Shown here piece by piece: positions 1 to 64,000 of a stretch of 64,000 bases of DNA. The notes below the pieces were generated by a model that was given only the letters and a program-made list of their open reading frames with translations, was not told the DNA's origin and did no database searches. The stretch spans positions 372,001 to 436,000 of the forward strand of contig NZ_AP026369.1 of assembly GCF_040436365.1 (NCBI RefSeq), in the 5' to 3' direction. The translations under genes were made by a program, and so were the position numbers. How positions within the stretch are numbered: position 1 is the first letter of the stretch; each line of letters starts with the position of its first letter. This DNA comes from Hydrogenimonas sp. SS33. GTDB taxonomy: Bacteria; Campylobacterota; Campylobacteria; Campylobacterales; Hydrogenimonadaceae.

Positions 1-531
1 GCCGTAGAGGCCGAGGTGCCCTTTGTATGCCGCGCCGGTGCCGTCACGGTCGTAGGGGATGGGTGCGCGGGAGAAGTAGAGGGCGTAGCCGCTTTCGTCG
101 GTGACCACCTTCACCAGGTTTGCATCTTTCACCGCGTCGGTGGTGACGCTTTTGTATAGGGAGCAGATCATCGTCCTTTCGTCGTGGCGGTGGCGTTCGA
201 CGAGCCGTTTGAGGGTTTCGACCACGTCGGGTTCGATGAAGGGCTCGTCGGCTTGCACGTTGAGGACAATCTCCGACGCATCCAGCCCCAGCCGTGTGGC
301 GGCTTCGTCGATGCGGTCGGTGCCGCTTTGGTGCTCGGGGCTCGTCATGACGGCTCTGACACCGTATCGGGCACAGACATCGGCGACCTTTTCACTGTCG
401 GTGGCGACCACCGTTTCGTCGACTTTTTCGACGGCTCTGGCCGTCGCGACGACCATGGGGACGCCCCCGATTTCCGCGAGCACTTTTTCGGGAAACCTGG
501 TCGATGCCAAACGGGCGGGAATGATGATCAT
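1..531 (-). CDS. kdsB: 3-deoxy-manno-octulosonate cytidylyltransferase (CMP-KDO synthetase), 3' end cut by window edge
   Basis: Activates KDO with CTP to CMP-KDO for the inner core of lipopolysaccharide; a cytoplasmic enzyme. 177 codons are visible from the ATG at 531 to the left edge; the family is about 240-250 residues, so roughly the last quarter is missing. The N-terminus reads MIIIPARLASTRFPEK, the nucleotide-binding start of cytidylyltransferases, followed by the conserved LNVQADEPFI segment and YFSRAPIPYDRDG. An overlapping ATG at 536 is out of frame. It is divergent from the methyltransferase to the right, and the start regions nearly touch. Confidence 0.93.
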   Translation of the reverse strand, partial: MIIIPARLASTRFPEKVLAEIGGVPMVVATARAVEKVDETVVATDSEKVADVCARYGVRAVMTSPEHQSGTDRIDEAATRLGLDASEIVLNVQADEPFIEPDVVETLKRLVERHRHDERTMICSLYKSVTTDAVKDANLVKVVTDESGYALYFSRAPIPYDRDGTGAAYKGHLGLYG

Positions 532-577
532 AACATGCCTTTTTTGGTATAATTTTACCCAAAAATCGGGGCTTTCG

Positions 578-1270
578 TTGCTGTTCTACCAACCGGAAAA
601 GGGGTACCGCTTCAACAGCGACTCCATCTTTCTCTACGATTTCGCAAGCCGTTTCTCCCCACGCGGGGCGCTGCTCGACGTCGGTAGCGGTGTCGGGGTC
701 ATCGGCCTGCTGCTCGCCAGAGACTTCCCCGTGCACCTGACGATGGTGGAGAAGCAGCCGATGATGGCGGCATACGCCGCCCGCAACATCGCCGCATCGG
801 GGATCGACGCCGAGTTGGTGAGGGAAGATTTTCTGACGTTTCAGCCAAAGGGGCAGTTCGATTTCATCGTCTCCAATCCGCCCTTCTACCATCCGGAGGT
901 GGTGCAGAGCGAGGATGAAAACATTAACGCCTGCCGCTACAACACCCATCTGCCCATCGCCCCCTTTTTCGGGAAGGTGAAATCGCTCATCGCGCCCCGG
1001 GGGCGGTTCGTCTTCTGTTACGATGCCTCCCAGACGGCGCCGCTGCTTTCGGAGCTGGAAAAGGTGTGCCTGAAGGCGGAGGATCTGCGGTTCGTCCACC
1101 CCAAGGCGGACCGTCCGGCCAAGCTGGTGCTGGTGCATGCCAGGAACAACTCCCGCGCCAGGACGAAGGTCCATCCCCCCTTCATCGTCTTTGCCGGGAA
1201 GGATTACGGCGAAGAGGCGCAAAAGATATTCGAAAAAGCGAGGACCCATACGATAAAATGTCAGATCTGA
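578..1270 (+). CDS. tRNA1(Val) adenine-N6 methyltransferase-like protein (TrmN6/YfiC type)
   Basis: SAM-dependent N6-adenine methyltransferase fold, probably acting on tRNA. The reading frame shows the SAM motif LLDVGSGVGVIGLLLA and the catalytic NPPF of N6-adenine methylases (VSNPPFYHPE). The frame is open upstream of the gene, but similarity begins at LLFYQPEKGYRFNSD, so I place the start at TTG 578 (230 aa). ATG 521 or 524 in the same frame is possible and would overlap the kdsB start. It overlaps the next gene by 13 bases, indicating an operon with the YkgJ-like, TPR and trpC genes. Confidence 0.8.
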   Translation: MLFYQPEKGYRFNSDSIFLYDFASRFSPRGALLDVGSGVGVIGLLLARDFPVHLTMVEKQPMMAAYAARNIAASGIDAELVREDFLTFQPKGQFDFIVSNPPFYHPEVVQSEDENINACRYNTHLPIAPFFGKVKSLIAPRGRFVFCYDASQTAPLLSELEKVCLKAEDLRFVHPKADRPAKLVLVHARNNSRARTKVHPPFIVFAGKDYGEEAQKIFEKARTHTIKCQI

Positions 1271-1647
1271 TCACCAAAGAGGGGTACGATTTCGCCTTCG
1301 ACCCGAAGGCGTGCGAAAGCTGTGAAGGGAACTGTTGCATCGGCGAGAGCGGCCATATCTGGGTCAGCGTGCAGAAGATTCCGGAAATGGCCGGATACCT
1401 GGGGCTCAGCCCCGAGGCGTTCATTAAGCGCTATTTGGAAAAAGTAGGGTATCGTTTCACTATCAAAGAGAAAGTGGTGGTCGAGGGAGAGTACGACTGT
1501 ATCTTCTTCGACCGCCGTACGAAACGGTGCGCCATCTATCCGGTACGCCCGCTGCAGTGCCGCACCTATCCCTTCTGGGACTATTTCAAAGAACACGAAG
1601 AGGAATTGAGACGAGAATGTCCAGGTATCTGTCCATTGCCCTGTTGA
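1258..1647 (+). CDS. YkgJ-family cysteine cluster protein (putative Zn/Fe-chelating)
   Basis: A 129-residue protein of the YkgJ/UPF0153 family, whose conserved cysteines are predicted to bind a metal; no reaction is established. Visible are CESCEGNCC near residue 18-26, CIFFDRRTKRCAIYPVRPLQCR, and a terminal CPGICPLPC, which together make the usual four-part cysteine pattern. ATG 1258 overlaps the end of the preceding methyltransferase gene, and its own end overlaps the TPR lipoprotein start by 31 bases, so the four genes 578-3691 are probably co-transcribed and translationally coupled. Confidence 0.85.
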   Translation: MSDLITKEGYDFAFDPKACESCEGNCCIGESGHIWVSVQKIPEMAGYLGLSPEAFIKRYLEKVGYRFTIKEKVVVEGEYDCIFFDRRTKRCAIYPVRPLQCRTYPFWDYFKEHEEELRRECPGICPLPC

Positions 1648-2903
1648 GCCTCCTGCTGCTGGGCGGCTGCGCCACGAAGCAGCCCGAAACCACCGGAAGT
1701 GCCGGCAGCTACAAATCTTTCGACAAGGAGGATGCCTATATCGTCGAGGCCCTCTACTACAAAGAGCACGGCGATTACGCCAAAGCCTACACCCTTTTCC
1801 ACACCCTTTACGAAAAGACGGCCAACCCCGTCTACCGGGTCGAAGCGGTCAAGTTGCTTATCGCGTCGAAGCGGTACGAAGAGGCGCGCAAAGAGCTCGA
1901 AGCGATGATCGCCAAAGATCCGAAAAACCTGCTGCTCCATCGGCTGGCAGCCGTGGCGCAGCTCAAGCTGGGACGCATGGACGATGCCCTCAAAACCGCG
2001 CAGAAACTGGTGGCACTGGAGCCCGACAACGCCCAGAACATCGACCTGCTCGCCTCCATCTACCTGGCCAAGGGTGACAACGACGAAGCCTTCGAAGCCT
2101 ACAAAAGCTATTACGACAGACACCACGACGCCGCCACGGTCGTCAAGATGGCATCGATTCTCTACCACAAAATCAAAGCGCCGGACGAAGCGGTGCGCCT
2201 TCTGGAGACCCACAGCAAAATGGTCGGGTGCGACGAGAATGTCTGCCTCTTTCTTGCCGAACTTTACCGGCAGAAGGGGGAGCTGGAGCATCTGGCGGAT
2301 GTCTACGCACGGCTCTACACGGCGACAAAAACTCCCGAGTATGCCCAGAAGGCGGCCGAAATCTACGCCTTCAAAAAAGAGTACGCCAAAGCGGTCGACC
2401 TGTTGAAGAGCTCCCATGCGGACGACCGGCTGCTTCTTGCCATCTACAAACATACCAAAGCCTTCCGGAAGGCGGCGAAACTGGCGCTAAACCTCTACGA
2501 GGAGAACAACGACCCCGTATGGCTCGCCGAATACAGCATTCTGCTCTACGAGGGTGCTACGAAAAAGAGCGACCCCGCCTTGCTCAAAAAGGTCATCCAA
2601 AACCTCTCCAAAGCCCTGAAGGAGGGTGTGAACGACCCCCTTTACCTCAATTACCTCGGATACCTGCTCATCGATCACGATCTTGACGTGAAGTGGGGGG
2701 TCGAGCTGGTCAAAAAGGCGCTCAAAGCGGAGCCCGATTCCGCCTACTACATCGACTCCCTCGCCTGGGGCTATTACAAATTGGGGCAGTGCAAAGCCGC
2801 CTATGTCGAAATGAAAAGGGTCGTCGACAAGCTGGGGGCCAAAGACCCGGAGATCAAAAAGCACTGGAATGCCATCCAACACTGCAGGAGCACGAAAAAG
2901 TGA
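1617..2903 (+). CDS. TPR-repeat lipoprotein
   Basis: A 428-residue secreted lipoprotein made almost wholly of tetratricopeptide helices. The N-terminus has a short hydrophobic signal followed by a lipobox (LLLGGCATK), so the mature protein should begin with a lipidated Cys at about residue 19. TPR-like pairs follow, for example [20 protein letters not shown] and [23 protein letters not shown] 1617 is chosen because it places the signal peptide at the N-terminus. Likely a scaffold in the envelope; no partner is evident. Its TGA overlaps the GTG of trpC. Confidence 0.82.
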
Positions 2904-3691
2904 TACTCGACGAAATCATCGCACGGACCAGGGTCGACCTGGAAAAGAAGAAGAAGGAGTACCCGCTGGAGTGGCTGGGGCGCTCCCTGGCCTACAACAA
3001 CTACCCTCCCAGAGATGTCCACAAAGTGTTGCGCTCGACGCCGGAGAACCCCTACCGCATCATCGCGGAGGTCAAGAAAGCGAGCCCCTCGAAAGGAGTC
3101 ATACGGGAAGATTTCGACCCGCTGCTCATCGGCAAAGCTTACGAAGAGGGCGGGGCGGACGCCCTTTCGGTACTGACGGAACCCCACTACTTCAAAGGGG
3201 ATATCGAGTATCTGACTCAGCTGCGCCGCTATGTGCCGATGCCCCTACTGCGCAAAGATTTCATCATCGACAAGTACCAGCTGGTGGAGGCACTGGTCTA
3301 CGGGGCCGATTTCGTACTGCTGATCGCCAAGGCGCTGACGCGCAAGGAACTCAAGGAGCTTCTTGAGTATACCTGGCACCTGGGGATGGAGGCGCTTGTG
3401 GAGATCCACGACAAAAAAGACCTGATCAAGGCGATCTTCGCCGGTGCCAACATCATCGGTATCAACCACCGCAACCTGGAGACCTTCGAAATGGACATGA
3501 GCCTGAGCGAACGGCTCATTCCCCTCATTCCCAACTCCAAGATCATCGTCGCCGAAAGCGGCATACACGACCACGAGCAGGTGAAGCATCTGCACGAGGT
3601 GGGCGCCGACGCCTTTTTGGTCGGCGAACACTTCATGCGCCAGGAGGATATCGCCGGCGCATTGCGAAAACTTAAATATGGGGAAGAGTGA
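2900..3691 (+). CDS. trpC: indole-3-glycerol phosphate synthase
   Basis: Converts carboxyphenylamino-deoxyribulose phosphate to indole-3-glycerol phosphate in tryptophan synthesis. 263 residues, the normal single-domain length. TIM-barrel landmarks are visible: [13 protein letters not shown] (active-site Lys), [34 protein letters not shown] and IVAESGIH. The start is GTG 2900, which overlaps the stop of the TPR gene (GTGA) and lies nine bases after an AGGAG ribosome site at 2886-2890. No other trp gene is near, so the pathway is scattered, as is common in this phylum. Confidence 0.96.
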
Positions 3692-3848
3692 GCGTCATTG
3701 GTCATGAGTCATTGGTCATTGGGGTAAAGATAGAATTGCCTCAAGTGACAATATGTCATCTCAAGGCATGAGGCATTAAGATTTGCTTCGCAAATCGGTA
3801 TAGGGCATTTTTTGAAGACGAAATCATCTTATGGGAGGCGGACGAGCA
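3692..3848. repeat. intergenic short direct repeats and hairpins downstream of trpC
   Basis: Between two convergent genes lie two copies of TCATTGGTCAT (from 3695 and 3709), an imperfect inverted repeat around 3737-3766 centred on GTGACAATATGTCAT, and a clean 7-bp hairpin GATTTGC-TTC-GCAAATC at 3780-3796. No T-run follows the hairpins, so a classic Rho-independent terminator is not clear. No gene seen here. Confidence 0.6.
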
Positions 3849-4508
3849 TTACTCGCCGCTTCCCGATTTTTTCGCCTTCTGCAGCAATTCGATAACCTCT
3901 TCGTCGCTCGTCTGGTCGAACCGTTCGTAGTGGGCACCTACCGCCCAGAAGGGTTCGGGTGTTTCCAGTACCACCACTTCATCCGCCAGCCGTTTCATCT
4001 CCGGCAGGACATCGAGGGGTGCGACCGGCACGGCGACGATGATGCGTCTGGGCCGCTGCTCCCGTATCGCCGCTAGGGCGGCTTTCATCGTGTATCCGGT
4101 GGCGATGCCGTCGTCAACCAGAATGACCGTTTTGCCCTCCAGATTTTCCAGAGGATTGGCTTCTCCCCGGTAACGCGCCTGGCGCCGGTGCATCTCCTCC
4201 CGCTCTTTGGCGATAACCTGGTCCAGGTACGCTTTGCCCACTCCGAGGCGGTAGACCGCCTCTTCGTTCAACACCACCCTTTCGGGTTCCCCCTCTACCA
4301 GGGCGCCGATGGCGAATTCGGGATTGAAGGGGGCGCCGAGTTTGCGGACGATGATGACATCCAGCGGCGCGCCTATCCGTTTCGCCACTTCATACCCCAC
4401 CGGAACACCGCCTCTGGGCAGTGCCAGGACAATGGGGTCGTCGAACGGGCCCAACGCCTCGACCGCGTCGGCCAGCCGCTCTCCCGCTTCCACTCTGTCT
4501 TTGAACAT
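3849..4508 (-). CDS. phosphoribosyltransferase-domain protein
   Basis: A 219-residue protein of the type I phosphoribosyltransferase fold. The PRPP-binding loop is clear: VILVDDGIATGYTMKAAL. An upstream LALPRGGVPVGYEVA segment is typical of this stand-alone family, often annotated only as phosphoribosyltransferase; the base substrate is not predictable. Start chosen at ATG 4508 because GGAGGG lies just upstream; an ATG six codons earlier lacks this spacing. It stands alone, convergent with trpC. Confidence 0.8.
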   Translation of the reverse strand: MFKDRVEAGERLADAVEALGPFDDPIVLALPRGGVPVGYEVAKRIGAPLDVIIVRKLGAPFNPEFAIGALVEGEPERVVLNEEAVYRLGVGKAYLDQVIAKEREEMHRRQARYRGEANPLENLEGKTVILVDDGIATGYTMKAALAAIREQRPRRIIVAVPVAPLDVLPEMKRLADEVVVLETPEPFWAVGAHYERFDQTSDEEVIELLQKAKKSGSGE

Positions 4509-4668
4509 AGAACCCTCCGAATTCAATTTTTTTTAAGGTATAGCATAATTTAAGAAAAATTTCAAGTTGTAAAAAGGGATTGCGGAAAGATAGAGAGTCG
4601 GAACGGCTGGAAGACGAGTAAACCGACGTGACGCAAAAAGCGTCACACCGTCTCGAAATTATGATGAA
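4509..4668. repeat. intergenic region with a partial copy of the TIR repeat family found at 41.2 and 56.6 kb
   Basis: Positions 4623-4660 hold CCGACGTGACGC, a 5-base A loop and GCGTCAC, followed by TCTCGAAAT. The same hairpin plus TCTCGAAAT tail recurs at 41.27 kb (inverse orientation) and twice near 56.5 kb. Only the end of the element is present here. Nothing coding is seen. Confidence 0.55.
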
Positions 4669-5115
4669 TCAGGAGAGAAGTTCTTTGGCGATCTGGTTGA
4701 TGAGGCGCCCCTCGGCACGGCTGCCGATCTTCTCTTTCGCGGCACCCATCACCTTGCCCATATCTTTCATGCCGGAGGCGCCGGTCTCTTCGACAATCTG
4801 TTTCAGAATCTCACGCACCTCCTCTTCACTCATCGGTTCGGGCAGGTAGCTCTTGAGGATGGCGAGCTCCTTTTCGTTCTGCTCGACCAGGTCCTCCCTG
4901 CCGCCGGAGCGAAACTGTTCGATGGCGTCGTTTCGCTGCTTGATCTGCTTGACCAGAATCGCCTCTATATCGGCATCGGTCAGCTCTTTGCGCTCATCCA
5001 CTTCGATCTGCTTGATGGCGCTCATCACAAAACGGATGACATCGCGCTTGAAGGTATCTTTTTCTTTCATAGCCGTTTTCAGGTCGGCCTGAAGTCGCTC
5101 TTTGAGTTGGCTCAT
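4669..5115 (-). CDS. yqeY: GatB/YqeY domain protein
   Basis: A 148-residue YqeY protein, related to the tail domain of the GatB amidotransferase subunit; a tRNA-linked role is assumed but not proven for the stand-alone form. Typical segments are LKTAMKEKDTFKRDVIRFV, AILKSYLPEPMSEEEV and MGKVMGAAKEKIGSRAEG. The second ATG (5115) is preferred since an AAGGA lies five bases before it and overlaps the first ATG at 5121. It is divergent from flgH, whose sigma-54 promoter lies in the short gap. Confidence 0.9.
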   Translation of the reverse strand: MSQLKERLQADLKTAMKEKDTFKRDVIRFVMSAIKQIEVDERKELTDADIEAILVKQIKQRNDAIEQFRSGGREDLVEQNEKELAILKSYLPEPMSEEEVREILKQIVEETGASGMKDMGKVMGAAKEKIGSRAEGRLINQIAKELLS

Positions 5116-5128
5116 TTTCATCCTTTAT

Positions 5129-5146
5129 TTGGAACGTTTTTTGCTA
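5129..5146 (+). promoter_or_regulatory. sigma-54 (RpoN) promoter for flgH
   Basis: TTGGAACGTTTTTTGCTA places GG at 5131-5132 and GC at 5143-5144, exactly the GG-N10-GC spacing of the -24/-12 sigma-54 consensus, with TTGC at -12. Transcription would start near 5156, about 37 bases before the flgH ATG. This agrees with known RpoN control of rod, hook and ring genes in Campylobacterota. Confidence 0.75.
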
Positions 5147-5192
5147 TACGTTCGGTAATTTAAGCCGAATTATACCAGAAAGGTCCGTGAAG

Positions 5193-5894
5193 ATGAGAAG
5201 AGTCCATACGTTGTCGCTGCTGGCTGTCATCGTCCTCTACAGCGGATGCAGTACCCATCAGGCCGATGCGAAGATCGACTTCAAACCGCCCAAATATGTG
5301 GAGCAGGTCCCGCCGAGGGAAAACGTCCGCTCCATCTACAATCCGGGCAGCCTCTTCGGGCGGGGGGACAACCCGGTCTTCTCCGACAAGAAGGCGATGA
5401 ATGTCAACGACATCGTCACCGTTGTCATCAATGAGAATATCCTCTCTTCCTCTTCGGGAAGCAAAAAGATCAAACGTACCACCAACGACAAACTGGGCGG
5501 TGCCGTTTTTGCCGGAGGACCCGGCGCTTTGGCGGGTAAAGTCAATAAAGTGAGTGACATCAGTGTCGGCATCGACTCTTCCAACACTTTCCAGGGAAGC
5601 GGTTCGAACCAGCGCCAGGAGAAGTTCACGACGACCATTTCGGCAAGAATCATCAAGATTCTCGAAAACGGCAACTACTTCATCGACGGCCGGAGGGAGA
5701 TGCTGCTAGATGGCCAGAAACAGGTCCTCCATGTCAGCGGAGTGATCCGCCCCGAAGATATCTCCCAGACCAACATGATCGACTCCAAATATATCGCCGA
5801 CGCCAAGATCCTCTACGAAACCCAGGGGGATGTCAAAGAGGCGACCGAAAAAGGGTGGGGTACCAAAGCCGTCGAATCGATCTGGCCTTTCTGA
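5193..5894 (+). CDS. flgH: flagellar L-ring protein FlgH
   Basis: Outer-membrane ring of the flagellar basal body. 233 residues with a lipoprotein signal (LLAVIVLYSGCSTHQ) and the conserved FlgH segments SLFGRGDNPVFSDKKAMNV, VNDIVTVVINE, NGNYFIDGRREMLLDGQKQV and VSGVIRPEDIS. ATG 5193 lies nine bases after AGAAAGG; GTG 5187 in frame is too close to that site. It is a single-gene unit here, preceded by a sigma-54 promoter; P-ring and rod genes are not in the window. Confidence 0.95.
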   Translation: MRRVHTLSLLAVIVLYSGCSTHQADAKIDFKPPKYVEQVPPRENVRSIYNPGSLFGRGDNPVFSDKKAMNVNDIVTVVINENILSSSSGSKKIKRTTNDKLGGAVFAGGPGALAGKVNKVSDISVGIDSSNTFQGSGSNQRQEKFTTTISARIIKILENGNYFIDGRREMLLDGQKQVLHVSGVIRPEDISQTNMIDSKYIADAKILYETQGDVKEATEKGWGTKAVESIWPF

Positions 5895-5901
5895 TCAGAT
5901 T

Positions 5902-6456
5902 CTAGCAAACATTTCGGGCGGCGAGGAAGGCTTTCAGCGTTCTTCGCCCGTCTTCACGGGTGACGAACCGTTCTTCATATTCGAAAATATAAAAATGGCA
6001 GAAGACCCGCAGAAGCTCGTTTTTCTCCAGTAACCAGAGCGGATTGCCGGGAGCCCCTTCGTTTGCTTCGGAAGCGACGAAGGTTTCGAAGAGCAGGATG
6101 CCGTTCTTTTTCAATGCTTTCGAAAAGTAGGGGTAGAGATTGCGGTTTAGGTAGTTGATGCAGACGATGGCGTCATAGGGACCTTCGGGGTAGGGGCCGC
6201 GGTCCAGGTCCACTTCGATGGGCGTGACGTTTTCTATGGTGCCCAGCCGCGCGAGGGCGACGTCGCTCCACTCCAGCGCATCCACCAGACAGCCGTGTTC
6301 CGCCAGAATTTTGGCATGGCGTCCCGTTCCCGCCGCCACATCCAAAACCTTTTTCCCGGCCAAGAGGCCGATGTGGCGCATCAGCAGGCCGCTGGGTTCG
6401 TCGGGAACGGCCCGGGTGCGGTAGCGCTCATCCCAGCGTGTTTTATCCTCTCTCAT
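5902..6456 (-). CDS. class I SAM-dependent methyltransferase
   Basis: 184 residues with SAM motif I VLDVAAGTGRHAKILAEHG, an acidic end to strand 2 (VDALEWSD), and motif IV YDAIVCINYLNR. The form resembles TehB/thiopurine-type small-molecule methyltransferases; the substrate is unknown. Its first 14 bases overlap the end of the FIST-PAS gene upstream, so both are one transcription unit. Confidence 0.78.
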   Translation of the reverse strand: MREDKTRWDERYRTRAVPDEPSGLLMRHIGLLAGKKVLDVAAGTGRHAKILAEHGCLVDALEWSDVALARLGTIENVTPIEVDLDRGPYPEGPYDAIVCINYLNRNLYPYFSKALKKNGILLFETFVASEANEGAPGNPLWLLEKNELLRVFCHFYIFEYEERFVTREDGRRTLKAFLAARNVC

Positions 6457-7996
6457 GCATGCCTTCCGGAAAGATATAGGCGATCCCTCCCAGAATGAAA
6501 TGATCCTTCTTCAGAGGAACCACCTCGATGCGCAGCGGCATCATTTCACCCGATGTCGGATCGAGTATGCTCCCGACCCGGGTGCGGTATTCTCCCCTTA
6601 CGGCGGCTTCCATGAGTTCGACGATCCACTCCTCCAACTGTTTTAAAGAGTACTCCTGCAGGAGTTTTAGATCAAGTCCCAGTATTGTTTTTGCCATGTC
6701 GTTTGCGGCGAGAGGTTTCAGTTTCTCATTGTAGATGATTACCCCCCGATCCGTCACCTGGCTTAGCTGTGTCAGAGCCTCCATGCACAGATCACTGCCC
6801 GAAACGAGAAACTCCCCCAGATGGAGTATCGCCTTTGCTGTGAGAGGGTCGGGTTCGTACCAGAGGCTGCGAAGATGGAGTTTTACGGTTCTCTCTTCTC
6901 CGATGCCGTCGATATAGGATTCTCCGAGGCATACCGTTACAAATGCCCGATTGAGTAGCAGAGCTTTCTCTCCGTCGTGGAAGAACTGGCCGTATCCGAA
7001 CATTCCGGTGGTGTTGAGTTTTTCGCCGAACCCTTCGACAACGGGGTGAAGCATCGCTTTCTCCTGGGCCAATTGTGAGGCGTCACCGAAAAGTATGCAG
7101 GATTCGTAAGGCTCCGTCGGAATAACGATCTCACATCTTTTTTCATGGTCAAAAAGGGCGAATTTCCATTCCCCTCCCTCTTCAAGGTGGCCGGCATACC
7201 GCAGGGTTCCGTCCTCGTCTTTTCCTATAATATTTCTGCAGTACTCCTTGTCACAGGAGAAAAGTGAAATTTTCAGGGAGTTGGCCGGAAGGCCCTTTGC
7301 GAACTCTTCTCCCAGCCTCTCAGCATAGAAGTCGAAAGCCCGCTCTCCATCGATACGGTGAACCCGGTCTTTTTCAGCATTGTCGATGCGAAAAGAGGGG
7401 CCGACGGGTTTGACAAAGTCATACCGTTGCAGATCAACATTCAGTTTGGAGCCGTTCAGCGCGACGAGGACAGCTCCTTTGTAAAGCGGTTTTTCTCCAT
7501 AAAAAACCGCTGTTTCGTAATACTTCCCCCGGTCTGCGGTCATGCATCCCGACAGGGGAACACCTCCGCCCGTCTTTACGATGCCCCGAAACAGTGCTTC
7601 ACTGTCCACTCCAAGCGTGTCACTGAAGAGAAGAAGCAGTTTCGTATCGCGACGAAGTACCTTTTTGCAGAGTCTCCTGCCGGCCTCAATACACTCATCC
7701 CGTTTGATGTCTTCGAGAGCATGGACATGGATCCGGGTTTTGTCGAAAGTGTGGATGGTTATGAGGGTCTTTTCTTCCAGAATGGTAGTATCATGGACAC
7801 CGCCGTAGGAGTGCCCTCCCACGATGATTGCGTCGGGAAAGAAGATGGAGCACTCATGCAGAATCTTTTCAATCGTCCGATGGGAGGTAAAACTGCTTTG
7901 TACGATGACCAGGACCGATTTCGCACGATTGATCTCTTCAGTCGGGAGAAAATGGAAAGTCAGTACACTGTCATAAAGGACGGAATAGGTTTGCAT
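6443..7996 (-). CDS. FIST-domain sensor protein with C-terminal PAS domain
   Basis: 517 residues. The N-terminal half matches the FIST input domain (small-ligand sensing), with AIIVGGHSYGGVH and VPLSGCMTADRG; the second third matches FIST_C, with GMFGYGQFFHDGEK and LLNRAFVTVCLG. The last ~120 residues (from LSQVTDRGVIIYNEKLKPLA) look like a PAS fold ending in RIEVVPLKKDHFILGGIAYIF. No kinase, GGDEF or methyl-accepting output follows in frame, so it probably signals by protein contact or is missing its partner. Cytoplasmic; no membrane segment. Starts at ATG 7996. Confidence 0.8.
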   Translation of the reverse strand: MQTYSVLYDSVLTFHFLPTEEINRAKSVLVIVQSSFTSHRTIEKILHECSIFFPDAIIVGGHSYGGVHDTTILEEKTLITIHTFDKTRIHVHALEDIKRDECIEAGRRLCKKVLRRDTKLLLLFSDTLGVDSEALFRGIVKTGGGVPLSGCMTADRGKYYETAVFYGEKPLYKGAVLVALNGSKLNVDLQRYDFVKPVGPSFRIDNAEKDRVHRIDGERAFDFYAERLGEEFAKGLPANSLKISLFSCDKEYCRNIIGKDEDGTLRYAGHLEEGGEWKFALFDHEKRCEIVIPTEPYESCILFGDASQLAQEKAMLHPVVEGFGEKLNTTGMFGYGQFFHDGEKALLLNRAFVTVCLGESYIDGIGEERTVKLHLRSLWYEPDPLTAKAILHLGEFLVSGSDLCMEALTQLSQVTDRGVIIYNEKLKPLAANDMAKTILGLDLKLLQEYSLKQLEEWIVELMEAAVRGEYRTRVGSILDPTSGEMMPLRIEVVPLKKDHFILGGIAYIFPEGMHERG

Positions 7997-8103
7997 GAAG
8001 TCCTTTGCTTCGAATGGTCCGATAATTCCGCTCGGGGAAATACCACCTAAAATAATACTCTCTTTATCGGCAATTGGTTACCATCGGTACATAAGGAGGA
8101 AAT

Positions 8104-8382
8104 TTGACTCTGATTATCCAAAATCAATCATTTGATATCGCTGAAATGAGCCAGCTTTATCCCGCGGCTATCATACAATATGCCGACGGCACTGTTACAC
8201 CCATCTCCCTGGAGTGGTTCGACGAAATGGCCAACGACGATGTCAAACTGCTCCATTACGCCATCTGCGTCCATTTCAAAGAGGAGGAGAAGGAGCCCGC
8301 CGTATTTCCCTACAAGGACAGAGCAGCGCTGGAGGAGGGCATTGCGGCGCTGGCGGAGCAGATCAACTCAGCCGGTTCCTGA
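8104..8382 (+). CDS. small conserved hypothetical protein
   Basis: 92 residues, acidic, with no recognised domain, signal or membrane segment. The start is a TTG at 8104 behind an unusually strong Shine-Dalgarno (AAGGAGGA, 8093-8100); the first internal ATG lies 14 codons later and has no such site. It is convergent with nspC and the two coding ends overlap by 20 bases. Function unknown. Confidence 0.6.
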   Translation: MTLIIQNQSFDIAEMSQLYPAAIIQYADGTVTPISLEWFDEMANDDVKLLHYAICVHFKEEEKEPAVFPYKDRAALEEGIAALAEQINSAGS

Positions 8383-9499
8383 AATCCTCGTAACCGAAGG
8401 TCCTGACGATCTTCAGAACATTGTCCTTGGTCCAGATGGCAATGGCGGGGTGCGGTACGCCGTTGAAGGTGGTGCTTTTGACCATCGTGTAGTGAATCTG
8501 GTCTTCGAAAACGATCTTGTCCCCGATCTTCAGCGGTTCGCTGAAGCTGTAGTCGCCCATGATGTCGCCGGCGAGGCAGGTGTTGCCGCCGAGGCGGTAG
8601 GTGTAGGGCTTTTCGCCGGGTTTGCCCGCCCCGCGTACCTCCGCGCGGTAAGGCATGGCGAGGGTGTCGGGCATATGGGCTTCGGCGCTCACGTCCAGAA
8701 TGGCGATATCCATGCCGTTGTGGACGATGTCGAGCACTGACGCCACCAGAGGCCCGGTCTGCCACCCCACCGCTTCGCCGGGCTCCAGATAGACCGTTAT
8801 ATCGCCGTGGCGAGCTTTGAAGCCGCGGATCACTTCGATGAGGCGCTTTACGTCGTAATCTTTGCGGGTAATGTGGTGGCCGCCGCCGAAGTTGACCCAC
8901 TCCAACTGGCCGATATAGTCGCCGAACTTCTCTTCGAAAGCCGCCAGCACCCCCTCCAGCGCATCCACATTCTGCTCGCACAGGGCGTGAAAGTGCAAGC
9001 CGTCCAGCTCTTCGAGAATCTCGGGGTCGAAATTCTCCAGTGTGGTACCAAGCCGGCTGTAGGGGGCACAGGGATTGTAGAGGTCCACCGGAGCCGAGGA
9101 GAATTCGGGGTTGACCCGAATCCCGCAGGAGATGGCGGGGTTGGCCTCTCTCGCTTTTTTCAGAAAACGCCTCACCTGCGCCGGCGAGTTGAAGACCAGA
9201 TGGTCGCTCAGCCGTGCGATCTCTTCGATCTCCTCTTCCTTGAAGGCGGGCGAATAGGTATGCACCTCCTTGCCCATCTCCTCCCGGCCAAGACGCGCTT
9301 CGTGCAGGCCGCTGGCGCTGGTGCCGGCCAGGTAGCGCCCCACCAGGTCGAAAGTGCTCCACATGGCAAACCCCTTCAGCGCCAGCAGAATCTTCGCACC
9401 ACTCTCTTTCTGAACATGGTCCAGAATTTTCAGATTGCGCTCCAACAGCGCTTCTTCGCAGACATAACAGGGCGTCGGAATGACGGAAAGGTCGAGCAT
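8363..9499 (-). CDS. nspC: carboxynorspermidine/carboxyspermidine decarboxylase
   Basis: PLP-dependent alanine-racemase-fold decarboxylase that makes (nor)spermidine from its carboxylated precursor. 378 residues, normal length. The PLP lysine lies in ILLALKGFAMWS, HFHALCEQNVDALE and WVNFGGGHHITRKDYD form the phosphate and substrate site, and LGGNTCLAGD carries the partner-subunit cysteine. The dehydrogenase that makes its substrate is at 22534-23751, so both alternative-route genes are in the window but not in one operon. Confidence 0.95.
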   Translation of the reverse strand: MLDLSVIPTPCYVCEEALLERNLKILDHVQKESGAKILLALKGFAMWSTFDLVGRYLAGTSASGLHEARLGREEMGKEVHTYSPAFKEEEIEEIARLSDHLVFNSPAQVRRFLKKAREANPAISCGIRVNPEFSSAPVDLYNPCAPYSRLGTTLENFDPEILEELDGLHFHALCEQNVDALEGVLAAFEEKFGDYIGQLEWVNFGGGHHITRKDYDVKRLIEVIRGFKARHGDITVYLEPGEAVGWQTGPLVASVLDIVHNGMDIAILDVSAEAHMPDTLAMPYRAEVRGAGKPGEKPYTYRLGGNTCLAGDIMGDYSFSEPLKIGDKIVFEDQIHYTMVKSTTFNGVPHPAIAIWTKDNVLKIVRTFGYEDFRNRLS

Positions 9500-9553
9500 G
9501 GTAGTCCTTTGAAATGTTGCGTAATTTTACCTAAGCCTTATGGAATTGGCTCT

Positions 9554-9722
9554 CTATTCGCAAAAACTATTTACCCCGATATTGATAAAATAGATCTTCT
9601 CGTCAATGACAACGATGTCGATGACAACGCGATACTGCATATTGATGGATAAGCTGTAGAACTCCCGCAATCTTCTCTGACGTTTGCGAAGCCTGAGAGA
9701 AGGGTGTTTACCTAATCATCAT
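9554..9722 (-). pseudogene. remnant of a RelE-type toxin gene
   Basis: Reading leftward, a frame ending at the stop 9556-9554 gives HPSLRLRKRQRRLREFYSL, then SINMQYRVVIDIVV and IYFINIG. This is the C-terminal half of RelE/YafQ-like ribosome-dependent toxins, but a stop precedes it and the N-terminal half is absent. The original start is still visible: AAAGG, then ATGATG at 9722, which meets a stop after four codons, so an internal deletion with frameshift is likely. No antitoxin gene is seen. Such TA scars often border mobile regions. Confidence 0.6.
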
Positions 9723-9733
9723 GTGTCCTTTCA

Positions 9734-9767
9734 GTTATACATTTTAGTATACACCCGATCTATTATA
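9734..9767 (-). promoter_or_regulatory. promoter and likely autoregulatory operator of the decayed toxin gene
   Basis: On the minus strand TATAAT (9767-9762) stands upstream of an inverted repeat TATAC-N6-GTATA (about 9736-9751), followed by the ribosome site and ATG of the toxin remnant. The arrangement fits the self-repressed promoters of type II toxin-antitoxin loci. The -35 box is unclear. Confidence 0.4.
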
Positions 9768-9788
9768 AAAAGATTACGACAGTCAATA

Positions 9789-10017
9789 CATTTGTCATGC
9801 TATTGGGATATGGGCTGTTATCCGAACAAAAAGTACAGATAATGGCTCTGGAGCCAATAGCATGACATGGATGGTAAGGGTTTTTTGAGGGGAAACTCGC
9901 TAAGATTGGAAAAATATGTCATTTTGACATGTTTTGAAAAATAGCACGACATTTTTTGTGTGGTGCTATTTGGGGATATTGAGGGTGAATGGTATAAAGT
10001 GTTCATACAATAAATAG
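9789..10017 (+). repeat. integron-like leader, copy A (candidate attI region with cassette promoter)
   Basis: A 229-base stretch duplicated at 15919-16148. It begins with a perfect 13-base inverted repeat (9794-9806 against 9854-9866) enclosing a second stem that pairs fully as RNA with G-U pairs (GGGCTGTTATC with GATAATGGCTC). Then follow ATGTC-ATTTT-GACAT (near 9918-9932) and AAATAGCA...TGCTATTT. It ends TATAAA (9993-9998, likely -10) and AATAG|TT, where the G at 10017 is the crossover base. No integrase gene is near. It is called attI-like because cassettes start exactly here at both loci. Confidence 0.65.
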
Positions 10018-10359
10018 TTAGGGCGATCTAGAATAATGGATAAACGCGCAGAAGCCTTCATTAAAAAGCTCGATGAGCTGCTCGAAAGGATTGCACGATT
10101 AAAAGGAACATGGTGGTCGTCGAATATGGGTGGTGGCTTCAAGGATACGGTTTCTTTCGAAGCCATTTATACAGAAGCGATTTCTTTAATTTCCACTATT
10201 TACGGAAGATCTGATCCTCACTATCAGAGAATCATCCATTTTTACAATCAAGGCCATCTACACGCATTAGAGCAAACAGAAGGTCTCCTTAAAGGAACAA
10301 AAAGCAATTTGGAATCAGGTTTGATTGACGATTTGAAATCTAAAGTATTAATAGATATT

Positions 10360-11456
10360 TGTCCAGTTTCACCACGTTGTTGATGAAAGAGAAGTAGGGT
10401 TCCATACTGACTTCGAAGAAAGAAGTTGGTAGGCTGAGACATCTCGAATCAAGGCAAAAGAGAGATGAAACAGCACTACCATCGCAATGCGAGGACCAAC
10501 TCGCATGTACGCCAAAGTATACAGAAATCCGGAGCGAGCAATCAAGTGTTGGCTCGACGCTTCGGTGTCAGTGTCCAGACCGTCAGTAAGTGGCGTCATC
10601 GCCAGGAGACGGAAGATCGCAGTAGCCGGCCCCATACGATTCATTATGCATTGAGTGATTTGGAGCGGGAGCTTGTGCGCCTTGTGCGGACCAGTACCTG
10701 GATGCCGCTGGACGATCTGGTAGAGGCCCTGCAGAGTGTCATGCCCCATGCCAGCCGCTCCACGGTTTCTCGGACCCTGAGATCCTTGAAGATCAGCCAG
10801 GTTCCCCAGGAAGAACGTGCCAAAGCAAAAAAGTTCAAAGAGTATGTTCCGGGCTTCGTGCATATGGATGTGACCTATCTTCCCAAGATCGATGGCGTCA
10901 AATACTACCTCTTTGTAGCCATCGACCGGGCGACACGGTTGCTCTATTACAAAGTCTATCGAAGCAAAAGTGCCGCCAGCGCCCTCGATTTTCTCAAAGA
11001 GTGTGAACGCTTCTTTCCATTTACCATCACCCATATTCTGACCGATAACGGGATGGAGTTTACGGATCGCTTCAGCCAGGGACGTAAGGACCCCACCGGC
11101 AATCATCGTTTCGACAAGCTCTGCAGGGCATTCAACATCGAACATCGCCTCACGAAACCCTTTTGCCCGCAAACCAACGGGATGGTCGAACGGGCCAACG
11201 GGCTCATTAAGGAGCGAACCATCAAAATACAGAACTATGAGAATCTGCAGCAGATGATTGCCGATTTGGACAAGTTCCTGCTCTATTATCTCTTCAGCAG
11301 ACGCCATGGAGGTCTCAGAAAAGAACTGAAAGTCAAAACACCCTTTGAAGCACTACACTATTGGTATAATCTGGAACCTGAACTATTCAAAAAATCCCCT
11401 GAGATGTTCGAAGCCGACACATTGCTCTGGCTTGAACAACGTGGTGGAACTTGACA
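10360..11456 (+). mobile_element. IS481-family insertion sequence (1097 bp, complete)
   Basis: The ends are TGTCcAGTTtCACCACGTTG and the inverse of its right end; 20 of 22 terminal bases match, with TGT...ACA tips as in IS481. The flanks carry a 6-base direct repeat GATATT (10354-10359 and 11457-11462). One transposase gene fills the element. The intact ends, exact target duplication and complete ORF suggest a recent insertion. Confidence 0.9.
10465..11454 (+). CDS. IS481-family transposase
   Basis: 329 residues. An N-terminal helix-turn-helix (LARRFGVSVQTVSKWRHRQ, residues 29-47) binds the ends. The integrase-core catalytic residues are Asp135 (FVHMDVTYLP), Asp194 (ILTDNGMEFT) and Glu242 (TNGMVERANG), followed by the usual RRHGGLRKELKVKTPFEAL. 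The stop codon lies inside the right terminal repeat. Codon use and base composition are closer to the chromosome than to the A/T-rich cassettes around it. Confidence 0.93.
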   Translation: MKQHYHRNARTNSHVRQSIQKSGASNQVLARRFGVSVQTVSKWRHRQETEDRSSRPHTIHYALSDLERELVRLVRTSTWMPLDDLVEALQSVMPHASRSTVSRTLRSLKISQVPQEERAKAKKFKEYVPGFVHMDVTYLPKIDGVKYYLFVAIDRATRLLYYKVYRSKSAASALDFLKECERFFPFTITHILTDNGMEFTDRFSQGRKDPTGNHRFDKLCRAFNIEHRLTKPFCPQTNGMVERANGLIKERTIKIQNYENLQQMIADLDKFLLYYLFSRRHGGLRKELKVKTPFEALHYWYNLEPELFKKSPEMFEADTLLWLEQRGGT

Positions 11457-11791
11457 GATATTAAATCTGATTTTTTAGAAACTGCCAACAATCTACTTTC
11501 CGAGGGAGAGAAAGACCCTGCCGCTGTCCTGGCGTGCATAGTGCTTGAGGATTCCTTAAAGCGACTTGCTGCTAAATTCGATGTTAATGAAGCAAAAGAC
11601 AAAGAATTAAGCGTCTCTGCATGCGCTCTTTTTCGTGCTGGTGTTATCGAAAAATCGACAAACCAGTCAATACAAAACTTTAAGAATCTGCGAAATGCAT
11701 CATTACATGCGCAATGGGACCAAGTATCGGCTGAATCAGTTGGTCTATTGCTTACATTCTTGCCAATGTTTATTGAGAAGCATGGAATATA

Positions 11792-11864
11792 GCCCTAACA
11801 ATTCGCTCGTTCGGACGCAAACTACGCTGCGCTTCGTTTGCGCCGCACAGCTTGGTCGTTAGGC
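11792..11864 (+). other. attC site of cassette A1
   Basis: R'' box GCCCTAAC (11792-11799) and R' box GTTAGGC (11858-11864) bracket an imperfect palindrome in which GACGCAAAC faces GTTTGCG. The 5' arm AACAATTCGCTC closely follows the common gammaproteobacterial attC pattern. Crossover falls between G 11858 and T 11859. The R'' box overlaps the stop codon of the HEPN gene. Confidence 0.85.
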
Positions 11865-13422
11865 TGAAACTTCAAAAGGACCTTTTAATGGAAAAAAAAT
11901 ATTGGCAAGATGAAATTAAAGTAGATTATACAGATAGGACATTATTTGGGAATGATGCCGCTGAAGAAGAACAAGAAGAGGTTTTTCTATCTTATGCTTT
12001 AGAACCTGACATAACTACAGATTTTTTGGATCGTGAAAATAAGATACAAGTGGTACGTGCTTTTAAGGGTGAAGGTAAATCAGCGTTATTAAGACTAGCT
12101 AAAAATAAACTTGAAAAAGAAGAAAGAAACCTTGTCATTTCAAATACGGCTGTGTCACTTTCTCCTGTATTAGATTCAATTGACTCTGACGAGTGGACAA
12201 GGAAATGGAAAGAAAAATTATTAAATTTGATAGCAAATGAAATTGGTTCTCGTATTGGGCTTGCATTTTCTGACGATGCCATTAGTTTGGTCGAAGAAGC
12301 TGAAGAAAATGGATTTAAACAAAAGTCATTTGTTTCAACAATTGCAGATAGACTTAAAACAAAAAATATTCCTATTGAAAAAATAAGAAGTGGGGTTAAA
12401 AATCCTGAAGCCTTATTAAAAAGATGGCTAAAAGATGGTGCAGATACTTGGCTAATTATCGATGATATTGATCAAAATTTTCAAAATATCGAAAAAAATA
12501 GAATTAAAGTTGCTAGTTTTTTTACAGCCTGTAGACAAGTCGCAGCAGCAATTCCTGAAGTTCGTTTTCGTTTATCGGTTAGACCAAATGTTTGGAAAAT
12601 CATTAAACGAGAGTATGAAGCATTATCTCATGTTGAGCAATATATACAAGATTTAAAATGGTCACTTGATGATATTGAAGCATTAATTGTAAAACGTGTA
12701 GAAGGTTATTTAATCAGACACGACACTTGGGAAGATGCAAAAAAACTGCTTTCAAAAAAATCTAATAGACAACGTGAACAACTTCTTTCATTAGTTTTTG
12801 AAGAGCCCATGCCTTGGGGTAAACAAAGAACTCGTCCTGCAAAAATCATTCTTTATACTTTGTCTCGCCATCGGCCAAGATGGCTAATTGAACTTTAAAG
12901 ATAAAATATACTTCTCTGATATAGATAATATTTTAGAAGATTTTGGAAAACGTAGGATTGACGATACTATTGCAGAATTCAAATCTCAGTGTCCAGACAT
13001 AGAGGACTTATTGTCAGCCTTTGCCAACCAAGATGAAAGATATTCTACAGCCGATTTACTAACAACAATAACCAATCGAATTCTTCAGGGGACTAATCTA
13101 AAAATTGAAGGAGTTTTAGGCTCCCCTTCCAATAAAGAAGTTGCACATTTTTTGTATAGTATAGGGTTTTTGACAGCAAGACGAGATAATCCTGATGGTT
13201 CTTATGACCATATCTCTTTTGATATGGAACCAACTTTATTGAAATCGAGAACGAACATTGATCAAGGTGTGTCTTGGGAGATTCACCCCGTTTTCAGACA
13301 AGCTTTACGATTAAAGAACATTCAAACTAAACAACAAGCAAAGCATGCAAAAAAAAGAAAAGTCTAACAAATCGTCGCACACCAATAAATGCCTTGCGGG
13401 CATTTATTGGTAAACTCAAACG
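11859..13422 (+). mobile_element. integron gene cassette A2 (Sll1717-type ATPase)
   Basis: The cassette starts TTAGGC after the A1 crossover and ends at G 13422. Its start matches the complement of its own R'' box GTCTAAC (13362-13368) at 6 of 7 positions. The content is strongly A/T-rich relative to flanking chromosome, a sign of transfer. It holds one frameshifted gene. Confidence 0.7.
11888..13367 (+). pseudogene. P-loop ATPase of the Sll1717 type, frameshifted
   Basis: ATG 11888 follows AAAGGA at good spacing. The first frame (336 residues, to 12898) has LFGNDAAEEE near residue 19, a Walker A loop KGEGKSALLRL (Lys64) and Walker B LIIDDID (189-195). It stops just after RPRWLIEL. The second frame continues at once (NFKDKIYFSDIDNILEDFG, to 13367) with the region expected next in this family. 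Loss of two bases, or gain of one, near 12895-12900 explains the break; the joined protein is about 490 residues. Related ATPases are often found near anti-phage genes. A sequencing error or programmed frameshift cannot be excluded. Confidence 0.7.
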
Positions 13423-13428
13423 TTAACT
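13362..13428 (+). other. attC site of cassette A2
   Basis: R'' box GTCTAAC (13362-13368) and R' box GTTAACT (13422-13428). Between them lies a 13-bp perfect stem ACCAATAAATGCC/GGCATTTATTGGT around a 5-base loop. Crossover falls after G 13422. It has no T-run, so it is not read as a terminator. The R'' box overlaps the stop codon of the ATPase gene, as in A1. Confidence 0.7.
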
Positions 13429-13465
13429 TCTCAACCCAACAAAAACAACAAATAGCCACCATTCT
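13423..13465 (+). repeat. right flank of integron-like locus A
   Basis: After the last crossover, TTAACTTCTCAACCCAACAA and the next ~23 bases closely match the sequence after the attC of locus B (18128-18171). Left leader and right flank together would be the empty platform. From here to 13530 no gene is seen; an AGGAG at about 13520 serves the DUF2130 gene. Confidence 0.65.
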
Positions 13466-13530
13466 CCCCACTCCCCCACATTTCCGTTAAAATACTCCAA
13501 AACCCTCATTCACAGCATACAGGAGCCGCC

Positions 13531-14853
13531 ATGTCCACATCGACCACCATCCAGTGCCCCAACTGCGGCACACTCATCGATATCGACGCCATCTTCTACA
13601 AGCAGGTAGAAGCCAAGTTCAAAGAGCAGCAGATCGCCGAGCGGCGGAAGCTGCAGAAGGAGCTGGAGGAGAAGCGTCAGGAGTACAAGGCCCATCTCGA
13701 CGCACTGCGGGCCAGAGAGGCACAGTTCAAAGAGGAGAAAGAGCGCTTCGACGAGGAGCTGCGCCGGGCGACTAGGGAACAGCTGCGCAAAGAGCGGGCG
13801 AAGTTGACCGAGGAGCTCAAGGGCCAGCTGGCCAAAGAGCAGGCCGAAGCGATGGCCCTGATGCAAAAAGAGCTGGAGGAGAAATCGAAGCAGAACCAGG
13901 AGCTCTCCGCGGCCAAGATCGAGATCGAACGGCTCAAGCGCGAAAAAGAGGAGCTGGCCCTCAAGGCCAAGGCCGAAGCCGAAGCGGAGCTCAACAAGCG
14001 CCTCGCCGAAGAGAAGGCCAAGGTGCAAAAGGCCCTCGACGAGATGGCGGCGAAGAAGCTCAAGGAGATCGAAGAGGCCCAGGCCCTCAAGCTCAAAGAA
14101 AAAGACGAACAGCTCGAACAGCTCAAGCGCTCCCTCGAAGACGCCAAGCGCAAGGCGGAGCAGGGGAGCATGCAGGTGCAGGGAGAAGCGCTGGAGCTGG
14201 CCATCGAGGGGTGGCTGCGTAGTCAGTTTCCTTTCGATAACGTCGAGGAGGTCAAAAAGGGGGCCTTCGGTGCCGACTGCATTCAGACCGTGCATACCCG
14301 CGACGCCCAGAACTGCGGCGTGATCTGCTACGAATCCAAGAACACCAAAGCCTGGAGCTACGCCTGGATCGGCAAGCTCAAGCAGGATATGCTCAAGGCC
14401 GGGGCCGATATCGGGGTGCTGGTGAGCGCGGTCTATCCTCCGGGCATGGAGCGGATGGGATGGGTGGATGGCATCTGGGTCTGCTCCCTTGAAGAGTTCA
14501 AAGGCTCGGCGGCTTTGCTGCGCGAAAGCCTGATCCGCGTCCACCAAGCGATGCAGCGGGAGGAGAACAAGGCCGACAAGATGAGCCTGCTCTACAACTA
14601 CCTCACCGGCAACGAGTTTCAGATGCAGCTGCGGGCCATCGTCGATGGCTTCATGCAGATGCAGAGCGAGCTCGACAAAGAGAAACGCTCCCTCATGGCC
14701 GCCTGGAAACGCCGCCAGAAGCTCATCGACAGTGTCCTGGCCAACACCACAGAGATGTATGGAGCCCTCCAGGGCATCGCCGGGGGGAACGCCCTGCCGA
14801 CGATCGACGTGCTTGAGCTGCCGGAGGAGCCGGAAGATGAAGAGGCCGAATAA
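13531..14853 (+). CDS. DUF2130 domain protein with long coiled coil
   Basis: 440 residues. The N-terminus has one CPNC pair (QCPNCGTLIDID). Residues ~25-225 are charged heptads of a long coiled coil. From ~225 comes the DUF2130 domain (GEALELAIEGWLRSQFP, GADCIQTVHTR, CYESKNTKAWS, WIGKLKQDM), predicted as a restriction-endonuclease-like fold. Role unknown. ATG 13531 follows an AGGAG. Its composition is chromosomal, so it is not part of the cassettes although it adjoins locus A. Confidence 0.85.
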   Translation: MSTSTTIQCPNCGTLIDIDAIFYKQVEAKFKEQQIAERRKLQKELEEKRQEYKAHLDALRAREAQFKEEKERFDEELRRATREQLRKERAKLTEELKGQLAKEQAEAMALMQKELEEKSKQNQELSAAKIEIERLKREKEELALKAKAEAEAELNKRLAEEKAKVQKALDEMAAKKLKEIEEAQALKLKEKDEQLEQLKRSLEDAKRKAEQGSMQVQGEALELAIEGWLRSQFPFDNVEEVKKGAFGADCIQTVHTRDAQNCGVICYESKNTKAWSYAWIGKLKQDMLKAGADIGVLVSAVYPPGMERMGWVDGIWVCSLEEFKGSAALLRESLIRVHQAMQREENKADKMSLLYNYLTGNEFQMQLRAIVDGFMQMQSELDKEKRSLMAAWKRRQKLIDSVLANTTEMYGALQGIAGGNALPTIDVLELPEEPEDEEAE

Positions 14854-14873
14854 TTAATCCGGTCTGTCCCGCC

Positions 14874-15713
14874 TCATTCAGCGGTTGTGGTTTCCGGTTC
14901 GGGTGCTTTGGAAGCCTTGCCCTCCCTGATACGGTCGAAAAAGAGCACGCTGACGGTAATCGGCGCCATGGCGGTGACGATCTCGAGAAGGCCGCCGACG
15001 ATCCCTGCGGTTATCGCCGCCGCCTGAAGGTTGTGGAAGACGGCGACCGCTACCCCCGCGGCGGCGGCCGTGACGACCACGAGCATCAGGATGACGATGA
15101 TGATGGAGACGATGTACCCCAGATAGTGTTTGAAGTATCGCCAGGAAGCGGCGATGCTTAAAGCCTCCTGTGGGCGGTACAGGGGCCTGAGATAGATGGC
15201 GATGGTTCTCGAGAAACCGCCTTCGGCGACGGCCATGCCGTAGTAGTAGGGCACGGTATAGATGAGGTAGAGAAATGCCACGAGGAAGATGGCTGCCGCG
15301 ATGAAAGAGGGGAGTAAAGATACGACCCACACAATGGCAAAGAAGACAAAAGCGTAAACGAAGGTGCTGATGAGAATTCCCATGTAGATTCCAAAAAGCG
15401 AAGGAAACGTCTTGCCAAGCGGCATTCCGGCGAAGAGAGCCTTGGCCTTCTCCTTGTCCCATCCGCTCTCCAGAAAGGCGCGGGCGACCCCCAGCATGAC
15501 GGGAACGGCGAAGAAGCCGACGATAAAGATGCCGATGTTGCTCAGGGAGCCGGCGGGGTTCGTGTCCGCCCCGTTGATGACTGCGGCAAATCCCGCCATG
15601 TTGGCGACGTATAAGACGATCGCATAGGGGATGAAGATGGCGAAGAAGAGCCCCTTCCTCGACCAGAGCACGGCAACGGAGCCTAGCACGGCATTGTAGA
15701 CGTCACGATACAT
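14874..15713 (-). CDS. polytopic inner-membrane protein of unknown function
   Basis: 279 residues with about six hydrophobic segments (near 22-45, 62-80, 107-135, 138-160, 205-230 and 235-260) and a charged, Pro/Glu-rich tail. A middle loop holds SFPxxxY-like aromatic residues but no known motif. It resembles the broad class of uncharacterised permease-like proteins (YIP1/DUF975 shape) without a firm match. Single gene between DUF2130 (convergent) and locus B. Confidence 0.65.
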   Translation of the reverse strand: MYRDVYNAVLGSVAVLWSRKGLFFAIFIPYAIVLYVANMAGFAAVINGADTNPAGSLSNIGIFIVGFFAVPVMLGVARAFLESGWDKEKAKALFAGMPLGKTFPSLFGIYMGILISTFVYAFVFFAIVWVVSLLPSFIAAAIFLVAFLYLIYTVPYYYGMAVAEGGFSRTIAIYLRPLYRPQEALSIAASWRYFKHYLGYIVSIIIVILMLVVVTAAAAGVAVAVFHNLQAAAITAGIVGGLLEIVTAMAPITVSVLFFDRIREGKASKAPEPETTTAE

Positions 15714-15918
15714 TGGGTTCCTTTTTTGGGAAGATTATCTGGTGCTCACCCGGAAGGGTAGAAAGCGGTATGACAATTTAACACAAATCAAAATATTAGG
15801 CAACATTCAAATTTCAAGCCCTGACCCCATTGGCGCTACACTGAGCGTAGGGATGCATACTCCGAAATCCATTATTTTCACTCAGGCAAAGAGGATAGGG
15901 CAACCTCCGATATCAGCA
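15714..15918. other. intergenic region upstream of locus B
   Basis: No gene is supported. The sequence becomes A/T-rich leftward of the leader. A short imperfect hairpin (GCGCTAC...GTAG, near 15833-15851) is present. No toxin remnant like the one before locus A is seen, so the two loci lie in different surroundings. Confidence 0.4.
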
Positions 15919-16148
15919 CATTTTGTCATGCTATTGGGAGATGGGCTGTTATCCGAACAAAAAGTACAGATAATGGCTCTGGAGCCAATAGCATGACATA
16001 GAAAACAAGGATATTTTGAGGGAAAACTCGATAGGATTGAAAAAATATGTCATTTTGACATATTTTGGAAAATAGCAGGACATTTTGGATGTAATGCTAT
16101 TTAAAGATTTTAAGGGTAGTTGGTATAAAGTATTCATACATTAAATAG
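15919..16148 (+). repeat. integron-like leader, copy B (candidate attI region with cassette promoter)
   Basis: Second copy of the 9789-10017 leader. The 13-base inverted repeat is identical (15925-15937 and 15985-15997), as are the inner stem and its 15-base loop. The later hairpins differ in sequence but keep their pairing (AAATAGCA...TGCTATTT). The -10-like TATAAA is at 16124-16129, and the crossover G at 16148. Conservation is highest in the first 75 bases. The predicted transcript start (~16136) lies just before the retron RNA. Confidence 0.65.
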
Positions 16149-16305
16149 TTGTGCTAAAAATTATTAATTTTATGATAGAATACCGTGGAACCTTATTATT
16201 TAACTTTTCGTTGTTGCTTCTGCAACGAGTAGAAAAAGGATACAGGGTATTCTTCCTTTCAATAATGCTATAAAATAGCTTGTAAAAAGTAAGAGCTTAG
16301 CATAA
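16149..16305 (+). ncRNA. putative retron msr-msd RNA
   Basis: TTGTGCTAA (16149-16157, a1) can pair over nine bases with TTAGCATAA (16297-16305, a2), the terminal stem expected of a retron RNA. Inside, AGAATACC pairs with GGTATTCT over ~65 bases. Within that, TCGTTG pairs with CAACGA around a 9-base loop. A GCTAT-AAA-ATAGC hairpin lies before a2. It ends 30 bases before the RT start codon, the usual place. The branch guanosine cannot be fixed by eye. Confidence 0.55.
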
Positions 16306-16335
16306 GTTTAAGTGAAAGTAATAAGGTTTCTTCCT

Positions 16336-18075
16336 ATGAATGAGTTAGAAATATTTTATAATGAAAATAAAAAACTTTTTGAATGGTCTTTACATTTAAT
16401 TCGTCATGATAAATACCAACATAAACAAATTACAAAAAAGAGTGGAGACAAAAGAAACCTTAATATTCCACCAATCCAAGTAAAAATTACTCAAAAAAAA
16501 CTTTGTAGTCTTTTAAATTCTATATATATCCCTTCTAAATCTGTTCACGGTTTTATAAAATCCAACAATAATGATCATCGAACAATATATTCGAATGCAA
16601 AAGTGCACATAAAAAAAAGAGTTGTTATCAATATAGATATATCAAATTTCTTTGATAGTATCAATTTTGGAAGAGTTAGGGGGATGTTTTTAAAAAGTCC
16701 ATTTAATCTAAATAAGAAACTAGCAACAAAATTTGCTCAACTAACAACTTATAATAATTCATTACCACAAGGTGCACCAACTTCGCCAGTCATATCAAAT
16801 ATAATATGTCGAAAAATGGATCATGAACTTATAAGATTTGCTAGACAAAATAAATTAATTTACACTCGTTATGCAGACGATTTAACATTTTCGACAAATA
16901 AGGAAATTGATGAAACAACAATTATTAATTCTCTTGAAGATATTATTATATCAAACGGTTTTGCAATCAACTCTAATAAAACGCGTGTGCAATATTCAAA
17001 TCAATCACAAATAGTAACTGGTTTAAAAGTTAATCGAAAGGTAAATGTTTCAAGAAAATATATTAGAACAATTAGAAGCATGTTGTATAGTTGGCTTAAT
17101 AAAGGATTAGAAAATGCAGCTGAAGAGCATTTTACTTTGCATTGCAAACAACCCGAAAAATACAAAAAAAGCAAAGAAGAGAGTTTCAAAAATAGTTTAT
17201 TGGGAAAAATTAATTTTTTAAGCCAAATAAGAGGAAAAGATGATGCTATTTATTTAAAATATTTATATACTTATTATTTAATAGATAGTAATTTTATACT
17301 AAATAAAAAGCTAGACTTTTTTGAAAAATTTGAATTGTATAATATTACACAAGAAAGAGCTAACATTCTTTTTAACCATATATATGATTCTATATTAATT
17401 TTTACCGAGGGTATTACGGATATTATATATATAAAAGAAGCTTTAAAATTTTTTCAAAATAAAAGTCAATTTCTAAACTTAAAATTAAGGTTTGCTTATT
17501 TCGGTGGCTACGCTGATCTGATTAAAATTCACAGAGCATTATATGACGATTCCATTAAAAAGACAGGAAAATTACAAGATATAGATATTGCAAACATTAG
17601 GCACTGTTTATTACCATATGTTAGGAATGATAGTAAATTTTGTTTTGTATTAGATGCAGATGATCCCGGTATAATTAATTACTTTAAAAAACTTAAAACA
17701 TATAATCATTTTTTGATTGATATTGAAAATCAAGGATATATAGAAAAACTTGTAGAATTTGAAAAAATTAAAACTATTATAAAAAAATATGGATATAAAA
17801 TTGATATAAATAGAACAGGACTTAAAAAAGACACCAAAAAGAAACTTGAGGAATATTTACAAAAAAGTAAATATCAAAAGTACAAGAATATTTCTGCAGT
17901 TTCAAACTATATTGCCTATGGTCAAAAAATACTGGAGAAAACATTTCTTGCAAAACAAATTTCAAAAACTAATAATGTAGATTATAGTAAATTTGAAAAT
18001 TTATTTAAATTTTTAGAGAAATTGCAATTTAATTATATACACCCAAAAAAATTATGCTGTAATTCCATATATTAA
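16336..18075 (+). CDS. retron reverse transcriptase fused to a TOPRIM domain
   Basis: 579 residues from ATG 16336 (AAGG nine bases upstream); GTG 16312 in frame would add eight. RT landmarks are the retron-specific NAKVH (residues 87-91, the NAxxH motif of region X), NIDISNFFDSI, QGAPTSPVISN (145-155), catalytic YADD (179-182) and VTGLKVN (227-233, the VTG motif of region Y). The C-terminal half has TEGITD (357-362) and FVLDADDPG (~438-446), the Glu and Asp-x-Asp of a TOPRIM nuclease fold as in OLD proteins. RT-TOPRIM fusions are known as a retron subtype in which the fused domain is the effector. Strongly A/T-rich, hence acquired. Likely anti-phage. Confidence 0.87.
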   Translation: MNELEIFYNENKKLFEWSLHLIRHDKYQHKQITKKSGDKRNLNIPPIQVKITQKKLCSLLNSIYIPSKSVHGFIKSNNNDHRTIYSNAKVHIKKRVVINIDISNFFDSINFGRVRGMFLKSPFNLNKKLATKFAQLTTYNNSLPQGAPTSPVISNIICRKMDHELIRFARQNKLIYTRYADDLTFSTNKEIDETTIINSLEDIIISNGFAINSNKTRVQYSNQSQIVTGLKVNRKVNVSRKYIRTIRSMLYSWLNKGLENAAEEHFTLHCKQPEKYKKSKEESFKNSLLGKINFLSQIRGKDDAIYLKYLYTYYLIDSNFILNKKLDFFEKFELYNITQERANILFNHIYDSILIFTEGITDIIYIKEALKFFQNKSQFLNLKLRFAYFGGYADLIKIHRALYDDSIKKTGKLQDIDIANIRHCLLPYVRNDSKFCFVLDADDPGIINYFKKLKTYNHFLIDIENQGYIEKLVEFEKIKTIIKKYGYKIDINRTGLKKDTKKKLEEYLQKSKYQKYKNISAVSNYIAYGQKILEKTFLAKQISKTNNVDYSKFENLFKFLEKLQFNYIHPKKLCCNSIY

Positions 18076-18077
18076 TA

Positions 18078-18133
18078 GCACAACAAAACCTTGCACCGAA
18101 CAGTAATCCTGTCGGTGAAGTCAGTCGTTAAAC
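18078..18133 (+). other. attC site of cassette B
   Basis: R'' GCACAAC (18078-18084) and R' GTTAAAC (18127-18133, fits GTTRRRY). The 56-base site folds with CACCGAACAG against CTGTCGGTG, leaving one unpaired A. Such an extrahelical base is what integron integrases use to pick the strand. Crossover is after G 18127. It is the shortest of the three sites. Confidence 0.75.
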
Positions 18134-18171
18134 ATCTTAACCCCACAAAAACAACAAAAAGCCACCATCTT
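18128..18171 (+). repeat. right flank of integron-like locus B
   Basis: TTAAACATCTTAACCCCACA and the next ~24 bases match 13423-13465 with few differences, and similarity fades after GCCACCATCTT. Together with the leader it defines the duplicated platform. No gene lies between here and the zinc-ribbon gene that ends at 18219. Confidence 0.65.
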
Positions 18172-18218
18172 TGGGACCGTCAGAAATTTTGTGGGGAAAG
18201 GCTCAGGCGATAAAATCA

Positions 18219-19307
18219 CTACCCCTGCAACTGCTGTAGCCAGGCTGCCACCTTGGGCCAGTTGAAAGCCAGAATCATCAAAACGATCGCCAGACCTATC
18301 AGGGCGATTTTCCAGTAGCTGACGGGCCAGTCGCCGGCGATTTCGCCGCTGGTGCCGTCGATGACGAAGCGGTACTCTTTGCCTTTGTATCGAAAGGCGT
18401 TGCTCCAGATGGGGCGGAGGGTGTATTCGCAGCTTTCACCCGAATAGTGGGTTTGGATGGCGTAGATGCGTTGTTCGTCGCCGCCGATGGCTCTTCGGAC
18501 GTCTTGGCGGATGCGGTTTTGCATTGTCTCTTTTGCCTCCTTGTAGGAGGCGAGGGGGGTGCGGCTGTATTCGTAGGCGTTAAAGCCGCAACAGTAGCGT
18601 TCGTCTGCCGTGCAGCGTTTGGCGCTCTCTGGAAAGGGGAGCTTTTCGAGCAGGTCAGGGGGAAGGTTTTCGGCGGCGGGGACGGGGAGGTCGCGGAAAT
18701 CTCTGGCGACCCGGCCAGAAACCGGTGTCCAGCGGATGCGGCGCTCCTGCTCCTGGACGACCTGCTCCCGGCCGTTGACGATGCGCCTTCTTGGCACCGT
18801 TACATAGTAGGCATCCCCGCGCTCTCCTTTGTAGAGGCTGACGGTATCGGCGTCGAAGAGCCACCATGGGAGCCAGTAGCCCTTCATTTCGCTTTGGGTG
18901 TCCACCAGGTGTTTCAGGGCGCGGGGTGCGAGCCACAGTGAGCCGATCCAGTCGGCGAAGATCTTCTGCGCCTCTTTTTGCGATATTTGAAACGGTAGCA
19001 GGCTTTCGGGGCGGTAGGGGGCTTTGGGGTCGATGAGCGCCGGGGTGTCACAGTAGGGGCAGAGTGTGGCGAAAGCGCCTTGGGGTATCTCGTAGCCGGC
19101 GCCGCATTTGGGGCAGTGGATGGGTGTGGGAGCCGCGGTGACGGCCGTGTCCCGGTATGCGCTCAGGGGAAGTTTGGGGCCGGTGCTTTGGCAGGGCACC
19201 TCTTCATTGCGTTCACAGTAGTCGCAGTGCAACCCTCCGTCTTTTGGCGAGAAGTGCATTTCGGCACCGCATCCGGGGCAGGGGTAGTGGCGTACCTCCG
19301 TACCCAT
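18219..19307 (-). CDS. zinc-ribbon membrane-anchored protein
   Basis: 362 residues. Two zinc ribbons open the protein (CPGCGAEM...CDYCE at ~10-33 and CPKCGAGY...CPYCD at ~64-86). A long soluble middle follows, then one hydrophobic segment near 335-355 that would anchor it in the membrane. The middle resembles the DNA-helicase-PriA-like zinc-finger/TM proteins found with SPFH and TelA proteins; function unproven. It starts one base after the SPFH gene and is the last gene of the operon. Confidence 0.75.
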   Translation of the reverse strand: MGTEVRHYPCPGCGAEMHFSPKDGGLHCDYCERNEEVPCQSTGPKLPLSAYRDTAVTAAPTPIHCPKCGAGYEIPQGAFATLCPYCDTPALIDPKAPYRPESLLPFQISQKEAQKIFADWIGSLWLAPRALKHLVDTQSEMKGYWLPWWLFDADTVSLYKGERGDAYYVTVPRRRIVNGREQVVQEQERRIRWTPVSGRVARDFRDLPVPAAENLPPDLLEKLPFPESAKRCTADERYCCGFNAYEYSRTPLASYKEAKETMQNRIRQDVRRAIGGDEQRIYAIQTHYSGESCEYTLRPIWSNAFRYKGKEYRFVIDGTSGEIAGDWPVSYWKIALIGLAIVLMILAFNWPKVAAWLQQLQG

Positions 19308-19308
19308 C

Positions 19309-20391
19309 TTACGCTCCCGGAGGCGGGGGTGGCGGCGGAGTGGCGCCGAAAAGGTCCGGAAGCGCCTTTTTGGCCGGCTCCCACCCGGAAAAGCCCTCTT
19401 TCCAGAGGTAGTCGGCGGGTTTGAGTTCGCCGGAGGCTACCATTTTTCGCAGGGTGGTTTCGTCGAAAGGGCCGCTGCTTTGGCCGTTTTTCGCCACATA
19501 CCAGAACGCTGCCGGGGGCGGGGGAGGGGGTGTGGCGCCCTTTGTGCCGTGCCCCCTGAAACTTTCGGCCATCTGCTGTGCCATGGCAAACCCCATGCCC
19601 ATGCCCGCCGCTTCACTCATGGCACCCCCCTTTTCCAGAGACTGGGCGGCCTGGTATTTCATATGTTCGTCCAGATCGCCGGCGATCGCCTTGGAAGAGC
19701 GGGTGTCGAGGGCCTTCTCCACCTCCGGCGGCAGAGAGATGTTTTCGACCAGTATTTTGGTCAGTTCCAGCCCATACTCTTTGAAGTAGGGAGCGATGCT
19801 TTGGGTGATGTACTCCCCGAAGCGCTCGTAGTTGGCCGCCAGGTCAAGCGCGGGCGTGTCGTCCTGCCCCAGGACCACCGCCAGCTTGGAGACGATGAGG
19901 TTGTCCAGCTGGTCGTCGATCTCGTCGGTGGTGAAGTGGCCGTCGGTGCCGACGATCTCTTTGAGGAATTTGGCCGGGTCTTCGATGCGGATTTCGTAGG
20001 TGCCGAAAGCCCGCAGCCGCACCATGGTAAACTCCGGATCGCGGACCATGATGGGGTTTTGGGTCCCCCATTTGAGGTCGGTGAAGCGCTTGGTGCTGAT
20101 GAAGTAGACCTCCGCCTTGAAGGGGGAGTTGAAGCCGTGGTCCCAGTGCTGCAGGTCAGTCAGGATAGGGAGGTTCTTCGTCTCCAGCTCGTAGGTGCCC
20201 GGCCCCAGAATGTCGGCGATCTCCCCTTCGTTGACGAAGACTGCTTTCTGGGATTCCCGGACGATCAGTTTGGCACCGTATTTGATTTCGTGCCCCTGGC
20301 GCGGAAAACGCCAGACCATCGTGTCATTGCTGGAGTCGACCCACTCGATGACGTCGATGAACTGTCCGCCCAGCCAGTCGAAAAACCCCAT
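19309..20391 (-). CDS. SPFH-domain protein with C-terminal GYF_2 domain
   Basis: 360 residues. Residues ~20-235 match the SPFH/virion-core-like family (YdjI type): WRFPRQGHEIKYGAKLIVRE, VFVNEGEIADILGPGTYEL and TLAxx-like strands. A Gly/Ala/Met linker follows, then Pro runs, and residues ~298-345 form a GYF_2 domain (FWYVAKNGQSSGPFDETTL). The GYF domain probably binds proline-rich partners. Its ATG abuts the stop of telA. SPFH proteins organise membrane patches, so this operon may make an envelope-stress assembly. Confidence 0.82.
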   Translation of the reverse strand: MGFFDWLGGQFIDVIEWVDSSNDTMVWRFPRQGHEIKYGAKLIVRESQKAVFVNEGEIADILGPGTYELETKNLPILTDLQHWDHGFNSPFKAEVYFISTKRFTDLKWGTQNPIMVRDPEFTMVRLRAFGTYEIRIEDPAKFLKEIVGTDGHFTTDEIDDQLDNLIVSKLAVVLGQDDTPALDLAANYERFGEYITQSIAPYFKEYGLELTKILVENISLPPEVEKALDTRSSKAIAGDLDEHMKYQAAQSLEKGGAMSEAAGMGMGFAMAQQMAESFRGHGTKGATPPPPPPAAFWYVAKNGQSSGPFDETTLRKMVASGELKPADYLWKEGFSGWEPAKKALPDLFGATPPPPPPPGA

Positions 20392-21600
20392 TTACCCCTC
20401 CTTCGCGGGTGTTTGGCCCGTTTCGGAAGCCGTGCCGATGCCCTCTCTGGCGCTCTTGACTTTCAGCAGCGCCTCCTTGAGGGCCGCTTCGCTCTTTTGC
20501 AGTTCGCCCAGCGCCTTTTGGCGGGCCTCTTTTCCCTTTTCGGCGATTTCGAGGGAGTCGTTGAGGGTGGCGATGAGGGTTTGGTTGGCCTTTTTGATGC
20601 TTTCGATGTCGTAGACGCCCCGTTCCATCTGTTCGCGCACCTCCCGGTTGGCTTCCCTGAGCCCTTCGGCGTTGCGTTCAAGCAGTTCGTTGGTCAGGTC
20701 GCCCGCCTGTTTGATCGCCCCGGCGGCGGCGTGGCTGCGGAAGATGGTCACGGTCTGCGCCAGCTGGTTGCGCCAAAGCGGCACGGTGTTGACCAGCGTC
20801 GAGCTGATCTTGTTGATGAGGGATTTGTCGTTCTCCTGAATGAGGCGGATACTCGGCAGCGCCTGCATCGCCACCTGGCGCGAAAGGCGCAGGTCATGCA
20901 CGCGGCGCTCCAGGTCGTCGCGGAAGTTGCGCAGCTCCCGCAGGTTCTGGACATCCATCATCTCCCCGCTTTCGGCCTTCTTCTCATACTCGGGGATGAT
21001 CTTCTCCTCAAGCTCCTTGAGTTTCCGCTCTCCCGCTTCGATGTAGAGTTCCAGCTGCCGGAAATACTCCAGGTTGGCGTCGTAGAGTTTGTCCAGGGCG
21101 ATGACATCGGAGGTGAGCTGGGCTTTGTGCTTTTCCAGGTCGGTGGCGATGACATCCAGCTGGTCCCGCACCTCTTCGTAGCGCTGCAGGAAGGTCGCCA
21201 GGGGTTCGGCTTTGCCCAGCAGCTTCTGCCACCAGCTCAGCTTTTTGTTGGGGTTGAGGGAGTCGATATCGAAGCCGCGAATCGCCGCGACCATTTTGTT
21301 GAGGCTCTCTCCCGCGGCGCCGGTATCTTTGTTTTTGACGCCGTCGATCATCCGGTTGGAGATTTCGTCGAGCTTCTCCTGGGCCGTCGAGCCGAAACGG
21401 ATGACGGAGCTGTGGTCGTGAAAATCGATCTCCGCCATCGCTTTTTGGATCTTCTCCTCCTCATCGGGCTGGATGGGGGAGGGGGTTTCACTCTTTGCTT
21501 CGATACTCTTTTCGACACTCTTTTTAAGCGCCTCCGGGACGGTGACGCTCTCCATACCCGCCGCCTCCGGGACGACGGCTTCCTGATTGGTTTTGTTCAT
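20392..21600 (-). CDS. toxic anion resistance protein, TelA/KlaA family
   Basis: 402 residues, mostly helical and coiled coil, matching TelA from about residue 55: VIRFGSTAQEKLDEISNRMI, WWQKLLGKAEPLATFLQRYE, LIQENDKSLINKISSTLVNT and VPLWRNQLAQTVTIFRSHAA. The family is linked to tellurite and colicin resistance in other bacteria; its mechanism is unknown. It sits between xpaC and the SPFH gene with 0-12 bases between genes. The xpaC-telA pair is a recurrent arrangement. Confidence 0.92.
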   Translation of the reverse strand: MNKTNQEAVVPEAAGMESVTVPEALKKSVEKSIEAKSETPSPIQPDEEEKIQKAMAEIDFHDHSSVIRFGSTAQEKLDEISNRMIDGVKNKDTGAAGESLNKMVAAIRGFDIDSLNPNKKLSWWQKLLGKAEPLATFLQRYEEVRDQLDVIATDLEKHKAQLTSDVIALDKLYDANLEYFRQLELYIEAGERKLKELEEKIIPEYEKKAESGEMMDVQNLRELRNFRDDLERRVHDLRLSRQVAMQALPSIRLIQENDKSLINKISSTLVNTVPLWRNQLAQTVTIFRSHAAAGAIKQAGDLTNELLERNAEGLREANREVREQMERGVYDIESIKKANQTLIATLNDSLEIAEKGKEARQKALGELQKSEAALKEALLKVKSAREGIGTASETGQTPAKEG

Positions 21601-21612
21601 GGTTCCTCCTAA

Positions 21613-22449
21613 TTAATCTTTGATCTGTTCCCGCAGGGCATCGATCTGCACATCCAGGTCGAAACGGTCGTTGGCGCGGAGCCGTTCCAACTCCCTGTCG
21701 AAGCGCCGCTGCACCTCCTTTAGAAGCGTGTAGAGCCGTTCGTTGGTCTCTTCGTCGATCCGGCTTTCGTCGACCGCGAGGTACTTTTCGCAGACCTGCT
21801 CTACACCCTCGATGTAGACGGCGAGGAATTTCCTTGCCGTGCGGAGGTCCTTGGGGTCCTCGGCGATGGTGTCGAGCACTTTGCGTGCCTTTTTCACCGC
21901 TGTCGCGATGCCTCGGTGGAGGCGCTCGTCGTGGATCTTTTGGTTGAGGTTCTCGATGCTCTCCAGTGTTTCGGACGCCTCTTCCATGCTTTTGAGGAAG
22001 AGGTCCGGATTGACGTCTTTCATTTGGGGCACTTTGTCGACGCGGGGGTCCGGGCCGTAGTAGAGCAGTGCACCGGCGCCTCCCAGCCCTGCGACGAAGA
22101 GGGCTTTCCACCAGGGCGCGTGGCCCACGGCCCACCCCAGGTAGAAGACGGCGGTGCCAAGCAGCACCGCGCCGACGGTCTTGTAGGGGATTTTTGGGGC
22201 TTTGCATACGGTGGCCTCTTCGTAGTCGATCTGGGCGGCGATGCCCCTGCTCGTCAGCGCGGCGGCGGCAAAAAGCAGGCCGAAGCCCCCCAGTTTGAGC
22301 AGAAAGAGCCGGTAGTGGCCGCCGAAAAGGGAGACGAGCACCGAAAGGGCCAGGGGAAAAAGGAAAAAATAGAGCAGCAGCGCGCCCATCCGGCGTTTGA
22401 GCCGCCGGCCGGTCTGGGCCAGGTCGCCGGAGATCTTTTTCACCGCCAT
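21613..22449 (-). CDS. XpaC-like (5-bromo-4-chloroindolyl phosphate hydrolysis) protein
   Basis: 278 residues. Two or more membrane segments lie near 22-75 and about 100-125 (GAVLLGTAVFYLGWAVGHA), then a helical cytoplasmic domain (NPDLFLKSMEEASETLESIE to the end) matching XpaC. Despite the name, a phosphatase activity is doubtful; the family pairs with TelA. ATG 22449 overlaps the stop of the 24-codon gene upstream (TGATG), so translation should be coupled; longer in-frame starts would read through that gene. Confidence 0.85.
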   Translation of the reverse strand: MAVKKISGDLAQTGRRLKRRMGALLLYFFLFPLALSVLVSLFGGHYRLFLLKLGGFGLLFAAAALTSRGIAAQIDYEEATVCKAPKIPYKTVGAVLLGTAVFYLGWAVGHAPWWKALFVAGLGGAGALLYYGPDPRVDKVPQMKDVNPDLFLKSMEEASETLESIENLNQKIHDERLHRGIATAVKKARKVLDTIAEDPKDLRTARKFLAVYIEGVEQVCEKYLAVDESRIDEETNERLYTLLKEVQRRFDRELERLRANDRFDLDVQIDALREQIKD

Positions 22450-22523
22450 CAGAAACTCACCGCGATCGCCCAGCCGAGGGCGTAGATGATGAAGATCCAT
22501 CCAAATATACGGGCCCACCGCAT
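22449..22523 (-). CDS. 24-residue hydrophobic microprotein
   Basis: MRWARIFGWIFIIYALGWAI followed by AVSF is a single predicted membrane helix. It has its own ribosome site (AAAGGGG, six bases before ATG 22523). It begins 10 bases after the dehydrogenase stop, and its TGA shares a base with the xpaC ATG. Such a fit suggests a real small gene, perhaps a partner of XpaC/TelA, though coding cannot be proven by eye at this length. Confidence 0.5.
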   Translation of the reverse strand: MRWARIFGWIFIIYALGWAIAVSF

Positions 22524-22533
22524 TGCCGCCCCT

Positions 22534-23751
<1,218 letters not shown>

Positions 23752-23818
23752 GGAAACCTCGCTTGAAAGTTGAAGTTTTGATATTATACCCATCCTATTA
23801 ATTGTAACGGATCAAAAA

Positions 23819-24235
23819 ATGGAAACAACGCGCCGATTTGTCCAAAAATTCCGGGTTCCGGAAGAGGCCATCGACAGCAACGGCCACGTCAACAATGTGG
23901 TTTACCTGCAGTGGTTCGCCGATGCGGCGGCCGAACATGCCCGGCAAAACGGCTGGGGGGAAGAGGCGTGCCGCCGGCGGGGGACCATGTGGGTGGCACG
24001 AAAACACTGCATCGAATATCTCCATCCCGCTTTTGAAAACGACGCCCTCGTTTTGACGACCTGGATAGAACGGGTGGAGCGCGTGAAGGCGATTCGCAAA
24101 TATACGTTGGAAAAAGAGGACGGCACGCCGGTGAGCCGCGGGGAGTCGGAGTGGGTCTACCTCGACGCGAAACGTCTGCGCCCCATACGGATTCCCGACG
24201 GGATGCGCCATCTTTTTCTGGGGGAAGAGGTATGA
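23819..24235 (+). CDS. acyl-CoA thioesterase, hotdog fold (4-hydroxybenzoyl-CoA thioesterase/YbgC type)
   Basis: 138 residues, single hotdog domain. The active-site region is AIDSNGHVNNVVYLQWFADA, where the usual Asp of MD.xGHVNNxxY is shifted to Asp-Ser-Asn-Gly-His; RKHCIEYLHPA and SEWVYLDAKRLRP follow family pattern. The substrate may be short or medium acyl-CoA; unknown. ATGA overlap with hemH means the two are co-translated. Confidence 0.85.
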   Translation: METTRRFVQKFRVPEEAIDSNGHVNNVVYLQWFADAAAEHARQNGWGEEACRRRGTMWVARKHCIEYLHPAFENDALVLTTWIERVERVKAIRKYTLEKEDGTPVSRGESEWVYLDAKRLRPIRIPDGMRHLFLGEEV

Positions 24236-25212
24236 AAAAAGCGGTCATATTAATGAATATGGGAGGGGCTTCCAACCTCGACGAAATCGAGGTTTTCATG
24301 CGAAATATGTTCAACGACCACCGCATCATCGGCGCACCCCCTTTCATTCGGGGGCCGCTGGCGGAGTGGATCACCCGAACCCGGCTGGAGGGGGTCAAAG
24401 AGAATTACCGGAAACTGGGCGGCGGCTCGCCGCTGCTGCGGATCAGCCGCAGGGTGCAGGAGAAACTGCAGGCGCGGCTGGAGGACACGAGAGTGGAGCT
24501 GGTGATGCGCTATACGCCGCCATTCGCCGAAGAGGTGCTGCGCAGGCTGAAGGAGGAGGGCGTCGAGAGGCTGCACCTGCTGCCCATGTACCCCCAGTTC
24601 TCCACGACGACCACCGCCTCGTCCATCGAAGATATCCGGGCCGCCGCCGCGCGTCTGGGATACCGCCCCCTCGTCACCAGTACGCTTTGGTATTACGAAG
24701 ACCCCTCCTATCTGGCGACGGTGGAAGAGCAGATCGTCGAAACGCTGGGGGATGTGGACCCCAAGAGCGTGACGATGGTCTTTTCGGCCCACGGCCTGCC
24801 CAAACGTGTCATCAAACGGGGTGACCCCTACCAGAAACAGGTGGAAGCGGAAGTGGCGCTGCACACGGAGCGGTTGAAGCGGAGGGGCATCGAATTTGCC
24901 CAGGTCCACCTGGCCTACCAGTCCCGCGTTGGTCCGCTGGCGTGGCTGACCCCCTCACTGGAGAAGATGCTGGAAGAGGTGAAGAACAGGAGAGTGCTCA
25001 TCTACCCCATCTCCTTCACCGTCGACAATTCCGAAACCCTCTTCGAACTCGATATCGAATACCGGCATGTCGCCGAAAAACTGGGATTCGGGTACTACGA
25101 AGTGTGTCGCTGCCCCAACGATTCGGAGCGCTTTGTCGAGGTGCTGGAGAGGCTATACAGAAGTGGTGCGGGGGAGGGGGGTCAGCCTGCGGCGAGGCGG
25201 GATTCGGCGTAG
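24232..25212 (+). CDS. hemH: ferrochelatase
   Basis: Inserts Fe2+ into protoporphyrin IX, the last step of protohaem synthesis; inner-membrane associated. 326 residues. Motifs are ILMNMGGASNLDEIEVF, PLYPQ-equivalent LLPMYPQFSTTTTAS, VFSAHGLPKRVI (metal-site His), LAYQSRVGPLAWLTPS and FTVDNSETLFELDIEY (catalytic Glu). ATG 24232 overlaps the thioesterase stop. The tail (RSGAGEGGQPAARRDSA) overlaps the convergent gene by 31 bases. Confidence 0.96.
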   Translation: MKKAVILMNMGGASNLDEIEVFMRNMFNDHRIIGAPPFIRGPLAEWITRTRLEGVKENYRKLGGGSPLLRISRRVQEKLQARLEDTRVELVMRYTPPFAEEVLRRLKEEGVERLHLLPMYPQFSTTTTASSIEDIRAAAARLGYRPLVTSTLWYYEDPSYLATVEEQIVETLGDVDPKSVTMVFSAHGLPKRVIKRGDPYQKQVEAEVALHTERLKRRGIEFAQVHLAYQSRVGPLAWLTPSLEKMLEEVKNRRVLIYPISFTVDNSETLFELDIEYRHVAEKLGFGYYEVCRCPNDSERFVEVLERLYRSGAGEGGQPAARRDSA

Positions 25213-25490
25213 TCTTTCAATGCTTCGCGGATCACCTGCTGTTTGTGCTCGGTGACGGAAAAATCTTTGATTCTCTCTTCCTCTTTATGGTAGAGGTCGA
25301 TTCCTTTTTCCAGCAGCTCCTTCAGAAGCTCCTCGGAAACGGCATCAGCCCGCATCTTCATATCTTTCAGCAGGCATTTGACGACACCCATGCCTACCAC
25401 TTTCGTATAGGGATGGTTGCGAATCATTGTCCGCAGCTTCGGATATTTGGTTCCGATCATTTTGACCACTTTGGCATTGAGTTCATGCAT
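25182..25490 (-). CDS. conserved hypothetical protein
   Basis: 102 residues, mostly helical and charged, no signal or membrane segment and no family I recognise. A GGCCCG-poor upstream has AGGAGG-like CCTCC complement at about 25497-25501, giving a ribosome site ahead of ATG 25490. Its end overlaps the 3' end of hemH on the other strand. Confidence 0.55.
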   Translation of the reverse strand: MHELNAKVVKMIGTKYPKLRTMIRNHPYTKVVGMGVVKCLLKDMKMRADAVSEELLKELLEKGIDLYHKEEERIKDFSVTEHKQQVIREALKDYAESRLAAG

Positions 25491-25690
25491 TCGGGCCTCC
25501 TTTTTAATAATTGGGCAAAGCCCACGCTCCGTTCGTCACGTATACTTCCATCATTAATCTGCAAAATTACCGCTGACGGGGCTGTCCGGTGAGAGAACAA
25601 CGGGTAAAAATTCGTTTCAAAGTGTAAAGAAGAACTATTATTTTAGCTAAAATTAAACATTATTTCAAGTTCTGGAAAATTCGGTTGGGT
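25491..25690. other. intergenic region between convergent/divergent genes
   Basis: About 400 bases separate the hypothetical gene from the GT39 gene. The left half holds GGGCAAAGCCCACGCTCC (a fragment like part of the 41.2/56.6-kb repeat) and an A/T-rich patch at 25630-25672 that could contain a promoter. The right half is the palindromic repeat listed next. No gene is seen. Confidence 0.4.
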
Positions 25691-25839
25691 GTTCAAGTTC
25701 AAGAATCCTTCCAGTTTTTCGCTCATTCTCGAAATCCCCTCCCTGGGATTTCTCCGAGGTTGCGGGCTGTCTGGCACATCCTGTGCCAAACGGCCGCCCG
25801 CAAAGCCGCTTAAAACCGAAAGGAATCTTAAACTTAAAC
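25691..25839. repeat. palindromic repeat family B, copy 1
   Basis: A ~149-base imperfect palindrome: the outer arm GTTCAAGTTCAAGAATCCTT faces AAGGAATCTTAAACTTAAAC. The core TCGCTCATTCTCGAAATCCC, GGGATTTCTCCG, GCCGCCCGCAAAGCCGCTT recurs at 37968-38115. Outer arms differ between copies but remain self-complementary, which points to selection or drift that keeps the stem. It lies ~50 bases before the GT39 start. Confidence 0.75.
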
Positions 25840-25886
25840 GCCTTGGGTGTGGTAAAATATCGGTGATTTCACTCTTCAGGATCTTC

Positions 25887-27359
25887 ATGACGACACCTGC
25901 CCGTTTTGCGAATCTCAAAACCCTTTTCCTCGTGATCGCGGTTGTCACCATCTATCGGCTGCTCATTCTGCATGCCGCTGTCCAGTACATCGACCTCTAT
26001 GCCGACGAAGCCTACTACTGGGGCTGGGCACAGCATTTCGATTTCGGGTACTACTCCAAACCCCCCATGGTGGCGTGGCTCATCATGCTGGGGACATCGC
26101 TTTTTGGCGACACCTTTTTCGGCATCAAAGTGCTTTCGCCCATCGTCTACATCTTTACGACGCTCAACATCTTTTTCCTCGCCAAAGAGCTTTTCGACGA
26201 CGAGGAGGTCGCCTTCTGGTCCGGGGCGGCATTCATCACGCTGCCGGCGGTGTGGCTCTCGTCGCTCATCATCTCCACCGACGTCCCTTTCCTCTTTTTC
26301 TGGTCGCTGGGGATGCTCTTTTTCGTCAAAGCCCTCAAATCCGACCGCTGGCGGGACTGGATCGTCACCGGCATCGCCGGCGGAGGAGGGCTGTTGAGCA
26401 AATACACGATGATCATCTTCGTCGTCTCCGCCTTCGGGTACCTGGCCACTTCGGCGCGGTTCAGGCACCATCTGAAAAACCCCAGGCTCTATGCGGCGAT
26501 GGGGCTGGCCGCGATGCTTTACCTTCCCAACCTCTGGTGGAACGCCAACCATCAGTTCGTCAGTTTCAAGCATGTTTCCAGAGACAATGCCCACATTACG
26601 GGCATCTATTTCCATGTGGGCAAGATGTTCGCCTTTCTCGGGTCGCAGTTCGGGGTCTTTGGCCCCATCCTCTTCGGGTGGCTGCTGGCGCTGCTTCTCC
26701 GGTACCGCACGCTGGCCAAAGAGGAGCCGATGAAGCTGCTCTGGTGGTTTGTCGTGCCGATGTTCGCGCTGATTTTGACCGTCAGCCTCCTTTCCCGCGC
26801 CTTCGCCAACTGGTCGGCCCCGATGTACGTGGCCTCCACGGTGCTGGTGACGGCGTGGCTGCTCTACCGAAACCGCCGCAAATGGCTCTACGCCGCCCTG
26901 GCCGTCAACATTCTGCTGGGTGTCGGGCTCTACCACCTTCACGACATCGCCAAAGCCGCCCATATCGAACTGACCCGCAAAGACCCCTACAAACGGGTCA
27001 GGGGCTGGAAAGAGCTGGGAGAGAGGGTTTCGGTCCTCATGCGGCGCTACCCCCATGCCAAACTTCTCTCCGACGACCGCAAGACGATGGCGGAACTCAT
27101 TTTCTATGTCCGTCCCCACCCCTTCGACGCGGTCCGCTGGAACCCCCGCCACGAGCTTCGCGACCAGTACGAGCTGACGACGGACATGCAAAAGCACTTG
27201 GGTGAAGATTTCATTTTCGTCACCGAGCGCCCCACCATTGCCGACGTGGCCCGCCGCTTCGAAGAGGCGCGGAAGCTGGAAACCATCGTAATACCGCTTT
27301 ATAAAGATTATAAAATGGTCTATCATGTATACTATCTCAAACACTTCAAAGGGTATTGA
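25887..27359 (+). CDS. glycosyltransferase family 39 (ArnT/dolichyl-phosphate-mannose mannosyltransferase-like)
   Basis: Integral-membrane glycosyltransferase using a lipid-linked sugar. 490 residues, about ten membrane segments in the first 350. The acidic active-site loop is YIDLYADEAYYWGWAQHFDF after the first helix, with YYSKPPMVAWLI next, both GT39/ArnT hallmarks. The C-terminal ~140 residues form a soluble domain. ATG 25887 gives the expected short N-terminus; GTG 25863 in frame is possible. First gene of an envelope-glycan run through 32007. Confidence 0.88.
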   Translation: MTTPARFANLKTLFLVIAVVTIYRLLILHAAVQYIDLYADEAYYWGWAQHFDFGYYSKPPMVAWLIMLGTSLFGDTFFGIKVLSPIVYIFTTLNIFFLAKELFDDEEVAFWSGAAFITLPAVWLSSLIISTDVPFLFFWSLGMLFFVKALKSDRWRDWIVTGIAGGGGLLSKYTMIIFVVSAFGYLATSARFRHHLKNPRLYAAMGLAAMLYLPNLWWNANHQFVSFKHVSRDNAHITGIYFHVGKMFAFLGSQFGVFGPILFGWLLALLLRYRTLAKEEPMKLLWWFVVPMFALILTVSLLSRAFANWSAPMYVASTVLVTAWLLYRNRRKWLYAALAVNILLGVGLYHLHDIAKAAHIELTRKDPYKRVRGWKELGERVSVLMRRYPHAKLLSDDRKTMAELIFYVRPHPFDAVRWNPRHELRDQYELTTDMQKHLGEDFIFVTERPTIADVARRFEEARKLETIVIPLYKDYKMVYHVYYLKHFKGY

Positions 27360-27362
27360 TTT

Positions 27363-28715
27363 ATGAAAATTTCGATGGTCGGGACCGGCTATGTCGGGCT
27401 GGTGACGGGAACCTGTTTCGCCGAAATGGGCAACAGCGTCCTGTGTGTCGATATCGACGAAAAGAAGATCGAAAACCTCAGAAACGGGATCATCCCCATC
27501 TACGAACCGGGCCTGGAGGCGATGGTGAAAGAGAACCACGCCAAGGGGACCCTCGACTTCACCACCGACATCAAAGAGGCGCTGCAAAAGAGCGACATCA
27601 TCTTCATCGCCGTCGGTACGCCCCAGGGGGAGGATGGCAGCGCCGACTTGCAGTATGTCCTGAAAGTGGCCGAAGAGATCGGCCGCCATATGGTCCATCC
27701 GATGATCGTCGTGGACAAATCGACCGTGCCCGTGGGAACCGCCGACAAGGTCAAGGCGGTGATCCAGAGCGAACTGGACAAAAGAGGCAGTGACCTTGCT
27801 TTCGATGTGGTCTCCAACCCAGAGTTTCTGAAAGAGGGGTCGGCCATCGAGGATTTCATGAAGCCCGACAGGGTGGTCATCGGCGCCGAGAGCGACGCGG
27901 CGATGGAGACGATGAAGGAGCTCTACGCCCCCTTCACCCACAACCACGAACGCTTCATCGGCATGGACATCCGAAGCGCGGAGATGACCAAATACGCCGC
28001 CAACGCCATTCTCGCCACCAAAATCAGTTTCATGAACGAGATCGCCAATATCTGCGAGCGGGTCGGGGCGGACGTCAACCGGGTGCGCGTGGGCATCGGC
28101 AGCGACCGGCGCATCGGCTACAGCTTCATCTACCCCGGGTGCGGCTACGGCGGCAGCTGTTTTCCCAAAGATGTGCAGGCCCTGGCCCGCATCGCCGAGG
28201 ATGCCGGCTACGAACCCCGCATCATTCGTGCCGTCGAAGAGGTCAACAAAGCGCAGAAGCGGGTGCTGGCACAAAAAGTGGTACGCCGCTTCGGGGAGGA
28301 TCTGACGGGGCGGACCTTCGCCGTATGGGGGCTCGCTTTCAAACCCGAAACCGACGATATGCGCGAGGCGAGCGCCATCACCGTCATCAATGAACTGACC
28401 CAGAGGGGCGCGAAGGTGAGGGCTTACGACCCCAAAGCGATGGAAGAGGCGAAAAACTTCTACCTCAAAGGCAACGACGCCGTCACCTACGTCAAAAGCA
28501 AGTACGACGCCCTCGACGGCGCCGACGCCATGCTGCTCGTCACCGAATGGAAGGAGTTCAGAAGCCCCGATTTCGACGAGATGAAACAGCGCCTCAAAAG
28601 CCCGGTCATTTTCGACGGCCGCAACCAGTACAACCCCGCGAAGATGGCGAAAAAAGGATTCGAGTACCATCAGATCGGCGTGCCGGACCCCCTTTTGCAA
28701 AAGGGTGACGCGTGA
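27363..28715 (+). CDS. ugd: UDP-glucose 6-dehydrogenase
   Basis: Oxidises UDP-glucose to UDP-glucuronate with 2 NAD+. 450 residues. NAD site [40 protein letters not shown], and the catalytic cysteine in [18 protein letters not shown] are intact, with [18 protein letters not shown] near residue 320. Starts three bases after the GT39 stop; ends overlapping the GT2 GTG. Supplies UDP-glucuronate, probably for the same glycan or lipid modification. Confidence 0.96.
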
Positions 28716-29671
28716 AACTCTCCGTCGTCATTCCCGTCATGAACGAAGAGGAGAATATCGAACCCCTCTTCAAGGCGGTCAGGGAAGCGCTGAAAGGGAT
28801 CGACTACGAACTGATTATGGTCGACGACGGCTCCACCGACAAGACCGTGGAGAAGATGCGCGAACTGGCGGACGAGCGGACCAAAATCATCGTCTTCAAC
28901 CGCAATTTCGGGCAGACGACGGCGATGGCGGCGGGGATCGACGCGGCCCGGGGGGACCTCATCGCCACCTTGGACGGGGACCTGCAGAACGACCCCGCCG
29001 ACATCCCCATGATGATCGAAAAGCTCGAAAAAGAGGGGTGGGACCTGGTGGCGGGCCGCCGTGCGAAGCGCCAGGACGGTATGTTTCTGCGCAAAATCCC
29101 CAGCAAGATCGCCAACTGGATTATCCGCCGCTCCACCGGCGTCTACCTGCACGACTACGGCTGTACGCTGAAGGTCTTCAAGAAAGATGTGGCCAAAAAC
29201 CTGGGGCTCTACGGGGAGCTTCACCGCTTCATTCCGGTGCTGGCGAAGATGTACGGTGCCAGGATCACCGAGGTGGATGTGCGCCACCATCCCCGCATCC
29301 ACGGCCAGAGCAAATATGGCATCGGCCGCACCTTCCGGGTCATCAGCGACCTGCTGCTGATGCTCTTCATGCAGAAGTACCGCACCAAGCCGATGCACCT
29401 TTTCGGCACCCTGGGGGTTCCGATGCTGGGGATCGGGGTGTTGATCGACTTCTATCTCTTTATCGTCAAGATTACGGGGCACGATATCGGCCAGCGCCCG
29501 CTTCTGACGCTGGGGGTGCTTCTGACGCTGGGGGGCATACAGCTCATCACCACCGGATTCATCGCCGAACTGATCATGCGGACCTATTTCGAGTCACAGA
29601 ACAAAAAACCCTACACCATCAAAGCCATCTATGCCGGCAAACATGCCCAAAATAGCCAAACCGGTTCTTAA
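28712..29671 (+). CDS. glycosyltransferase family 2 with C-terminal membrane helices (ArnC/DPM-like)
   Basis: 319 residues. GT-A domain: [47 protein letters not shown] (DxD) and [14 protein letters not shown]. Two membrane segments near 228-250 and 265-287 anchor it. This matches undecaprenyl- or dolichyl-phosphate sugar transferases, which would supply the lipid-linked donor used by the GT39 enzyme two genes upstream. GTG 28712 overlaps the ugd stop (GTGA). Confidence 0.9.
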
Positions 29672-30509
29672 AATCCTCTTTACGGGCCTGCTGCTCTGGT
29701 TCGTTTTCAAAAAGATCGACCTGGCGCGGCTCGAGGCGGCTTTGAGGGAGGCCGACCCCCTGTGGCTGGCGGTCGCCTTCCTCTTCTTCAACCTCTCCAA
29801 AATCGCCGGCGCGTGGCGGCTCAACCTCTACTTTCGCGCCATCGGGCTGAAGCTTTCGCAGGGGTACAACCTGATGCTCTATTATGTCGGAATGTTCTAC
29901 AACCTCTTTCTTCCCGGCGGCATCGGAGGGGACGGCTACAAAATCTACCTGCTCGGCAAACATTTCCAAAAGCCGGTCAAGCCCCTGTTTCAGGCCGTGC
30001 TGCTGGACAGGCTCAGCGGGCTAGCGGCGCTGGTTTTCTACGGCCTCGTTCTCTATGCGTTCAGCGACTATGCCCGCATCGTCGGCTTCTGGTCCGTCGC
30101 ACTTGCCCTCCTACTCGCCGTGGCGCTCTTTCCTCTGGCGTGGCTGGCCAACAAAGTGCTCTTTCCTGCTTTTCTGGATCTCTTCAAATCGACGACACTC
30201 TGGGGGCTGGGGGTGCAGCTGCTTCAGTTGCTCAGCGCCCTGGCGATTCTGGCGGCCCTCGCTTTGCACCATGCACTTTTTGAGTACCTGACCCTCTTCC
30301 TACTCTCCAGTGTCATGGCGGTGCTCCCTTTGACCGTCGGCGGTGTGGGGATAAGGGAAGTGACATTTCTCTACGGGTTGAAGGCCATCGGCGAAGAGCC
30401 GAGTCTCGGGGTGACCTTCTCCTTCCTCTTTTTCATCATTACGGCGCTTTCGTCTCTGGCGGGATTTTTCCTGCTGAACAGGGTGGCGCCGACCAAGGAG
30501 CGCGTATGA
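29643..30509 (+). CDS. YbhN/UPF0104-family membrane protein (flippase-like domain)
   Basis: 288 residues, about eight membrane segments, of the lysylphosphatidylglycerol synthase transmembrane family. Characteristic are FNLSKIAGAWRLNLYFRAIG, MFYNLFLPGGIGGDGYKIYL and LPLTVGGVGIREVTFLYG. Probably moves or accepts a lipid-linked intermediate made by its neighbours. ATG 29643 or the in-frame ATG 29631 may be used; both lie within the end of the GT2 gene. Confidence 0.85.
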   Translation: MPKIAKPVLKILFTGLLLWFVFKKIDLARLEAALREADPLWLAVAFLFFNLSKIAGAWRLNLYFRAIGLKLSQGYNLMLYYVGMFYNLFLPGGIGGDGYKIYLLGKHFQKPVKPLFQAVLLDRLSGLAALVFYGLVLYAFSDYARIVGFWSVALALLLAVALFPLAWLANKVLFPAFLDLFKSTTLWGLGVQLLQLLSALAILAALALHHALFEYLTLFLLSSVMAVLPLTVGGVGIREVTFLYGLKAIGEEPSLGVTFSFLFFIITALSSLAGFFLLNRVAPTKERV

Positions 30510-31561
30510 CGAAACCGGTTTTCATTCCTCTGGATGAGACGGCCAGGCAGGCCGTGACGATGGCGGGACTCACCTCTCACAGCGAAGTGACGGAGCCGGA
30601 AGCGGCCCGAAAACATGCCCAGGGTTCCGCTCTCATCTTCGTCACCAGCCAGATCGACGCCGGTCTGCCCGAGAGGCTTCAGCACTACAAAGGGCGCAAA
30701 ATCCTCCTTTTCCCCGACCCGGAAGAGAACAAGGGGCTGGCGGAGACGCTGCTCAAAAGCGACCTGGTCCTCATTCCCGTGAGAGTGGAGTCACTGGCCA
30801 GGCTCAGTTTCTCCCAGGCCGTCAAAAGCCTGGAGACGCTGTTCGTCGAACTTTCGCCCGACGATTTCAACTTAGGGGAGGAGGATATTTTCGACGTTCT
30901 GCGCCCCCACCTTTTCCACCGTTTCTACCATGCCGAGGGGCGGCACCTGCGCGAAGCGGTGCTGCGCATGGCCCATCGCATCCGCAGCCTTCGCCACAAA
31001 GAGAGTGTGGCCTATACCCTGCGGGTGCCGGCCCAGACGCCGCTTTATAGCCTCGACGAGGCGCTGGATGTGCTGGAGGTCGCGCTGCCTCCCGACAAAC
31101 CGCTGCTCTTTGCCATCCGTTTCGAAAACAAAAGCGACAACACCCGCATCAGCGCCCTGGTGGGAAGCCCCTTCCACCTGCGCTCCGACCTGCAGAGCCG
31201 CATCGATGCCCAGCCCACCTATCTCGGCAAGACGGCAGTCATCGTGGAGAGTTTCGCCTTTCGGGAGATCGACGAGAAACGGATGGCGGAGCTGTGCCGG
31301 GACAACGGCATCGAGCCCGAAGATGCCGACCGCCTCTACGACCTGGTCTATGTCCGCGCCGACGAAACAGCGGAATTGATCCGTAAGCTGAGGGAGGCTC
31401 GCACGGCACAGGAGCGGGAGGAGATGGTGGCGCAGGCCCTTTCGGAAGGGTTCATCGACGTCAAGATTCTCGAAGAGCTGACCCATCTCTTCGGCCTCTC
31501 ACCCCATACGATCCTGGCCAGGGCCGAAACCCTCAAAGCGCAGGGCGGGGCGAACGCGTGA
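30506..31561 (+). CDS. conserved hypothetical protein
   Basis: 351 residues, soluble. An Asp/Glu-rich centre (VELSPDDFNLGEEDIFDVL) and a following alpha/beta region (LREAVLRMAHRIRSLRHKES ... LLFAIRFENKSDN) faintly recall the C-terminal half of FtsZ-like tubulins, but no GTPase loop is present, so I do not assign it. ATG 30506 overlaps the YbhN stop (ATGA) and its stop overlaps the Nudix GTG, so it belongs to the operon. Confidence 0.6.
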   Translation: MTKPVFIPLDETARQAVTMAGLTSHSEVTEPEAARKHAQGSALIFVTSQIDAGLPERLQHYKGRKILLFPDPEENKGLAETLLKSDLVLIPVRVESLARLSFSQAVKSLETLFVELSPDDFNLGEEDIFDVLRPHLFHRFYHAEGRHLREAVLRMAHRIRSLRHKESVAYTLRVPAQTPLYSLDEALDVLEVALPPDKPLLFAIRFENKSDNTRISALVGSPFHLRSDLQSRIDAQPTYLGKTAVIVESFAFREIDEKRMAELCRDNGIEPEDADRLYDLVYVRADETAELIRKLREARTAQEREEMVAQALSEGFIDVKILEELTHLFGLSPHTILARAETLKAQGGANA

Positions 31562-32007
31562 AACGAAGCGCCGGCATTCTCCCTTTTCAAAGGAGGAAGG
31601 GGAGAGTGGAGGTCTATCTGGTCCATATGGGCGGCCCCTACTGGCGGAACAAAAGTCGTGCCTGGAGCATAGCCAAAGGTGAGACGGAGGAGGGGGAGGC
31701 CCCGCTGGAGGCGGCGAAAAGGGAGTTTCGGGAAGAGACGGGCCAGAAGATCGAAGGGGATTTTCTCGACCTGGGAGAGGTGAAAACCTCCGGCAAGGTC
31801 ATCCATGCCTGGGCCGTGGAGGCGGAACCGGCCACCGACATCGTCTCCAACACCTTCGAAATCGAATGGCCTCCTCATTCGGGCAAAAAAGCCGCTTTCC
31901 CCGAAGTGGACAAAGCGGCATGGTTCACACCTGAAGAGGCGGCGGAGAAGATCGTAAAATCGCAGATTCCCTTTCTGGAAAGGTTGAAAGAGGCCGTCGG
32001 CCGTTAG
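31558..32007 (+). CDS. Nudix hydrolase
   Basis: 149 residues. A complete Nudix box GETEEGEAPLEAAKREFREE-TG with Gly, Glu, REUxEE in place. MKRSAGILPFQRR and VHMGGPYWRNKSRAWSIAKG match the predicted NUDIX/NTP-pyrophosphohydrolase subgroup close to diadenosine polyphosphate hydrolases. GTG 31558 overlaps the upstream stop. A hairpin GAAGGAA-N6-TTCCTTC (32009-32028) follows between the convergent genes, without a T-run. Confidence 0.87.
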   Translation: MKRSAGILPFQRRKGRVEVYLVHMGGPYWRNKSRAWSIAKGETEEGEAPLEAAKREFREETGQKIEGDFLDLGEVKTSGKVIHAWAVEAEPATDIVSNTFEIEWPPHSGKKAAFPEVDKAAWFTPEEAAEKIVKSQIPFLERLKEAVGR

Positions 32008-32046
32008 TGAAGGAATGCACGTTCCTTCCCACCCCCCACTTCCCAC

Positions 32047-32967
32047 TCAAAATTTGATTTTCATGAAATCGTAGGCAATCTCTACTTCCCCGTCGAAAAC
32101 CCGCTCCACTTCCCGTAGCAGTTCGAGAATGCGCCCGTCGGTATCGTACCGGGGGCTGATATGAGTTAATATCAGTTTGGAGAGCCCCATCTTTTGGGCG
32201 GCCAGGCCCAGTTGCCTGGCCGTGGTATGTTTGAATTTTCGGGGTAGGCGGTCGAAATCTTCCTGGGTGTAGGTCGCTTCATGGACCATCAGGTCGAAAG
32301 GGGCGAAGGGTGCGAACCGCATCGGTTCGTCGTTATCCCCGCCGAGGGCGAGCCGTTTTCCGGGTGTGGGGGGTGTCAGGAAATCTTTCCCCTCGAACCG
32401 CCTGCCGTCGGGGAGGGTGACGGTTTCTCCCCGTTTCAAACGTCCGTAGAGTGGCCCTTCGGGGATACCCGCGGCTTTGGCCTTTTCGGTGTCCAGATGG
32501 CCAGGCGTGTCGTCGAAAGCGAGTATGAAACCGTAGGATGTGACGGAGTGGGAGAGGGGGATCACATCCAGGGTGAAACCCTCCAGCTGCAACCGGTCGC
32601 CGGGGCCGATCTCCGTGATATGCAGTTCGAAGGGGAGATGAAGCTGGGAGAGGCGCATGACGGTCCGAACCATCTCTTTCAACCCCCGGGGTCCGTAGAT
32701 CTCCAGCGGGGCAGGGGAGCGCTGCATCCCTTTGGATGCCAGAAGCCCGAAAAGCCCGTAGACATGGTCACCGTGCAGATGGGTGATGAAGATGCGCGAG
32801 AGATGGTAGGCGCTCAGATGGCTCTTGAGTATCTGGTGCTGCGTCCCCTCGCCGCAGTCGAAAAGCGTCCACGCTTTGCTGTTCTGCGTCTGCAGCGCCA
32901 GCGCCGACACGTTCCGCGTTCTCGTCGGCACCCCCGCCGAAGTGCCCAAAAATGTCAAACTATGCAC
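32047..32967 (-). CDS. rnz: ribonuclease Z
   Basis: tRNA 3'-end endonuclease of the metallo-beta-lactamase superfamily. 306 residues. MHSLTFLGTSAGVPTRTRNV, LFDCGEGTQHQILKS, metal site FITHLHGDHVYGLFGLL, PLSHSVTSYGF, FDLMVHEATY and LILTHISPRY are in the right order. It starts 13 bases after the xerH stop and is probably co-transcribed with it. Confidence 0.95.
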   Translation of the reverse strand: MHSLTFLGTSAGVPTRTRNVSALALQTQNSKAWTLFDCGEGTQHQILKSHLSAYHLSRIFITHLHGDHVYGLFGLLASKGMQRSPAPLEIYGPRGLKEMVRTVMRLSQLHLPFELHITEIGPGDRLQLEGFTLDVIPLSHSVTSYGFILAFDDTPGHLDTEKAKAAGIPEGPLYGRLKRGETVTLPDGRRFEGKDFLTPPTPGKRLALGGDNDEPMRFAPFAPFDLMVHEATYTQEDFDRLPRKFKHTTARQLGLAAQKMGLSKLILTHISPRYDTDGRILELLREVERVFDGEVEIAYDFMKIKF

Positions 32968-32980
32968 GCTTTTCTCCTCT

Positions 32981-34051
32981 CTACTTTTTCGCGATTTCGT
33001 CCATCACCCCGGCCGCCTCCCTGAGACGCTCCTTGTCGAAATGGGTATAGATGCGGGATGTGTCGAGGCTGGCGTGTCCCAGGGCCTCCTGGACCAGGAC
33101 CAGATCCTTCTTTTTCAGGTAGAGCATCGTCGCAAAGGTGTGGCGCAGCATGTGGGCGCCGTTTTTCTCTTTGCGGATGCCCGCCTGCATCAAAATCTTC
33201 TCCACGATGCGGCTCACATAGGCCTGGGTGAGGGGCGTGCCCTTTTTGTTGCAAAAGAGCCAGTCGCTTTCACAGCGTCGCAGGCTTAGCCACTCGGTGA
33301 GGTAGGGTTTGATATGTGACCGGCGTATCATCACCACGCGGGCCTTGTTGCCTTTGCCGACAATGCGCACCAGATAGACATCCCCGTCGGGGATCAGGTC
33401 TTTGGTTTTGAGCTGCAGCGCTTCACCGACACGGATGCCGGTAAAGAGGATGAGTTTGATCAGAAGGCGGTTCCTGGCCGCTACGTCTGCGCGGAAAGGG
33501 TAGGTCTCTATCGTCTCCAAAAAGCGCTCCACTTCGCTTTCTTGCATGTAGGAGGGGAGTTTGGTGCCCCTTTTGCCCGCCAGGCCGCCCCAGTTTTTGA
33601 GTTCGATGCCGTAGTGGTGGGTCCGGCCGTCCTCTTCGGCGTTCTGCTTGTCGATGTAGCCGAAAAAGTTGATCATGGCGATGCGGTAGTTCTTCTTCGT
33701 CGCGTCTGAGAGGCCCGCCGTGGCGCTGGCGAGAAAGTCGCTGACGAGCTCTTCGTCGATCTCCCGCATACTTGCAAGGCCCAGTTCGGTCAGATAGCCG
33801 TAGAGCTTCTCCAGCGGCTTGAAATAGGTATTGATACCGATCAGCCCGGCGTTTCGCGCCTCTTTGGCCAGGCGGGAGAGGGATTCGATGGAGTCGACCC
33901 CCCGGCGAAGAGAACCGATGATACGCGCCAGGGCTTCGGGGTCCTTGACCTGACGGTTCGACAGGGAGTTGAGTTTGGAGTGCATATAGCGGCTTATCCA
34001 GAAAAGCAGCGTGCGATCGAAACGCGCTTCACAATCGAGCGGATAACGCAT
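32981..34051 (-). CDS. xerH: tyrosine recombinase XerH
   Basis: Chromosome-dimer resolvase of Campylobacterota that acts alone on dif. 356 residues. The catalytic set is visible: Arg in LFTGIRVGEALQLK, Lys in IVGKGNKARVV, HxxR in HMLRHTFATMLY, and His/Tyr in LGHASLDTSRIYTHFDKERL. It has no integron-specific extra domain, so it is not the missing IntI. A dif-like sequence lies 112 bases upstream. Confidence 0.92.
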   Translation of the reverse strand: MRYPLDCEARFDRTLLFWISRYMHSKLNSLSNRQVKDPEALARIIGSLRRGVDSIESLSRLAKEARNAGLIGINTYFKPLEKLYGYLTELGLASMREIDEELVSDFLASATAGLSDATKKNYRIAMINFFGYIDKQNAEEDGRTHHYGIELKNWGGLAGKRGTKLPSYMQESEVERFLETIETYPFRADVAARNRLLIKLILFTGIRVGEALQLKTKDLIPDGDVYLVRIVGKGNKARVVMIRRSHIKPYLTEWLSLRRCESDWLFCNKKGTPLTQAYVSRIVEKILMQAGIRKEKNGAHMLRHTFATMLYLKKKDLVLVQEALGHASLDTSRIYTHFDKERLREAAGVMDEIAKK

Positions 34052-34162
34052 TTTTTTCCTTTGGGTTTATTGCGATAAGCATAGCACAGAAAACCGTATA
34101 AAAAACGGTTAATAGCTACATGGAAACAAATACGGCTTCCTCGGTAGCCATACCGTACTAAA

Positions 34163-34190
34163 AGTATTGAAAACTATAATTTTCAAACTA
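34163..34190 (+). other. candidate dif site (difH-like)
   Basis: AGTATTGAAAA-CTATAA-TTTTCAAACTA: two 11-base arms around a 6-base centre. The inner seven bases TTGAAAA/TTTTCAA are perfectly inverted, and the outer bases are degenerate. This matches the layout of XerH target sites as I recall them (TTGAAAA-type arms). Placement beside xerH supports it. If right, the replication terminus is here. Confidence 0.6.
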
Positions 34191-34235
34191 TATTTTATCT
34201 CCCCACTCTTGAAAAAAAGCTTTCAGATTTTATAT

Positions 34236-34333
34236 GAACGTATGTTCTTTTGGAGCCTAATATGAAATTAACGTATGTTCATCTATAATATTTTTATTAG
34301 AACATATGTTCACCTTCTGAAGAACATCTGTTC
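34236..34333 (+). promoter_or_regulatory. four palindromic operators upstream of the TetR gene
   Basis: GAACGTATGTTC (34236-34247), TAACGTATGTTC (34269-34280), GAACATATGTTC (34300-34311) and GAACATCTGTTC (34322-34333) share GAAC-N4-GTTC. Centre spacings are about 33, 31 and 22 bases, that is three, three and two helix turns. The nearest gene is the TetR regulator, 37 bases on, so self-repression is likely. They cover the promoter region. Confidence 0.75.
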
Positions 34334-34370
34334 ATATGAAGATATGCCCGTAAACAAGGAGTTTTAAACG

Positions 34371-34964
34371 ATGCCGAAACAGACGAACACCAAGCAGAAA
34401 ATCAAGGAAGCGGCGATCGAACTGATCGCGAAATACGGTTACAGAGGCGCTTCGGTGCGCAAGATCGCGGCGGAAGTGGGAATTCGTGAAAGCGCCATCT
34501 ACAACCACTACGAAAACAAAGAGGCGATTTTGCGATCCATCATCGAAGAGATCTTCGTCACCCCTTTCGAATTCAAAAACGTGGAGGAAAAAGCGAAACG
34601 CGGGAAGCCTTTTTTAAGAGAGTTTATCGTCGCTTACAAACTGATCGCTTTCGACAAAAAGAAGGAGAAACTTTTCCGTGTTTTGGTGATAGAACTGTTT
34701 CAAAACAAAGCGTTGAGAGAGGCATTTTTACAGGAGTCTCATATGAAGGACGTGCAGCAGCTTTCAAAAGCCTTTTTCATCATGATGCAAGAGGGCCTCA
34801 TACGCTCCGCGGACCCGATGTTCATGGCCCAGGAGTTTCTCGCCCCCCTCTTCTACACCAGGCTGCACCTTTCGCTTTTGCGCATCGACGGCAAGCCCAC
34901 CACCTCCCTCTCGACCCAGTTCGAAAAGCATGTGGACTTTTTCTGGGAGTCGGTAGTGCTGTGA
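34371..34964 (+). CDS. TetR/AcrR-family transcriptional regulator
   Basis: 197 residues. N-terminal helix-turn-helix IKEAAIELIAKYGYRGASVR, KIAAEVGIRESAIYNHYENK, then a ligand-binding helical domain. ATG 34371 follows AAGGAG by nine bases. The gene is alone: its neighbours point away or converge, so the regulated genes must lie elsewhere unless xerH is affected. Four operators precede it. The ligand is unknown. Confidence 0.9.
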   Translation: MPKQTNTKQKIKEAAIELIAKYGYRGASVRKIAAEVGIRESAIYNHYENKEAILRSIIEEIFVTPFEFKNVEEKAKRGKPFLREFIVAYKLIAFDKKKEKLFRVLVIELFQNKALREAFLQESHMKDVQQLSKAFFIMMQEGLIRSADPMFMAQEFLAPLFYTRLHLSLLRIDGKPTTSLSTQFEKHVDFFWESVVL

Positions 34965-34965
34965 T

Positions 34966-36858
34966 TCAGTACATGATGTATCGGATGGCGGATGCCTGAA
35001 GTTCGGGTATATTTTCCGCATGGACATTGACGACGATGAGGAAGATGTCCAGAGAGGCGAGCATCGTCAGGAGTGCGTTTTTGGAGGCGGTATCGAGGTC
35101 GAGAAAATTGCGTTCGTCCATTTTGACATAGGCCGGTGCGCTGTATCTGAGATAGTTGAAATCCCCTCTTTCGCCTCCGAAACGGTTGATGCCGAAACGC
35201 ACATCATACTGTTTGAGAGCCATGGAAACATGTTCTACGACAATCGGTTCGAGTGCGAGGATATCATGCTCCGAAATTTCTACAAACAGAGGTCCTCTCA
35301 GATTTTCGCGAATCTCTTTGATCGTATCTTCGAAGAAAAAGAGCTTCTCACTCTCCTGGAGCATATCGGCGATCAATTCGAAAGCGATACCTTCCTGGGT
35401 AAATCGGTGCTGTTTCATAAAATCGAATTCATAGTGCATCATCTCGTATTCAAGTCCAAGCTCCACTACTGCCGGTACGTAGTCGCCGTATTTGATGACA
35501 ATATCGTCGTTGTATATGTCGAAAGTGACGAGATGGATGATATCTTTACGCAATTTGAGATCGTGTACGGAGAGGAGCCTGGGTTTGAGTCTCCCCTCTT
35601 TGAGGGCCCTGGTAAGAATCCGGCGCCATTCCGTTTTGCCCATGTTGAGCCGTTTTCCGTCTTCGGTTTCACGGGTGACTACATGGTTTTCATGGTACAT
35701 CGCCGCATCCGACAGGGCTGTGTCGGCACAGCTTAGCAGCCGTCCGGGTTGCATTTTCCGTTCATAGTCACAGATGCCGATACTCAGATAGAGAGTCTCT
35801 TTCAGGCCGTAGGTATCACTCAGTATCATGAATTTGGAGATGATGGTGTTGGCCAGTTCCCGTGCCGTTTCCAAGTTGTAAACCGGAACGATAAGCGCGA
35901 ATTCCGTTCCGTTGATCCGGGCAATCAGCGGTTCGTGAATCAGTTCGGTTTCCTGTTTGAGAAGTCTTGCGAATTTCAATAGGAGTTCATCCATCTTCTG
36001 GCGTCCGATTCTGCGGTTCCCTTCGATAATCCCGTTGATGCGTATCAGGATCAGTACACCCCGTGACCGGGTATCGTTGGCCATAAGATATTCGGGAAGC
36101 TTGAGCTGGAAATATCGGCGGTTGTAAAGTTCGGTCGCATGGTCATGGTACAGCATCTCCTGACTCTCGCGCATGGCTGCGGAACTGCGGTTATAGAGTT
36201 CCTTGACCCGTCTGACCATCGAGTTCATGGCCAATACCACATTCTTGAGTTCGGCCGTCGAAGGGATATCATTCTGTACGATGAAACGGTTGTGATTAAT
36301 ACCTTCCGCCTGTTTGCGGATATCTTCGAGAGATTTGAGTGCCATGCGAATAGTCGTGTTGATAAGGAAAAGGCCTATAAGTCCAAAAAACAAAAAGAGC
36401 CCGGCTGTATAGAGGAAAAGTTCATAGAGTTCCCTGTAGGCCTGAGTTCTGTCCGCAACGACACGTATTCGGGCGTATCGGTCGTTTTTTGCCTCTACAA
36501 GCCGTTCCGAAACGGGATGACGGATGGGAATCATCTCCTTGAACCAGGAAGGGACCGGTTCATGGGCATGGGACCGGTATTTTTTGACAACGGGGATATT
36601 TTCTTTGATATCAATCAGTTCCACACTTTTGAAATCACCCTGCTCGAAGGCCTGGTTGATGATCTCTTCGACTCTCTTTTTGTCGCCCAGAACAGGGCTT
36701 AGTGTCTCGGCCAGAGAGAAAGCGGCCCTTTCGGCATCTCTCGCCAGATCGGCTTCAAAATAACTTTTGGTTTTGAAGAAATAGAGTCCGAGTACGCAAC
36801 CCAGGAGCAAGAGGAGAAGAAGCGATACGACAATGCCGATTCGTCTGGTGAGAGTCAC
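34966..36858 (-). CDS. LapD-like membrane c-di-GMP receptor with degenerate GGDEF and EAL domains
   Basis: 630 residues. One membrane helix at 7-28, a periplasmic domain (LapD/MoxY_N-like, ~29-150), a second helix at ~150-170, and a HAMP-like linker. Then come a GGDEF domain with INGTEF in place of GGDEF (~315) and an EAL domain in which the EAL triad is replaced (VTFDIY). Neither enzyme site is intact, so it should bind c-di-GMP and signal outward, as LapD does by holding a periplasmic protease. No lapG gene is in the window. Convergent with the TetR gene. Confidence 0.8.
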   Translation of the reverse strand: MTLTRRIGIVVSLLLLLLLGCVLGLYFFKTKSYFEADLARDAERAAFSLAETLSPVLGDKKRVEEIINQAFEQGDFKSVELIDIKENIPVVKKYRSHAHEPVPSWFKEMIPIRHPVSERLVEAKNDRYARIRVVADRTQAYRELYELFLYTAGLFLFFGLIGLFLINTTIRMALKSLEDIRKQAEGINHNRFIVQNDIPSTAELKNVVLAMNSMVRRVKELYNRSSAAMRESQEMLYHDHATELYNRRYFQLKLPEYLMANDTRSRGVLILIRINGIIEGNRRIGRQKMDELLLKFARLLKQETELIHEPLIARINGTEFALIVPVYNLETARELANTIISKFMILSDTYGLKETLYLSIGICDYERKMQPGRLLSCADTALSDAAMYHENHVVTRETEDGKRLNMGKTEWRRILTRALKEGRLKPRLLSVHDLKLRKDIIHLVTFDIYNDDIVIKYGDYVPAVVELGLEYEMMHYEFDFMKQHRFTQEGIAFELIADMLQESEKLFFFEDTIKEIRENLRGPLFVEISEHDILALEPIVVEHVSMALKQYDVRFGINRFGGERGDFNYLRYSAPAYVKMDERNFLDLDTASKNALLTMLASLDIFLIVVNVHAENIPELQASAIRYIMY

Positions 36859-36988
36859 GAATCCTCCTTAGTTTTAATGAGTGTAAACACATTTTAGTTT
36901 ACCGGAGGTTATATGTGACTTAAAAAGATAATTTGTCGTTATACGTGACTGGAGAAAGGGACGATTCCGCGCCCTTTCCGGAAAGAGT

Positions 36989-37369
36989 TCAGTTTCTGTC
37001 CCGTTGGGGGTCGTAGGGGACGAGGTCAAAGCCGATGGAGTTGAGGTAGAAGACGCCGCCGTCGAGGTTGACGGTGTTGTAGCCGTTCTGGCGCATGAAG
37101 TTGGTGACCATGCGGGTGCGGCTGCCGGTGCGGCAGATGAGGCCGACGAGGGTCTCTTTGTCGGCCACTTTGTGGTACTCTTCGAGGAATTTGTCCACGT
37201 CGTAGTTTCCGAAATCGTCGAAAAAGGTGATGCATTTTGCCCCGGGTACGATGCCGGTCTGGCGCCACTCCATTTCGGTGCGGATGTCGATGATGACCAT
37301 ATCGCCGCTTTCGAGCAACTCTTTGGTGGGGCGGACATGGACCTGTCGGCTGATCTCTTCTTTTGTCAT
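36989..37369 (-). CDS. rhodanese-like sulfurtransferase
   Basis: 126 residues, single rhodanese domain. VIIDIRTEMEWRQTGIVPGA is the conserved entry and CRTGSRT (active Cys in a six-residue loop) is the catalytic loop of thiosulfate-type sulfurtransferases. No signal peptide, so cytoplasmic. Stands alone. Confidence 0.87.
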   Translation of the reverse strand: MTKEEISRQVHVRPTKELLESGDMVIIDIRTEMEWRQTGIVPGAKCITFFDDFGNYDVDKFLEEYHKVADKETLVGLICRTGSRTRMVTNFMRQNGYNTVNLDGGVFYLNSIGFDLVPYDPQRDRN

Positions 37370-37429
37370 TGTAACTATCCTCGTTCAAAAAATTTTACCG
37401 AATTTTATCATTTGCATAAGCTCTTTGAA

Positions 37430-37882
37430 TTAACCTCCCGCATTAGAGGCTGCATCTAATCTTTTCAACAGTTGGCGGTAGTGATCGACCCCCCGAAAGC
37501 TCTTTTCGAGCCGCCATCTGAGAATGAATTCCAGAATGTCGCGCTTGAGGTTTTCCTCCAGGTTCTCCACCCGTCCGAAATAGCGGAGGTTGATGTTTTT
37601 CGACCGCTTTCTCCCCTCCTCTTCTACGGAGGAGATGGCGATCATCTGGGCATACTTCCCTTCCGAGATCTGCCCCAGGCGCTCCCCGCTGAGGCCGATG
37701 CCCGAGAGGTTGATGGCGTTGAAAGAAAAGAGCTTGTCGAAGGTCTCCACCTTCTCCTGAAGGTGAAGCTTTTCATAGAGCCCTTCGAGCCGTTTCAGGT
37801 TCTTTTTGCGTTCGATTTCGTAGGTGGAGATGGTTTCGGCTTTTTCGGCGAGGGCCTTGAGCCGGTCGAGTTTGTCGGACAT
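37430..37882 (-). CDS. conserved hypothetical protein, helical
   Basis: 150 residues, rich in Lys, Glu and Leu, with heptad-like N-terminal helices (LKALAEKAETISTYEIERKK) and a C-terminal basic helix (FILRWRLEKSFRGVDHYRQL). No known domain, signal or membrane part. Followed downstream by the rhodanese gene on the same strand. Confidence 0.55.
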   Translation of the reverse strand: MSDKLDRLKALAEKAETISTYEIERKKNLKRLEGLYEKLHLQEKVETFDKLFSFNAINLSGIGLSGERLGQISEGKYAQMIAISSVEEEGRKRSKNINLRYFGRVENLEENLKRDILEFILRWRLEKSFRGVDHYRQLLKRLDAASNAGG

Positions 37883-37967
37883 GCCTGCTCCATATTAAAA
37901 AATATCATATGCATTGTAACCTCTTTTTATGGTAAAATCAACCACTTTTTCGAAAAGAGACAGGGTA

Positions 37968-38115
37968 CTTCAAATTTAAGGTTCCTTCCAGTTTTCGCTC
38001 ATTCTCGAAATCCCGTCCGTGGGATTTCTCCGGGGTTGAGGGCTGTTCGGCACATCCCGCGCCGAACGGCCGCCCCCAAAGCCGCTTGAAACCGAAACGA
38101 ACCTTAAATTCGAAG
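37968..38115. repeat. palindromic repeat family B, copy 2
   Basis: The outer arms CTTCAAATTTAAGGTTC and its near-perfect inverse (ACCTTAAATTCGAAG at 38101-38115) enclose the same core as 25691-25839, including TTCGGCACATCCCGCGCCGAA, a hairpin whose two arms co-vary between copies (GGCACA/TGTGCC in copy 1). It lies just before the Nudix-murA pair. Confidence 0.75.
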
Positions 38116-38144
38116 AATCATAAGTAAGATAGAGGATTGCAGGT

Positions 38145-38567
38145 ATGCCCATAAAGACCCCCTACGTCGCGACGGACAGCGTTATCGAATGTTTCAACGA
38201 AGCGGGAGAGTTTCTCGGCATCGTGCTGATCCGGCGGAAAAACCCTCCCAGGGGCACCGCCCTCCCCGGCGGTTTCGTGGAGATTGGCGAAACGGTGGAA
38301 GAGGCATGCATCCGGGAGATGCGGGAGGAGACGGGCCTGGATATCGGGCTGGAGCATCTGCTGGGGGTCTACTCCGACCCGAAGCGGGACCCCCGTTTCC
38401 ATACCGTTTCGGCCGTCTTCGTCAGCCGCGCCGTCGGAGAGCCCAGGGGCGGGGACGACGCCGCCTCCGCCTCTCTTTTCCACCTGGCCGACATACCCTG
38501 GGACGATCTCGTCTTCGACCATGCGCAGATTCTCCGGGACTACATCGCTTACAAGGATCGCTCTTAA
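38145..38567 (+). CDS. Nudix hydrolase (ADP-ribose pyrophosphatase-like)
   Basis: 140 residues. Nudix box GGFVEIGETVEEACIREMRE-ETG is complete. PRGTALPGGFVEIGE and VYSDPKRDPRFHTVSAVFV resemble ADP-ribose/NADH-type pyrophosphatases. The stop TAA is directly followed by the murA ATG, so both are one unit. Confidence 0.87.
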   Translation: MPIKTPYVATDSVIECFNEAGEFLGIVLIRRKNPPRGTALPGGFVEIGETVEEACIREMREETGLDIGLEHLLGVYSDPKRDPRFHTVSAVFVSRAVGEPRGGDDAASASLFHLADIPWDDLVFDHAQILRDYIAYKDRS

Positions 38568-39830
38568 ATGGATTATCTCTCTATTACCGGCCCTTCCCGT
38601 CTGGGAGGCTCCGTCACGATTTCCGGCGCGAAGAACGCCGCCCTGCCCCTCATGGCGGCGACGCTACTCTGCGACAAACCGGTGACCATCGACAACGTTC
38701 CCGACGTGGCCGACATCCGCACCCTTCTAAAGCTTTTTAAAAAACTGGGAAGCCGCTTCACCTTCGACGACCATACGCTGGTCATCGACAACGAAGCGAT
38801 CGACAATACCACGGCGACCTACGACATCGTCAAGACGATGCGTGCCTCCATTCTGGTGCTTGGGCCGCTGCTGGCCCGATTCGGACGGTGCGAAGTGAGC
38901 CTTCCCGGCGGCTGTGCCATCGGGCAGCGCCCCATCGACCTGCACCTCAAAGCGCTGGAGCAGATGGGGGCCGTCATCGAAATAAAAAACGGCTACGTCG
39001 TCGCCACGGCCCCGGAAGGGCTGCAGGGCGCCCACATCATTTTCGACAAGGTGACGGTGACGGGCAGTGAGAACATCATCATGGCGGCGGCGCTGGCGAG
39101 AGGGAAGACCCAGCTCATCAACGTGGCCAAGGAGCCGGAAGTGGTGCAGCTGTGCGAAGTGCTGGCAAATGCGGGCGTGACCATCGAAGGGATCGGCAGC
39201 GACGAACTCGTCATCCACGGCACCGACCGCGCGCCGGTCTGTTTCGAGCCTTTCAGCATCATTCCCGACCGTATCGAAGCGGGGACCTACCTCTGTGCCG
39301 CCGCCATTACCTACAGTACGGTGACGCTGGAGAATGTGCGGCCCGACCACCTCGACGCCGTCACCGCCAAACTGCACGAAGCGGGCTGCCGCGTCTCGGC
39401 CGAAGGGAGCGCCATGACCCTCCATCCCGCGGCGCGGCTGCGCTCCTTCGACATCTCGACGACGGAGTACCCCGGTTTCCCCACCGACATGCAGGCGCAG
39501 TTCATGGCTTTGGCGACCCAGGCCGAGGGGGTCAGCATCATCGAGGAGCGCCTTTTCGAGAACCGTTTCATGCATGTCAGCGAGCTGCAGCGCCTGGGGG
39601 CGAGCATCCATCTCAAAGGCAACACGGCCACACTCAACGGCCCCATTCAGCTGCTGGGCGCGGATGTGATGGCGACCGACCTGCGGGCCAGCAGCGCCCT
39701 GGTCCTCGCCGGCCTGGCCGCCAGCGGCGTCACCAACGTCCACCGCATCTACCACCTGGACCGGGGGTACGAGAAGCTGCACGAAAAACTGAAAAATCTG
39801 GGAGCGAAGATCGAGCGGTTGTCGGAGTAG
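38568..39830 (+). CDS. murA: UDP-N-acetylglucosamine 1-carboxyvinyltransferase
   Basis: First committed step of peptidoglycan synthesis: moves enolpyruvate from PEP to UDP-GlcNAc. 420 residues. Lys in [16 protein letters not shown], the catalytic Cys in [20 protein letters not shown] (fosfomycin target, present here), and [17 protein letters not shown] are intact. Starts at the base after the Nudix stop. Confidence 0.97.
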
Positions 39831-39842
39831 CGGGCTTTTGCC

Positions 39843-40223
39843 CTACTCCTCCTCTTCGAAGATGATGATTTCGTAGTTGTTTTTGGCCACCATGGCGCGG
39901 TGGCTGGGGATGGTCGCGCTGTTTTTACACTTCTCCAGCTCTTCACGGAGTGAATCGATCTCCTGCTGCATCGCGTTGATCTTCTCCTTGAGCTGCATGA
40001 TGATGTCGACGCCTGCGAGGTTGACACCCAGCTCCCTCGTCAGCCGCAAAATAAGCTTGATTCGGTCGATGTCCCGCTGGGAGTAGAGGCGCATCCGCCC
40101 CTGGGTGCGCGACGGCTCGATGAGCCCTTCCCTTTCATACTGGCGCAGGGTCTGGGGATGGATGTTGAGAACCTTCGCCACCACACTGATCAGATAGACC
40201 GGTTCGTCGTAACTGTGCATCAT
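39843..40223 (-). CDS. hspR: heat-shock repressor HspR, MerR family
   Basis: 126 residues. MerR-type helix-turn-helix [40 protein letters not shown], then a coiled-coil dimer helix. Known HspR proteins repress cbpA, groESL and hrcA-grpE-dnaK in Helicobacter and Campylobacter. It overlaps the end of cbpA (ATGATG). Either of two adjacent ATGs (40223, 40220) fits the GGGAGG site. No clear HAIR operator was found upstream of cbpA. Confidence 0.92.
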
Positions 40224-41125
40224 TCACCTCCCGGCAGTTTTTCTTCCATCATTTTAGCAAGTTCGGGATCGAGTTCCTCGACCTTGGGCAGAACGATGTT
40301 GGCGATGAGGTAGAGATCCCCCTTCGTCTTAGTCTTGCGGTTCATCGCCCCGAGCCCTTTGACACGGAATTTCTGGCCGTTTTTGGTGTTTTTGGGCACT
40401 TTGAGGGTGATCTCTTTCTCCAGTGTCGGAACCTTTATTTTGCCCCCGAACATCGCGATTTTGAGGGGAATGTCGATGCTCTTGTAGAGGTCGTCCCCCC
40501 TTCGCTCATATTCGGGACTCGGCGCCACGTCGATTTTGAGCAGCAGGTCGCCCCGCTGGCCGTTGTAGCTTTTCCCCTTGCCGCGGATGCGCAGCGTTTC
40601 GCCGCTCTTGACGCCGGCGGGAATGCGGATATCGAAAGACTCCCCGCTGACGTCGATATGGTGTGTACCGCCCTGGACCGCCGTGTTGAAGGGAATCGTG
40701 ATCTTCGCATGGATGTCCAGGTCGGGCGTACCCATGCCGCCCATGTCGAAACCGCCGAAACCGCCGCTGCTGAATCCGCCGAACCCTCCACGGGCGGAAC
40801 CGCCGCCGAAACCGCCGAAACCGCCGCCGCCGAAGATGTTGCGGAGTATCTCGTCCAGGTCTACGTTGCCGCCCTGGCCATGGGCAAAATCGTGGAAACT
40901 CTGGCCGCCGAACATCTGGTCGCCGAACTGGTCGTACTGTTTCTTCTTTTCGGGATCGCTCAACACTTCGTAAGCGGCGTTGATCTCCTTGAACTTCTCT
41001 TCCGCACCCGGATCCTTGTTGATGTCCGGGTGATATTTGCGCGCCAGTTTTCTGTAGGCGCGTTTGATCTCTTCGGGGCTCGCGTTTTCGCTGACGCCCA
41101 ACGTTTCATAGAGGCTTTTGCTCAT
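40220..41125 (-). CDS. cbpA: DnaJ-class co-chaperone CbpA
   Basis: 301 residues. J domain with [24 protein letters not shown] Gly/Phe-rich stretch (residues ~75-125), then the DnaJ C-terminal peptide-binding repeats ([39 protein letters not shown]). No zinc fingers, as in CbpA rather than DnaJ. Works with DnaK. First gene of the cbpA-hspR operon. Confidence 0.94.
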
Positions 41126-41160
41126 GCCTTCTCCTTTGTTGCCATATCATAATGATTTTA

Positions 41161-41293
41161 CTGATGTTATGCAAAGCTTGAGCAAAGCCCAAGCTTTGGC
41201 GGGGACTGACCGTCCCAAGAGATATTATGGTCCCCCCTAAAGCTACGAAATCGTAGATTTCGAGAGGACGTTATGCTTTTTGCGTAACATCAG
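41161..41293. repeat. TIR repeat family C, full copy
   Basis: 133 bases bounded by CTGATGTTATGC and GCGTAACATCAG (11 of 12 complementary). Inside are GAGCAAAGCCC, GGCGGGGAC and CCCCCCTAAAGC, then CGAAATCGTAGATTTCGAGAGG. The same order occurs inverted at 56559-56682. It lies in the cbpA leader, between the likely promoter (41317-41346) and the start codon. Confidence 0.75.
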
Positions 41294-41316
41294 TGATTTC
41301 ATCATGTTTTTGCGCA

Positions 41317-41346
41317 ATTTTATCATAAAACTTTAGTCAAAGTCAA
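41317..41346 (-). promoter_or_regulatory. probable promoter of cbpA-hspR
   Basis: On the minus strand TTGACT (41346-41341), an 18-base spacer and TAAAAT (41322-41317) form a good housekeeping-type promoter. Transcription would begin near 41310, giving a ~185-base leader that includes the family C repeat. Confidence 0.45.
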
Positions 41347-41494
41347 TCAACTTTGGAAACATTTCGGATATAAACGATTTTCGCTCTCACAATCACTCCG
41401 GCCGGAGGAATTGGATGTATAATATAAAGGAGATAACGAGATTTTCAACCGCATGCATCGGACCGTTTGGGTGCATGCAGACAAGGAGTGAAAC

Positions 41495-41764
41495 ATGTTG
41501 AAAGATCTGTTCTATATGGGACTCGGCGGCGCGATGCTGGCCAAAGAGAAGGTGGAAGAGGAGCTCAACAAGCTCGTCGAGAAAGGCAAAATCTCCAAAG
41601 AGGAGGCCCAGAAACTGGTCGAAAAGGCCAAAGAACGGGGCAAAGAGGAGGAGGAGAAAGCCAAAGAGGAGCTCAAAAAGGCGATCAAAGAGGTGGTCGA
41701 AGAGCTCGGTCTGGCGACGAAAAAGGATATCGAAGATTTGAAAAAGTCCGGCAAAGGTGCATAA
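41495..41764 (+). CDS. phasin-like coiled-coil protein
   Basis: 89 residues, nearly all charged helix (KISKEEAQKLVEKAKERGKE) after a short Gly/hydrophobic start, matching the small phasin/PhaF-type proteins often seen beside UbiB kinases. ATG 41495 follows AAGGAG. Upstream are TATAAT (41418-41423) and a hairpin GCATGCA...TGCATGC (41451-41478). Its end overlaps the UbiB start, implying a joint role. Confidence 0.75.
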   Translation: MLKDLFYMGLGGAMLAKEKVEEELNKLVEKGKISKEEAQKLVEKAKERGKEEEEKAKEELKKAIKEVVEELGLATKKDIEDLKKSGKGA

Positions 41765-43304
41765 CCTCCGGCTCTACTCCCCCGCACGCATCTGGCGTGT
41801 CTTCATACTGCTGCTCACCTTTTTTCTGCTCATTCGCAACCGGGAGCGGTTTCTGTGGTTTCGTCCCCTCCCCCCGGAGGCGCTGCGTGAAAGGATCGTG
41901 GAGCTGGGGGCCAGCTACATCAAACTGGCCCAGGTTCTGGCAACGAGGGCGGATTTCTTCTCTCCGGACTATCTGAACGTCCTGAAGACTCTTCACGACG
42001 AACTTCCGCCGATGGAGCGGGAGGCGTTCAATACCGTCTTTGGGGAGGCGTTCGGCAAGCGGCCCCCCTTTGCCAGGTTCGACGAGCGTCCCATCGCCAG
42101 CGCCTCCATCGGCCAGGTGCACGAAGCGTGGCTGCAGGACGGCACCAAGGTGGCGGTCAAACTGCGGCGGCTGGGCATCGAGGAGCGGGTCCGCAGCGAC
42201 ATCGCCATTCTAAAGAGCCTGCATGCCCTCTTCCGCCCCCTCTTCTCCCACTACACCAAGAACTCCATCGAAGCGGTGATCGTGGAGTTTTCGGCCATGA
42301 TTCTGCAGGAGGTGAGCCTGCGGCACGAAGTGGAGAACCTCAAAAAATTTGCCGCGACCTACGAAGGGCAAGGTGTCCTCTTCCCCGAAGCCTACGAAGC
42401 CTACTGCAGCGACGACGCCATCGTCATGAGTTTCATGGAGGGATTCCGTTTCGACGACAAGGAGGCTCTGCAGAAAGCGGGGCTCGATTTTCGGCCCGTC
42501 ATCGCCAAACTGGTCGACTTCTATGCCGAGCAGATGCTGGTCAAGGGCTACTTCCACGCCGACCCCCATCCCGGCAACCTGCTGGTCAATGACCAGGGGG
42601 AGCTGATATTACTCGATTTCGGCATGGTCAAGCGCATTCCCAACGAGACCCGCGTCGCCATCATCGAGATGATCAAATCGGCCCATGAACGGGACTACGA
42701 GCTCTATGTCAGCAGCGCCAAGCGCCTCGGGGTCATCGCCTACGAAGCGCCCCAGGGGGAGCTGGCGGAGCTGGTGGAGCGGATGTTCGACATCTTCAGC
42801 GACGACACCCTCAGCGCTCTTTCCATGCAGACGCTGGCTTTTGAGATTCTCGACTCCATGCGGGATATGCCTTTCAAACTTCCCCAGGAGGCGATCTACA
42901 TTCTTCGTGTCAGTGCCATCATCGAGGGGCTGGGGACCACCTACATCGAAAACTTCAACGGCATCAAGGATATTCTGCCGGTGCTGCAGAAGAACATTCC
43001 CCGCGCACTGGGGGCCAAAGATACGATGCTGGAGCTGCTGTTCGACGAGCTCAAATCGACCCCTTATGTCCTCAAAGATCTCAAGACGACCCTCAAACAG
43101 GCCAGCGAGGGGACCCTCAAGGTGGAGATGTCGCTGCACCAGCTCGGATGGATGACCAAAGAGGCGCGCAGCTACGCCAAGCCCATCATCGTCTCCTTCG
43201 CCGCCATGCTCGGGGCCATCTTCCTGATGCTTTTCGACCCGGCGCTGAAAGAGGTCGCCGCTCTTATTTTCGCTCTCGCCTTTCTACGGGTAATTTACGG
43301 CTGA
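41757..43304 (+). CDS. UbiB/ABC1-family atypical kinase
   Basis: 515 residues. ELGASYIKLAQVLATRADFF carries the family KxGQ motif with Ala in place of Gly. ASASIGQVHEAWLQDGTKVA, VKGYFHADPHPGNLLVN and LLDFGMVKRI give the nucleotide and metal site; one or two C-terminal helices (~480-512) anchor it in the membrane. Family members support quinone synthesis or extraction of lipids. Start is GTG 41757 inside the phasin gene. Confidence 0.88.
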   Translation: MHNLRLYSPARIWRVFILLLTFFLLIRNRERFLWFRPLPPEALRERIVELGASYIKLAQVLATRADFFSPDYLNVLKTLHDELPPMEREAFNTVFGEAFGKRPPFARFDERPIASASIGQVHEAWLQDGTKVAVKLRRLGIEERVRSDIAILKSLHALFRPLFSHYTKNSIEAVIVEFSAMILQEVSLRHEVENLKKFAATYEGQGVLFPEAYEAYCSDDAIVMSFMEGFRFDDKEALQKAGLDFRPVIAKLVDFYAEQMLVKGYFHADPHPGNLLVNDQGELILLDFGMVKRIPNETRVAIIEMIKSAHERDYELYVSSAKRLGVIAYEAPQGELAELVERMFDIFSDDTLSALSMQTLAFEILDSMRDMPFKLPQEAIYILRVSAIIEGLGTTYIENFNGIKDILPVLQKNIPRALGAKDTMLELLFDELKSTPYVLKDLKTTLKQASEGTLKVEMSLHQLGWMTKEARSYAKPIIVSFAAMLGAIFLMLFDPALKEVAALIFALAFLRVIYG

Positions 43305-43320
43305 TCGTCAGGCGAAAAAC

Positions 43321-43709
43321 GAGATTGGGGCCGCAAAATCTGTACGCAGGGGTGCGATTTGCCCTTCGGGACGCGGACTCTTGCCTAAAACCGCTAATGC
43401 CTTCGGCACCCTGCAGGTATGCGCGGTTTTCTAGACGGAGTGATACCAATCCCCATCCAAAGAAAAACATCGGGTTCGTGCGTTTGGCACGCGGGGGTGC
43501 GATTTGCCCTACGGGACGCGGCCTTTTGCCTAAAAACCGCGAATGCCTTCGGCACCCTACGGGCACGCGCGGTTTTCTTGACGGCAAGAGGCCGCTCAAA
43601 TCGCAACGCTACCCAAACACACGCCCCCGATGTCATGTTTGGGATTGGTTGAGGATTGGTATGAGGCCGCTCAAATTGCAATGCTAGCAGATTCTGCAGC
43701 CCCAATCTC
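43321..43709. repeat. palindromic repeat family D, outer copy, interrupted
   Basis: Ends GAGATTGGGGCCGCAAAATC and its inverse at 43688-43709. The left part carries GGTGCGATTTGCCC, GGGACGCGG, TTGCCTAAAACCGC, TGCCTTCGGCACCC and GCGCGGTTTTCTAGACGG. The right part resumes at GAGGCCGCTCAAATTGCAAT. The element is split by a second copy (43443-43662). No gene lies in this 430-base gap. Confidence 0.75.
43443..43662. repeat. palindromic repeat family D, inner copy inserted in the outer copy
   Basis: Perfect 10-base ends ATACCAATCC (43443-43452) and GGATTGGTAT (43653-43662). The interior repeats the order of the outer copy: GTGCGATTTGCCC, GGGACGCGGCC, CCTAAAAACCGC, CCTTCGGCACCC, GCGCGGTTTTCTTGACGG, GAGGCCGCTCAAATCGCAA. 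A third copy, inverted, lies at 58333-58530. Confidence 0.8.
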
Positions 43710-43735
43710 TTACAGATAGCCGATGAACGAGATAA

Positions 43736-44287
43736 TTAACGCTCTTCTCTCTTCCGGGAAAAGAGAAGCCTGAGGCAGTGGGGGGAGAGGCAGACGGCGG
43801 GGACTTTGCGCGCGTAGGCGTCGTAGTCGCTTCCGAATTTCTTCCGGCACTCCCTCTCCTCCAGCGTCAGGATCATCACGACGATGAAGAGCATCTCCAC
43901 CGGCGCGATGATCGTGATGAAGGTGGGTGAGCCGACCATCAGCCCCAGCGCCAGCGGCACGAGCATCAGGCCGAAGAGCATCGGGTGGCGCATGTGGGCA
44001 TAGATGCCGCTCGTGACGAGACGGTTGGTCTCCAGTCGCGGAACGTCGCCCTCTTTGCCGTGTCTGGCCAGCTCTTTTCCGCCGGCGGCCGCGGCGCGGA
44101 AAGCCCTCGTCATCAGCAGATAGCCCGCGACGAAGGTGAGAAGATGGTAGAGGGGGTTGAGAAAGAGTTTTCTGTAACTTTCAAAACAGACGAGATCGCA
44201 GTAGATGCCGCCCACCACCCCGCCGATGAGCATGACGGCCCACAGCAGGATGCGAATGACGACGGATGACGTTGTTTTGAATTTCAT
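43736..44287 (-). CDS. isoprenylcysteine carboxyl methyltransferase-like membrane protein
   Basis: 183 residues with about four to five membrane helices and the ICMT/PEMT-type C-terminal motif: RLVTSGIYAHMRHPMLFGLM followed by LEERECRKKFGSDYDAYARK (RHP and EE residues that bind SAM). The substrate in bacteria is not known. ATG 44287 is taken because it opens the first hydrophobic segment; longer frames start inside unrelated sequence. Confidence 0.8.
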   Translation of the reverse strand: MKFKTTSSVVIRILLWAVMLIGGVVGGIYCDLVCFESYRKLFLNPLYHLLTFVAGYLLMTRAFRAAAAGGKELARHGKEGDVPRLETNRLVTSGIYAHMRHPMLFGLMLVPLALGLMVGSPTFITIIAPVEMLFIVVMILTLEERECRKKFGSDYDAYARKVPAVCLSPHCLRLLFSRKREER

Positions 44288-44422
44288 TTCCTCTTTTTTC
44301 CGTACGTTGGATCTGGCGGTTCGTTTTTTGCGTTCGGCTATAATTATACCTCTGTTGCGCAAAATATTTGGTTCCCGTTGATCATGGTGATAACGACGAA
44401 TCTTGAAAGAAGATATTGGAAA

Positions 44423-45124
44423 ATGAAAAAAACAGTGGTGATGACGGTTACCTCGCTCTTGCTGCTGAGCGGTTGTGGTGACCATACGAAAAAGCCGACC
44501 TATGAGGGGGCGGCACTGGCAGAGCAAAAGTGTTCCCACTGCCACAACCTCGAGATGCCGCCCAAAACCTCTCCCGATGAAAAGGCGCCGCCGATGATGG
44601 CGGTCGTCTTTCATGTCAGAGATTTCATGAAAGTGGAAAACCCTTCCGAGAAACGGCAGAAATTCATCGACTTCGTCACCGATTACGTCATTAACCCGTC
44701 CGCCTCCAAATCGTTCTGTGACAAGAAAAGTCTCCAGGAATACGGGGTGATGCCCTCGCAGAAAGGAAAGGTAACGCCGGAGGAGCTCGAAGCGATCGCC
44801 GGGTATATGTATGACCATTTCGACCCGGGGGTCTATCTCAAAATTATGGAGCGCAAGGCGCGCATGGAGGCGCTGCCGGCCTACAAGCGGGTGCTCGTTC
44901 AGAAAAACTGTCTGGGATGCCACGGCGTCGAACAGGACAAAATCGCCCCCTCTTTCCATAAAATCGCCCAAAAATACCACAAAGTGGGGAAAAAGACGAT
45001 GGCACAGAGCATCCGCAACGGCAGCCGCGGCAAATGGAGAGGGTTCAAAGTGCCGATGCCGCCCTTTCGTGATTTGAGTGACGAAGAGATGAATGCCGTC
45101 ACCGACTGGATACTTCGGCAATAG
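44423..45124 (+). CDS. diheme c-type cytochrome lipoprotein
   Basis: 233 residues. Lipoprotein signal (VTSLLLLSGCGDH), then haem site CSHCH (residues ~38-42) and CLGCH (~169-173), each followed by a Met-rich stretch that could give the sixth ligand (MPP, VPMPPFRDLSDEEM). Exported and lipid-anchored, so probably an electron carrier on the periplasmic face. Standing between an ICMT-like gene and a flavin reductase, its partner is not evident. Confidence 0.87.
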   Translation: MKKTVVMTVTSLLLLSGCGDHTKKPTYEGAALAEQKCSHCHNLEMPPKTSPDEKAPPMMAVVFHVRDFMKVENPSEKRQKFIDFVTDYVINPSASKSFCDKKSLQEYGVMPSQKGKVTPEELEAIAGYMYDHFDPGVYLKIMERKARMEALPAYKRVLVQKNCLGCHGVEQDKIAPSFHKIAQKYHKVGKKTMAQSIRNGSRGKWRGFKVPMPPFRDLSDEEMNAVTDWILRQ

Positions 45125-45161
45125 ACTTCTTGCAAAATTATGCCTACCGAAAGGATTGACC

Positions 45162-45755
45162 ATGCTTTTTGACTACGAAAAGAGCGAACCGATAGAAAAT
45201 TACAAACTGATGAGCCAAACCATCATCCCCCGGCCCATTGCCTGGATCGTCACTGAACATAACGGTGTTGTGAATGTAGCGCCCTTCAGCTACTTTACGG
45301 GCCTCTCCTCCAAACCGCCCACGATGGTCGTCTCCATCGGCCACAAAAGCGACGGCTCCCCCAAAGATACGCTCAAAAACCTCCGGGAGACGAAGCGGTG
45401 CACCCTTTGTATGGTTACGCCAAAGCATCTGGAGATGATGCACTTCAGCTCCAAGGAGATGGATGCCGCCCAAAGCGAAGCCGAAACCTTCGACATACCG
45501 CTGACAACCGTCGTCGAAGGGTATCCGCCGATGGTCGAGGGCGCGCCCGCCGCTTTCTTCTGCGACTACTACCAGGAGGTGGCGCTGGATGGGAGCAAAA
45601 CCGTCCCCGTCATCCTGCAAATCCGGTATCAGGTTGTCGACGATGCATGCATTGTCGACAAAGAGCACCTGACCATCGACTGTGAAACCCTCGCCCGCGT
45701 CGGCAAAAGCTATGCGCTGCTCGGTGAAGTGCTCGACGCGCCCAAAATCCCCTGA
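45162..45755 (+). CDS. flavin reductase-like FMN-binding protein
   Basis: 197 residues of the split-barrel flavoprotein family. IPRPIAWIVTEHNGVVNVAP, FSYFTGLSSKPPTMVVSIGH and KDTLKNLRET are the conserved FMN site. May bind FMN as a reductase or storage protein. ATG 45162 follows AAAGGA. The next gene begins 15 bases after it. Confidence 0.9.
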   Translation: MLFDYEKSEPIENYKLMSQTIIPRPIAWIVTEHNGVVNVAPFSYFTGLSSKPPTMVVSIGHKSDGSPKDTLKNLRETKRCTLCMVTPKHLEMMHFSSKEMDAAQSEAETFDIPLTTVVEGYPPMVEGAPAAFFCDYYQEVALDGSKTVPVILQIRYQVVDDACIVDKEHLTIDCETLARVGKSYALLGEVLDAPKIP

Positions 45756-45770
45756 AAGGAGTCGGCCGCC

Positions 45771-46406
45771 ATGCCCAAAACGGAACCTTTCGAAAAGCTG
45801 ACCGACCACTACGACGCCTGGTTCGAAGAGCACAGCGGGGTCTATGCCGAGGAGTTGGAAGCGATCCGGCGGATCATGCCGCCTTTCAAAAAGGGGGTGG
45901 AGATCGGTGTGGGGACGGGCCGTTTCGCCGCTCCACTGGGCATCGGGCTGGGGCTCGAACCCTCCAAAAAGATGGCCCAGAAAGCCAAAGAGAGGGGTAT
46001 CGGGATTGTCGAAGGGTGCGCCGAGGCGGTTCCCCTGCCTGACGGCTGCTGCGACCTGGCCCTTTTTGTCACGACCATCTGTTTCGTCGACGATGTCGAG
46101 AAGGCCCTTGGCGAAATCTACCGCATATTGCAGCCGGGCGGCCACATCGTGGTTGGGTTTGTGGACCGGGAGACCCCCCTTGGCCGGAAGTACCAAGAGC
46201 ACAAAGAGCAGAGCCGCTTTTACAAAGCGGCCCGCTTCTTCAGCGCCGCCGAAGTCTTGGAACTTCTCAAAAAGAGCGGGTTTACGGAGTGCGTGGCGGT
46301 GCAGACCCTCTTCGGGCCCGACCTGGAGCATATGAAAGGCGGTATCAAAGAGGGCTTCGGCGAAGGCGCCTTCGTGGCGATGCGGTGCAAAAAACCGGAT
46401 GCGTAA
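45771..46406 (+). CDS. class I SAM-dependent methyltransferase (UbiE-like fold)
   Basis: 211 residues. SAM motif GVEIGVGTGRFAAPLGIGLG, EGCAEAVPLPDGCCDLALFV and a post-motif EIYRILQPGGHIVVGFVDRE. Substrate unknown. It overlaps the DUF434 gene by eight bases, and AAAGGAG stands before ATG 45771. Confidence 0.83.
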   Translation: MPKTEPFEKLTDHYDAWFEEHSGVYAEELEAIRRIMPPFKKGVEIGVGTGRFAAPLGIGLGLEPSKKMAQKAKERGIGIVEGCAEAVPLPDGCCDLALFVTTICFVDDVEKALGEIYRILQPGGHIVVGFVDRETPLGRKYQEHKEQSRFYKAARFFSAAEVLELLKKSGFTECVAVQTLFGPDLEHMKGGIKEGFGEGAFVAMRCKKPDA

Positions 46407-47109
46407 GCACAGGGGGCTGGCCCCCGAAGACCGCACCTTTTTCGACCAAGAGCGTATAGGCAGGCTCCGGCAGGCCGTGGAAGACCTCAGCTGCCTCCTG
46501 CAGCGGGGGTATGCCCAGAAGGCCGCCACCGAGCTGGTGGGCAACCGCTACCAGCTCACGGCCAGGGAGCGGCATGCGCTGCTGCACGCCGCCTGGAGCG
46601 GCCATAGCCGCAAAGCGCCCCTCCCTCCCGAAGCGCTCAGAGGGCGTAGGCTCTGCATCGACGGCTTCAACCTGCTCATAACCCTGGAGACGGCCCTGGG
46701 CGGCGGCATTCTTATCCGCGGCAGGGACGGCTGCTACCGTGACATCGCCAACGTACACGGCAACTACAGTTTCCGCATAGAGACCGAAAAGGCGGTGGAG
46801 ATGGCCGCCGACGCGATCGCAGCGCTCGGCGTTGCGGAAGCGGTCTGGTATTTCGACCGTCCCGTTTCCAACAGCGGGCGCATCGCCCGACTGGTCAACC
46901 GCGTGGCGGAAGCGCGGCATCTGCCCATGCGTACCGAAACCGTAGACCAGGTCGATACGCGCCTGAAAAGGTGCCCCGATGTGGCCGTCACCGCCGATGC
47001 CGTCATCCTCGACAGCGGCGTCGATTGGTTCGATCTTGCGGGGTGGATCATCGAACACCGCATCGTAACCCCGCTTCATCTGCTCGATTTCTCCGAGGGT
47101 ACCCGTTAA
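46399..47109 (+). CDS. DUF434 domain protein
   Basis: 236 residues matching DUF434: an N-terminal helical part (LSCLLQRGYAQKAATELVGN), then a PIN-like alpha/beta domain with RLCIDGFNLLITLETALGG, GCYRDIANVHGNYSFR and several well-placed Asp (DVAVTADAVILDSGVDWFDL). A nuclease role is plausible but unproven. Convergent overlap of four bases with hrpB. Confidence 0.82.
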   Translation: MRKHRGLAPEDRTFFDQERIGRLRQAVEDLSCLLQRGYAQKAATELVGNRYQLTARERHALLHAAWSGHSRKAPLPPEALRGRRLCIDGFNLLITLETALGGGILIRGRDGCYRDIANVHGNYSFRIETEKAVEMAADAIAALGVAEAVWYFDRPVSNSGRIARLVNRVAEARHLPMRTETVDQVDTRLKRCPDVAVTADAVILDSGVDWFDLAGWIIEHRIVTPLHLLDFSEGTR

Positions 47110-49595
47110 GGTTTCCTCTCCATCTCTTTTTTCGTCTTGCGCGTCGCCCGGGCCTGGAGCGGGTCTTCGGGCCAGTAGTGTTTGGGGTAGCGGCCCCGCA
47201 TCTCTTTACGGATGTCGGGGTAGGCGTTTTGCCAGAAGGTTTCGAGGTTCCGGGTCACGGCGAGGGGCCGGTTGGCGGGCGAGAGGAGGTGCAGGGTCAG
47301 GGGTACCCTTCCCTCCATGAGTGTGGGGCTTTCACGCCAGCCGAAGATCTCCTGCAGCCGTACCGCAAGGACGGGGGCTTCGGGATCGCTGTAATCGACG
47401 GCGATCTTCGAGCCGCTCGGCACTTCGATGCGCTCCGGTGCCACGCGTTCCAGGCGCCGCATCGCCTCCCAGCCCGCCATCTGTCGCAAAACGGCATACA
47501 TATCGAGTCCCTGAAGCTCTTTCATGCCGGCCACCCCCTCCATGTAGGGCAGGAGCCACTCTTTCAGCGTCCTAAGCAGTGTTTCGTCGCCCACGTCGAC
47601 AAAGGTGTCACCCAGGTGGCAACGGGCGAAGCGTAGACGGTTGCGCAACGAGAGGCTGCGTTTCTCCCAGGGAAGCAGTTGCAACCCCCGCTTCTCGATC
47701 ACCGGTAGGAGCGCTTCGGCGATTCGCCCGCTATCAGGGTTTGCGACCGGTTCGCTTCGCAGGACAACCGCCCCCAGCTTCGTCACCCGCCGCGCTTCCA
47801 CCCGCTCTTTCTCCCTGCTCCAGCGGTAGTCGTCACGGGTTTGCAGGCTCTCTTCAAAGAGTTCGAAAAGGTCCGCCTCCTCCAGCGGCGCGGCGGTATG
47901 GATACTCCCCTCCTTTCCCGACCCGCCCGCTTCGGCCACCGCCAGCCAGGGCGAGCGCTCCAGCGAATCGGAGGAAGCAAGGTGCAACCCCTTGCCAGAG
48001 ACGGTGAGGTAGCGGCTGCCCTCCCCCCGCCACTTCGCGACGCGCTCCGGGTAGGCGAGCGCGACGAGAAGCCCCGCTTTTCGCGCATCTATGAGCTCAT
48101 ATTTTTCAATATCAAGCGTTTTCAGCACCTTTCCCACCGATTTTCTGTACCGCGAGAAGGATCTTTCATGCAGGGAGTGTTCAAACGTTTCAAGAAGTAG
48201 GCCGATGTCGCTCTCCCTGGGCAGAGGGGGGCGCTCTTCCAGTAGCACCGCGAGCAGGGCCGCTTCGACCCCGAGGCCCATCGGTTTGGCTTTCAGAAGC
48301 ATGTGGGCGATGCGGGGATGGTGCCTCAGGCGCATCGCCTCTTTGCCGTGGCCGGTCAGGTTCCCTTTTTCGTCGACCATGCCGAGACGCTTTAAAAGGG
48401 CGTCGGCCTCCTCCACGGCGTGTTTTGGCGGCGGGTCGATCCACCGCAGTGTTTCCGGTCTCGCGCCCCATGCGGCCAGGTTCATCATCAGAGGTGCCAG
48501 GTCGCTTCGCAAAATTTCTGGCGTCGCGTACTCCCTGAGTACCCTGTTTTCATGCCAGAGCCTAAGGCAGAGGCCGGGGGCCTCCCGCCCCGCCCTGCCC
48601 GCCCGCTGGGTGGCGGAGTTGCGGCTGATGGGGAGGGTCTCGTAGCGGTTCATGCCCGAAGCCGCATCGTAAAAGACGGAGCGCTCCCATCCCGAATCGA
48701 CGACGACCCGCACACCTTCGATCGTCAGGCTTGTTTCGGCGATGTTGGTCGCCAGCACCACCTTTCGCCTGCCGTCCGTCGCGGGTTCGACGGCCAACCG
48801 CTGGGCCCGGGCATCCAGCGTTCCGTAAAGCGGCGCGATGAGCAGCCGGTCGTCGCCGGTTTTTTGGCGCAGCAGCCTTTCGGCTTCCCTGATCTCTTTG
48901 GCGCCTGGGAGAAAAACCAGAATGTCCCCCGCCTCTTCTTGAAGCGCTTCCACCGTTTTTCCCACCGATGCCGCGGCGATGTCGCGGGGTGCGGGCGGCG
49001 GGGTCCGTATGTCGAGATAGCGGTATCTCACCGGGTGGCTTCGCCCCTCACAGGCGATGACGGGAACGGGGGCCTCCCCCTCTTTTAAAAGCTCGGCGAC
49101 GGGACCGGTCTGCAGCGTCGCCGACATGAGTAGGATTTTCAAATCTTCGCGCAAAATCTCCTGGGATTCCAGAGAAAGGGCCAGGGAGAGGTCGGCATGG
49201 ATGGAGCGTTCGTGAAACTCGTCGAAGATGAGCAGCCCCACCCCTTCCAGCGCCGGATCGTTCAGGAGTATCTGCGTCAAAACCCCTTCGGTCACCACCT
49301 CGACGCGGGTGTCGCCGGAGACTTTTGTCTCCCCCCGCATCCGGTACCCCACCCTGCGGCCCACCTTCTCCCCCAGGGTTTGCGCCATACGCATCGCCGC
49401 CGCCCGGGCCGCCAGCCGCCGGGGTTCGAGCATGACGATTTTTCGCCCCTTTAGCCACGGCGCCTCCATCAGCGCAAGGGGAACCACCGTTGTCTTCCCC
49501 GCCCCCGGCGCCGCCTGCAAAACGACACGGCGGTGGGAAGAGAGCGCCTCTTGAAGCTCAGGTAAAACGGAATGGATGGGAAGAGTGGAATTCAT
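47106..49595 (-). CDS. hrpB: ATP-dependent RNA helicase HrpB
   Basis: 829 residues, DExH-box helicase. Walker A QAAPGAGKTTVVPLAL, LEPRRLAARAAAMRMAQ, DEFHERSIHADLSLAL (DEFH box), SATL, VLATNIAETSLTIEGVRVVV and RAGRAGREAPGLCLRLW, then the HrpB-specific C-terminal domain. ATG 49595 is chosen for its typical N-terminus; the ATG at 49616 is seven codons upstream. Cellular role in bacteria is unclear. Confidence 0.94.
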   Translation of the reverse strand: MNSTLPIHSVLPELQEALSSHRRVVLQAAPGAGKTTVVPLALMEAPWLKGRKIVMLEPRRLAARAAAMRMAQTLGEKVGRRVGYRMRGETKVSGDTRVEVVTEGVLTQILLNDPALEGVGLLIFDEFHERSIHADLSLALSLESQEILREDLKILLMSATLQTGPVAELLKEGEAPVPVIACEGRSHPVRYRYLDIRTPPPAPRDIAAASVGKTVEALQEEAGDILVFLPGAKEIREAERLLRQKTGDDRLLIAPLYGTLDARAQRLAVEPATDGRRKVVLATNIAETSLTIEGVRVVVDSGWERSVFYDAASGMNRYETLPISRNSATQRAGRAGREAPGLCLRLWHENRVLREYATPEILRSDLAPLMMNLAAWGARPETLRWIDPPPKHAVEEADALLKRLGMVDEKGNLTGHGKEAMRLRHHPRIAHMLLKAKPMGLGVEAALLAVLLEERPPLPRESDIGLLLETFEHSLHERSFSRYRKSVGKVLKTLDIEKYELIDARKAGLLVALAYPERVAKWRGEGSRYLTVSGKGLHLASSDSLERSPWLAVAEAGGSGKEGSIHTAAPLEEADLFELFEESLQTRDDYRWSREKERVEARRVTKLGAVVLRSEPVANPDSGRIAEALLPVIEKRGLQLLPWEKRSLSLRNRLRFARCHLGDTFVDVGDETLLRTLKEWLLPYMEGVAGMKELQGLDMYAVLRQMAGWEAMRRLERVAPERIEVPSGSKIAVDYSDPEAPVLAVRLQEIFGWRESPTLMEGRVPLTLHLLSPANRPLAVTRNLETFWQNAYPDIRKEMRGRYPKHYWPEDPLQARATRKTKKEMERKP

Positions 49596-49607
49596 GTAAG
49601 AGAAGAA

Positions 49608-49626
49608 GGCACACAAAAAGTGTGCC
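49608..49626 (-). terminator. hairpin between trx and hrpB
   Basis: GGCACAC-AAAAA-GTGTGCC is a 7-bp perfect stem between the end of trx and the start of hrpB. The tail is T/C-rich rather than a clean T-run on the minus strand, so termination may be partial. Confidence 0.35.
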
Positions 49627-49645
49627 GTTTAAAGAAGTGGCTCAG

Positions 49646-50023
49646 TCAGCCCTGTTGCTCGGCTTCCTGCTGTTTTTTGACCTCTTCGCGGACTTTTTCC
49701 ATGTCGAGTTCCCTGACCTGCTTGATCAGGTCTTTCAGCCCCTCTTCGGGAATGAGGCCCGGCTGCATGAAGAGGATAATCCCTTCGCGCATGATGGCGA
49801 CAGTGGGAATGGACTGGATATTGAAATGCGCCGCAAGCTCGCGCTCCTCTTCGGTGTTGACCTTGCCGAAAAGAATATCGGGATTCTCCTGGGAAACCTT
49901 TTCGAAGATGGGACCGAACTGCTTGCAGGGCCCGCACCAGGGAGCCCAGAAGTCGAGAATGACGATATCGCTGGAGGAAACCTTGTCGTTGAAGTTCTCT
50001 TTGGTGAGATTTTCGAGAGCCAT
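49646..50023 (-). CDS. thioredoxin
   Basis: 125 residues. The active site is FWAPWCGPCKQFGPIFEKVS, and the cis-proline loop is IQSIPTVAIM. The C-terminus is extended by a charged helix (VREEVKKQQEAEQQG). ATG 50023 (MALENLT) gives the usual N-terminus; an in-frame extension to 50056 is unlikely. Cytoplasmic disulfide reductant. Confidence 0.93.
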   Translation of the reverse strand: MALENLTKENFNDKVSSSDIVILDFWAPWCGPCKQFGPIFEKVSQENPDILFGKVNTEEERELAAHFNIQSIPTVAIMREGIILFMQPGLIPEEGLKDLIKQVRELDMEKVREEVKKQQEAEQQG

Positions 50024-50142
50024 AGTGTGTACCTTTGTGGAAAAATGAAAGCCCATTATGACATGTACGGGTTGAAAGGGGGATTAGAATGATTGTGATA
50101 AAATCGCTTGAGTTTCGTTATATCGATTTTATTGGATGAAAT

Positions 50143-50847
50143 ATGCACATCACCATCGTATTCGACAATTACGCCTATCTCGAAGGTTTTCCCACGCTGT
50201 GGGGGTTTTCATGTTTCATCGAAACGGATGAGACCACTTTTCTTTTCGATACGGGAAGCAACGGGCGGGTGCTTTTGAAAAATATGGCACGGCTCGGGGT
50301 CGATCTTCAGAAGGCCGAGGCGTTGGTGTTTTCGCATCCGCACTGGGACCATATCGGCGGGGTCGATTCGGTGCTTGAAGTCCATCCGGAACTCAGGATT
50401 TTCGCGCCCTCTTCCCTTTCGAAGCATCTCATTCGGGATCTGAACGCCCAGAGCCTGGGGGTGACCGTCGTAGGCAAAGAGCCGCGGGAGATCCTGCCCA
50501 ATGTCTGGTCCACGGGCGTGATGGGCGAGATTGGCGAGCAGTCGGTCGTGATCGATACCGACAAGGGGCTCGTCGTCGTGACGGGGTGCGCACATCCGGG
50601 TGTCGAAAACATCGCGGAACGCGCCATTGAGATGCTTGGCAAGCCTATTGTTCTTTTGATGGGAGGATTTCATCTGATGTATTCTGACGCTTCCGAAATC
50701 GCGGCAGTCATAGAGAAACTCGAGACTTTGGGTGTGCAGAATGTCTGCCCGACCCACTGCAGCGGCGATTTGGCCATTGCAATGTTCAAAGAGGCGTTCG
50801 GCGACCACTCTCTGCAAGGGGGCGTCGGAAGAGTCATCGAAATATGA
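50143..50847 (+). CDS. metallo-beta-lactamase-fold hydrolase (dihydropteridine-type)
   Basis: 234 residues. Metal site HPHWDHIGG and later TGCAHPG, GGFHLM and CPTHCSGD, as in the methanopterin/aminobenzene-phosphate-synthase-like subgroup. LFDTGSNGRVLLKNMARLGV fits too. Reaction unknown. Its stop overlaps the next ATG (ATGA), linking it to the two-gene permease. Confidence 0.83.
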   Translation: MHITIVFDNYAYLEGFPTLWGFSCFIETDETTFLFDTGSNGRVLLKNMARLGVDLQKAEALVFSHPHWDHIGGVDSVLEVHPELRIFAPSSLSKHLIRDLNAQSLGVTVVGKEPREILPNVWSTGVMGEIGEQSVVIDTDKGLVVVTGCAHPGVENIAERAIEMLGKPIVLLMGGFHLMYSDASEIAAVIEKLETLGVQNVCPTHCSGDLAIAMFKEAFGDHSLQGGVGRVIEI

Positions 50848-51275
50848 AGCGAAAAAGAAGTTTCGCGAAGTCGCTGAAAAAGGCGTTCATCGCTCTGGTG
50901 GCGATGCTTCCGATGCTGCTGGCCGTCATCGGTCTTGTGGGGCTTTTTCAGGTTTTCATCTCCAAAGAGATGCTCGCCTCGATGTTCACGGGCGATCCTG
51001 TCCGGGATACGCTCACGGGGACGATCGCCGGTGCGATCGCCGTGGGGCAGGCGCTCATAAGCTACATACTCGGCGGGGAACTGTTGCAGCAGGGTGTGTC
51101 GATGTATGCGGTCACGGCCTTCATTCTGGCGTGGGTCACGCTCGGCGTCGTACAGCTTCCTGCCGAAGCGGAAGTGCTGGGCGTGCGTTTTACTGTTTAC
51201 AGGAACATACTGGCCTTCATCTCGACGATCATCGTCTCCGTCGCCACCGTTTGGACGCTTGGACTATTTCGATGA
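50844..51275 (+). CDS. small permease-like membrane protein, half 1
   Basis: 143 residues with about four membrane segments. The internal SxTG-like stretch MFTGDPVRDTLTGTIAGAIA and GQALISYILGGELLQQG resembles one half of the UPF0718/YraQ permeases. It directly overlaps a second half-size gene (51272), so the pair may make a hetero-dimeric permease. Confidence 0.65.
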   Translation: MKRKRSFAKSLKKAFIALVAMLPMLLAVIGLVGLFQVFISKEMLASMFTGDPVRDTLTGTIAGAIAVGQALISYILGGELLQQGVSMYAVTAFILAWVTLGVVQLPAEAEVLGVRFTVYRNILAFISTIIVSVATVWTLGLFR

Positions 51276-51754
51276 AATTCAAAGGCGTCAAATTTCTGGT
51301 CGCGGTATCGCTTCTGTATGCCGTGGTTGCGGCACTCCATCACGAAAAATCTATCGAAGCGCTAGAAAAAAGCGGCATGGTTCTGGCGAAAATCGGGCCG
51401 ATTCTGCTGATCGTGGTTTTTGTGACGGCGGTGATCAATTACTTCTTCGATCCGAAGGATGTGGCGGCACATCTGGGGGAAAAGAGCGGGCTGAAGGGGT
51501 GGCTCATCGCTCTGGCCGCGGGCATCGCAAGCCACGGGCCCATGTACGCCTGGTACCCGATGATCGAAGATCTGAAAAGGCACGGCATGCGTGACGGCCT
51601 CGTGGCGACATTCTTTTACGCGCGGGCGGTGAAAGTGCCGCTGCTGCCGATCATGATCGACTATTTCGGGCTCGCTTTTACACTCATCATCACACTATAT
51701 ACCCTGATCGCCGCACTGGTTCAGGGGTGGCTGATCGATCGGATGGAAAGTTGA
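51272..51754 (+). CDS. small permease-like membrane protein, half 2
   Basis: 160 residues with about four membrane segments. FFDPKDVAAHLGEKSGLKGW, AAGIASHGPMYAWYPMIEDL and GLVATFFYARAVKVPLLPIM recall the second half of UPF0718/YraQ transporters. ATG 51272 overlaps the stop of half 1. Substrate unknown. Confidence 0.65.
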   Translation: MKFKGVKFLVAVSLLYAVVAALHHEKSIEALEKSGMVLAKIGPILLIVVFVTAVINYFFDPKDVAAHLGEKSGLKGWLIALAAGIASHGPMYAWYPMIEDLKRHGMRDGLVATFFYARAVKVPLLPIMIDYFGLAFTLIITLYTLIAALVQGWLIDRMES

Positions 51755-51836
51755 TGCCGTCATTGTAATCTTTACGATTTAATCGTATCATCGGGCCTCA
51801 GATGTAAAATAGTTCATATAAAATCAGGAGAAGAAG

Positions 51837-52430
51837 ATGAAACTGTTGAAAACGACCATCGTCGCGTTTGCGGCTTCCGCGATGCTCTTTGCGGCGCAGG
51901 GAGAGCATCATGCAAAAAAAGAGAAGAAAAAAGGTGAAATCGCCACAGTCGTGGAAACGGGTAACGCCGCGTCACGGCTGCTGCTCAAAACGCTCGGGGG
52001 CAATCTCAAAAAGCATATGAAGAAGGGCGGCCCTGCCGAGGCATTTGGCTTTTGTTCCACCCATGCGGCCGACCTGACGGCGGAAGTCGACAACCGGCTT
52101 GGCAAGCGTGTGAGCATCAAGCGGGTGACGCTCAAGCCCCGCAACCCGGCGAACGAAGCCGCCGGAGACGAAAAGGCGGTTCTCGAAGCGCTGGAGACGC
52201 TCGACAAAAACCATGTCCGCCTTCCCAGGCATCTGATAGAAAAGACGCCGGGGGGGTACAAATACTACAAACCGCTGGTCATCAACAAAAAGGTGTGCCT
52301 CAAGTGCCACGGAACCCACATCGACCCCGCGCTCAAGGCGAAGATCGACAAAACCTACCCGACCGACAAGGCGACGGGTTACAAAATGGGTGACCTGCGG
52401 GGCGCCGTCGTCGTCACGATCAAACAGTGA
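51837..52430 (+). CDS. DUF3365 haem-binding protein (Tll0287-like)
   Basis: 197 residues. Sec signal peptide to about residue 20 (MKLLKTTIVAFAASAMLFAA), then a Tll0287-like/DUF3365 domain with FGFCSTHA and one c-type haem site CLKCHGTHID (~162-166). Exported mono-haem protein, maybe a redox or gas sensor. ATG 51837 follows GGAG. Followed by short tandem repeats. Confidence 0.85.
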   Translation: MKLLKTTIVAFAASAMLFAAQGEHHAKKEKKKGEIATVVETGNAASRLLLKTLGGNLKKHMKKGGPAEAFGFCSTHAADLTAEVDNRLGKRVSIKRVTLKPRNPANEAAGDEKAVLEALETLDKNHVRLPRHLIEKTPGGYKYYKPLVINKKVCLKCHGTHIDPALKAKIDKTYPTDKATGYKMGDLRGAVVVTIKQ

Positions 52431-52468
52431 ACAGTGAACAGTCAACAGTGAACGGGAAACAGTGAACG
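52423..52468. repeat. short tandem repeats AACAGTGAACAGTC
   Basis: Four to five imperfect units of AACAGTGAAC/AACAGTCAAC run from the end of the DUF3365 gene into the start of the next methyltransferase. Slippage-prone; they may alter spacing or the N-terminus of the next gene. Not CRISPR (unit under 15 bases, no spacers). Confidence 0.7.
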
Positions 52469-53148
52469 GAAAGTCAGAAAGTGTGAACGGGGAAAAAGTT
52501 TACAGGCAGGAAGATTCCAAGGTCGAAGTGGCGGGTTTCGAGGCCCGTTACTACGATACGTTGATGAACATCATCACCTTCGGGTGGTACCCGAAGTTCA
52601 TCGACAAGGCGATCGCCGATATCGGACTCAAACCCGGTGAAAAGGTGCTCGATTTCGGTGCCGGTACGGGCCGCAACGCCCTTTTGATGGAGAAGCACAT
52701 CGGCGAGGGCGGAAAGATCACGGCGCTGGAGATCGGGCCTGAGATGAAAGCGCAGTTTGCCGAAAAAACGGCGCCCTACCCCAACATCGAACTCGTCGAC
52801 CGCCGCATCGACGAGCCACTCCCCTACGAAAACGAATACGACGTCGTCTTCATCTCCTTCGTATTGCACGGTTTCGTGCAAAAAAAGCGCGACGTCATCA
52901 TCCAAAACGCCTACAGGGCCCTCAAACCGGGCGGACGGTTCGCCATACTCGACTACAACAACTTCGATGTGGACAAAGCGCCGTGGTATATCAGGTTCGC
53001 CATCCGAAAAGTGGAGTGCCCGCTGGCGGAAGATTTCATCGATCGCGATACGAAAAAGATGCTTGAACCTTACGGTTTCGGAGATTTCGAAGAGACCCTC
53101 TATTTCAGGAACTATCTCCGACTTCTCAAAGCTTTCAAAATCCAGTGA
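52462..53148 (+). CDS. class I SAM-dependent methyltransferase
   Basis: Up to 228 residues. VLDFGAGTGRNALLMEKHIG, ALEIGPEMKAQF and ALKPGGRFAILDYNNFDVDK are SAM motifs I, II and post-IV. YDTLMNIITFGWYPKFIDKA resembles UbiE-like quinone/arsenite-type methyltransferases. Start unclear: GTG 52462 lies within the tandem repeats, and GTG 52483 would give 221 residues. Confidence 0.83.
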   Translation: MNGKSESVNGEKVYRQEDSKVEVAGFEARYYDTLMNIITFGWYPKFIDKAIADIGLKPGEKVLDFGAGTGRNALLMEKHIGEGGKITALEIGPEMKAQFAEKTAPYPNIELVDRRIDEPLPYENEYDVVFISFVLHGFVQKKRDVIIQNAYRALKPGGRFAILDYNNFDVDKAPWYIRFAIRKVECPLAEDFIDRDTKKMLEPYGFGDFEETLYFRNYLRLLKAFKIQ

Positions 53149-53204
53149 CATATCTTTTTTGAAACTTTCAAAGCCGATTTGGACCAAGCCGCTACAATAA
53201 AGCT

Positions 53205-54779
53205 ATGAAAAGAGTGCCGACACTGCTACTACTCTGGCTCGCGACGATGGGGGCGCTCTGGGGCCAGACCATCAAAGTGGCCAGCTACAATGTGGAAAAC
53301 CTCTTCGACCTCAAAAAGAGCGGCTCGGAGTACACCGAGTACATCCCCTACACCGGGTACGGCTGGAACGAAAAGGCTTTTGCCGTCAAAATCCGCAACA
53401 TCTCGCGGGTCATCTGTGACCTCAGGCCCGACATCATCGGCCTGCAGGAGATCGAGAGCGACGAGGCGCTGCGGGCGTTGCAGCAGGGGGTGAAGCGGTG
53501 CGGCTGGCGCATGCCCTACCGGGCCATCGCCGACCGCAAGCCCACCGTGGTCAAAACCGCCCTCCTCTCCCGCTTTCCCATCCTCTCAAAAAGGGAGATC
53601 GACCCCGACGGGTCGCTGCATACGAGAGACATTCTGGAGGTGACGGTGGATGTGCAACGAAGGCCGCTGACGCTTTTTGTGAACCACTGGAAGTCGCGCA
53701 GCGGGCCGGAGAGCCGGCGGATCGTCAGCGCCAAAGCCCTGATAAAGCGCCTGGCGGCCTTGCCGAAGGGGAGCGACTACATTCTGCTGGGGGACTTCAA
53801 CAGCGATTGGCAAGAGTGGCGCACCCTTCCCGACTCGCCGCGGCTCAACGACACCCACGGCCTTACCGGCATCAACCATCTTCTCAAAACCATCCGTGAC
53901 GACAAGCCGGTGACGAAGCGGGGGATCGTTTGGCCCTACCACTACGATCTGTGGCTGGAGCTGCCGCCGCAGCGGCGCTGGTCCCACAACTTCTACGGCC
54001 ACAAAAACGCCCTGGACCATCTTCTGCTGCCCGCTTCGATGTTCGACGACAGGGGCATCAACTACAAAGACCGGTCGTTTCGCCGCTTCATGCCCTACTA
54101 TCTCTTCCAAAACGGCGCCATCTTCCGCTGGCAGATCGCCAAACACCGCCACGGCAGGCACTTAGACGCCGGCTACTCCGACCATCTGCCCATCTACGCC
54201 ACCTTCACAACGGCCCCTTATGTCCCGGCGGCCGCTTCCGCGCCGCGCGCCCGGAAGAAAGCTCCCGAAGGCACACCCGCTACACCGCTACACATCGCTG
54301 ACCTGTACAAAATGCCGCTTGGGTGGATGAACGGCGTCGTCGAGAATGCGGTGGTCATCTACAAAAAGGGGCGTGTCGCCATTCTTAAGGAGCCGGGAGG
54401 CCGGGCGATCCTGGTCTACCGCGATACGGGGGCCCTGCGGGAGGGGATGCGCTACAGAGTTGCCGTACGAAAGCTCTACGACTACCGGGGGCTTCGCGAA
54501 GTGACAAAACTCGATGTGCTTGAAAAACTGGGAAAAGCCGAAGTCGGGCCGCTGCTGCTCCATTCGCCGAAAGATTTGCGCGATTCGCGGTTCGTCAACG
54601 AAGTGGTGGCCGAAATTTCGGGTGTTTACAGAAGGGGGGTTCTCCATTACGGCGACGGCCAAAAGATACGCCTCTACTTCAAAGACCGGAAACGAAAGCC
54701 CCGCAACGGGGCGCGTCTCTCGCTCAAAAGGGTCCGCGTTTCCCTCTACCGCAACCGGCCGGAGCTGGTGGCGGAGTGA
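53205..54779 (+). CDS. secreted endonuclease/exonuclease/phosphatase-family protein
   Basis: 524 residues. Signal peptide (MKRVPTLLLLWLATMGALWG), then an EEP domain: KVASYNVENLFDLK, DIIGLQEIESDEAL (metal Glu), LFVNHWKSRSG, LLGDFNSDWQEW and AGYSDHLPIYATF. The C-terminal ~170 residues (after a Pro/Ala/Arg linker at ~345) form a separate beta-rich OB-like domain. Exported nuclease or phosphatase. Confidence 0.88.
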   Translation: MKRVPTLLLLWLATMGALWGQTIKVASYNVENLFDLKKSGSEYTEYIPYTGYGWNEKAFAVKIRNISRVICDLRPDIIGLQEIESDEALRALQQGVKRCGWRMPYRAIADRKPTVVKTALLSRFPILSKREIDPDGSLHTRDILEVTVDVQRRPLTLFVNHWKSRSGPESRRIVSAKALIKRLAALPKGSDYILLGDFNSDWQEWRTLPDSPRLNDTHGLTGINHLLKTIRDDKPVTKRGIVWPYHYDLWLELPPQRRWSHNFYGHKNALDHLLLPASMFDDRGINYKDRSFRRFMPYYLFQNGAIFRWQIAKHRHGRHLDAGYSDHLPIYATFTTAPYVPAAASAPRARKKAPEGTPATPLHIADLYKMPLGWMNGVVENAVVIYKKGRVAILKEPGGRAILVYRDTGALREGMRYRVAVRKLYDYRGLREVTKLDVLEKLGKAEVGPLLLHSPKDLRDSRFVNEVVAEISGVYRRGVLHYGDGQKIRLYFKDRKRKPRNGARLSLKRVRVSLYRNRPELVAE

Positions 54780-54820
54780 GGATTGCGATAAAATAGCGCA
54801 AACCGTTTCAAAGGCAACCC

Positions 54821-55588
54821 ATGGGCAGTGTAGAACTGAGTACGATATTTCTGGTGGCGCTTCTGGGAAGTTTCGGCCACTGTATCGGCATGTGCGGGGG
54901 GTTCGTTCTGGCCTATACTGCGGCGAAAGTGGATGCGCAATGGTCGAAAACCCACCAATTCATCGCCCACCTCCTCTATTCGCTTGGTCGGGTGACCAGC
55001 TACATGATCATCGGGGCGATCTTCGGGTATATGGGCCAGGTGGTCAGTTTCGACACGACCGCCAAGGGGCTGCTCTTTATCTTCGTGGGCATTCTGATGC
55101 TATTTATCGGCCTTTCGCTGATCGGCAAGATCAAGTTTCTCAACTCCATCGAATCCTCCATCGCCCAGAGCTCCTGGTTCGGGAAGCTTTTTCGGATGGT
55201 GATCCACTCCAAATCGCTGCCCAGCTTCTATTTCATGGGGATGCTCAACGGATTCATCCCCTGCGGGCTGGTCTACTTCTTCGCCACCGCCGCCATCGTC
55301 GCCGGGTCGGCTCTCAAAGGGGCCATCGTCATGGGGGTTTTCGGTATCGCGACGATTCCGGCGATGATGGGAGTAGGCATCTTCTCCTCCCTCATCAAGG
55401 GGTCGGCCAACCGACAGCTCGTCATCAAGATCGCCGCCGTGGTGGTGATGCTGTTTGGGCTTTTCACCAGCTATAAAGGGTATATGATGATCGTCAAACC
55501 CCAACTGGTTCACAAAAAGATGCAGAAGATGCACGAAGAGCTGAAGATTCTACCCGAAGTCAACGTCTCCGCTCAGGAGGCGAAGTAG
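54821..55588 (+). CDS. SafE/TauE-like or DsbD-2-type membrane protein (sulfite exporter family)
   Basis: 255 residues, six or so membrane segments. Motif FGHCIGMCGGFVLAYTA with its cysteine pair, and FMGMLNGFIPCGLVYFFATA are typical of the COG2836-type family linked to metal (often Cu) supply of cytochrome oxidase. Overlaps dgkA on the other strand by 16 bases. Confidence 0.85.
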   Translation: MGSVELSTIFLVALLGSFGHCIGMCGGFVLAYTAAKVDAQWSKTHQFIAHLLYSLGRVTSYMIIGAIFGYMGQVVSFDTTAKGLLFIFVGILMLFIGLSLIGKIKFLNSIESSIAQSSWFGKLFRMVIHSKSLPSFYFMGMLNGFIPCGLVYFFATAAIVAGSALKGAIVMGVFGIATIPAMMGVGIFSSLIKGSANRQLVIKIAAVVVMLFGLFTSYKGYMMIVKPQLVHKKMQKMHEELKILPEVNVSAQEAK

Positions 55589-55941
55589 ACCAGGTAGAGG
55601 GTGACGGCCCAGACGCCGCCGGTAAAGATGAGGGAAAAAAGGACCATCGTGGCGCCGGCATCCTTGGCGTGCTTGGCCAGAGGCCGGCGCTCCTGTGTTA
55701 CCAGGTCGACGACCCGTTCGATGGCGCTGTTGGCCAGTTCGGCGATAAGGACGGGAAAGAGGGAGAGCCCCAGGACCGCTTTGGCCCAGAAGGGCATGGA
55801 GAGGAAGATGAGCGTCACCCAGATCACTACGCTGCCGACCACTTCGATTTTGAAAGAGGTTTCGTTGTGCAGCACTTCCACAAACCCCTGCAGGGCATAG
55901 CGGGTGTTTTTGAAGAGGTGGTAGTCGGGCTGGTTTCTCAT
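55573..55941 (-). CDS. dgkA: diacylglycerol kinase
   Basis: 122 residues, three membrane helices. NTRYALQGFVEVLHNETSFK and ELANSAIERVVDLVTQERRP (catalytic Glu and the PRxxxAKD-like RPLAKHAKDAGATMVL) are complete. Recycles diacylglycerol. Overlaps the HD gene by four bases. Confidence 0.95.
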   Translation of the reverse strand: MRNQPDYHLFKNTRYALQGFVEVLHNETSFKIEVVGSVVIWVTLIFLSMPFWAKAVLGLSLFPVLIAELANSAIERVVDLVTQERRPLAKHAKDAGATMVLFSLIFTGGVWAVTLYLVYFAS

Positions 55942-56510
55942 GCCTGCTCTTTCAAGTAGCGGTTGTAGAGGGCAATGCGCTTTTCAAGGCGTTTGGCCAG
56001 GTAGGGGGAGGCCTCTCCCAGCATCTGCAGGATCATCTTTGCATTGTCCCGGATGGTCATGACCTTCTGCAGGCTCCACTCCGACGAGGGGGGCAGCATA
56101 CTGCTGATGCGGTCGGCCAGCTTCGCCATGGCGATCTCTCTGGGCTGTTCGAGAATCCTCAGCAACGAGTCGCGCAGCTGCTCCTCTTTGGGGAGGGCTT
56201 CGTTCTTGCTCATGGCCGCGACCCCGTCGGCGACCGTTTTGCCGAAATCCTTCCTGATCGACTTGAGCGTCACATCGCTCTTTTCCACCACATCATGCAA
56301 AAGGGCGACGACGGCGGCCAGGTCGACGTCGAAGTTTTCTCCCGCCGCCTGGGCGGCGAGGACCTCGTAGGAGGCGGCTACGGGATGAGTGACGTAGGGA
56401 TCACCGAATTTGGTCACCTGCCCGTGGTGGGCCCAGGCGGCGAGCCGCAACGCTTTGTGATAGAGGTCGGTATTTGGTATCATTGCCTCACTTTGAGTTT
56501 CTGTTTCCAT
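55938..56510 (-). CDS. HD-domain hydrolase, RelA/SpoT hydrolase-like
   Basis: 190 residues. WAHHGQVTKFGDPYVTHPVA (first His), VALLHDVVEKSDV (HD pair) and AKLADRISSMLPPSS match the (p)ppGpp-hydrolase-type HD family (MESH1-like), although no synthetase domain is present. ATG 56510 gives a normal N-terminus. Family C repeat fragments lie right at and before the start. Confidence 0.83.
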   Translation of the reverse strand: METETQSEAMIPNTDLYHKALRLAAWAHHGQVTKFGDPYVTHPVAASYEVLAAQAAGENFDVDLAAVVALLHDVVEKSDVTLKSIRKDFGKTVADGVAAMSKNEALPKEEQLRDSLLRILEQPREIAMAKLADRISSMLPPSSEWSLQKVMTIRDNAKMILQMLGEASPYLAKRLEKRIALYNRYLKEQA

Positions 56511-56682
56511 GACGTGACGCAACGGCGCCACGTTTTCTCGAAACGTATGATTTTTAACCGACGTTACGCAAATGGCGTAACGTCCTCTCGAAATCTTCGA
56601 TTTCGAAGCTTTAGGGGGGTGCAGGGGACACCCTGTGTCCCCGCCAAACCGTGGGCTTTGCTCATGGTTTGCGTAACATCAG
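56511..56682. repeat. TIR repeat family C, partial plus inverted full copy
   Basis: 56511-56545 carries GACGTGACGC-AACG-GCGCCACG and TTTTCTCGAAAC, a degenerate end like that at 4.6 kb. 56559-56682 is a full copy, inverse to 41161-41293: CGACGTTACGC-AAATG-GCGTAACGTC, CTCTCGAAATCTTCGATTTC, GGGGGGTGCAGGGGACACCC, ..., TTTGCGTAACATCAG. No gene is seen in this 210-base gap. Confidence 0.7.
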
Positions 56683-56723
56683 CTATAAATCGAAGTGTGA
56701 ATTTTACCAAAAAAGGCATAAAA

Positions 56724-57506
56724 GTGTTGAAACGACTTCTACCGGCGGTACGCGAAGCGGGAAGGCTCTTCGAAGAGGGGTTCCATGCCGCCAAAACGGT
56801 CCGTCACAAAGGGACGGTGGACCTGGTGACCCAATATGACGTGGCCGTGGAGAAGCTTCTGAAAGAGCGCATCGCGGAGACCCTGCCCGGCTTCACCGTC
56901 GTCGGCGAAGAGGAGGATGACGAATCGATGCGCCCCGACAGGGCGGTCTACATCGACCCCATCGACGGGACGACCAACTTCGTCCACAAAATCCCCTACT
57001 GCGCCATCTCCGTCGGGGTATGGAAACATGGCGAGCCCGTCGCCGCGGTGGTCTACAACCCGATTCTCAACGAACTCTTCACCGCCGAAAAAGGGGGCGG
57101 TGCCTTCTGCAACGGCCGACCCGTCCATGTCTCCGACCAGAGCGGGTTGCAGCAGTCGCTTTTGGCCACCGGTTTTCCTTACACCAAAGTGGAGATGGGC
57201 CGCGACTACCGCTGGGTCCTCGAAAGCCTCGCCAATCTGCTTCCCCATACCCAGGACATCCGCCGCCTGGGGGCCGCCTCGGTGGACCTGTGTTATGTGG
57301 CCAACGGCATTTTCGACGGTTTTTACGAATGCAACCTCAAACCCTGGGACGTGGCGGCGGGCATACTGCTGGTGCGTGAGGCGGGCGGCAGGGTCAGCGA
57401 CCACAAAGGGGGCGATTACCGCCTGGGTGACCCGGTCATCGTGGCGACCAACGGCAAAAACCACGACGCCATTATCGAGAAACTGGCCGACTACAAGGAG
57501 GTGTGA
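56724..57506 (+). CDS. suhB: inositol-1-monophosphatase family protein
   Basis: 260 residues. VGEEEDD (metal Glu), YIDPIDGTTNFVHKIPYCAI and LKPWDVAAGILLVREAGGRV are the three IMPase/FBPase signature blocks. GTG 56724 stands seven bases after AAAGG; an upstream frame would read through the repeats. May dephosphorylate inositol, sugar or nucleotide monophosphates. Confidence 0.9.
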   Translation: MLKRLLPAVREAGRLFEEGFHAAKTVRHKGTVDLVTQYDVAVEKLLKERIAETLPGFTVVGEEEDDESMRPDRAVYIDPIDGTTNFVHKIPYCAISVGVWKHGEPVAAVVYNPILNELFTAEKGGGAFCNGRPVHVSDQSGLQQSLLATGFPYTKVEMGRDYRWVLESLANLLPHTQDIRRLGAASVDLCYVANGIFDGFYECNLKPWDVAAGILLVREAGGRVSDHKGGDYRLGDPVIVATNGKNHDAIIEKLADYKEV

Positions 57507-58039
57507 TGCGACGGCTCGACCCTTCCCGGACCCGGATGCTGACCCATCTCGTTTCACCCCACTACCCTTCTCAGCAGATCCTCCATCTCAGCGACGCCAC
57601 GACCGACATTCACGAAACCCTCTTCGCCTTCACAAGGGAGAAAGGGTTCGAATACGACCTCAAAGCCGTGGCGTGCGATGTGGAGGCTTTCGCCGCTCTG
57701 GAGGAAAATCATGAGGGATTTCGTCTCGAAACCCTCGACCTGGAACGCCGCCAGTACAACAAGCACGGAAAGAAGTACGACAACATCTATGTCACCCTCT
57801 CGCCGGCGCTGCTGACGGAGGATCTGGAGACGATGCTCAAAAAGTTTTACCGCATCATGAAAAACGGGGCCATACTGGCCTTCGTCGTCGAAAAGGAGGC
57901 GGGGTTGACGCCCCTGCTGACCCAAAAGCTCGAAGAGGGGTACTTTGTGGCCATCAACCCCATCGATATTTTCGACGACTACGATGTCGTCACCTGTAAG
58001 AAGCTCCATGGATGGGGCGCCTACCAGGTGGGATTTTAA
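57506..58039 (+). CDS. conserved hypothetical protein
   Basis: 177 residues, no signal or membrane part. NKHGKKYDNIYVTLSPALLT followed by YRIMKNGAILAFVVEKEAGL resembles the second half of a methyltransferase fold, but the SAM glycine loop is replaced by LSDATTDIHET. A degenerate methyltransferase is possible. ATG 57506 overlaps the suhB stop and follows AAGGAGG. Confidence 0.65.
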   Translation: MRRLDPSRTRMLTHLVSPHYPSQQILHLSDATTDIHETLFAFTREKGFEYDLKAVACDVEAFAALEENHEGFRLETLDLERRQYNKHGKKYDNIYVTLSPALLTEDLETMLKKFYRIMKNGAILAFVVEKEAGLTPLLTQKLEEGYFVAINPIDIFDDYDVVTCKKLHGWGAYQVGF

Positions 58040-58050
58040 GGAGGTTGACA

Positions 58051-58320
58051 ATGGAAGAGAGACGATACACGGTCGACGAAGCGATCGGGCTTTACGAAGA
58101 GGAGCGCTACGAAGAGGCGATGAAAGCCTTTCGTCAGCACCGCAAGGATATGCGGGCCCGGTACTATATCGGGATGATGTACTTCGAAGGATTCGGCGTG
58201 GAGCAGGATGTGGAAGAGGCGAAGCGGTGGTTCAAAAAGGCCTCCCGTCAGGGAAGCCTCGACGCGGAGTATATGTACCTCTGCTGCGAAGGGAATACCT
58301 CCAGTTGCTGCAAAGGCTAA
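58051..58320 (+). CDS. Sel1-like repeat protein
   Basis: 89 residues. MRARYYIGMMYFEGFGVEQD, VEEAKRWFKKASRQGSLDAE is one complete Sel1/TPR-like repeat with a partial one before it. Ends in a Cys-rich tail (CCEGNTSSCCKG), as in Helicobacter Hcp-type proteins, but no signal peptide. ATG 58051 follows AAGGAGG. Confidence 0.78.
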   Translation: MEERRYTVDEAIGLYEEERYEEAMKAFRQHRKDMRARYYIGMMYFEGFGVEQDVEEAKRWFKKASRQGSLDAEYMYLCCEGNTSSCCKG

Positions 58321-58332
58321 AGGGCACCTCTA

Positions 58333-58530
58333 ATACCAAACCCTAACAAGACATTGGGTTCGTGTGTTTGGATAGCGTTGCGATTTGAGCGGCCTCTTGC
58401 CGTCAAGAAAACCGCGCGTGCCCGTAGGGTGCCGCAGGCATTAGCGGTTTTTAGGCAAGAGGCCGCGTCCCGAAGGGCAAATCGCACTCCCGCGTGCCAA
58501 ACGCACGAACCCAATGTTGTCTTTTGATAT
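58333..58530. repeat. palindromic repeat family D, third copy (inverted)
   Basis: ATACCAAACC at the left end and GATAT at the right. The interior runs the reverse of 43443-43662: GTTGCGATTTGAGCGGCCTC, TTGCCGTCAAGAAAACCGCG, GGGTGCCGCAGGCATTAGCG, TTTTTAGGCAAGAGGCCGCG, GGGCAAATCGCAC. Fills the gap between convergent genes. Confidence 0.8.
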
Positions 58531-58540
58531 AAAGGCCCCT

Positions 58541-59041
58541 TTACAGCGCAAAATAGCCGGGCACCATCGCCTTGAGCTTTTCGTAGACTCTCTGAAAATC
58601 AGTGCTGTAGACCCGGGCGTGGCCGATGGTCGTGATGAAGTTGGTGTCACGGGGGAAGCGGGGCACGAGATGAAGGTGGATATGCTCGGCGATTCCGGCT
58701 CCCGCGGCAGCGCCCAGGTTCATACCCAGGTTGACCCCTTCGGCGCCGAAGCCCTCTTTGAGCATGGCGACCCCCCGCTGCGCCAGGGCGCTGATGCGCA
58801 GCCAGACAGCGCTGTCGAGGGTTTCGAGGGCGTCGGTATGGGTATGGGGGATGATCATGAAGTGGCCCGGGGTGTAGGGGTAGCGGTTCATGACAACAAA
58901 GCAGCTTTCGTCGCGGTAGAGCACATGGTGTTTGTCGTCCAGTTCGGGGTGGGCGCTGATATGGCAGAAGACACACCCCTCGATCTTCTCTTCGTTGGTG
59001 ATGTAGGCGGTGCGCCAGGGGGCGTAGAGATAATCCATCAT
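58541..59041 (-). CDS. HIT-family nucleotide hydrolase/phosphorylase
   Basis: 166 residues. The active site is GIAEHIHLHLVPRFPRDTNF (His triad HIHLH). CVFCHISAHPELDDKHHVLY carries a Cys pair that with a His may bind zinc, as in FHIT/AP4A-phosphorylase-like members. Overlaps the TRAP dctM gene by four bases. Confidence 0.92.
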   Translation of the reverse strand: MMDYLYAPWRTAYITNEEKIEGCVFCHISAHPELDDKHHVLYRDESCFVVMNRYPYTPGHFMIIPHTHTDALETLDSAVWLRISALAQRGVAMLKEGFGAEGVNLGMNLGAAAGAGIAEHIHLHLVPRFPRDTNFITTIGHARVYSTDFQRVYEKLKAMVPGYFAL

Positions 59042-60333
59042 TTAATCCAGTAGATGATTTGGGGCCACGCCATGACGATGGCCAGGGCCGTCAGCTGCAA
59101 CAGGATGAAGGGGACGACCCCTTTGTAGATCTGCTGCGTCGTCACCTTGTCGCCCGCCGCCCCTTTGAGGTAAAAAAGCGCGAAACCAAACGGCGGCGTG
59201 AGGAAGGAGGCCTGCAGGTTCATGGCGATGAGAATGGCGAACCAGATGGGGTCGATGCCGAAGGTCGAGGCGATGGGCACGAGGATCGGCACGACGATGA
59301 AGGCGATTTCGATGAAATCGACGAAGAAGCCGAGCAGAAAGATGACCGCCATCGTCACCAGGATGAAGGTCCACTTGCTTCCCAGGTCTTCGGTGAAGAA
59401 GGCGTGGACGAAATCGCCGCCGTCGAAGGCGTTGAAGACGAGGCTGAAGGCGGTGGCGCCGATGAGGATCATGAAGATCATGGCGCTGAGCTTGACGGTT
59501 TCGACGGCGGCGTAGCGGAGGATGCCCCAGGAGAATGTGCCCCTCAGCATCGTCAGCACGATGGCGCCCACGACACCCACCGCCGCCGATTCGGTGGGGC
59601 TGGCGATGCCGGCGAAGATGGAGCCCAGCACCGCCACGATGAGCAGCATCGGCGGCAGAATCGCCTTGAGGGCTTTGAGCAGCAGCACTTTATAAGGCAT
59701 GTTCTCCCTCTCCATCGCCGGCGCGACGTCGGGCTTGAGCCACGAAAGCACGAGAATGTAGAGGATGTAGAGCCCCGTCAGCACCAAACCCGGCACGACG
59801 GCGGCTTTGAAGAGGTCCCCGACGCTGACGTACATGACGTCGCCAAGCACGATGAGCACCACCGAGGGGGGAATGAGCTGCCCCAGGGTCCCGCTGGCGA
59901 CGATGGTGCCGCAGGCGAGTTCGGGCCGGTAGCGGTGCTTGAGCATGATGGGCAGGGTGATGAGCCCCATCATGACGACGCTGGCGCCCACGATGCCGGT
60001 GCTGGCGGCGAGGATCGCTCCCACAAGGACGGTGGAGATGGCCAGGCCGCCGCGCACGGGGCCGAAGAGCCGCCCCATCGACTCCAACAGGTCCTCCGCC
60101 ATTTTGGATTTCTCCAGTACCAGGCCCATGAAGATGAAGAGGGGCACCGCCATGAGAGTGAAGTTCTGCATGATGCCGTAGATGCGAAAAGGGAGCAGCT
60201 CGAAGACCTGCAGCCCCACATCCCAGGGAAAGAGCAGCGCGAAGAGGATGGCCACCCCGCCGAAGGCGAACGCCACGGGAATGCCCAGCAGCAGAAAGAC
60301 CAGGGCCGCCAGGAACATCAGCATACCGATCAT
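59038..60333 (-). CDS. TRAP transporter large permease, DctM type
   Basis: 431 residues with 12 or more membrane segments. Motifs are TGIVGASVVMMGLITLPIML, GTLGQLIPPSVVLIVLGDVM, and a C-terminal FLTPPFGFALFYLKGAAGDK. Starts at ATG 60333 after AAGGAGC, overlapping the dctQ stop. Energised by ion gradient; needs a DctP binding protein. Confidence 0.93.
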   Translation of the reverse strand: MIGMLMFLAALVFLLLGIPVAFAFGGVAILFALLFPWDVGLQVFELLPFRIYGIMQNFTLMAVPLFIFMGLVLEKSKMAEDLLESMGRLFGPVRGGLAISTVLVGAILAASTGIVGASVVMMGLITLPIMLKHRYRPELACGTIVASGTLGQLIPPSVVLIVLGDVMYVSVGDLFKAAVVPGLVLTGLYILYILVLSWLKPDVAPAMERENMPYKVLLLKALKAILPPMLLIVAVLGSIFAGIASPTESAAVGVVGAIVLTMLRGTFSWGILRYAAVETVKLSAMIFMILIGATAFSLVFNAFDGGDFVHAFFTEDLGSKWTFILVTMAVIFLLGFFVDFIEIAFIVVPILVPIASTFGIDPIWFAILIAMNLQASFLTPPFGFALFYLKGAAGDKVTTQQIYKGVVPFILLQLTALAIVMAWPQIIYWIK

Positions 60334-60851
60334 CGCAGCTCCTTCAGCCGGTAGAGGGATTTGACCGTTTCGCTGACTGCTTGCAGTATCAGCAGCACGA
60401 AGGCGACGATGACGAACGATTTGATGATGTAGCGGCAGCAAAGCCCGCCCGGGTCGGGGCTCCCTTCATGCTGCAGGTAGCTCTGAAGCACGAAATCCCA
60501 ACTGTACCAGACCACCAACAGCCCCAGGGGAATGACGAAAAAGAGCATCGAAACGATCTTCACCAACTCCTGAAACCGGGGGGAGAAGCGGGTGTAGAGA
60601 ATGTCCACCCGCACATGCTTGTCGTGTTTGAGGGCGTAGGAGAGGCCCATTAGAAAGAGGATGTCGAAAAGGTGCCACTCCAGCTCCTGCAGCGCTACCG
60701 AGCCTTCGTGGAAGATGTAGCGCATGGAGGCGTCGTAGACGATCAGCAGCGCCAGGGCGATCGAAGCGAACGCCCCGACGGCACCGGCCCATTTGCTCAG
60801 TTCGTCGATCCAGTAGGAGAGTTTGAGAGTTACGGATGATCTGTCATGCAT
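60330..60851 (-). CDS. TRAP transporter small permease, DctQ type
   Basis: 173 residues from ATG 60851 (nine bases after AAGGAG; ATG 60857 is also in frame but only three bases away). Four membrane segments; DASMRYIFHEGSVALQELEW, HLFDILFLMGLSYALKHDKH and VRVDILYTRFS are the conserved DctQ signature. No DctP gene is in the window: upstream is murF, so the binding protein must lie elsewhere. Confidence 0.9.
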   Translation of the reverse strand: MHDRSSVTLKLSYWIDELSKWAGAVGAFASIALALLIVYDASMRYIFHEGSVALQELEWHLFDILFLMGLSYALKHDKHVRVDILYTRFSPRFQELVKIVSMLFFVIPLGLLVVWYSWDFVLQSYLQHEGSPDPGGLCCRYIIKSFVIVAFVLLILQAVSETVKSLYRLKELR

Positions 60852-60864
60852 TGTCATCAACTCC

Positions 60865-62298
60865 TTAAACAAAGTTCGGCGCGTCGTTGGCGAAGAGGAT
60901 CAGGTCGCCTGGGCGTGTCAGTTCGGCGAGGGTTTCCTGCATTTTCGATTTGTCTTCCAGGATATGGAGTTTTTCGGGCTTGACAACCTCCTGGAAAATG
61001 GCGCGGTTGAGGTTGCCCGTGACGATGACCAGGTCGAAGATTTCGTCGGCTTTTTCGGCGATCTGCCGGTTGAGGGAGAGGTCCGCCTCCACCAGGCCGG
61101 GGGTGATGAGCACTTTGCGCCCCGGATGTTGCCTTGCCAGTTCGAAGGAGGCGAGCATGCCCTCGATGTTGCCGTTGAAACTGTCGTCGAGGATGATCTT
61201 CCCGCCCGCGTCGATTCGCTGGAGGCGGTGTTCGACACCTTTGAGCGATCGGGCGTACTCCGCCCCTTTTTTGTAGGGGATGCCGAGTGCCTTGGCCACA
61301 TGGAGCGCCGCGGTGACGTTGACGGCGTTGAAGGCGCCCAGAATCGGAATGTGGATGTGAAGAGGCCCGCCGGGGAGTGTCAGGTCGAAGTCGACCCCCT
61401 CCAGGGTGGCGCGGATATTTTGGATCTCGTCGCCGAAAAGGGTCACCTTCTCATTGGGTTTGACATGGGCGGAGGTGTGGACCCAGGCGTGGCGCAGGCG
61501 GTCGCTCTGCAAAATCTCCATTTTGGTATTGCGCACGTTTTCCAGGGTTTTGAAATACTCGATATGCTGGGGGCCGATGACGCCGACGACGGCGTAGTGG
61601 GGCTGGACGAAGCGGGTGATTTCTGCGATATCCCCGGGGCCTCTTGCTCCCATCTCCACGACATAGACTTCTGTATCATCTGGCAGCGACTCGTTGATAT
61701 CTTTCATGACGCCCGCCAGGGTGTTGACGCTGCGGGGGGTGGCGTAGACCCTCTTTTCGTGGCCGACGATCTGGGCGATGAAGTTTTTGATGCTGGTCTT
61801 TCCGTAGCTGGCCGTCACACCGACGACGATGAGGTTTGGCATCTTGCCGAGTTTGCGTTTGGCCTGGACCTTGAAGCCGTGGAAGAGGATCTTTTCAATA
61901 AAGTGCGAACCCACCGCCGCGACGGTCAGGGGAAGGATGACGCCGAAAACCTGGCAGGCCTCTTTGGCCAGGCAGAGCAGATCCTGAAAGAGCGTCAATG
62001 CCACCAGAAGGGCGAAGAAGCGTTTGACGCGGCCGGTGAAGACGAGCTTCTTGTCGATCTTCTTCCACCAGAGCCACAGGGAAGGCAGGTAGGCGAAGTA
62101 GAAGTAGATCCAGTAGTAGATGCCGGTGAAATAGTAAGCAAACAGCGGGATGAAGAAGTAGATGAGATGCCAGACCCACCTTGTATGGTGCAGCACCACC
62201 CGTTCGATTTTGTAGGAGAACCACTGCATGTTGGTGATGAAGTAAAAGCCCAGGGCCAGAACCAGCAGAATGTGGGATATCAGTTGAAACCAGATCAT
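60865..62298 (-). CDS. murF: UDP-N-acetylmuramoyl-tripeptide-D-alanyl-D-alanine ligase, Campylobacterota form
   Basis: 477 residues. Unusual for MurF, the first ~140 residues hold several membrane helices (ISHILLVLALGFYFITNMQW, HLIYFFIPLFAYYFTGIYYW). Then the ATP loop VGVTASYGKTSIKNFIAQIV, VEMGARGPGDIAEIT and ILDDSFNGNIEGMLASFEL match MurF. This membrane-anchored form is usual in Campylobacterota. Overlaps the acylphosphatase gene. Confidence 0.92.
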   Translation of the reverse strand: MIWFQLISHILLVLALGFYFITNMQWFSYKIERVVLHHTRWVWHLIYFFIPLFAYYFTGIYYWIYFYFAYLPSLWLWWKKIDKKLVFTGRVKRFFALLVALTLFQDLLCLAKEACQVFGVILPLTVAAVGSHFIEKILFHGFKVQAKRKLGKMPNLIVVGVTASYGKTSIKNFIAQIVGHEKRVYATPRSVNTLAGVMKDINESLPDDTEVYVVEMGARGPGDIAEITRFVQPHYAVVGVIGPQHIEYFKTLENVRNTKMEILQSDRLRHAWVHTSAHVKPNEKVTLFGDEIQNIRATLEGVDFDLTLPGGPLHIHIPILGAFNAVNVTAALHVAKALGIPYKKGAEYARSLKGVEHRLQRIDAGGKIILDDSFNGNIEGMLASFELARQHPGRKVLITPGLVEADLSLNRQIAEKADEIFDLVIVTGNLNRAIFQEVVKPEKLHILEDKSKMQETLAELTRPGDLILFANDAPNFV

Positions 62299-62570
62299 CG
62301 GACCACCTCGAAACTTTCAAAGGGGCGACCCGGCGGAATCTCTTCGCACTGCACGTCGAGGACCATGGACATGGGAGAGCCTTTGTAGAGAATTTTTTTG
62401 AACGCTTCCAGCGCCGCCTCGTCTGAGACGTCGACGACGCTTTCGACGGTGCCGTCGGGAAGGTTGCGTACCGTCCCTTTGAAGCCGGCGGCTTCGGCCA
62501 TCTCCCGGACGCTGCGCCGGTACCACACCCCCTGGACCTTGCCTTTGGAGATACATCTATACCGTTTCAA
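62295..62570 (-). CDS. acylphosphatase
   Basis: 91 residues. GKVQGVWYRRSVREMAEAAG (catalytic Arg), GTVRNLPDGTVESVVDV (catalytic Asn) and FKKILYKGSP are all there. Starts with TTG 62570, seven bases after GGAGG and 14 bases inside the upstream hydrolase gene; ATG 62600 is unlikely. Stop overlaps the murF ATG. Confidence 0.9.
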   Translation of the reverse strand: MKRYRCISKGKVQGVWYRRSVREMAEAAGFKGTVRNLPDGTVESVVDVSDEAALEAFKKILYKGSPMSMVLDVQCEEIPPGRPFESFEVVR

Positions 62571-63282
62571 GAAAGGCCTCCATTTTCGCGATGGTTTCAT
62601 CGGGATGTTTCAGAAAGAAGTAGTGGTCGCCCTCCATCAGATGCAACCGGGCGTCGGGCATCAGGGAAGCGATCGTTTCGCCCGTTTTCGGAGGGGTGGC
62701 GGTGTCCTCTTTGCCCCACAGCAGCAGCGCGGGGCGGCGGTAGGCGGCGAAACGGGCGCTGAAATCTTCGTCGACGACGTTTTTGAAGGTTTCGTACATG
62801 TTTTGCGGCATGCCGGCAGCGTCTTGGGAGACGAAAAGCCGCCGGACTCTGGCGCCGCCGAAGGGTTTGAGGAGTTTGAAAAGGGCGATTTTGAAGCGGA
62901 CGTCCCAGGGTTTGGGAAGCACGATGCCGGCGCTGGAGAGAAGCACGAGCCTATCAGGTGCCAGCAGCGTCGCCACCTTGCCGCCGAAGGAGTGTCCCAC
63001 CGCCGCATCCTTTTTCGCGCCGATTGCTTTCAAAAAGGCGTCAACGATGCCGGCGTAGTCTGAAGTCGTCAAAACCCGATCGTTTTCGCTTTTGCCGAAC
63101 CCCGGCAGGTCGATGTAGATGTGCCGCCACGAGGGGAAAGCTTTTGAAAAGGCCTGTCGCATCAACGCCTTGTCGCTCCCCCATCCGTGGAGGAAAACGA
63201 GATCCCTTTCCCCTTCGGGGTTGAAAATGTCGTAGGCGATGCGGAAGGTGGTGCCGTCGTATCGTACCGGTTTGATTGCCAT
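62557..63282 (-). CDS. alpha/beta-fold hydrolase
   Basis: 241 residues. LVFLHGWGSDKALMRQAFSK, nucleophile VGHSFGGKVATLLA, acid in LLWGKEDTATPPKTG and His in LMEGDHYFFLKHPD. Substrate unknown; its place before acylphosphatase and murF is conserved in some Campylobacterota but gives no firm hint. Confidence 0.9.
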   Translation of the reverse strand: MAIKPVRYDGTTFRIAYDIFNPEGERDLVFLHGWGSDKALMRQAFSKAFPSWRHIYIDLPGFGKSENDRVLTTSDYAGIVDAFLKAIGAKKDAAVGHSFGGKVATLLAPDRLVLLSSAGIVLPKPWDVRFKIALFKLLKPFGGARVRRLFVSQDAAGMPQNMYETFKNVVDEDFSARFAAYRRPALLLWGKEDTATPPKTGETIASLMPDARLHLMEGDHYFFLKHPDETIAKMEAFLETV

Positions 63283-63285
63283 GGT

Positions 63286-63990
63286 CTACTCTCTGTGCAG
63301 AATCTTTTCGAAAAAAAAGTCGGCCAGGTGGCTGCGGCCCTCTTTTCGGAAAGAGTCTTCGAAAGCTTTGCGGTGATCCCGGTCGCGCCACTGCTTCGAC
63401 CAGGCGATGAGGTCCGCGCCGGGATGCTTCTTTTCGTAGGCCACAAAGGCTTCGAAATAGGCCCCGATCACCCCTGCCCCCGACGCGGCGATATAGCCGT
63501 AGGGCCAGAACCTGAGTTGGCTCTTCATCGCCTCCCGGACGGGCATCTTCTTCATCCAGTGCAGATAGAGCGTCGAAGCCAGAGAGCTTCGGTCCGCCCC
63601 TGCCTTGCAGTGCATCAGGGCCGGGTATTCGACCGTTTCAAACAGCGTTTTCAGCTCCCGCAACATCAGATCGTCGGGAATGCGCCTGGAAAAGAGGCTG
63701 ATGTCGGCCATCGTCACGCCCAGTTCGTCGCAGGTGCGCCGCTCCAGGGCGTAGACGGGCCGGTGGGGTTTGCTGCCTCTGAGGTTGATGACGGTTTTGA
63801 AGCCGTACTTTTTCACCAGCTTTTTGAGCTGCCACGGCGTCGGCTGGGCGCTGCGCCAGAGCTTCCCCTCGTCAACGGGATGGAGGTTGAGCCAGAGGGT
63901 GTTGACCAGGTTGTGCTCAACGATCAGGGAGCGGTACCAGGCCCGGGCGCGCCGGGCGGGGGTGTCGAGGCGGACGGCCGGTTTGCTCAC
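63286..63990 (-). CDS. protein tyrosine/dual-specificity phosphatase-like protein
   Basis: 234 residues. Active loop MHCKAGADRSSLAS (Cys-x5-Arg) with the general acid in a loop near SLFSRRIPDDLMLREL. RSAQPTPWQLKKLVKKYGFK, TVINLRGSKPH resembles the Siw14/DSP3 group, which in eukaryotes cleaves inositol pyrophosphates. C-terminal ~70 residues are extra. Starts at ATG 63990 at the very edge of the window. Confidence 0.85.
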   Translation of the reverse strand: MSKPAVRLDTPARRARAWYRSLIVEHNLVNTLWLNLHPVDEGKLWRSAQPTPWQLKKLVKKYGFKTVINLRGSKPHRPVYALERRTCDELGVTMADISLFSRRIPDDLMLRELKTLFETVEYPALMHCKAGADRSSLASTLYLHWMKKMPVREAMKSQLRFWPYGYIAASGAGVIGAYFEAFVAYEKKHPGADLIAWSKQWRDRDHRKAFEDSFRKEGRSHLADFFFEKILHRE

Positions 63991-64000
63991 GCGCCCTGCT

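What the first reader, a model, noticed from the sequence alone, without database searches (positions are those of the whole stretch)
9789..18171. Two integrase-less integron-like loci with a shared leader and right flank, both carrying defence-type cassettes
Seen: loci A and B each have the same ~230-base leader, cassettes beginning at a G|TT crossover, attC-type sites with R''/R' boxes, and the same ~43-base right flank. For all three cassettes the first bases match the complement of the cassette's own R'' box (8/8, 6/7, 7/7), the mark of excision and insertion as circles. Known: integron cassettes need IntI. None is here, and each platform is separate in ordinary chromosome. Inference: dispersed attI-like platforms served in trans, collecting anti-phage genes in a Campylobacterota, where integrons are little described.
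Basis: partly seen in the sequence, partly recalled or inferred. Interest (0 to 1): 0.92.

Follow-up and report, generated by a model that had tools for sequence, protein, structure and literature searches.

The report
Two integron platforms that lost their integrase
Two stretches of a bacterial chromosome are gene-capturing sites (integrons) that have lost their own recombinase gene but kept the landing site, the promoter region and captured genes, one of them an anti-phage retron; similar sites turn up in many related bacteria and are filled with different genes there.

Summary
Loci A and B share a 229-bp leader (87%), a 38-bp right flank (89%), G|TT-bounded cassettes and attC sites that fold. 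The leader is an attI/promoter region: a third copy, 70 kb from A, lies beside and divergent from the genome's only integron integrase (TIGR02249, 419 bits, cut-off 265), which carries an in-frame TAA at codon 71. "Separate platforms in ordinary chromosome" is not supported. A sits at the genus's old integron site, where sister genomes have a leader with an intI stub. The right neighbour of A (DUF2130) and the left neighbour of B are the two sides of one intI-less platform in G040, another family. A and B are best read as one acquired, then duplicated or recombined, platform. Of 47 such sites collected in the order, 6 have full-length intI, 8 remnants, 28 none, 5 lie at contig edges. B and G040 share one intI-less junction yet hold different cassettes; so do six species at one locus. 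This suggests that IntI once acted in trans. Only B carries a clear defence gene (Ec67-type retron); both A cassettes are broken. A new variant of intI-less cassette arrays (CALIN).

The parts
9790..10017 (+). Leader A: attI/Pc region without intI, ending at the crossover AATAAATAG|TT; contains a 70-nt hairpin, a second palindrome AAATAGCACGACA..TGTGTGGTGCTATTT and an extended -10 TGGTATAAA
   Evidence: repeat; third copy beside intI; tree; Pc is inferred from sequence, the strict promoter scan found none
10018..11858 (+). Cassette A1: ORF of unknown function split by an IS481 element
   Evidence: no Pfam, NCBIfam or PADLOC match for the two pieces
10360..11456 (+). IS481-family insertion sequence inside A1; 6-bp target duplication GATATT at 10354-10359 and 11457-11462
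   Evidence: NF033577 225.8 bits (cut-off 224); inverted ends; duplication read from sequence
11793..11864 (+). attC of A1 (R'' CCCTAAC, R' GTTAGGC)
   Evidence: z -4.2
11859..13422 (+). Cassette A2: Sll1717-family P-loop ATPase gene, broken by a frameshift near 12890
   Evidence: NF047389 143 and 74.7 bits in two frames
13362..13429 (+). attC of A2 (R'' GTCTAAC; R' completed by the flank)
   Evidence: z -4.7
13423..13462 (+). Right flank of A, shared only with B
13531..14853 (+). DUF2130 gene; lies right of the intI-less platform in G040 too (87% nt, 92.5% aa)
14874..15713 (-). Membrane-protein-like ORF (279 aa) between DUF2130 and B; no relative found in 17 related genomes
15838..15920 (+). 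Left junction of B (REP-like GAGCGTAGGGATGCATACTCCGAAA plus about 60 bp), shared with G040, where intI would be expected
15921..16148 (+). Leader B: attI/Pc region without intI
16149..18127 (+). Cassette B: complete retron
16187..16331 (+). Predicted retron ncRNA with a1/a2 ends GGAACCTTATT / AATAAGGTTTC
   Evidence: z -4.84; inferred from the fold
16312..18075 (+). Retron reverse transcriptase fused to Toprim (type I-C, Ec67-like)
   Evidence: PADLOC RT-Toprim_I-C 614 bits; nearest solved chain Retron Ec67
18076..18134 (+). attC of B (R'' TAGCACAAC)
   Evidence: (z -6.4)
18128..18168 (+). Right flank of B

Best explanation
A and B are attI+Pc integron platforms of a Campylobacterota type that lost intI. 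They descend from one platform of Nitratifractor type, acquired horizontally with its DUF2130 neighbour into the genus's old integron site between nspC and CASDH, and then doubled (tandem duplication or single-crossover insertion). They work by supplying a landing site and a promoter: cassettes were inserted at AATAAATAG|TT by an integron integrase made elsewhere (here the intI 70 kb away, or a past one) and are transcribed from Pc. Shown: anatomy, attC folds, the intI and its stop codon, synteny, the shared junctions. Inferred: Pc activity, past action of IntI in trans, the duplication step.
For: Third leader beside and divergent from a TIGR02249 intI, as in known integrons. Leaders of A, B and G040 form one clade within the family-f5 (Nitratifractor-type) leaders, away from the own intI-linked leader. 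G040: B-type left junction, leader, cassette, then DUF2130 at 87% nt. G016 and G012: leader with intI stubs beside nspC (E 5e-12 and 5e-9), and CASDH right of the array in G016. B and G040 share an intI-less junction but hold different cassettes. Six species of genus g20 have one intI-less Pc-attI core between the same upstream region and the same downstream gene, with different cassettes; a seventh has the same upstream side on a contig that ends. G186 and G275 have intact intI at another locus than an intI-less platform. The own IntI is 83% identical to that of G319, whose attI is in the clade around A and B.
Against: The only intI of this genome has an in-frame TAA. Seven other closed genomes have platforms and no intI at all. 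Array swapping by homologous recombination through leader and flanks would give the same pattern without IntI. The A leader is of foreign type while its left neighbour is native, so at least one further recombination is needed. The right flank of A and B is not found in G040.
Confidence: 0.55

Rival explanations
1. Dead relics: intI was lost and the arrays have been frozen since; the differing contents date from before the loss or come from homologous recombination. No trans service.
For: The own intI has a nonsense codon; both A cassettes are broken by IS481 and a frameshift; most platforms have no intI nearby, and several closed genomes have none at all; intI loss with stable arrays is known from Xanthomonas (PMC12444791).
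Against: B and G040 share an intI-less junction but not cassettes; six g20 species share one intI-less locus with different cassettes; the retron in B is intact.
Confidence: 0.33
2. The intI-less platforms are themselves mobile units, moved by flanking REP- or MITE-like repeats, which explains dispersal without intI.
For: A REP-like repeat forms the left edge of B and G040; in g20 the module is flanked by inverted copies of AAAGTTAAAAGTTTAGCCC; integron mobilisation by MITE-like flanks has been reported (reference 63 in PMC8618304).
Against: No target duplication or terminal inverted repeats recognised around A or B; the g20 sites are at one orthologous place, not dispersed; intI stubs mark ordinary decay in G001, G012 and G016.
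Confidence: 0.1
3. An ordinary transposon or chance repeats, not integron material.
For: One IS481 element lies inside A1.
Against: The IS is a later insertion with its own target duplication; leader beside intI, attC folds and the own-head rule.
Confidence: 0.02

Closest known systems
Sedentary chromosomal integron (intI-attI-attC array)
   Same: attI-like crossover G|TT, Pc-like promoter, attC cassettes; a third copy of the leader sits beside intI
   Different: A and B have no intI; one or two cassettes each; two leader copies 6.1 kb apart
CALIN (cluster of attC sites lacking integrase)
   Same: attC cassettes without adjacent intI; proposed routes are intI loss, off-target insertion and rearrangement (PMC8618304)
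   Different: Here the attI/Pc leader is kept and present twice; B has only one attC, below the usual threshold of two (PMC12444791)
Integrons of Xanthomonas with inactivated intI and CALINs at other loci (PMC12444791)
   Same: Repeated intI inactivation; intI-less arrays elsewhere in the genome
   Different: The passages read describe those CALINs as attC clusters and mention no attI leader; here orthologous intI-less attI sites carry different cassettes between species
Retron Ec67 (Eco2, type I-C)
   Same: RT fused to Toprim, ncRNA upstream, NAxxH, YADD and VTG motifs
   Different: 295 bits against a 450-bit NCBIfam cut-off for Ec67; carried as an integron cassette

Membership tests
Integron | intI (TIGR02249) next to attI | tested here: not met
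   No intI or remnant upstream of A or B; one at 70 kb with its own leader
Integron | attI: conserved leader ending at a G|TT crossover | tested here: met
   Same leader as beside intI in G000; leaders with full intI in G319 and G225
Integron | attC sites: R''/R' complementary, bottom-strand hairpin with bulged bases | tested here: met
   A1 and B met; A2 folds but without bulges, R boxes open in the minimum-energy fold. No standard attC covariance model was run
Integron | Cassette promoter Pc | tested here: inconclusive
   Extended -10 TGGTATAAA at A and B read by eye; strict sigma-70 scan negative at A
Integron | Recombination by IntI at these sites | not testable with these tools
   Needs an in vivo assay
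CALIN | At least two attC sites, no intI nearby | tested here: inconclusive
   A: met (two attC). B: one attC only
Retron type I-C | RT with NAxxH, YADD, VTG and a Toprim domain | tested here: met
   PADLOC RT-Toprim_I-C 614 bits; motifs read in the sequence
Retron type I-C | msr-msd RNA with a1/a2 upstream | tested here: met
   Fold z -4.84 with closing a1/a2 stem; by structure only
Retron Ec67 family (NF038237) | Score over the curated cut-off of 450 | tested here: not met
   295 bits

The most novel reading that the evidence does not exclude
In Campylobacterota, intI-less Pc-attI platforms are a regular, heritable and horizontally transferred form of integron, kept at fixed loci and restocked in trans by an IntI that comes and goes in the population.
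Probability: 0.3. Interest if true: 0.7.

Novelty: new variant of a known kind. Interest (0 to 1): 0.5.

Why it matters
[quoted passage not shown] If they are restocked in trans, a genome's capture capacity is larger than its intI count suggests, and the platform can outlive its enzyme. The set of orthologous, differently filled intI-less sites makes this testable. It also places an Ec67-type retron as a mobile cassette.

Tried and rejected
Rfam showed no relevant family. The right flank was sought in all fetched loci and found only at A and B. An intI remnant upstream of A, B and G040 was sought and not found (the own IntI was read through its stop for use as a query). The TelA-type gene right of B was tested as a mark of origin: 68-77% identity to both the own genus and f5, so uninformative. 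The 279-aa ORF was sought in 17 relatives: none. Idea rejected: leaders spread by IntI itself, because the leader lies left of the crossover and is not carried by a cassette. A first regex for sites was faulty and was redone. In one search some listed core sites lack a full Pc motif; the 47 sites are the stricter set.

Full report
WHAT IS THERE. The window is bases 372001-436000 of a closed 2.25 Mb genome. Two loci share a 229-nt leader (9791-10019 and 15922-16150, 87%) and a right flank (13425-13462 and 18131-18168, 89%). The flank occurs nowhere else in the genome. The core ACAWTAAATAGTT occurs four times exactly: A, B, and two places about 60 kb and 55 kb left of the window's start. The genus is probably Hydrogenimonas: contigs of G010 and G012 have the lengths of records titled Hydrogenimonas sp..

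THE LEADER IS ATTI PLUS A PROMOTER REGION. The third full copy (L004:6630-6859) stands directly before, and divergent from, a tyrosine recombinase that matches the integron-integrase model TIGR02249 at 418.8 bits (cut-off 265) over positions 1-313. It is the only such gene in the genome. Its frame has one TAA at codon 71, in a stretch where four aligned full-length relatives read TTQNQA. Downstream of that leader comes a cassette whose attC folds with z = -6.9. A fourth, short core (L004:11826) also has a cassette with a folding attC (z -6.2).

CASSETTES. A1 is an unknown ORF split by an IS481 element with a GATATT target duplication. A2 is an Sll1717-family ATPase broken by a frameshift. B is a retron: RT-Toprim type I-C (614 bits), motifs NAKVH, YADD and VTG in the sequence, an upstream RNA that folds with a closing a1/a2 stem, z -4.84, nearest solved relative Retron Ec67. 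In circular form A1 and B obey the own-head rule fully and A2 with one mismatch. As a control, 22 of 50 core sites in this and related genomes have an own-head attC, against 14 of 150 with heads swapped between sites.

WHERE THEY CAME FROM. In G016 (closed, same genus) nspC is followed by a leader with an intI stub, cassettes, then the CASDH gene; G012 has nspC, an intI stub and a leader before its contig ends. The names nspC and CASDH are my reading of the proteins. In G000 the nspC-CASDH interval (9499-22534) holds A, DUF2130, a 279-aa ORF, B and four further genes. A is thus at the genus's old integron site. But leaders A and B do not group with the genus's own leaders. They group with G040 inside the leaders of family f5, which include Nitratifractor records and G319 with a full intI. 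G040 (from memory its length, 2,101,285 bp, is that of Nitratifractor salsuginis; not checked) reads: REP-like repeat and 60 bp as left of B, leader, cassettes, then DUF2130 as right of A (82% and 87% nt). The two sides of one G040 platform are thus the right side of A and the left side of B. The simplest readings are tandem duplication of an acquired platform or single-crossover insertion of one platform into another. I cannot separate these. The duplication itself is inference.

HOW COMMON. A pattern made from the leader core matches 40 of 399 genomes of the order with at most 2 mismatches; some of these are chance hits. intI over the cut-off is in 60 of 399. For 47 unique Pc-attI sites collected here: full-length intI upstream 6 (that of G000 with a stop), remnant 8, none within 1.3-1.7 kb 28, contig edge 5. 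The set was gathered by likeness to A and B, so these are not unbiased rates, and not every site has a proven attC. Closed genomes G002, G016, G040, G146, G176, G196 and G323 have platforms and no intI. G186 and G275 have an intact intI at one locus and an intI-less platform at another.

DOES INTI ACT IN TRANS? Two comparisons speak for past exchange at intI-less platforms. First, B and G040 share the same left junction in place of intI, yet hold different cassettes. Second, in genus g20 six species (L107, L109, L110, L113, L115, L117) share a Pc-attI core between the same upstream region and the same downstream gene, with 0.6-3.5 kb of different sequence between; a seventh, L111, shares the upstream side but its contig ends. 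A convincing own-head attC was found for L117; the one for L107 is weak, for L110 not convincing, and for L109, L113 and L115 none passed. Caveats: the retained leader length varies between these species, so repeated deletion at a repeat is possible, and homologous recombination could swap arrays. In G000 itself the nonsense codon makes present activity doubtful.

VERDICT. A real and well-read observation, with an overstretched inference. It is a variant of known intI-less cassette arrays (routes listed in PMC8618304; intI decay and CALINs at other loci in Xanthomonas, PMC12444791) with the attI/Pc leader kept, transferred and doubled. My paper searches found no description of such platforms in this phylum, but that library lacks most subscription papers.

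Noticed in passing
L056:1191-1230; L063:42-80; L116:1926-1965; also L152, L156, L165: Directly at the crossover some platforms carry a perfect hairpin of about 30 bp (GTTATCTCGGACGCTACGCATCCGAGATAAC and similar), as if a mini cassette or regulatory hairpin.
   Followed up: no
L115:2609 and L116:1935 (genome G336): The same first sequence (TTATCTCGGACGCTACGCATCCG) follows attI at two different platforms of one genome.
   Followed up: no
L056 (JALWBF010000021.1, titled Archaeoglobaceae archaeon): A Hydrogenimonas-like leader on a contig binned as archaeal; probably a misbinned contig, worth care in claims of archaeal integrons.
   Followed up: no
L107, L109, L110, L113, L115, L117: The g20 platforms are flanked by inverted copies of AAAGTTAAAAGTTTAGCCC(TGACCCC) and by TTACATGTAAGGA..TCCTTACATGTAA palindromes, suggesting REP/MITE-type elements around the module.
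   Followed up: partly
window 15795-15870: Left of B: TTTCAAGCCCTGACCCC followed by a REP-like repeat, similar in wording to the g20 scar.
   Followed up: partly
L004:11826-12490: A fourth attI-like core in the genome, with a GIY-YIG-like ORF and an attC of a widespread type (TTGGAGAGAAATA..TATTTCTC), 5 kb from the intI-linked leader.
   Followed up: partly
L098 (G278): Two leaders in tandem, 2.7 kb apart, in one array.
   Followed up: no
window 9793-9867 and 15924-15998: The leader hairpin contains an inner palindrome which in f5 leaders reads GTTATCCGAACA..TGTTCAGATAAC; its role (intI promoter control or IntI binding) is unknown.
   Followed up: no

Follow-up and report, generated by a model that had tools for sequence, protein, structure and literature searches.

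A duplicated leader in Hydrogenimonas sp. SS33 is the attI site and putative cassette promoter of two integrase-less arrays

Among described integron recombination sites, attI1 of class 1 integrons measures about 65 bp and contains two direct repeats (PMC4792948), and extra integrase-binding repeats, DR1 and DR2, lie upstream of its core (PMC8946536). An attI is recognized as double-stranded DNA (PMC8946536, PMC4792948), and it has been stated to be unclear how an integrase distinguishes its own attI from others (PMC4792948). Loss of intI with survival of the cassette arrays is known, for example, in Xanthomonas (PMC12444791). Outside class 1, attI sites go undetected by IntegronFinder 2.0 because they are poorly described (PMC9024848). 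We found no description of a Campylobacterota attI in the open-access library searched; one may exist elsewhere.

Here we analyzed a window of 64,000 nucleotides, the whole stretch of Hydrogenimonas sp. SS33 DNA under study (contig NZ_AP026369.1, positions 372,001 to 436,000). It contains two copies, A and B, of a leader of 229 nt that are 87% identical without gaps, in agreement with the duplicated leader with nested inverted repeats described in a first-pass annotation. We consider it highly probable, as a complete explanation, that Hydrogenimonas (Campylobacterota) has a chromosomal integron whose attI site and cassette promoter (Pc) make up this leader, that A and B are relics whose integrase gene was deleted, and that the repeated half-sites in the leader are most likely read by the integrase, IntI.

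Identity of the leader

The principal features of the two copies are as follows.

9791 to 10019, plus strand: copy A, attI and Pc leader without integrase gene; 87% identical to copy B and 69% to the intI-linked copy at L009:5630-5862
15922 to 16150, plus strand: copy B, attI and Pc leader without integrase gene, by homology to A
9914 to 9932, no strand assigned: central palindrome ATATGTCATTTTGACATGT, at a position recognizable in most attI of the order
9993 to 9998, plus strand: Pc -10 hexamer TATAAA of copy A (16124 to 16129 in copy B), conserved in position in intI-linked attI
10017 to 10024, plus strand: crossover G|TT and R bases GTTAGGGC of copy A, reverse complement of GCCCTAAC at 11792 to 11799
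16148 to 16155, plus strand: crossover G|TT and R bases GTTGTGCT of copy B, reverse complement of AGCACAAC at 18077 to 18084

A genome-wide search for the leader, which had been proposed as a check, recovered a third copy in the same genome (L009:5630-5862, 69% identical). It lies just upstream of a divergent intI (TIGR02249, 418.8 bits), with about 25 bp between its end and the gene start. This intI is the only one in the genome and is broken by one internal stop (TAA at codon 71 of 322); a full-length intI is absent from the genome sequence. In the third copy and in 33 intI-linked loci, the site is flanked by a divergent intI on one side and the first cassette on the other, and a -10 is conserved before AATAAATAG|TT in these 33 loci, which were picked by the AATAAATAG|TT core itself.

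At A, at B, at the intI copy and at two further loci (L011 and L012), the R bases that follow G|TT match, in 8/8 positions, the reverse complement of the attC end of the site's own cassette. The first bases after AAATA are GTTAGGGC in A, GTTGTGCT in B and GTTAGCTC in the intI copy, the exact reverse complements of GCCCTAAC, AGCACAAC and GAGCTAAC, respectively, with which the attC after the first cassette gene begins. Such complementarity is what an attI x attC insertion leaves, and the sequences thus identify the leader as attI and G|TT as its crossover. The crossover falls between 10017 and 10018 in A and between 16148 and 16149 in B, and the block of homology stops exactly there. Across relatives, 19 of 57 sites had a perfect 8/8 match between R bases and attC, compared with 2.0 after permutation. 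Together with the copy beside intI and the conserved -10, this complementarity supports the earlier inference of an attI plus cassette promoter. TATAAA lies about 20 nt 5' of the crossover at both loci, as had been noted from the letters alone. A promoter scan of Pc found no consensus -35; only the -10 is conserved, in position. The leader is not itself an attC, given that its hairpin arms TGTCATGC...GCATGACA lack AAC/GTT ends.

The outer inverted-repeat arms TGTCATGCTATTGG/CCAATAGCATGACA are perfect in both A and B over 14 bp, one base more than first reported. A recurrent sequence and its inverse had also been reported, and all four occurrences of TGCTATTGG in the window (0.31 expected) lie within leader hairpin arms. 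In the later hairpin AAATAGCA...TGCTATTT, the arms are retained between A and B and the interior has changed, again as described. Elsewhere in the window, long inverted and direct repeats are located at 43315-43649 and 58335-58526.

The first-pass annotation had emphasized that the first 75 bases are almost unchanged between copies. The count agrees, with 1 difference in the first 77 nt and 29 in the remaining 152 (p = 4e-5). Spacers and loops in these 77 nt are identical as well, and the block has no special conservation between species; the near-identity is therefore more likely to mark a recently homogenized tract than conserved pairing. Purifying selection on the first hairpin was rejected on the same grounds. 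In other copies of the genus, the outer arms pair imperfectly, with mismatches mainly at box positions 4-5.

Half-sites that change in concert

Homologous attI adjoining intI across Campylobacterota contain about seven half-sites of the form TGT-N5-TA, mostly in inverted pairs. Their common plan consists of b1, the inverted pair b2/b3, b4, the central palindrome, the inverted pair b5/b6, the -10, b7 and AATAAATAG|TT, so that b7 sits between the Pc -10 and the crossover. The boxes of copy A are listed here.

9793 to 9802, plus strand: box b1 (TGTCATGCTA)
9819 to 9828, minus strand: box b2 (TGTTCGGATA)
9832 to 9841, plus strand: box b3 (AGTACAGATA)
9858 to 9867, minus strand: box b4 (TGTCATGCTA)
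9942 to 9951, minus strand: box b5 (TGTCGTGCTA)
9959 to 9968, plus strand: box b6 (TGTGGTGCTA)
10000 to 10009, plus strand: box b7 (TGTTCATACA), between -10 and crossover

N5 varies among integrons (for example, GTGTT, CCTTT or CATGC) and is concordant inside one attI. Based on 36 attI, taken from an alignment of intI-linked loci of the order together with copies from the genus, 21 of 21 box pairs were above permutation (z 3.2-7.8, mean z 4.7), including direct-oriented pairs. This concert persisted after thinning to 20 diverse attI, and random words from the same attI gave a mean z of 0.08 and a maximum of 0.55. The outer pair b1-b4 scored highest (z 7.8). Non-hairpin pairs b1-b5 (z 6.8), b2-b7 (5.7) and b2-b6 (5.6) exceeded the hairpin pairs b2-b3 (4.4) and b5-b6 (5.0). 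Box 7 has better partners inside its own attI than in other attI; in Hydrogenimonas, b7 is a poor match to b1-b6 unless it is shifted by one base.

The alignment of copies from relatives, suggested earlier as a search for covariation, thus revealed that all boxes covary, whether or not they pair in a hairpin. Because direct-oriented boxes covary and non-hairpin pairs exceed two of the three hairpin pairs, we conclude that a repeated recognition site is maintained and not a fold. Among the roles initially offered for the hairpins, that of protein sites is favored, and the hairpins most likely reflect a repeated site of IntI itself, judging by this concert of the boxes. That the integron's own IntI reads the boxes appears to us fairly probable. 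The half-site would then serve the integrase as an accessory site in double-stranded form, in the manner of DR1/DR2 in attI1 of class 1. The half-sites, mostly inverted pairs, lie around the divergent promoters of intI and of the cassettes, and the nested hairpins follow from this arrangement. IntI at b7 may block Pc.

Divergence of the boxes correlates with divergence of IntI (Mantel r 0.37, p 0.0002), a signal that is weak when attI spacers are controlled for (partial Mantel r 0.17, p 0.018). As a tentative proposal, which we would not yet call probable, N5 could constitute a specificity code by which each Campylobacterota IntI recognizes its own attI. The attI would be a multi-site protein assembly platform over both promoters, the code would drift jointly in all boxes and the integrase, and integrase-less attI would survive in many genomes as cassette promoters.

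It is also conceivable, if unlikely, that a transcription factor other than IntI uses the boxes as operators to repress intI and the cassette promoter, and that the hairpins are palindromic operators. The inverted box pairs around two promoters, and the location of b7 just past the Pc -10 and of b4 close to the expected intI transcription start, would suit such operators, and a regulator travelling with each integron would generate the same pattern. However, N5 changes integron by integron, and two box types are present in one genome, G015 (L012 and L033), which speaks against one host regulator. In the loci read, intI is the sole conserved neighbor gene, and no regulator gene adjoins attI. 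Two attI types, the TGTCATGCTA-type and the TGTCC-type, were observed in each of two genomes, G002 and G015.

Cassette arrays after the loss of intI

Downstream of the two leaders, the following features were annotated.

10036 to 11792, plus strand: first cassette gene of array A, function unassigned, interrupted by an IS that lies between about 10355 and 11461
10465 to 11454: transposase in the IS, rve domain
11792 to 11866, plus strand: attC of the first cassette of A; the bottom strand folds (z -2.4)
11888 to 13367, plus strand: second cassette of A, with weak similarity to ATPases (AAA_22, below cut-off)
13362 to 13426, plus strand: attC of the second cassette of A (z -4.7)
13425 to 13462, plus strand: tail that follows the final attC of A and recurs behind B at 18131 to 18168 (89%)
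16187 to 16330, plus strand: candidate retron ncRNA, suggested by its fold with long complementary ends, directly behind Pc of B
16336 to 18075, plus strand: reverse transcriptase of a type I-C retron, fused to a Toprim domain, in the cassette of B (PADLOC RT-Toprim_I-C, 614 bits)
18077 to 18133, plus strand: attC of the retron cassette (z -2.7)

The IS at 10355-11461 in the first cassette gene of A has GATATT on both sides. Two overlapping frames around 12880-12900 in the second cassette gene of A are probably the result of a frameshift. Copy B has the type I-C retron (window positions 16187-18075) as its sole cassette.

With two attC and no intI, array A corresponds to a CALIN, that is, attC without nearby intI; the IntegronFinder rule for a CALIN is at least two attC, and B, with one attC, would fall short alone. 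Neither array is a complete integron with an intact integrase gene, since there is none at A or B and the only intI carries the stop described above. In terms of sequence, A is shown to be a relic by the intI fragments of its Hydrogenimonas relatives. In G015, attI is positioned at A's locus beside nspC, with an intI fragment between them (110 bp at 90%). The same arrangement is found in G017, with two fragments (87 bp, 86%; 69 bp, 83%), and in G012 a 180-bp intI remnant (72%) lies beside attI at a different locus. Copy A itself has no intI remnant. Copy B is likewise identified as a relic, by the absence of intI and by a 31-bp homology to the start-codon side of intI in the intI locus, which reaches into and beyond its left end. 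Other Hydrogenimonas have nothing at A's locus: nspC is immediately followed there by the gene found at 22534 in the window, so the integron is an insertion. The 38-bp tail shared by both arrays implies that the whole array may have been duplicated.

All 30 of 30 intI-linked attI have the -10 of intI (TAnnnT) at a single alignment position; A and B have lost it. Such promoter loss was rejected as a feature typical of solitary attI in general: it applies to A and B but to only 3 of 22 solitary copies. The platforms of A and B had their integrase gene deleted, with the crossover, the Pc -10 and the first cassettes retained, and Pc probably still drives the first cassettes, a retron in the case of B.

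Instead of being passive relics, A and B could be docking sites, several per genome, on which an IntI or Xer recombinase acts in trans. Up to seven attI-core sites in one genome (G102), many with their own cassette, and the retention of boxes and crossover in A and B are in line with this possibility. We regard it as distinctly unlikely given that the genome's only intI is interrupted, that no intI passes the cut-off in ten closed genomes that contain such sites, and that the intI -10 is lost in A and B.

Integrase-less attI with cassettes are common in Campylobacterota, based on searches of 150 relatives. The core pattern with up to two mismatches occurs at 71 sites in 35 of these relatives, some of the 71 being intI-linked, and the reversed pattern occurs at one site. 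Among the 58 sites that were read, the upstream leader is present in 27 (E value below 0.001) and in none of the controls. In 20 genomes with core sites, 10 of them closed and single-contig, there was no intI above cut-off and only Xer-like matches and a few fragments. In G017, a second, truncated attI (L035:7570-7628, from b6 to the crossover) with its own cassette and an 8/8 attC match is located 2.5 kb after the first and is possibly the counterpart of copy B. Three viral contigs (L248, L249 and L250) match the attI core pattern exactly. A search of a plasmid collection with the leader gave no match.

Hairpins, transposon ends and known systems

A role of the hairpins as RNA structure or as a fold for single-strand recombination had also been envisaged. 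The leader could be a structured RNA, either a leader RNA or an sRNA, with stems kept by compensatory change, and its folding is indeed well beyond that of shuffles on both strands (z -8.0 on plus, -7.6 on minus). The inner stem GGGCUGUUAUC/GAUAAUGGCUC includes 3 G-U pairs in 11 on the plus strand, as had been pointed out. Yet the stems are upstream of the inferred Pc start, their arms are mismatched in most copies of the genus, and same-direction boxes that cannot pair, along with non-hairpin pairs, covary as well. Pair-specific compensatory change and a family match were both missing from the leader: an Rfam search of the window gave no match at gathering score, and a permissive RNA-family search of 9500-18300 gave only sub-threshold matches, the best of those at the leader being STnc310 (E 1.4). 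We thus consider a structured RNA very improbable. The single-strand fold is without support here, attI being known to be recognized in the double-stranded form.

The terminal inverted repeats of two copies that are nearly identical and lie 6 kb from each other, and the tail common to the downstream side of both arrays, would resemble a MITE or another transposon end sitting by chance before genes, a reading that we dismiss as extremely improbable because the block ends at the crossover, a homologous copy is located beside intI, intI fragments flank attI in relatives, cassettes with matching attC follow the copies, and we noticed no target duplication on either side of the leader. Cassette-free copies with target-site duplications, named in advance as the mark of a plain MITE, were not found; the copies carry cassettes.

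The attI and Pc with half-sites presumably read by IntI remain our preferred explanation of the leader. Recurrent Campylobacterota attI with a simple pattern and variable letters that change in concert provide a natural data set for a recognition code, and the concerted boxes permit a direct swap experiment on attI recognition. In genomes without any integron call, it also becomes possible to find attI that lack an integrase, together with cassettes such as the retron described here.

By comparison to known systems, the Hydrogenimonas leader is similar to attI1 of class 1 integrons in being a primary site beside intI with a G|TT crossover and, putatively, a cassette promoter nearby, and the two direct repeats of attI1 also start with TGT according to the attI1 letters. 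In contrast to attI1, the leader extends over about 230 bp and across both promoters, and most of its roughly seven half-sites form inverted pairs. It shares with attIA of Vibrio cholerae that it is the attI of a chromosomal integron, whereas attIA has been described without such repeated sites (PMC8946536). Like CALIN and inactivated integrons, A and B are cassette arrays remaining after intI loss or deletion (PMC12444791), but they keep a recognizable attI and putative Pc, with several per genome. Delta-attI-type cassettes of mobile integrons (PMC12901181) similarly place extra pieces of attI inside arrays, comparable to the truncated site of G017 (L035:7570-7628). By contrast, A and B are near full-length and head their own arrays, and are not situated at cassette ends.

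Follow-up and report, generated by a model that had tools for sequence, protein, structure and literature searches.

Locus organization

The window analysed here is a stretch of 64,000 nucleotides from Hydrogenimonas sp. SS33, corresponding to genome positions 372,001-436,000. At about 406 kb of the genome, in the gap between the genes of a tyrosine recombinase and a TetR-family regulator, it contains a 28-mer with the sequence of a known difH site. In window coordinates, the locus comprises the following features:

32981-34051, minus strand: xerH, encoding a single tyrosine recombinase of 356 aa (phmmer, Pfam, catalytic residues)
34163-34190, plus strand: difH, unique in the genome, 28/28 identity with the difH of A. 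nitrofigilis
34163-34173: left arm of difH, AGTATTGAAAA
34174-34179: centre of difH, CTATAA
34180-34189: right arm of difH, TTTTCAAACT, with an A at 34190
34236-34247, 34269-34280, 34300-34311 and 34322-34333, no strand: four operator-like palindromes of the GAACRNNYGTTC type in the gap between difH and tetR
34371-34964, plus strand: TetR-family regulator (Pfam PF00440, PF14246), conserved beside difH within the genus

The difH site

The complete 28-mer at 34163-34190, AGTATTGAAAACTATAATTTTCAAACTA, can be split into AGTATTGAAAA-CTATAA-TTTTCAAACTA, and its inner arms TTGAAAA and TTTTCAA are both exact. A preliminary description of this DNA had recognized these inner arms and placed a likely dif site directly beside xerH, which is confirmed here with a true XerH as the neighbor. 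All 28 bases are the same as in the A. nitrofigilis difH given in Table 2 of PMC3325230. The 11-6-11 layout holds for the left arm and the centre. The difH of H. pylori is described with a left arm of 11 bp and a right arm of 10 bp in PMC5357621, and as the arms AGTATTGAAAA and AGTTTGAAAA of the window site show this same asymmetry, the earlier layout overcounts the right arm by one base. The closeness to xerH stands, and 111 bases (34052-34162) lie between its start codon and difH.

The 28-mer occurs once in the genome (2,254,567 bases, single contig) when up to three mismatches are allowed, which bears out the anticipated uniqueness and agrees with the single copy that characterizes difH/XerH systems. 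The core TTGAAAA-CTATAA-TTTTCAA and the extra base of the left arm that mark these systems are both present. The pattern TTGAAAA-N6-TTTTCAA is found without mismatch only at the window site in the whole genome, and with one mismatch at 5 other places. The chance expectation for exact arm pairs, calculated from base composition, is 0.003 per genome, rising to 0.14 if the entire genome were as AT-rich as the gap between xerH and tetR. The G+C content of difH is 18%, versus 32% in the surrounding gap. An Rfam search of the window gave no match at gathering level, and a plasmid search with a difH 33-mer gave no match.

XerH and FtsK

The best solved relative of the recombinase is H. pylori XerH (5jjv/5jk0; phmmer E 1.1e-107, residues 1-352), with XerA (E 2e-24) and XerD (E 1e-22) following far behind. 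Its length falls within the approximately 353-363 aa of XerH proteins, an N-terminal PF18644 domain is combined with PF00589 (Pfam), and the RKHRHY set of catalytic residues, as named in PMC5241119, is retained as R207, K233, H300, R303, H326 and Y335. The genome encodes three tyrosine recombinases of the Phage_integrase family, and XerH is the sole one inside the window; the two others, which are 23% and 27% alike to XerH in a partial alignment, have the appearance of element integrases. An FtsK with a gamma domain is encoded at genome position 164,082, and difH recombination in H. pylori is described as requiring FtsK (PMC3325230).

An integron, which had been envisaged together with richness in IS and repeats, is not demonstrated around the site. 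Besides XerH the window contains no tyrosine recombinase, short tandem arrays amount to only 6 rows, and the only transposase among the 15 Pfam-scanned window proteins (rve, 10465-11454) lies about 23 kb from difH. The window also encodes a reverse transcriptase at 16312-18075 that matches the PADLOC model RT-Toprim_I-C (E 4.7e-185) and which we take to be a retron-type reverse transcriptase.

Position relative to the replication terminus

GC skew was read from one contiguous stretch of 425 kb (230-655 kb) and 24 sampled stretches elsewhere on the chromosome; the comparison of the two sides excludes stretch L021, in which the origin probably lies. All 11 stretches sampled on the side that extends from about 1.65 Mb across position 0 to 0.13 Mb have a positive skew, and of the 12 sampled between 0.69 and 1.57 Mb, 10 have a negative one. 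The dnaA gene is located at 1,623,718, where the skew switches from negative to positive, and lies roughly opposite difH, which is about 90 kb off the exact antipode. Within the contiguous stretch, the cumulative skew reaches its maximum at 439,306, which is 33 kb from difH and 3.3 kb beyond the window. A strand score that is based on k-mers and was trained with the sampled stretches is nearly flat from 340 to 470 kb and peaks at 469.8 kb, 64 kb from difH. When a change point with two means is fitted to the 425-kb stretch by least squares, 614 kb is favored over 406 kb, because the strongest negative skew begins only there. The skew of this genome is weak and, on a chromosome read in part, its turn is blurred.

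The expected turn of the cumulative skew at window position 34.2 kb is therefore not observed, with the maximum at 439.3 kb and the strand-composition peak at 469.8 kb. The broader proposal of a terminus inside the window is right as to the terminus zone, although the skew maximum itself falls just outside. Published offsets of difH from the skew maximum, in the table rows available to us, are 34.7 (A. butzleri), 28.6, 16.3, 21.8 and 24.0 kb, and the 33 kb found here compare with this range of 16-35 kb, even though the change-point fit disagrees. We read this as a difH that sits within a blurred terminus zone, at an offset similar to the published values of the phylum. At the strand-composition peak, a stretch of low G+C (0.45 and 0.39) at G000:C1:470,000-490,000 adjoins an integrase gene at 470,229; it probably represents a genomic island close to the terminus.

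Conservation in the Campylobacterota

The exact 20-base core was detected in 138 of the 397 phylum genomes examined, representing 18 of 68 genera, and a control with the reversed core gave 0 matches in the same genome set. According to a table read by eye, the core is single-copy in 136 of the 138 genomes. For the linkage to the recombinase gene, 61 xerH loci were fetched and the 57 with a gene start and at least 200 nt of upstream sequence were kept, leaving out L096, L098 and L100 (xerH fragments only) and L044 (no upstream sequence). With up to three mismatches, a site is found within 500 nt of xerH in 29 of these 57 loci versus 0 of 1140 shuffles. The other 28 loci, many of them from Sulfurospirillum, have no site within this distance at the same threshold, so the linkage is common and not universal. 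All nine loci that include upstream sequence and encode an XerH of 79% identity or more have a site no more than 170 nt away with at most one core mismatch; among named relatives, metagenome genomes of Hydrogenimonas come closest, with 86-88% identical XerH, which points to this genus. That difH and the recombinase gene are linked in most species was described in 2009 (PMC2731167), and for Campylobacter species the published distances show a core that is kept 36-215 kb away from xerH. The same 2009 account assigns XerCD instead of XerH to Sulfurimonas and Sulfurovum; the view that XerH acts on one dif site throughout the phylum is thus correct for the single copy here and does not extend to all members.

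Several variants were observed in these comparisons. Seven loci (L049, L054, L057, L061, L074, L084 and L089) carry a matching change in both arms, TTGGAAA/TTTCCAA, and in L061 and L057 one further change occurs in the centre; the symmetry of the variant suggests co-evolution with XerH. The site upstream of xerH in L052 has an intact right arm and a degenerate left arm (ATTGGCAACTATAATTTTCAA), and may mark the border of a further integrated element. In G137 and G088, two genomes that belong to one genus, the core is present in 6 and 4 copies. Inverted core pairs 226-483 bases apart occur at L101:7737 and 8220, L102:7103 and 7329, and L103:35 and 427; in translations read by eye from G137 and G088, a flagellin gene follows one inverted pair and sugar-transfer genes flank another. 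The multiple copies in these two genomes might represent XerH cassettes that are invertible or modular, or they might stem from the assembly.

The TetR-family neighbor

The tetR gene adjoins difH in 10 of the 12 close relatives that hold that side and is absent in L046 and L109; tetR is partial at a contig end in L042, and the contig of L110 ends before xerH. Three to four palindromes of the GAACRNNYGTTC type, read by eye, occupy the same gap in the 10 relatives with tetR. In the genome studied here, 10 sites match this palindrome with no more than one mismatch. As 4 of these lie in the promoter gap of tetR itself, the regulator looks like an autoregulator, and the four palindromes are probably its autoregulation sites, outside the function of dif. 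For three of the remaining six sites, five proteins encoded nearby were identified (GAPDH, a 2-hydroxyacid dehydrogenase, a zinc peptidase, a helix-hairpin-helix protein and an amylase-type enzyme), and they did not indicate a clear regulon. A role of TetR as nucleoid-occlusion factor was considered and rejected, as RefZ and SlmA appear among weak NCBIfam matches that are far below cutoff and the distribution of the palindromes speaks against it.

Phages at difH in other genomes

Arcobacter-like genomes carry filamentous phages at difH, next to xerH. One such prophage, at L147:4130-12208 (G397:C2:81130-89208), is flanked by two direct difH-like repeats and contains Rep (PF05840), secretin and Zot-family genes. 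It belongs to the genome of the named Arcobacter locus L085, in which a second site, TTGAAAACTATAAATTACAA, has the orientation of the intact difH at a distance of 8,059 bp; the two share 21 identical bases through the left arm and centre, and differ in the right arm. L085 carries relatives of the L121 phage genes at the same place. Judged from its sequence, the two-site layout around the L147 prophage looks like the attL/attR expected of phages that exploit Xer recombinases, the IMEX described in PMC5357621 and PMC9765430.

An exact-pattern scan of viral contigs gave three records with the core, and a looser difH pattern gave 18, of which 15 were new relative to the exact scan. At L121:813-10517, Zot-family, secretin and Rep genes abut one side of difH, and its opposite side is occupied by xerH and glyS. 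L122:225-6406 has a Zot-family gene and a stretch 54% identical to the L121 secretin, and abuts an exact difH core. No second att site was seen within the fragments L121 and L122, and a tblastn search of a phage collection with the Zot-family protein of L121 gave no match. Three Microviridae genomes from Peromyscus faeces match the difH query over 70-79% of its length. In the two of these rodent-gut microviruses that were inspected (L124:3409-3428 and L125:3471-3490), the exact 20-base core follows the pilot-protein gene and precedes that of the replication initiator. No report of a phage that uses XerH/difH was found among the titles and abstracts listed in literature searches, or in passages of PMC9765430, PMC5357621, PMC5241119 and PMC6813254. 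It may be that XerH/difH is a standing entry port for filamentous and microviral ssDNA phages throughout the difH-using Campylobacterota, with the window site as an empty port; we put the chances of this slightly below even.

Function of the site and alternative readings

With a unique site, its recombinase, an FtsK gene, a location in the terminus zone and conservation among relatives, we are nearly certain that the window site is the chromosomal difH of a Campylobacterota bacterium and that it serves dimer resolution by the XerH of the adjacent gene. By analogy to the published work with H. pylori and C. jejuni, XerH would bind both arms of difH, FtsK would bring the difH sites together, and two XerH-bound sites would synapse. 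A strand exchange across the central CTATAA would then convert chromosome dimers to monomers at cell division.

The location of the palindrome between the divergent genes xerH and tetR, 111 bases from the start of xerH, would also suit a role as operator or promoter element for one of the two, in which case it would be no recombination site at all. We consider this highly improbable, as the site is identical to a published difH, as its core is kept with at most one change in L046 and L109, which lack tetR, and as the Campylobacter core is conserved far away from xerH; moreover, the palindromes that are linked to tetR have a different sequence, GAACRNNYGTTC. The apparent use of difH by phages in related genomes could in turn suggest that the site was left behind as an attachment site by an integrated mobile element, and that the true dif is elsewhere. 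A single copy with both arms intact means that there is no attL/attR pair, the xerH and tetR neighbors are unchanged in relatives, and the closest competitor around the skew maximum, at genome position 434,876, lies inside a listed ORF and has a GC-rich centre and a single mismatch in the arms, which makes a leftover site the least probable reading of all.

Phage docking of the IMEX type, by elements that borrow XerH, would supplement dimer resolution and not replace it. The prophage between direct sites in L147, the related phages that abut difH in L121 and L122, and the microviruses with an exact core point to such docking. Against it, no such element is present at the window's own site, and integration is deduced from the att layout and was not observed, so that we regard docking as a serious possibility that falls a little short of an even bet. 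The assignment as difH, our preferred reading, locates the terminus zone of this bacterium and identifies its dimer-resolution system. The phage side result matters a little more than the window site itself: if phages use XerH, the single-recombinase system would be a simple model of how phages exploit the chromosome-resolution machinery.

Comparison with known systems

The difH described here is a new instance of a published system, real but ordinary. It resembles the difH/XerH of Arcobacter, Campylobacter and Helicobacter, as described in PMC2731167, PMC3325230 and PMC5241119, in site sequence, arm asymmetry, the single long recombinase, low G+C content, intergenic location, one copy, nearness to the terminus and the xerH neighbor. 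It differs in that a conserved tetR, accompanied by palindromes of its own, likewise starts in the gap, and in that its genus is not represented in the 24-species difH table of PMC3325230, which thereby gains one genus. A lone recombinase that is linked to its own dif site is shared with difSL/XerS, but XerS and XerH are stated to be phylogenetically unrelated in PMC2731167, and the window XerH scores 87 bits on the XerS model, whose cutoff is 267. With dif/XerCD the site has the function and the layout of roughly 28 bp in common, whereas that system uses two recombinases and other arm sequences, and XerH stays below the cutoffs of both the XerC and the XerD model. Phage hijacking of XerH/difH would parallel that of XerCD/dif.
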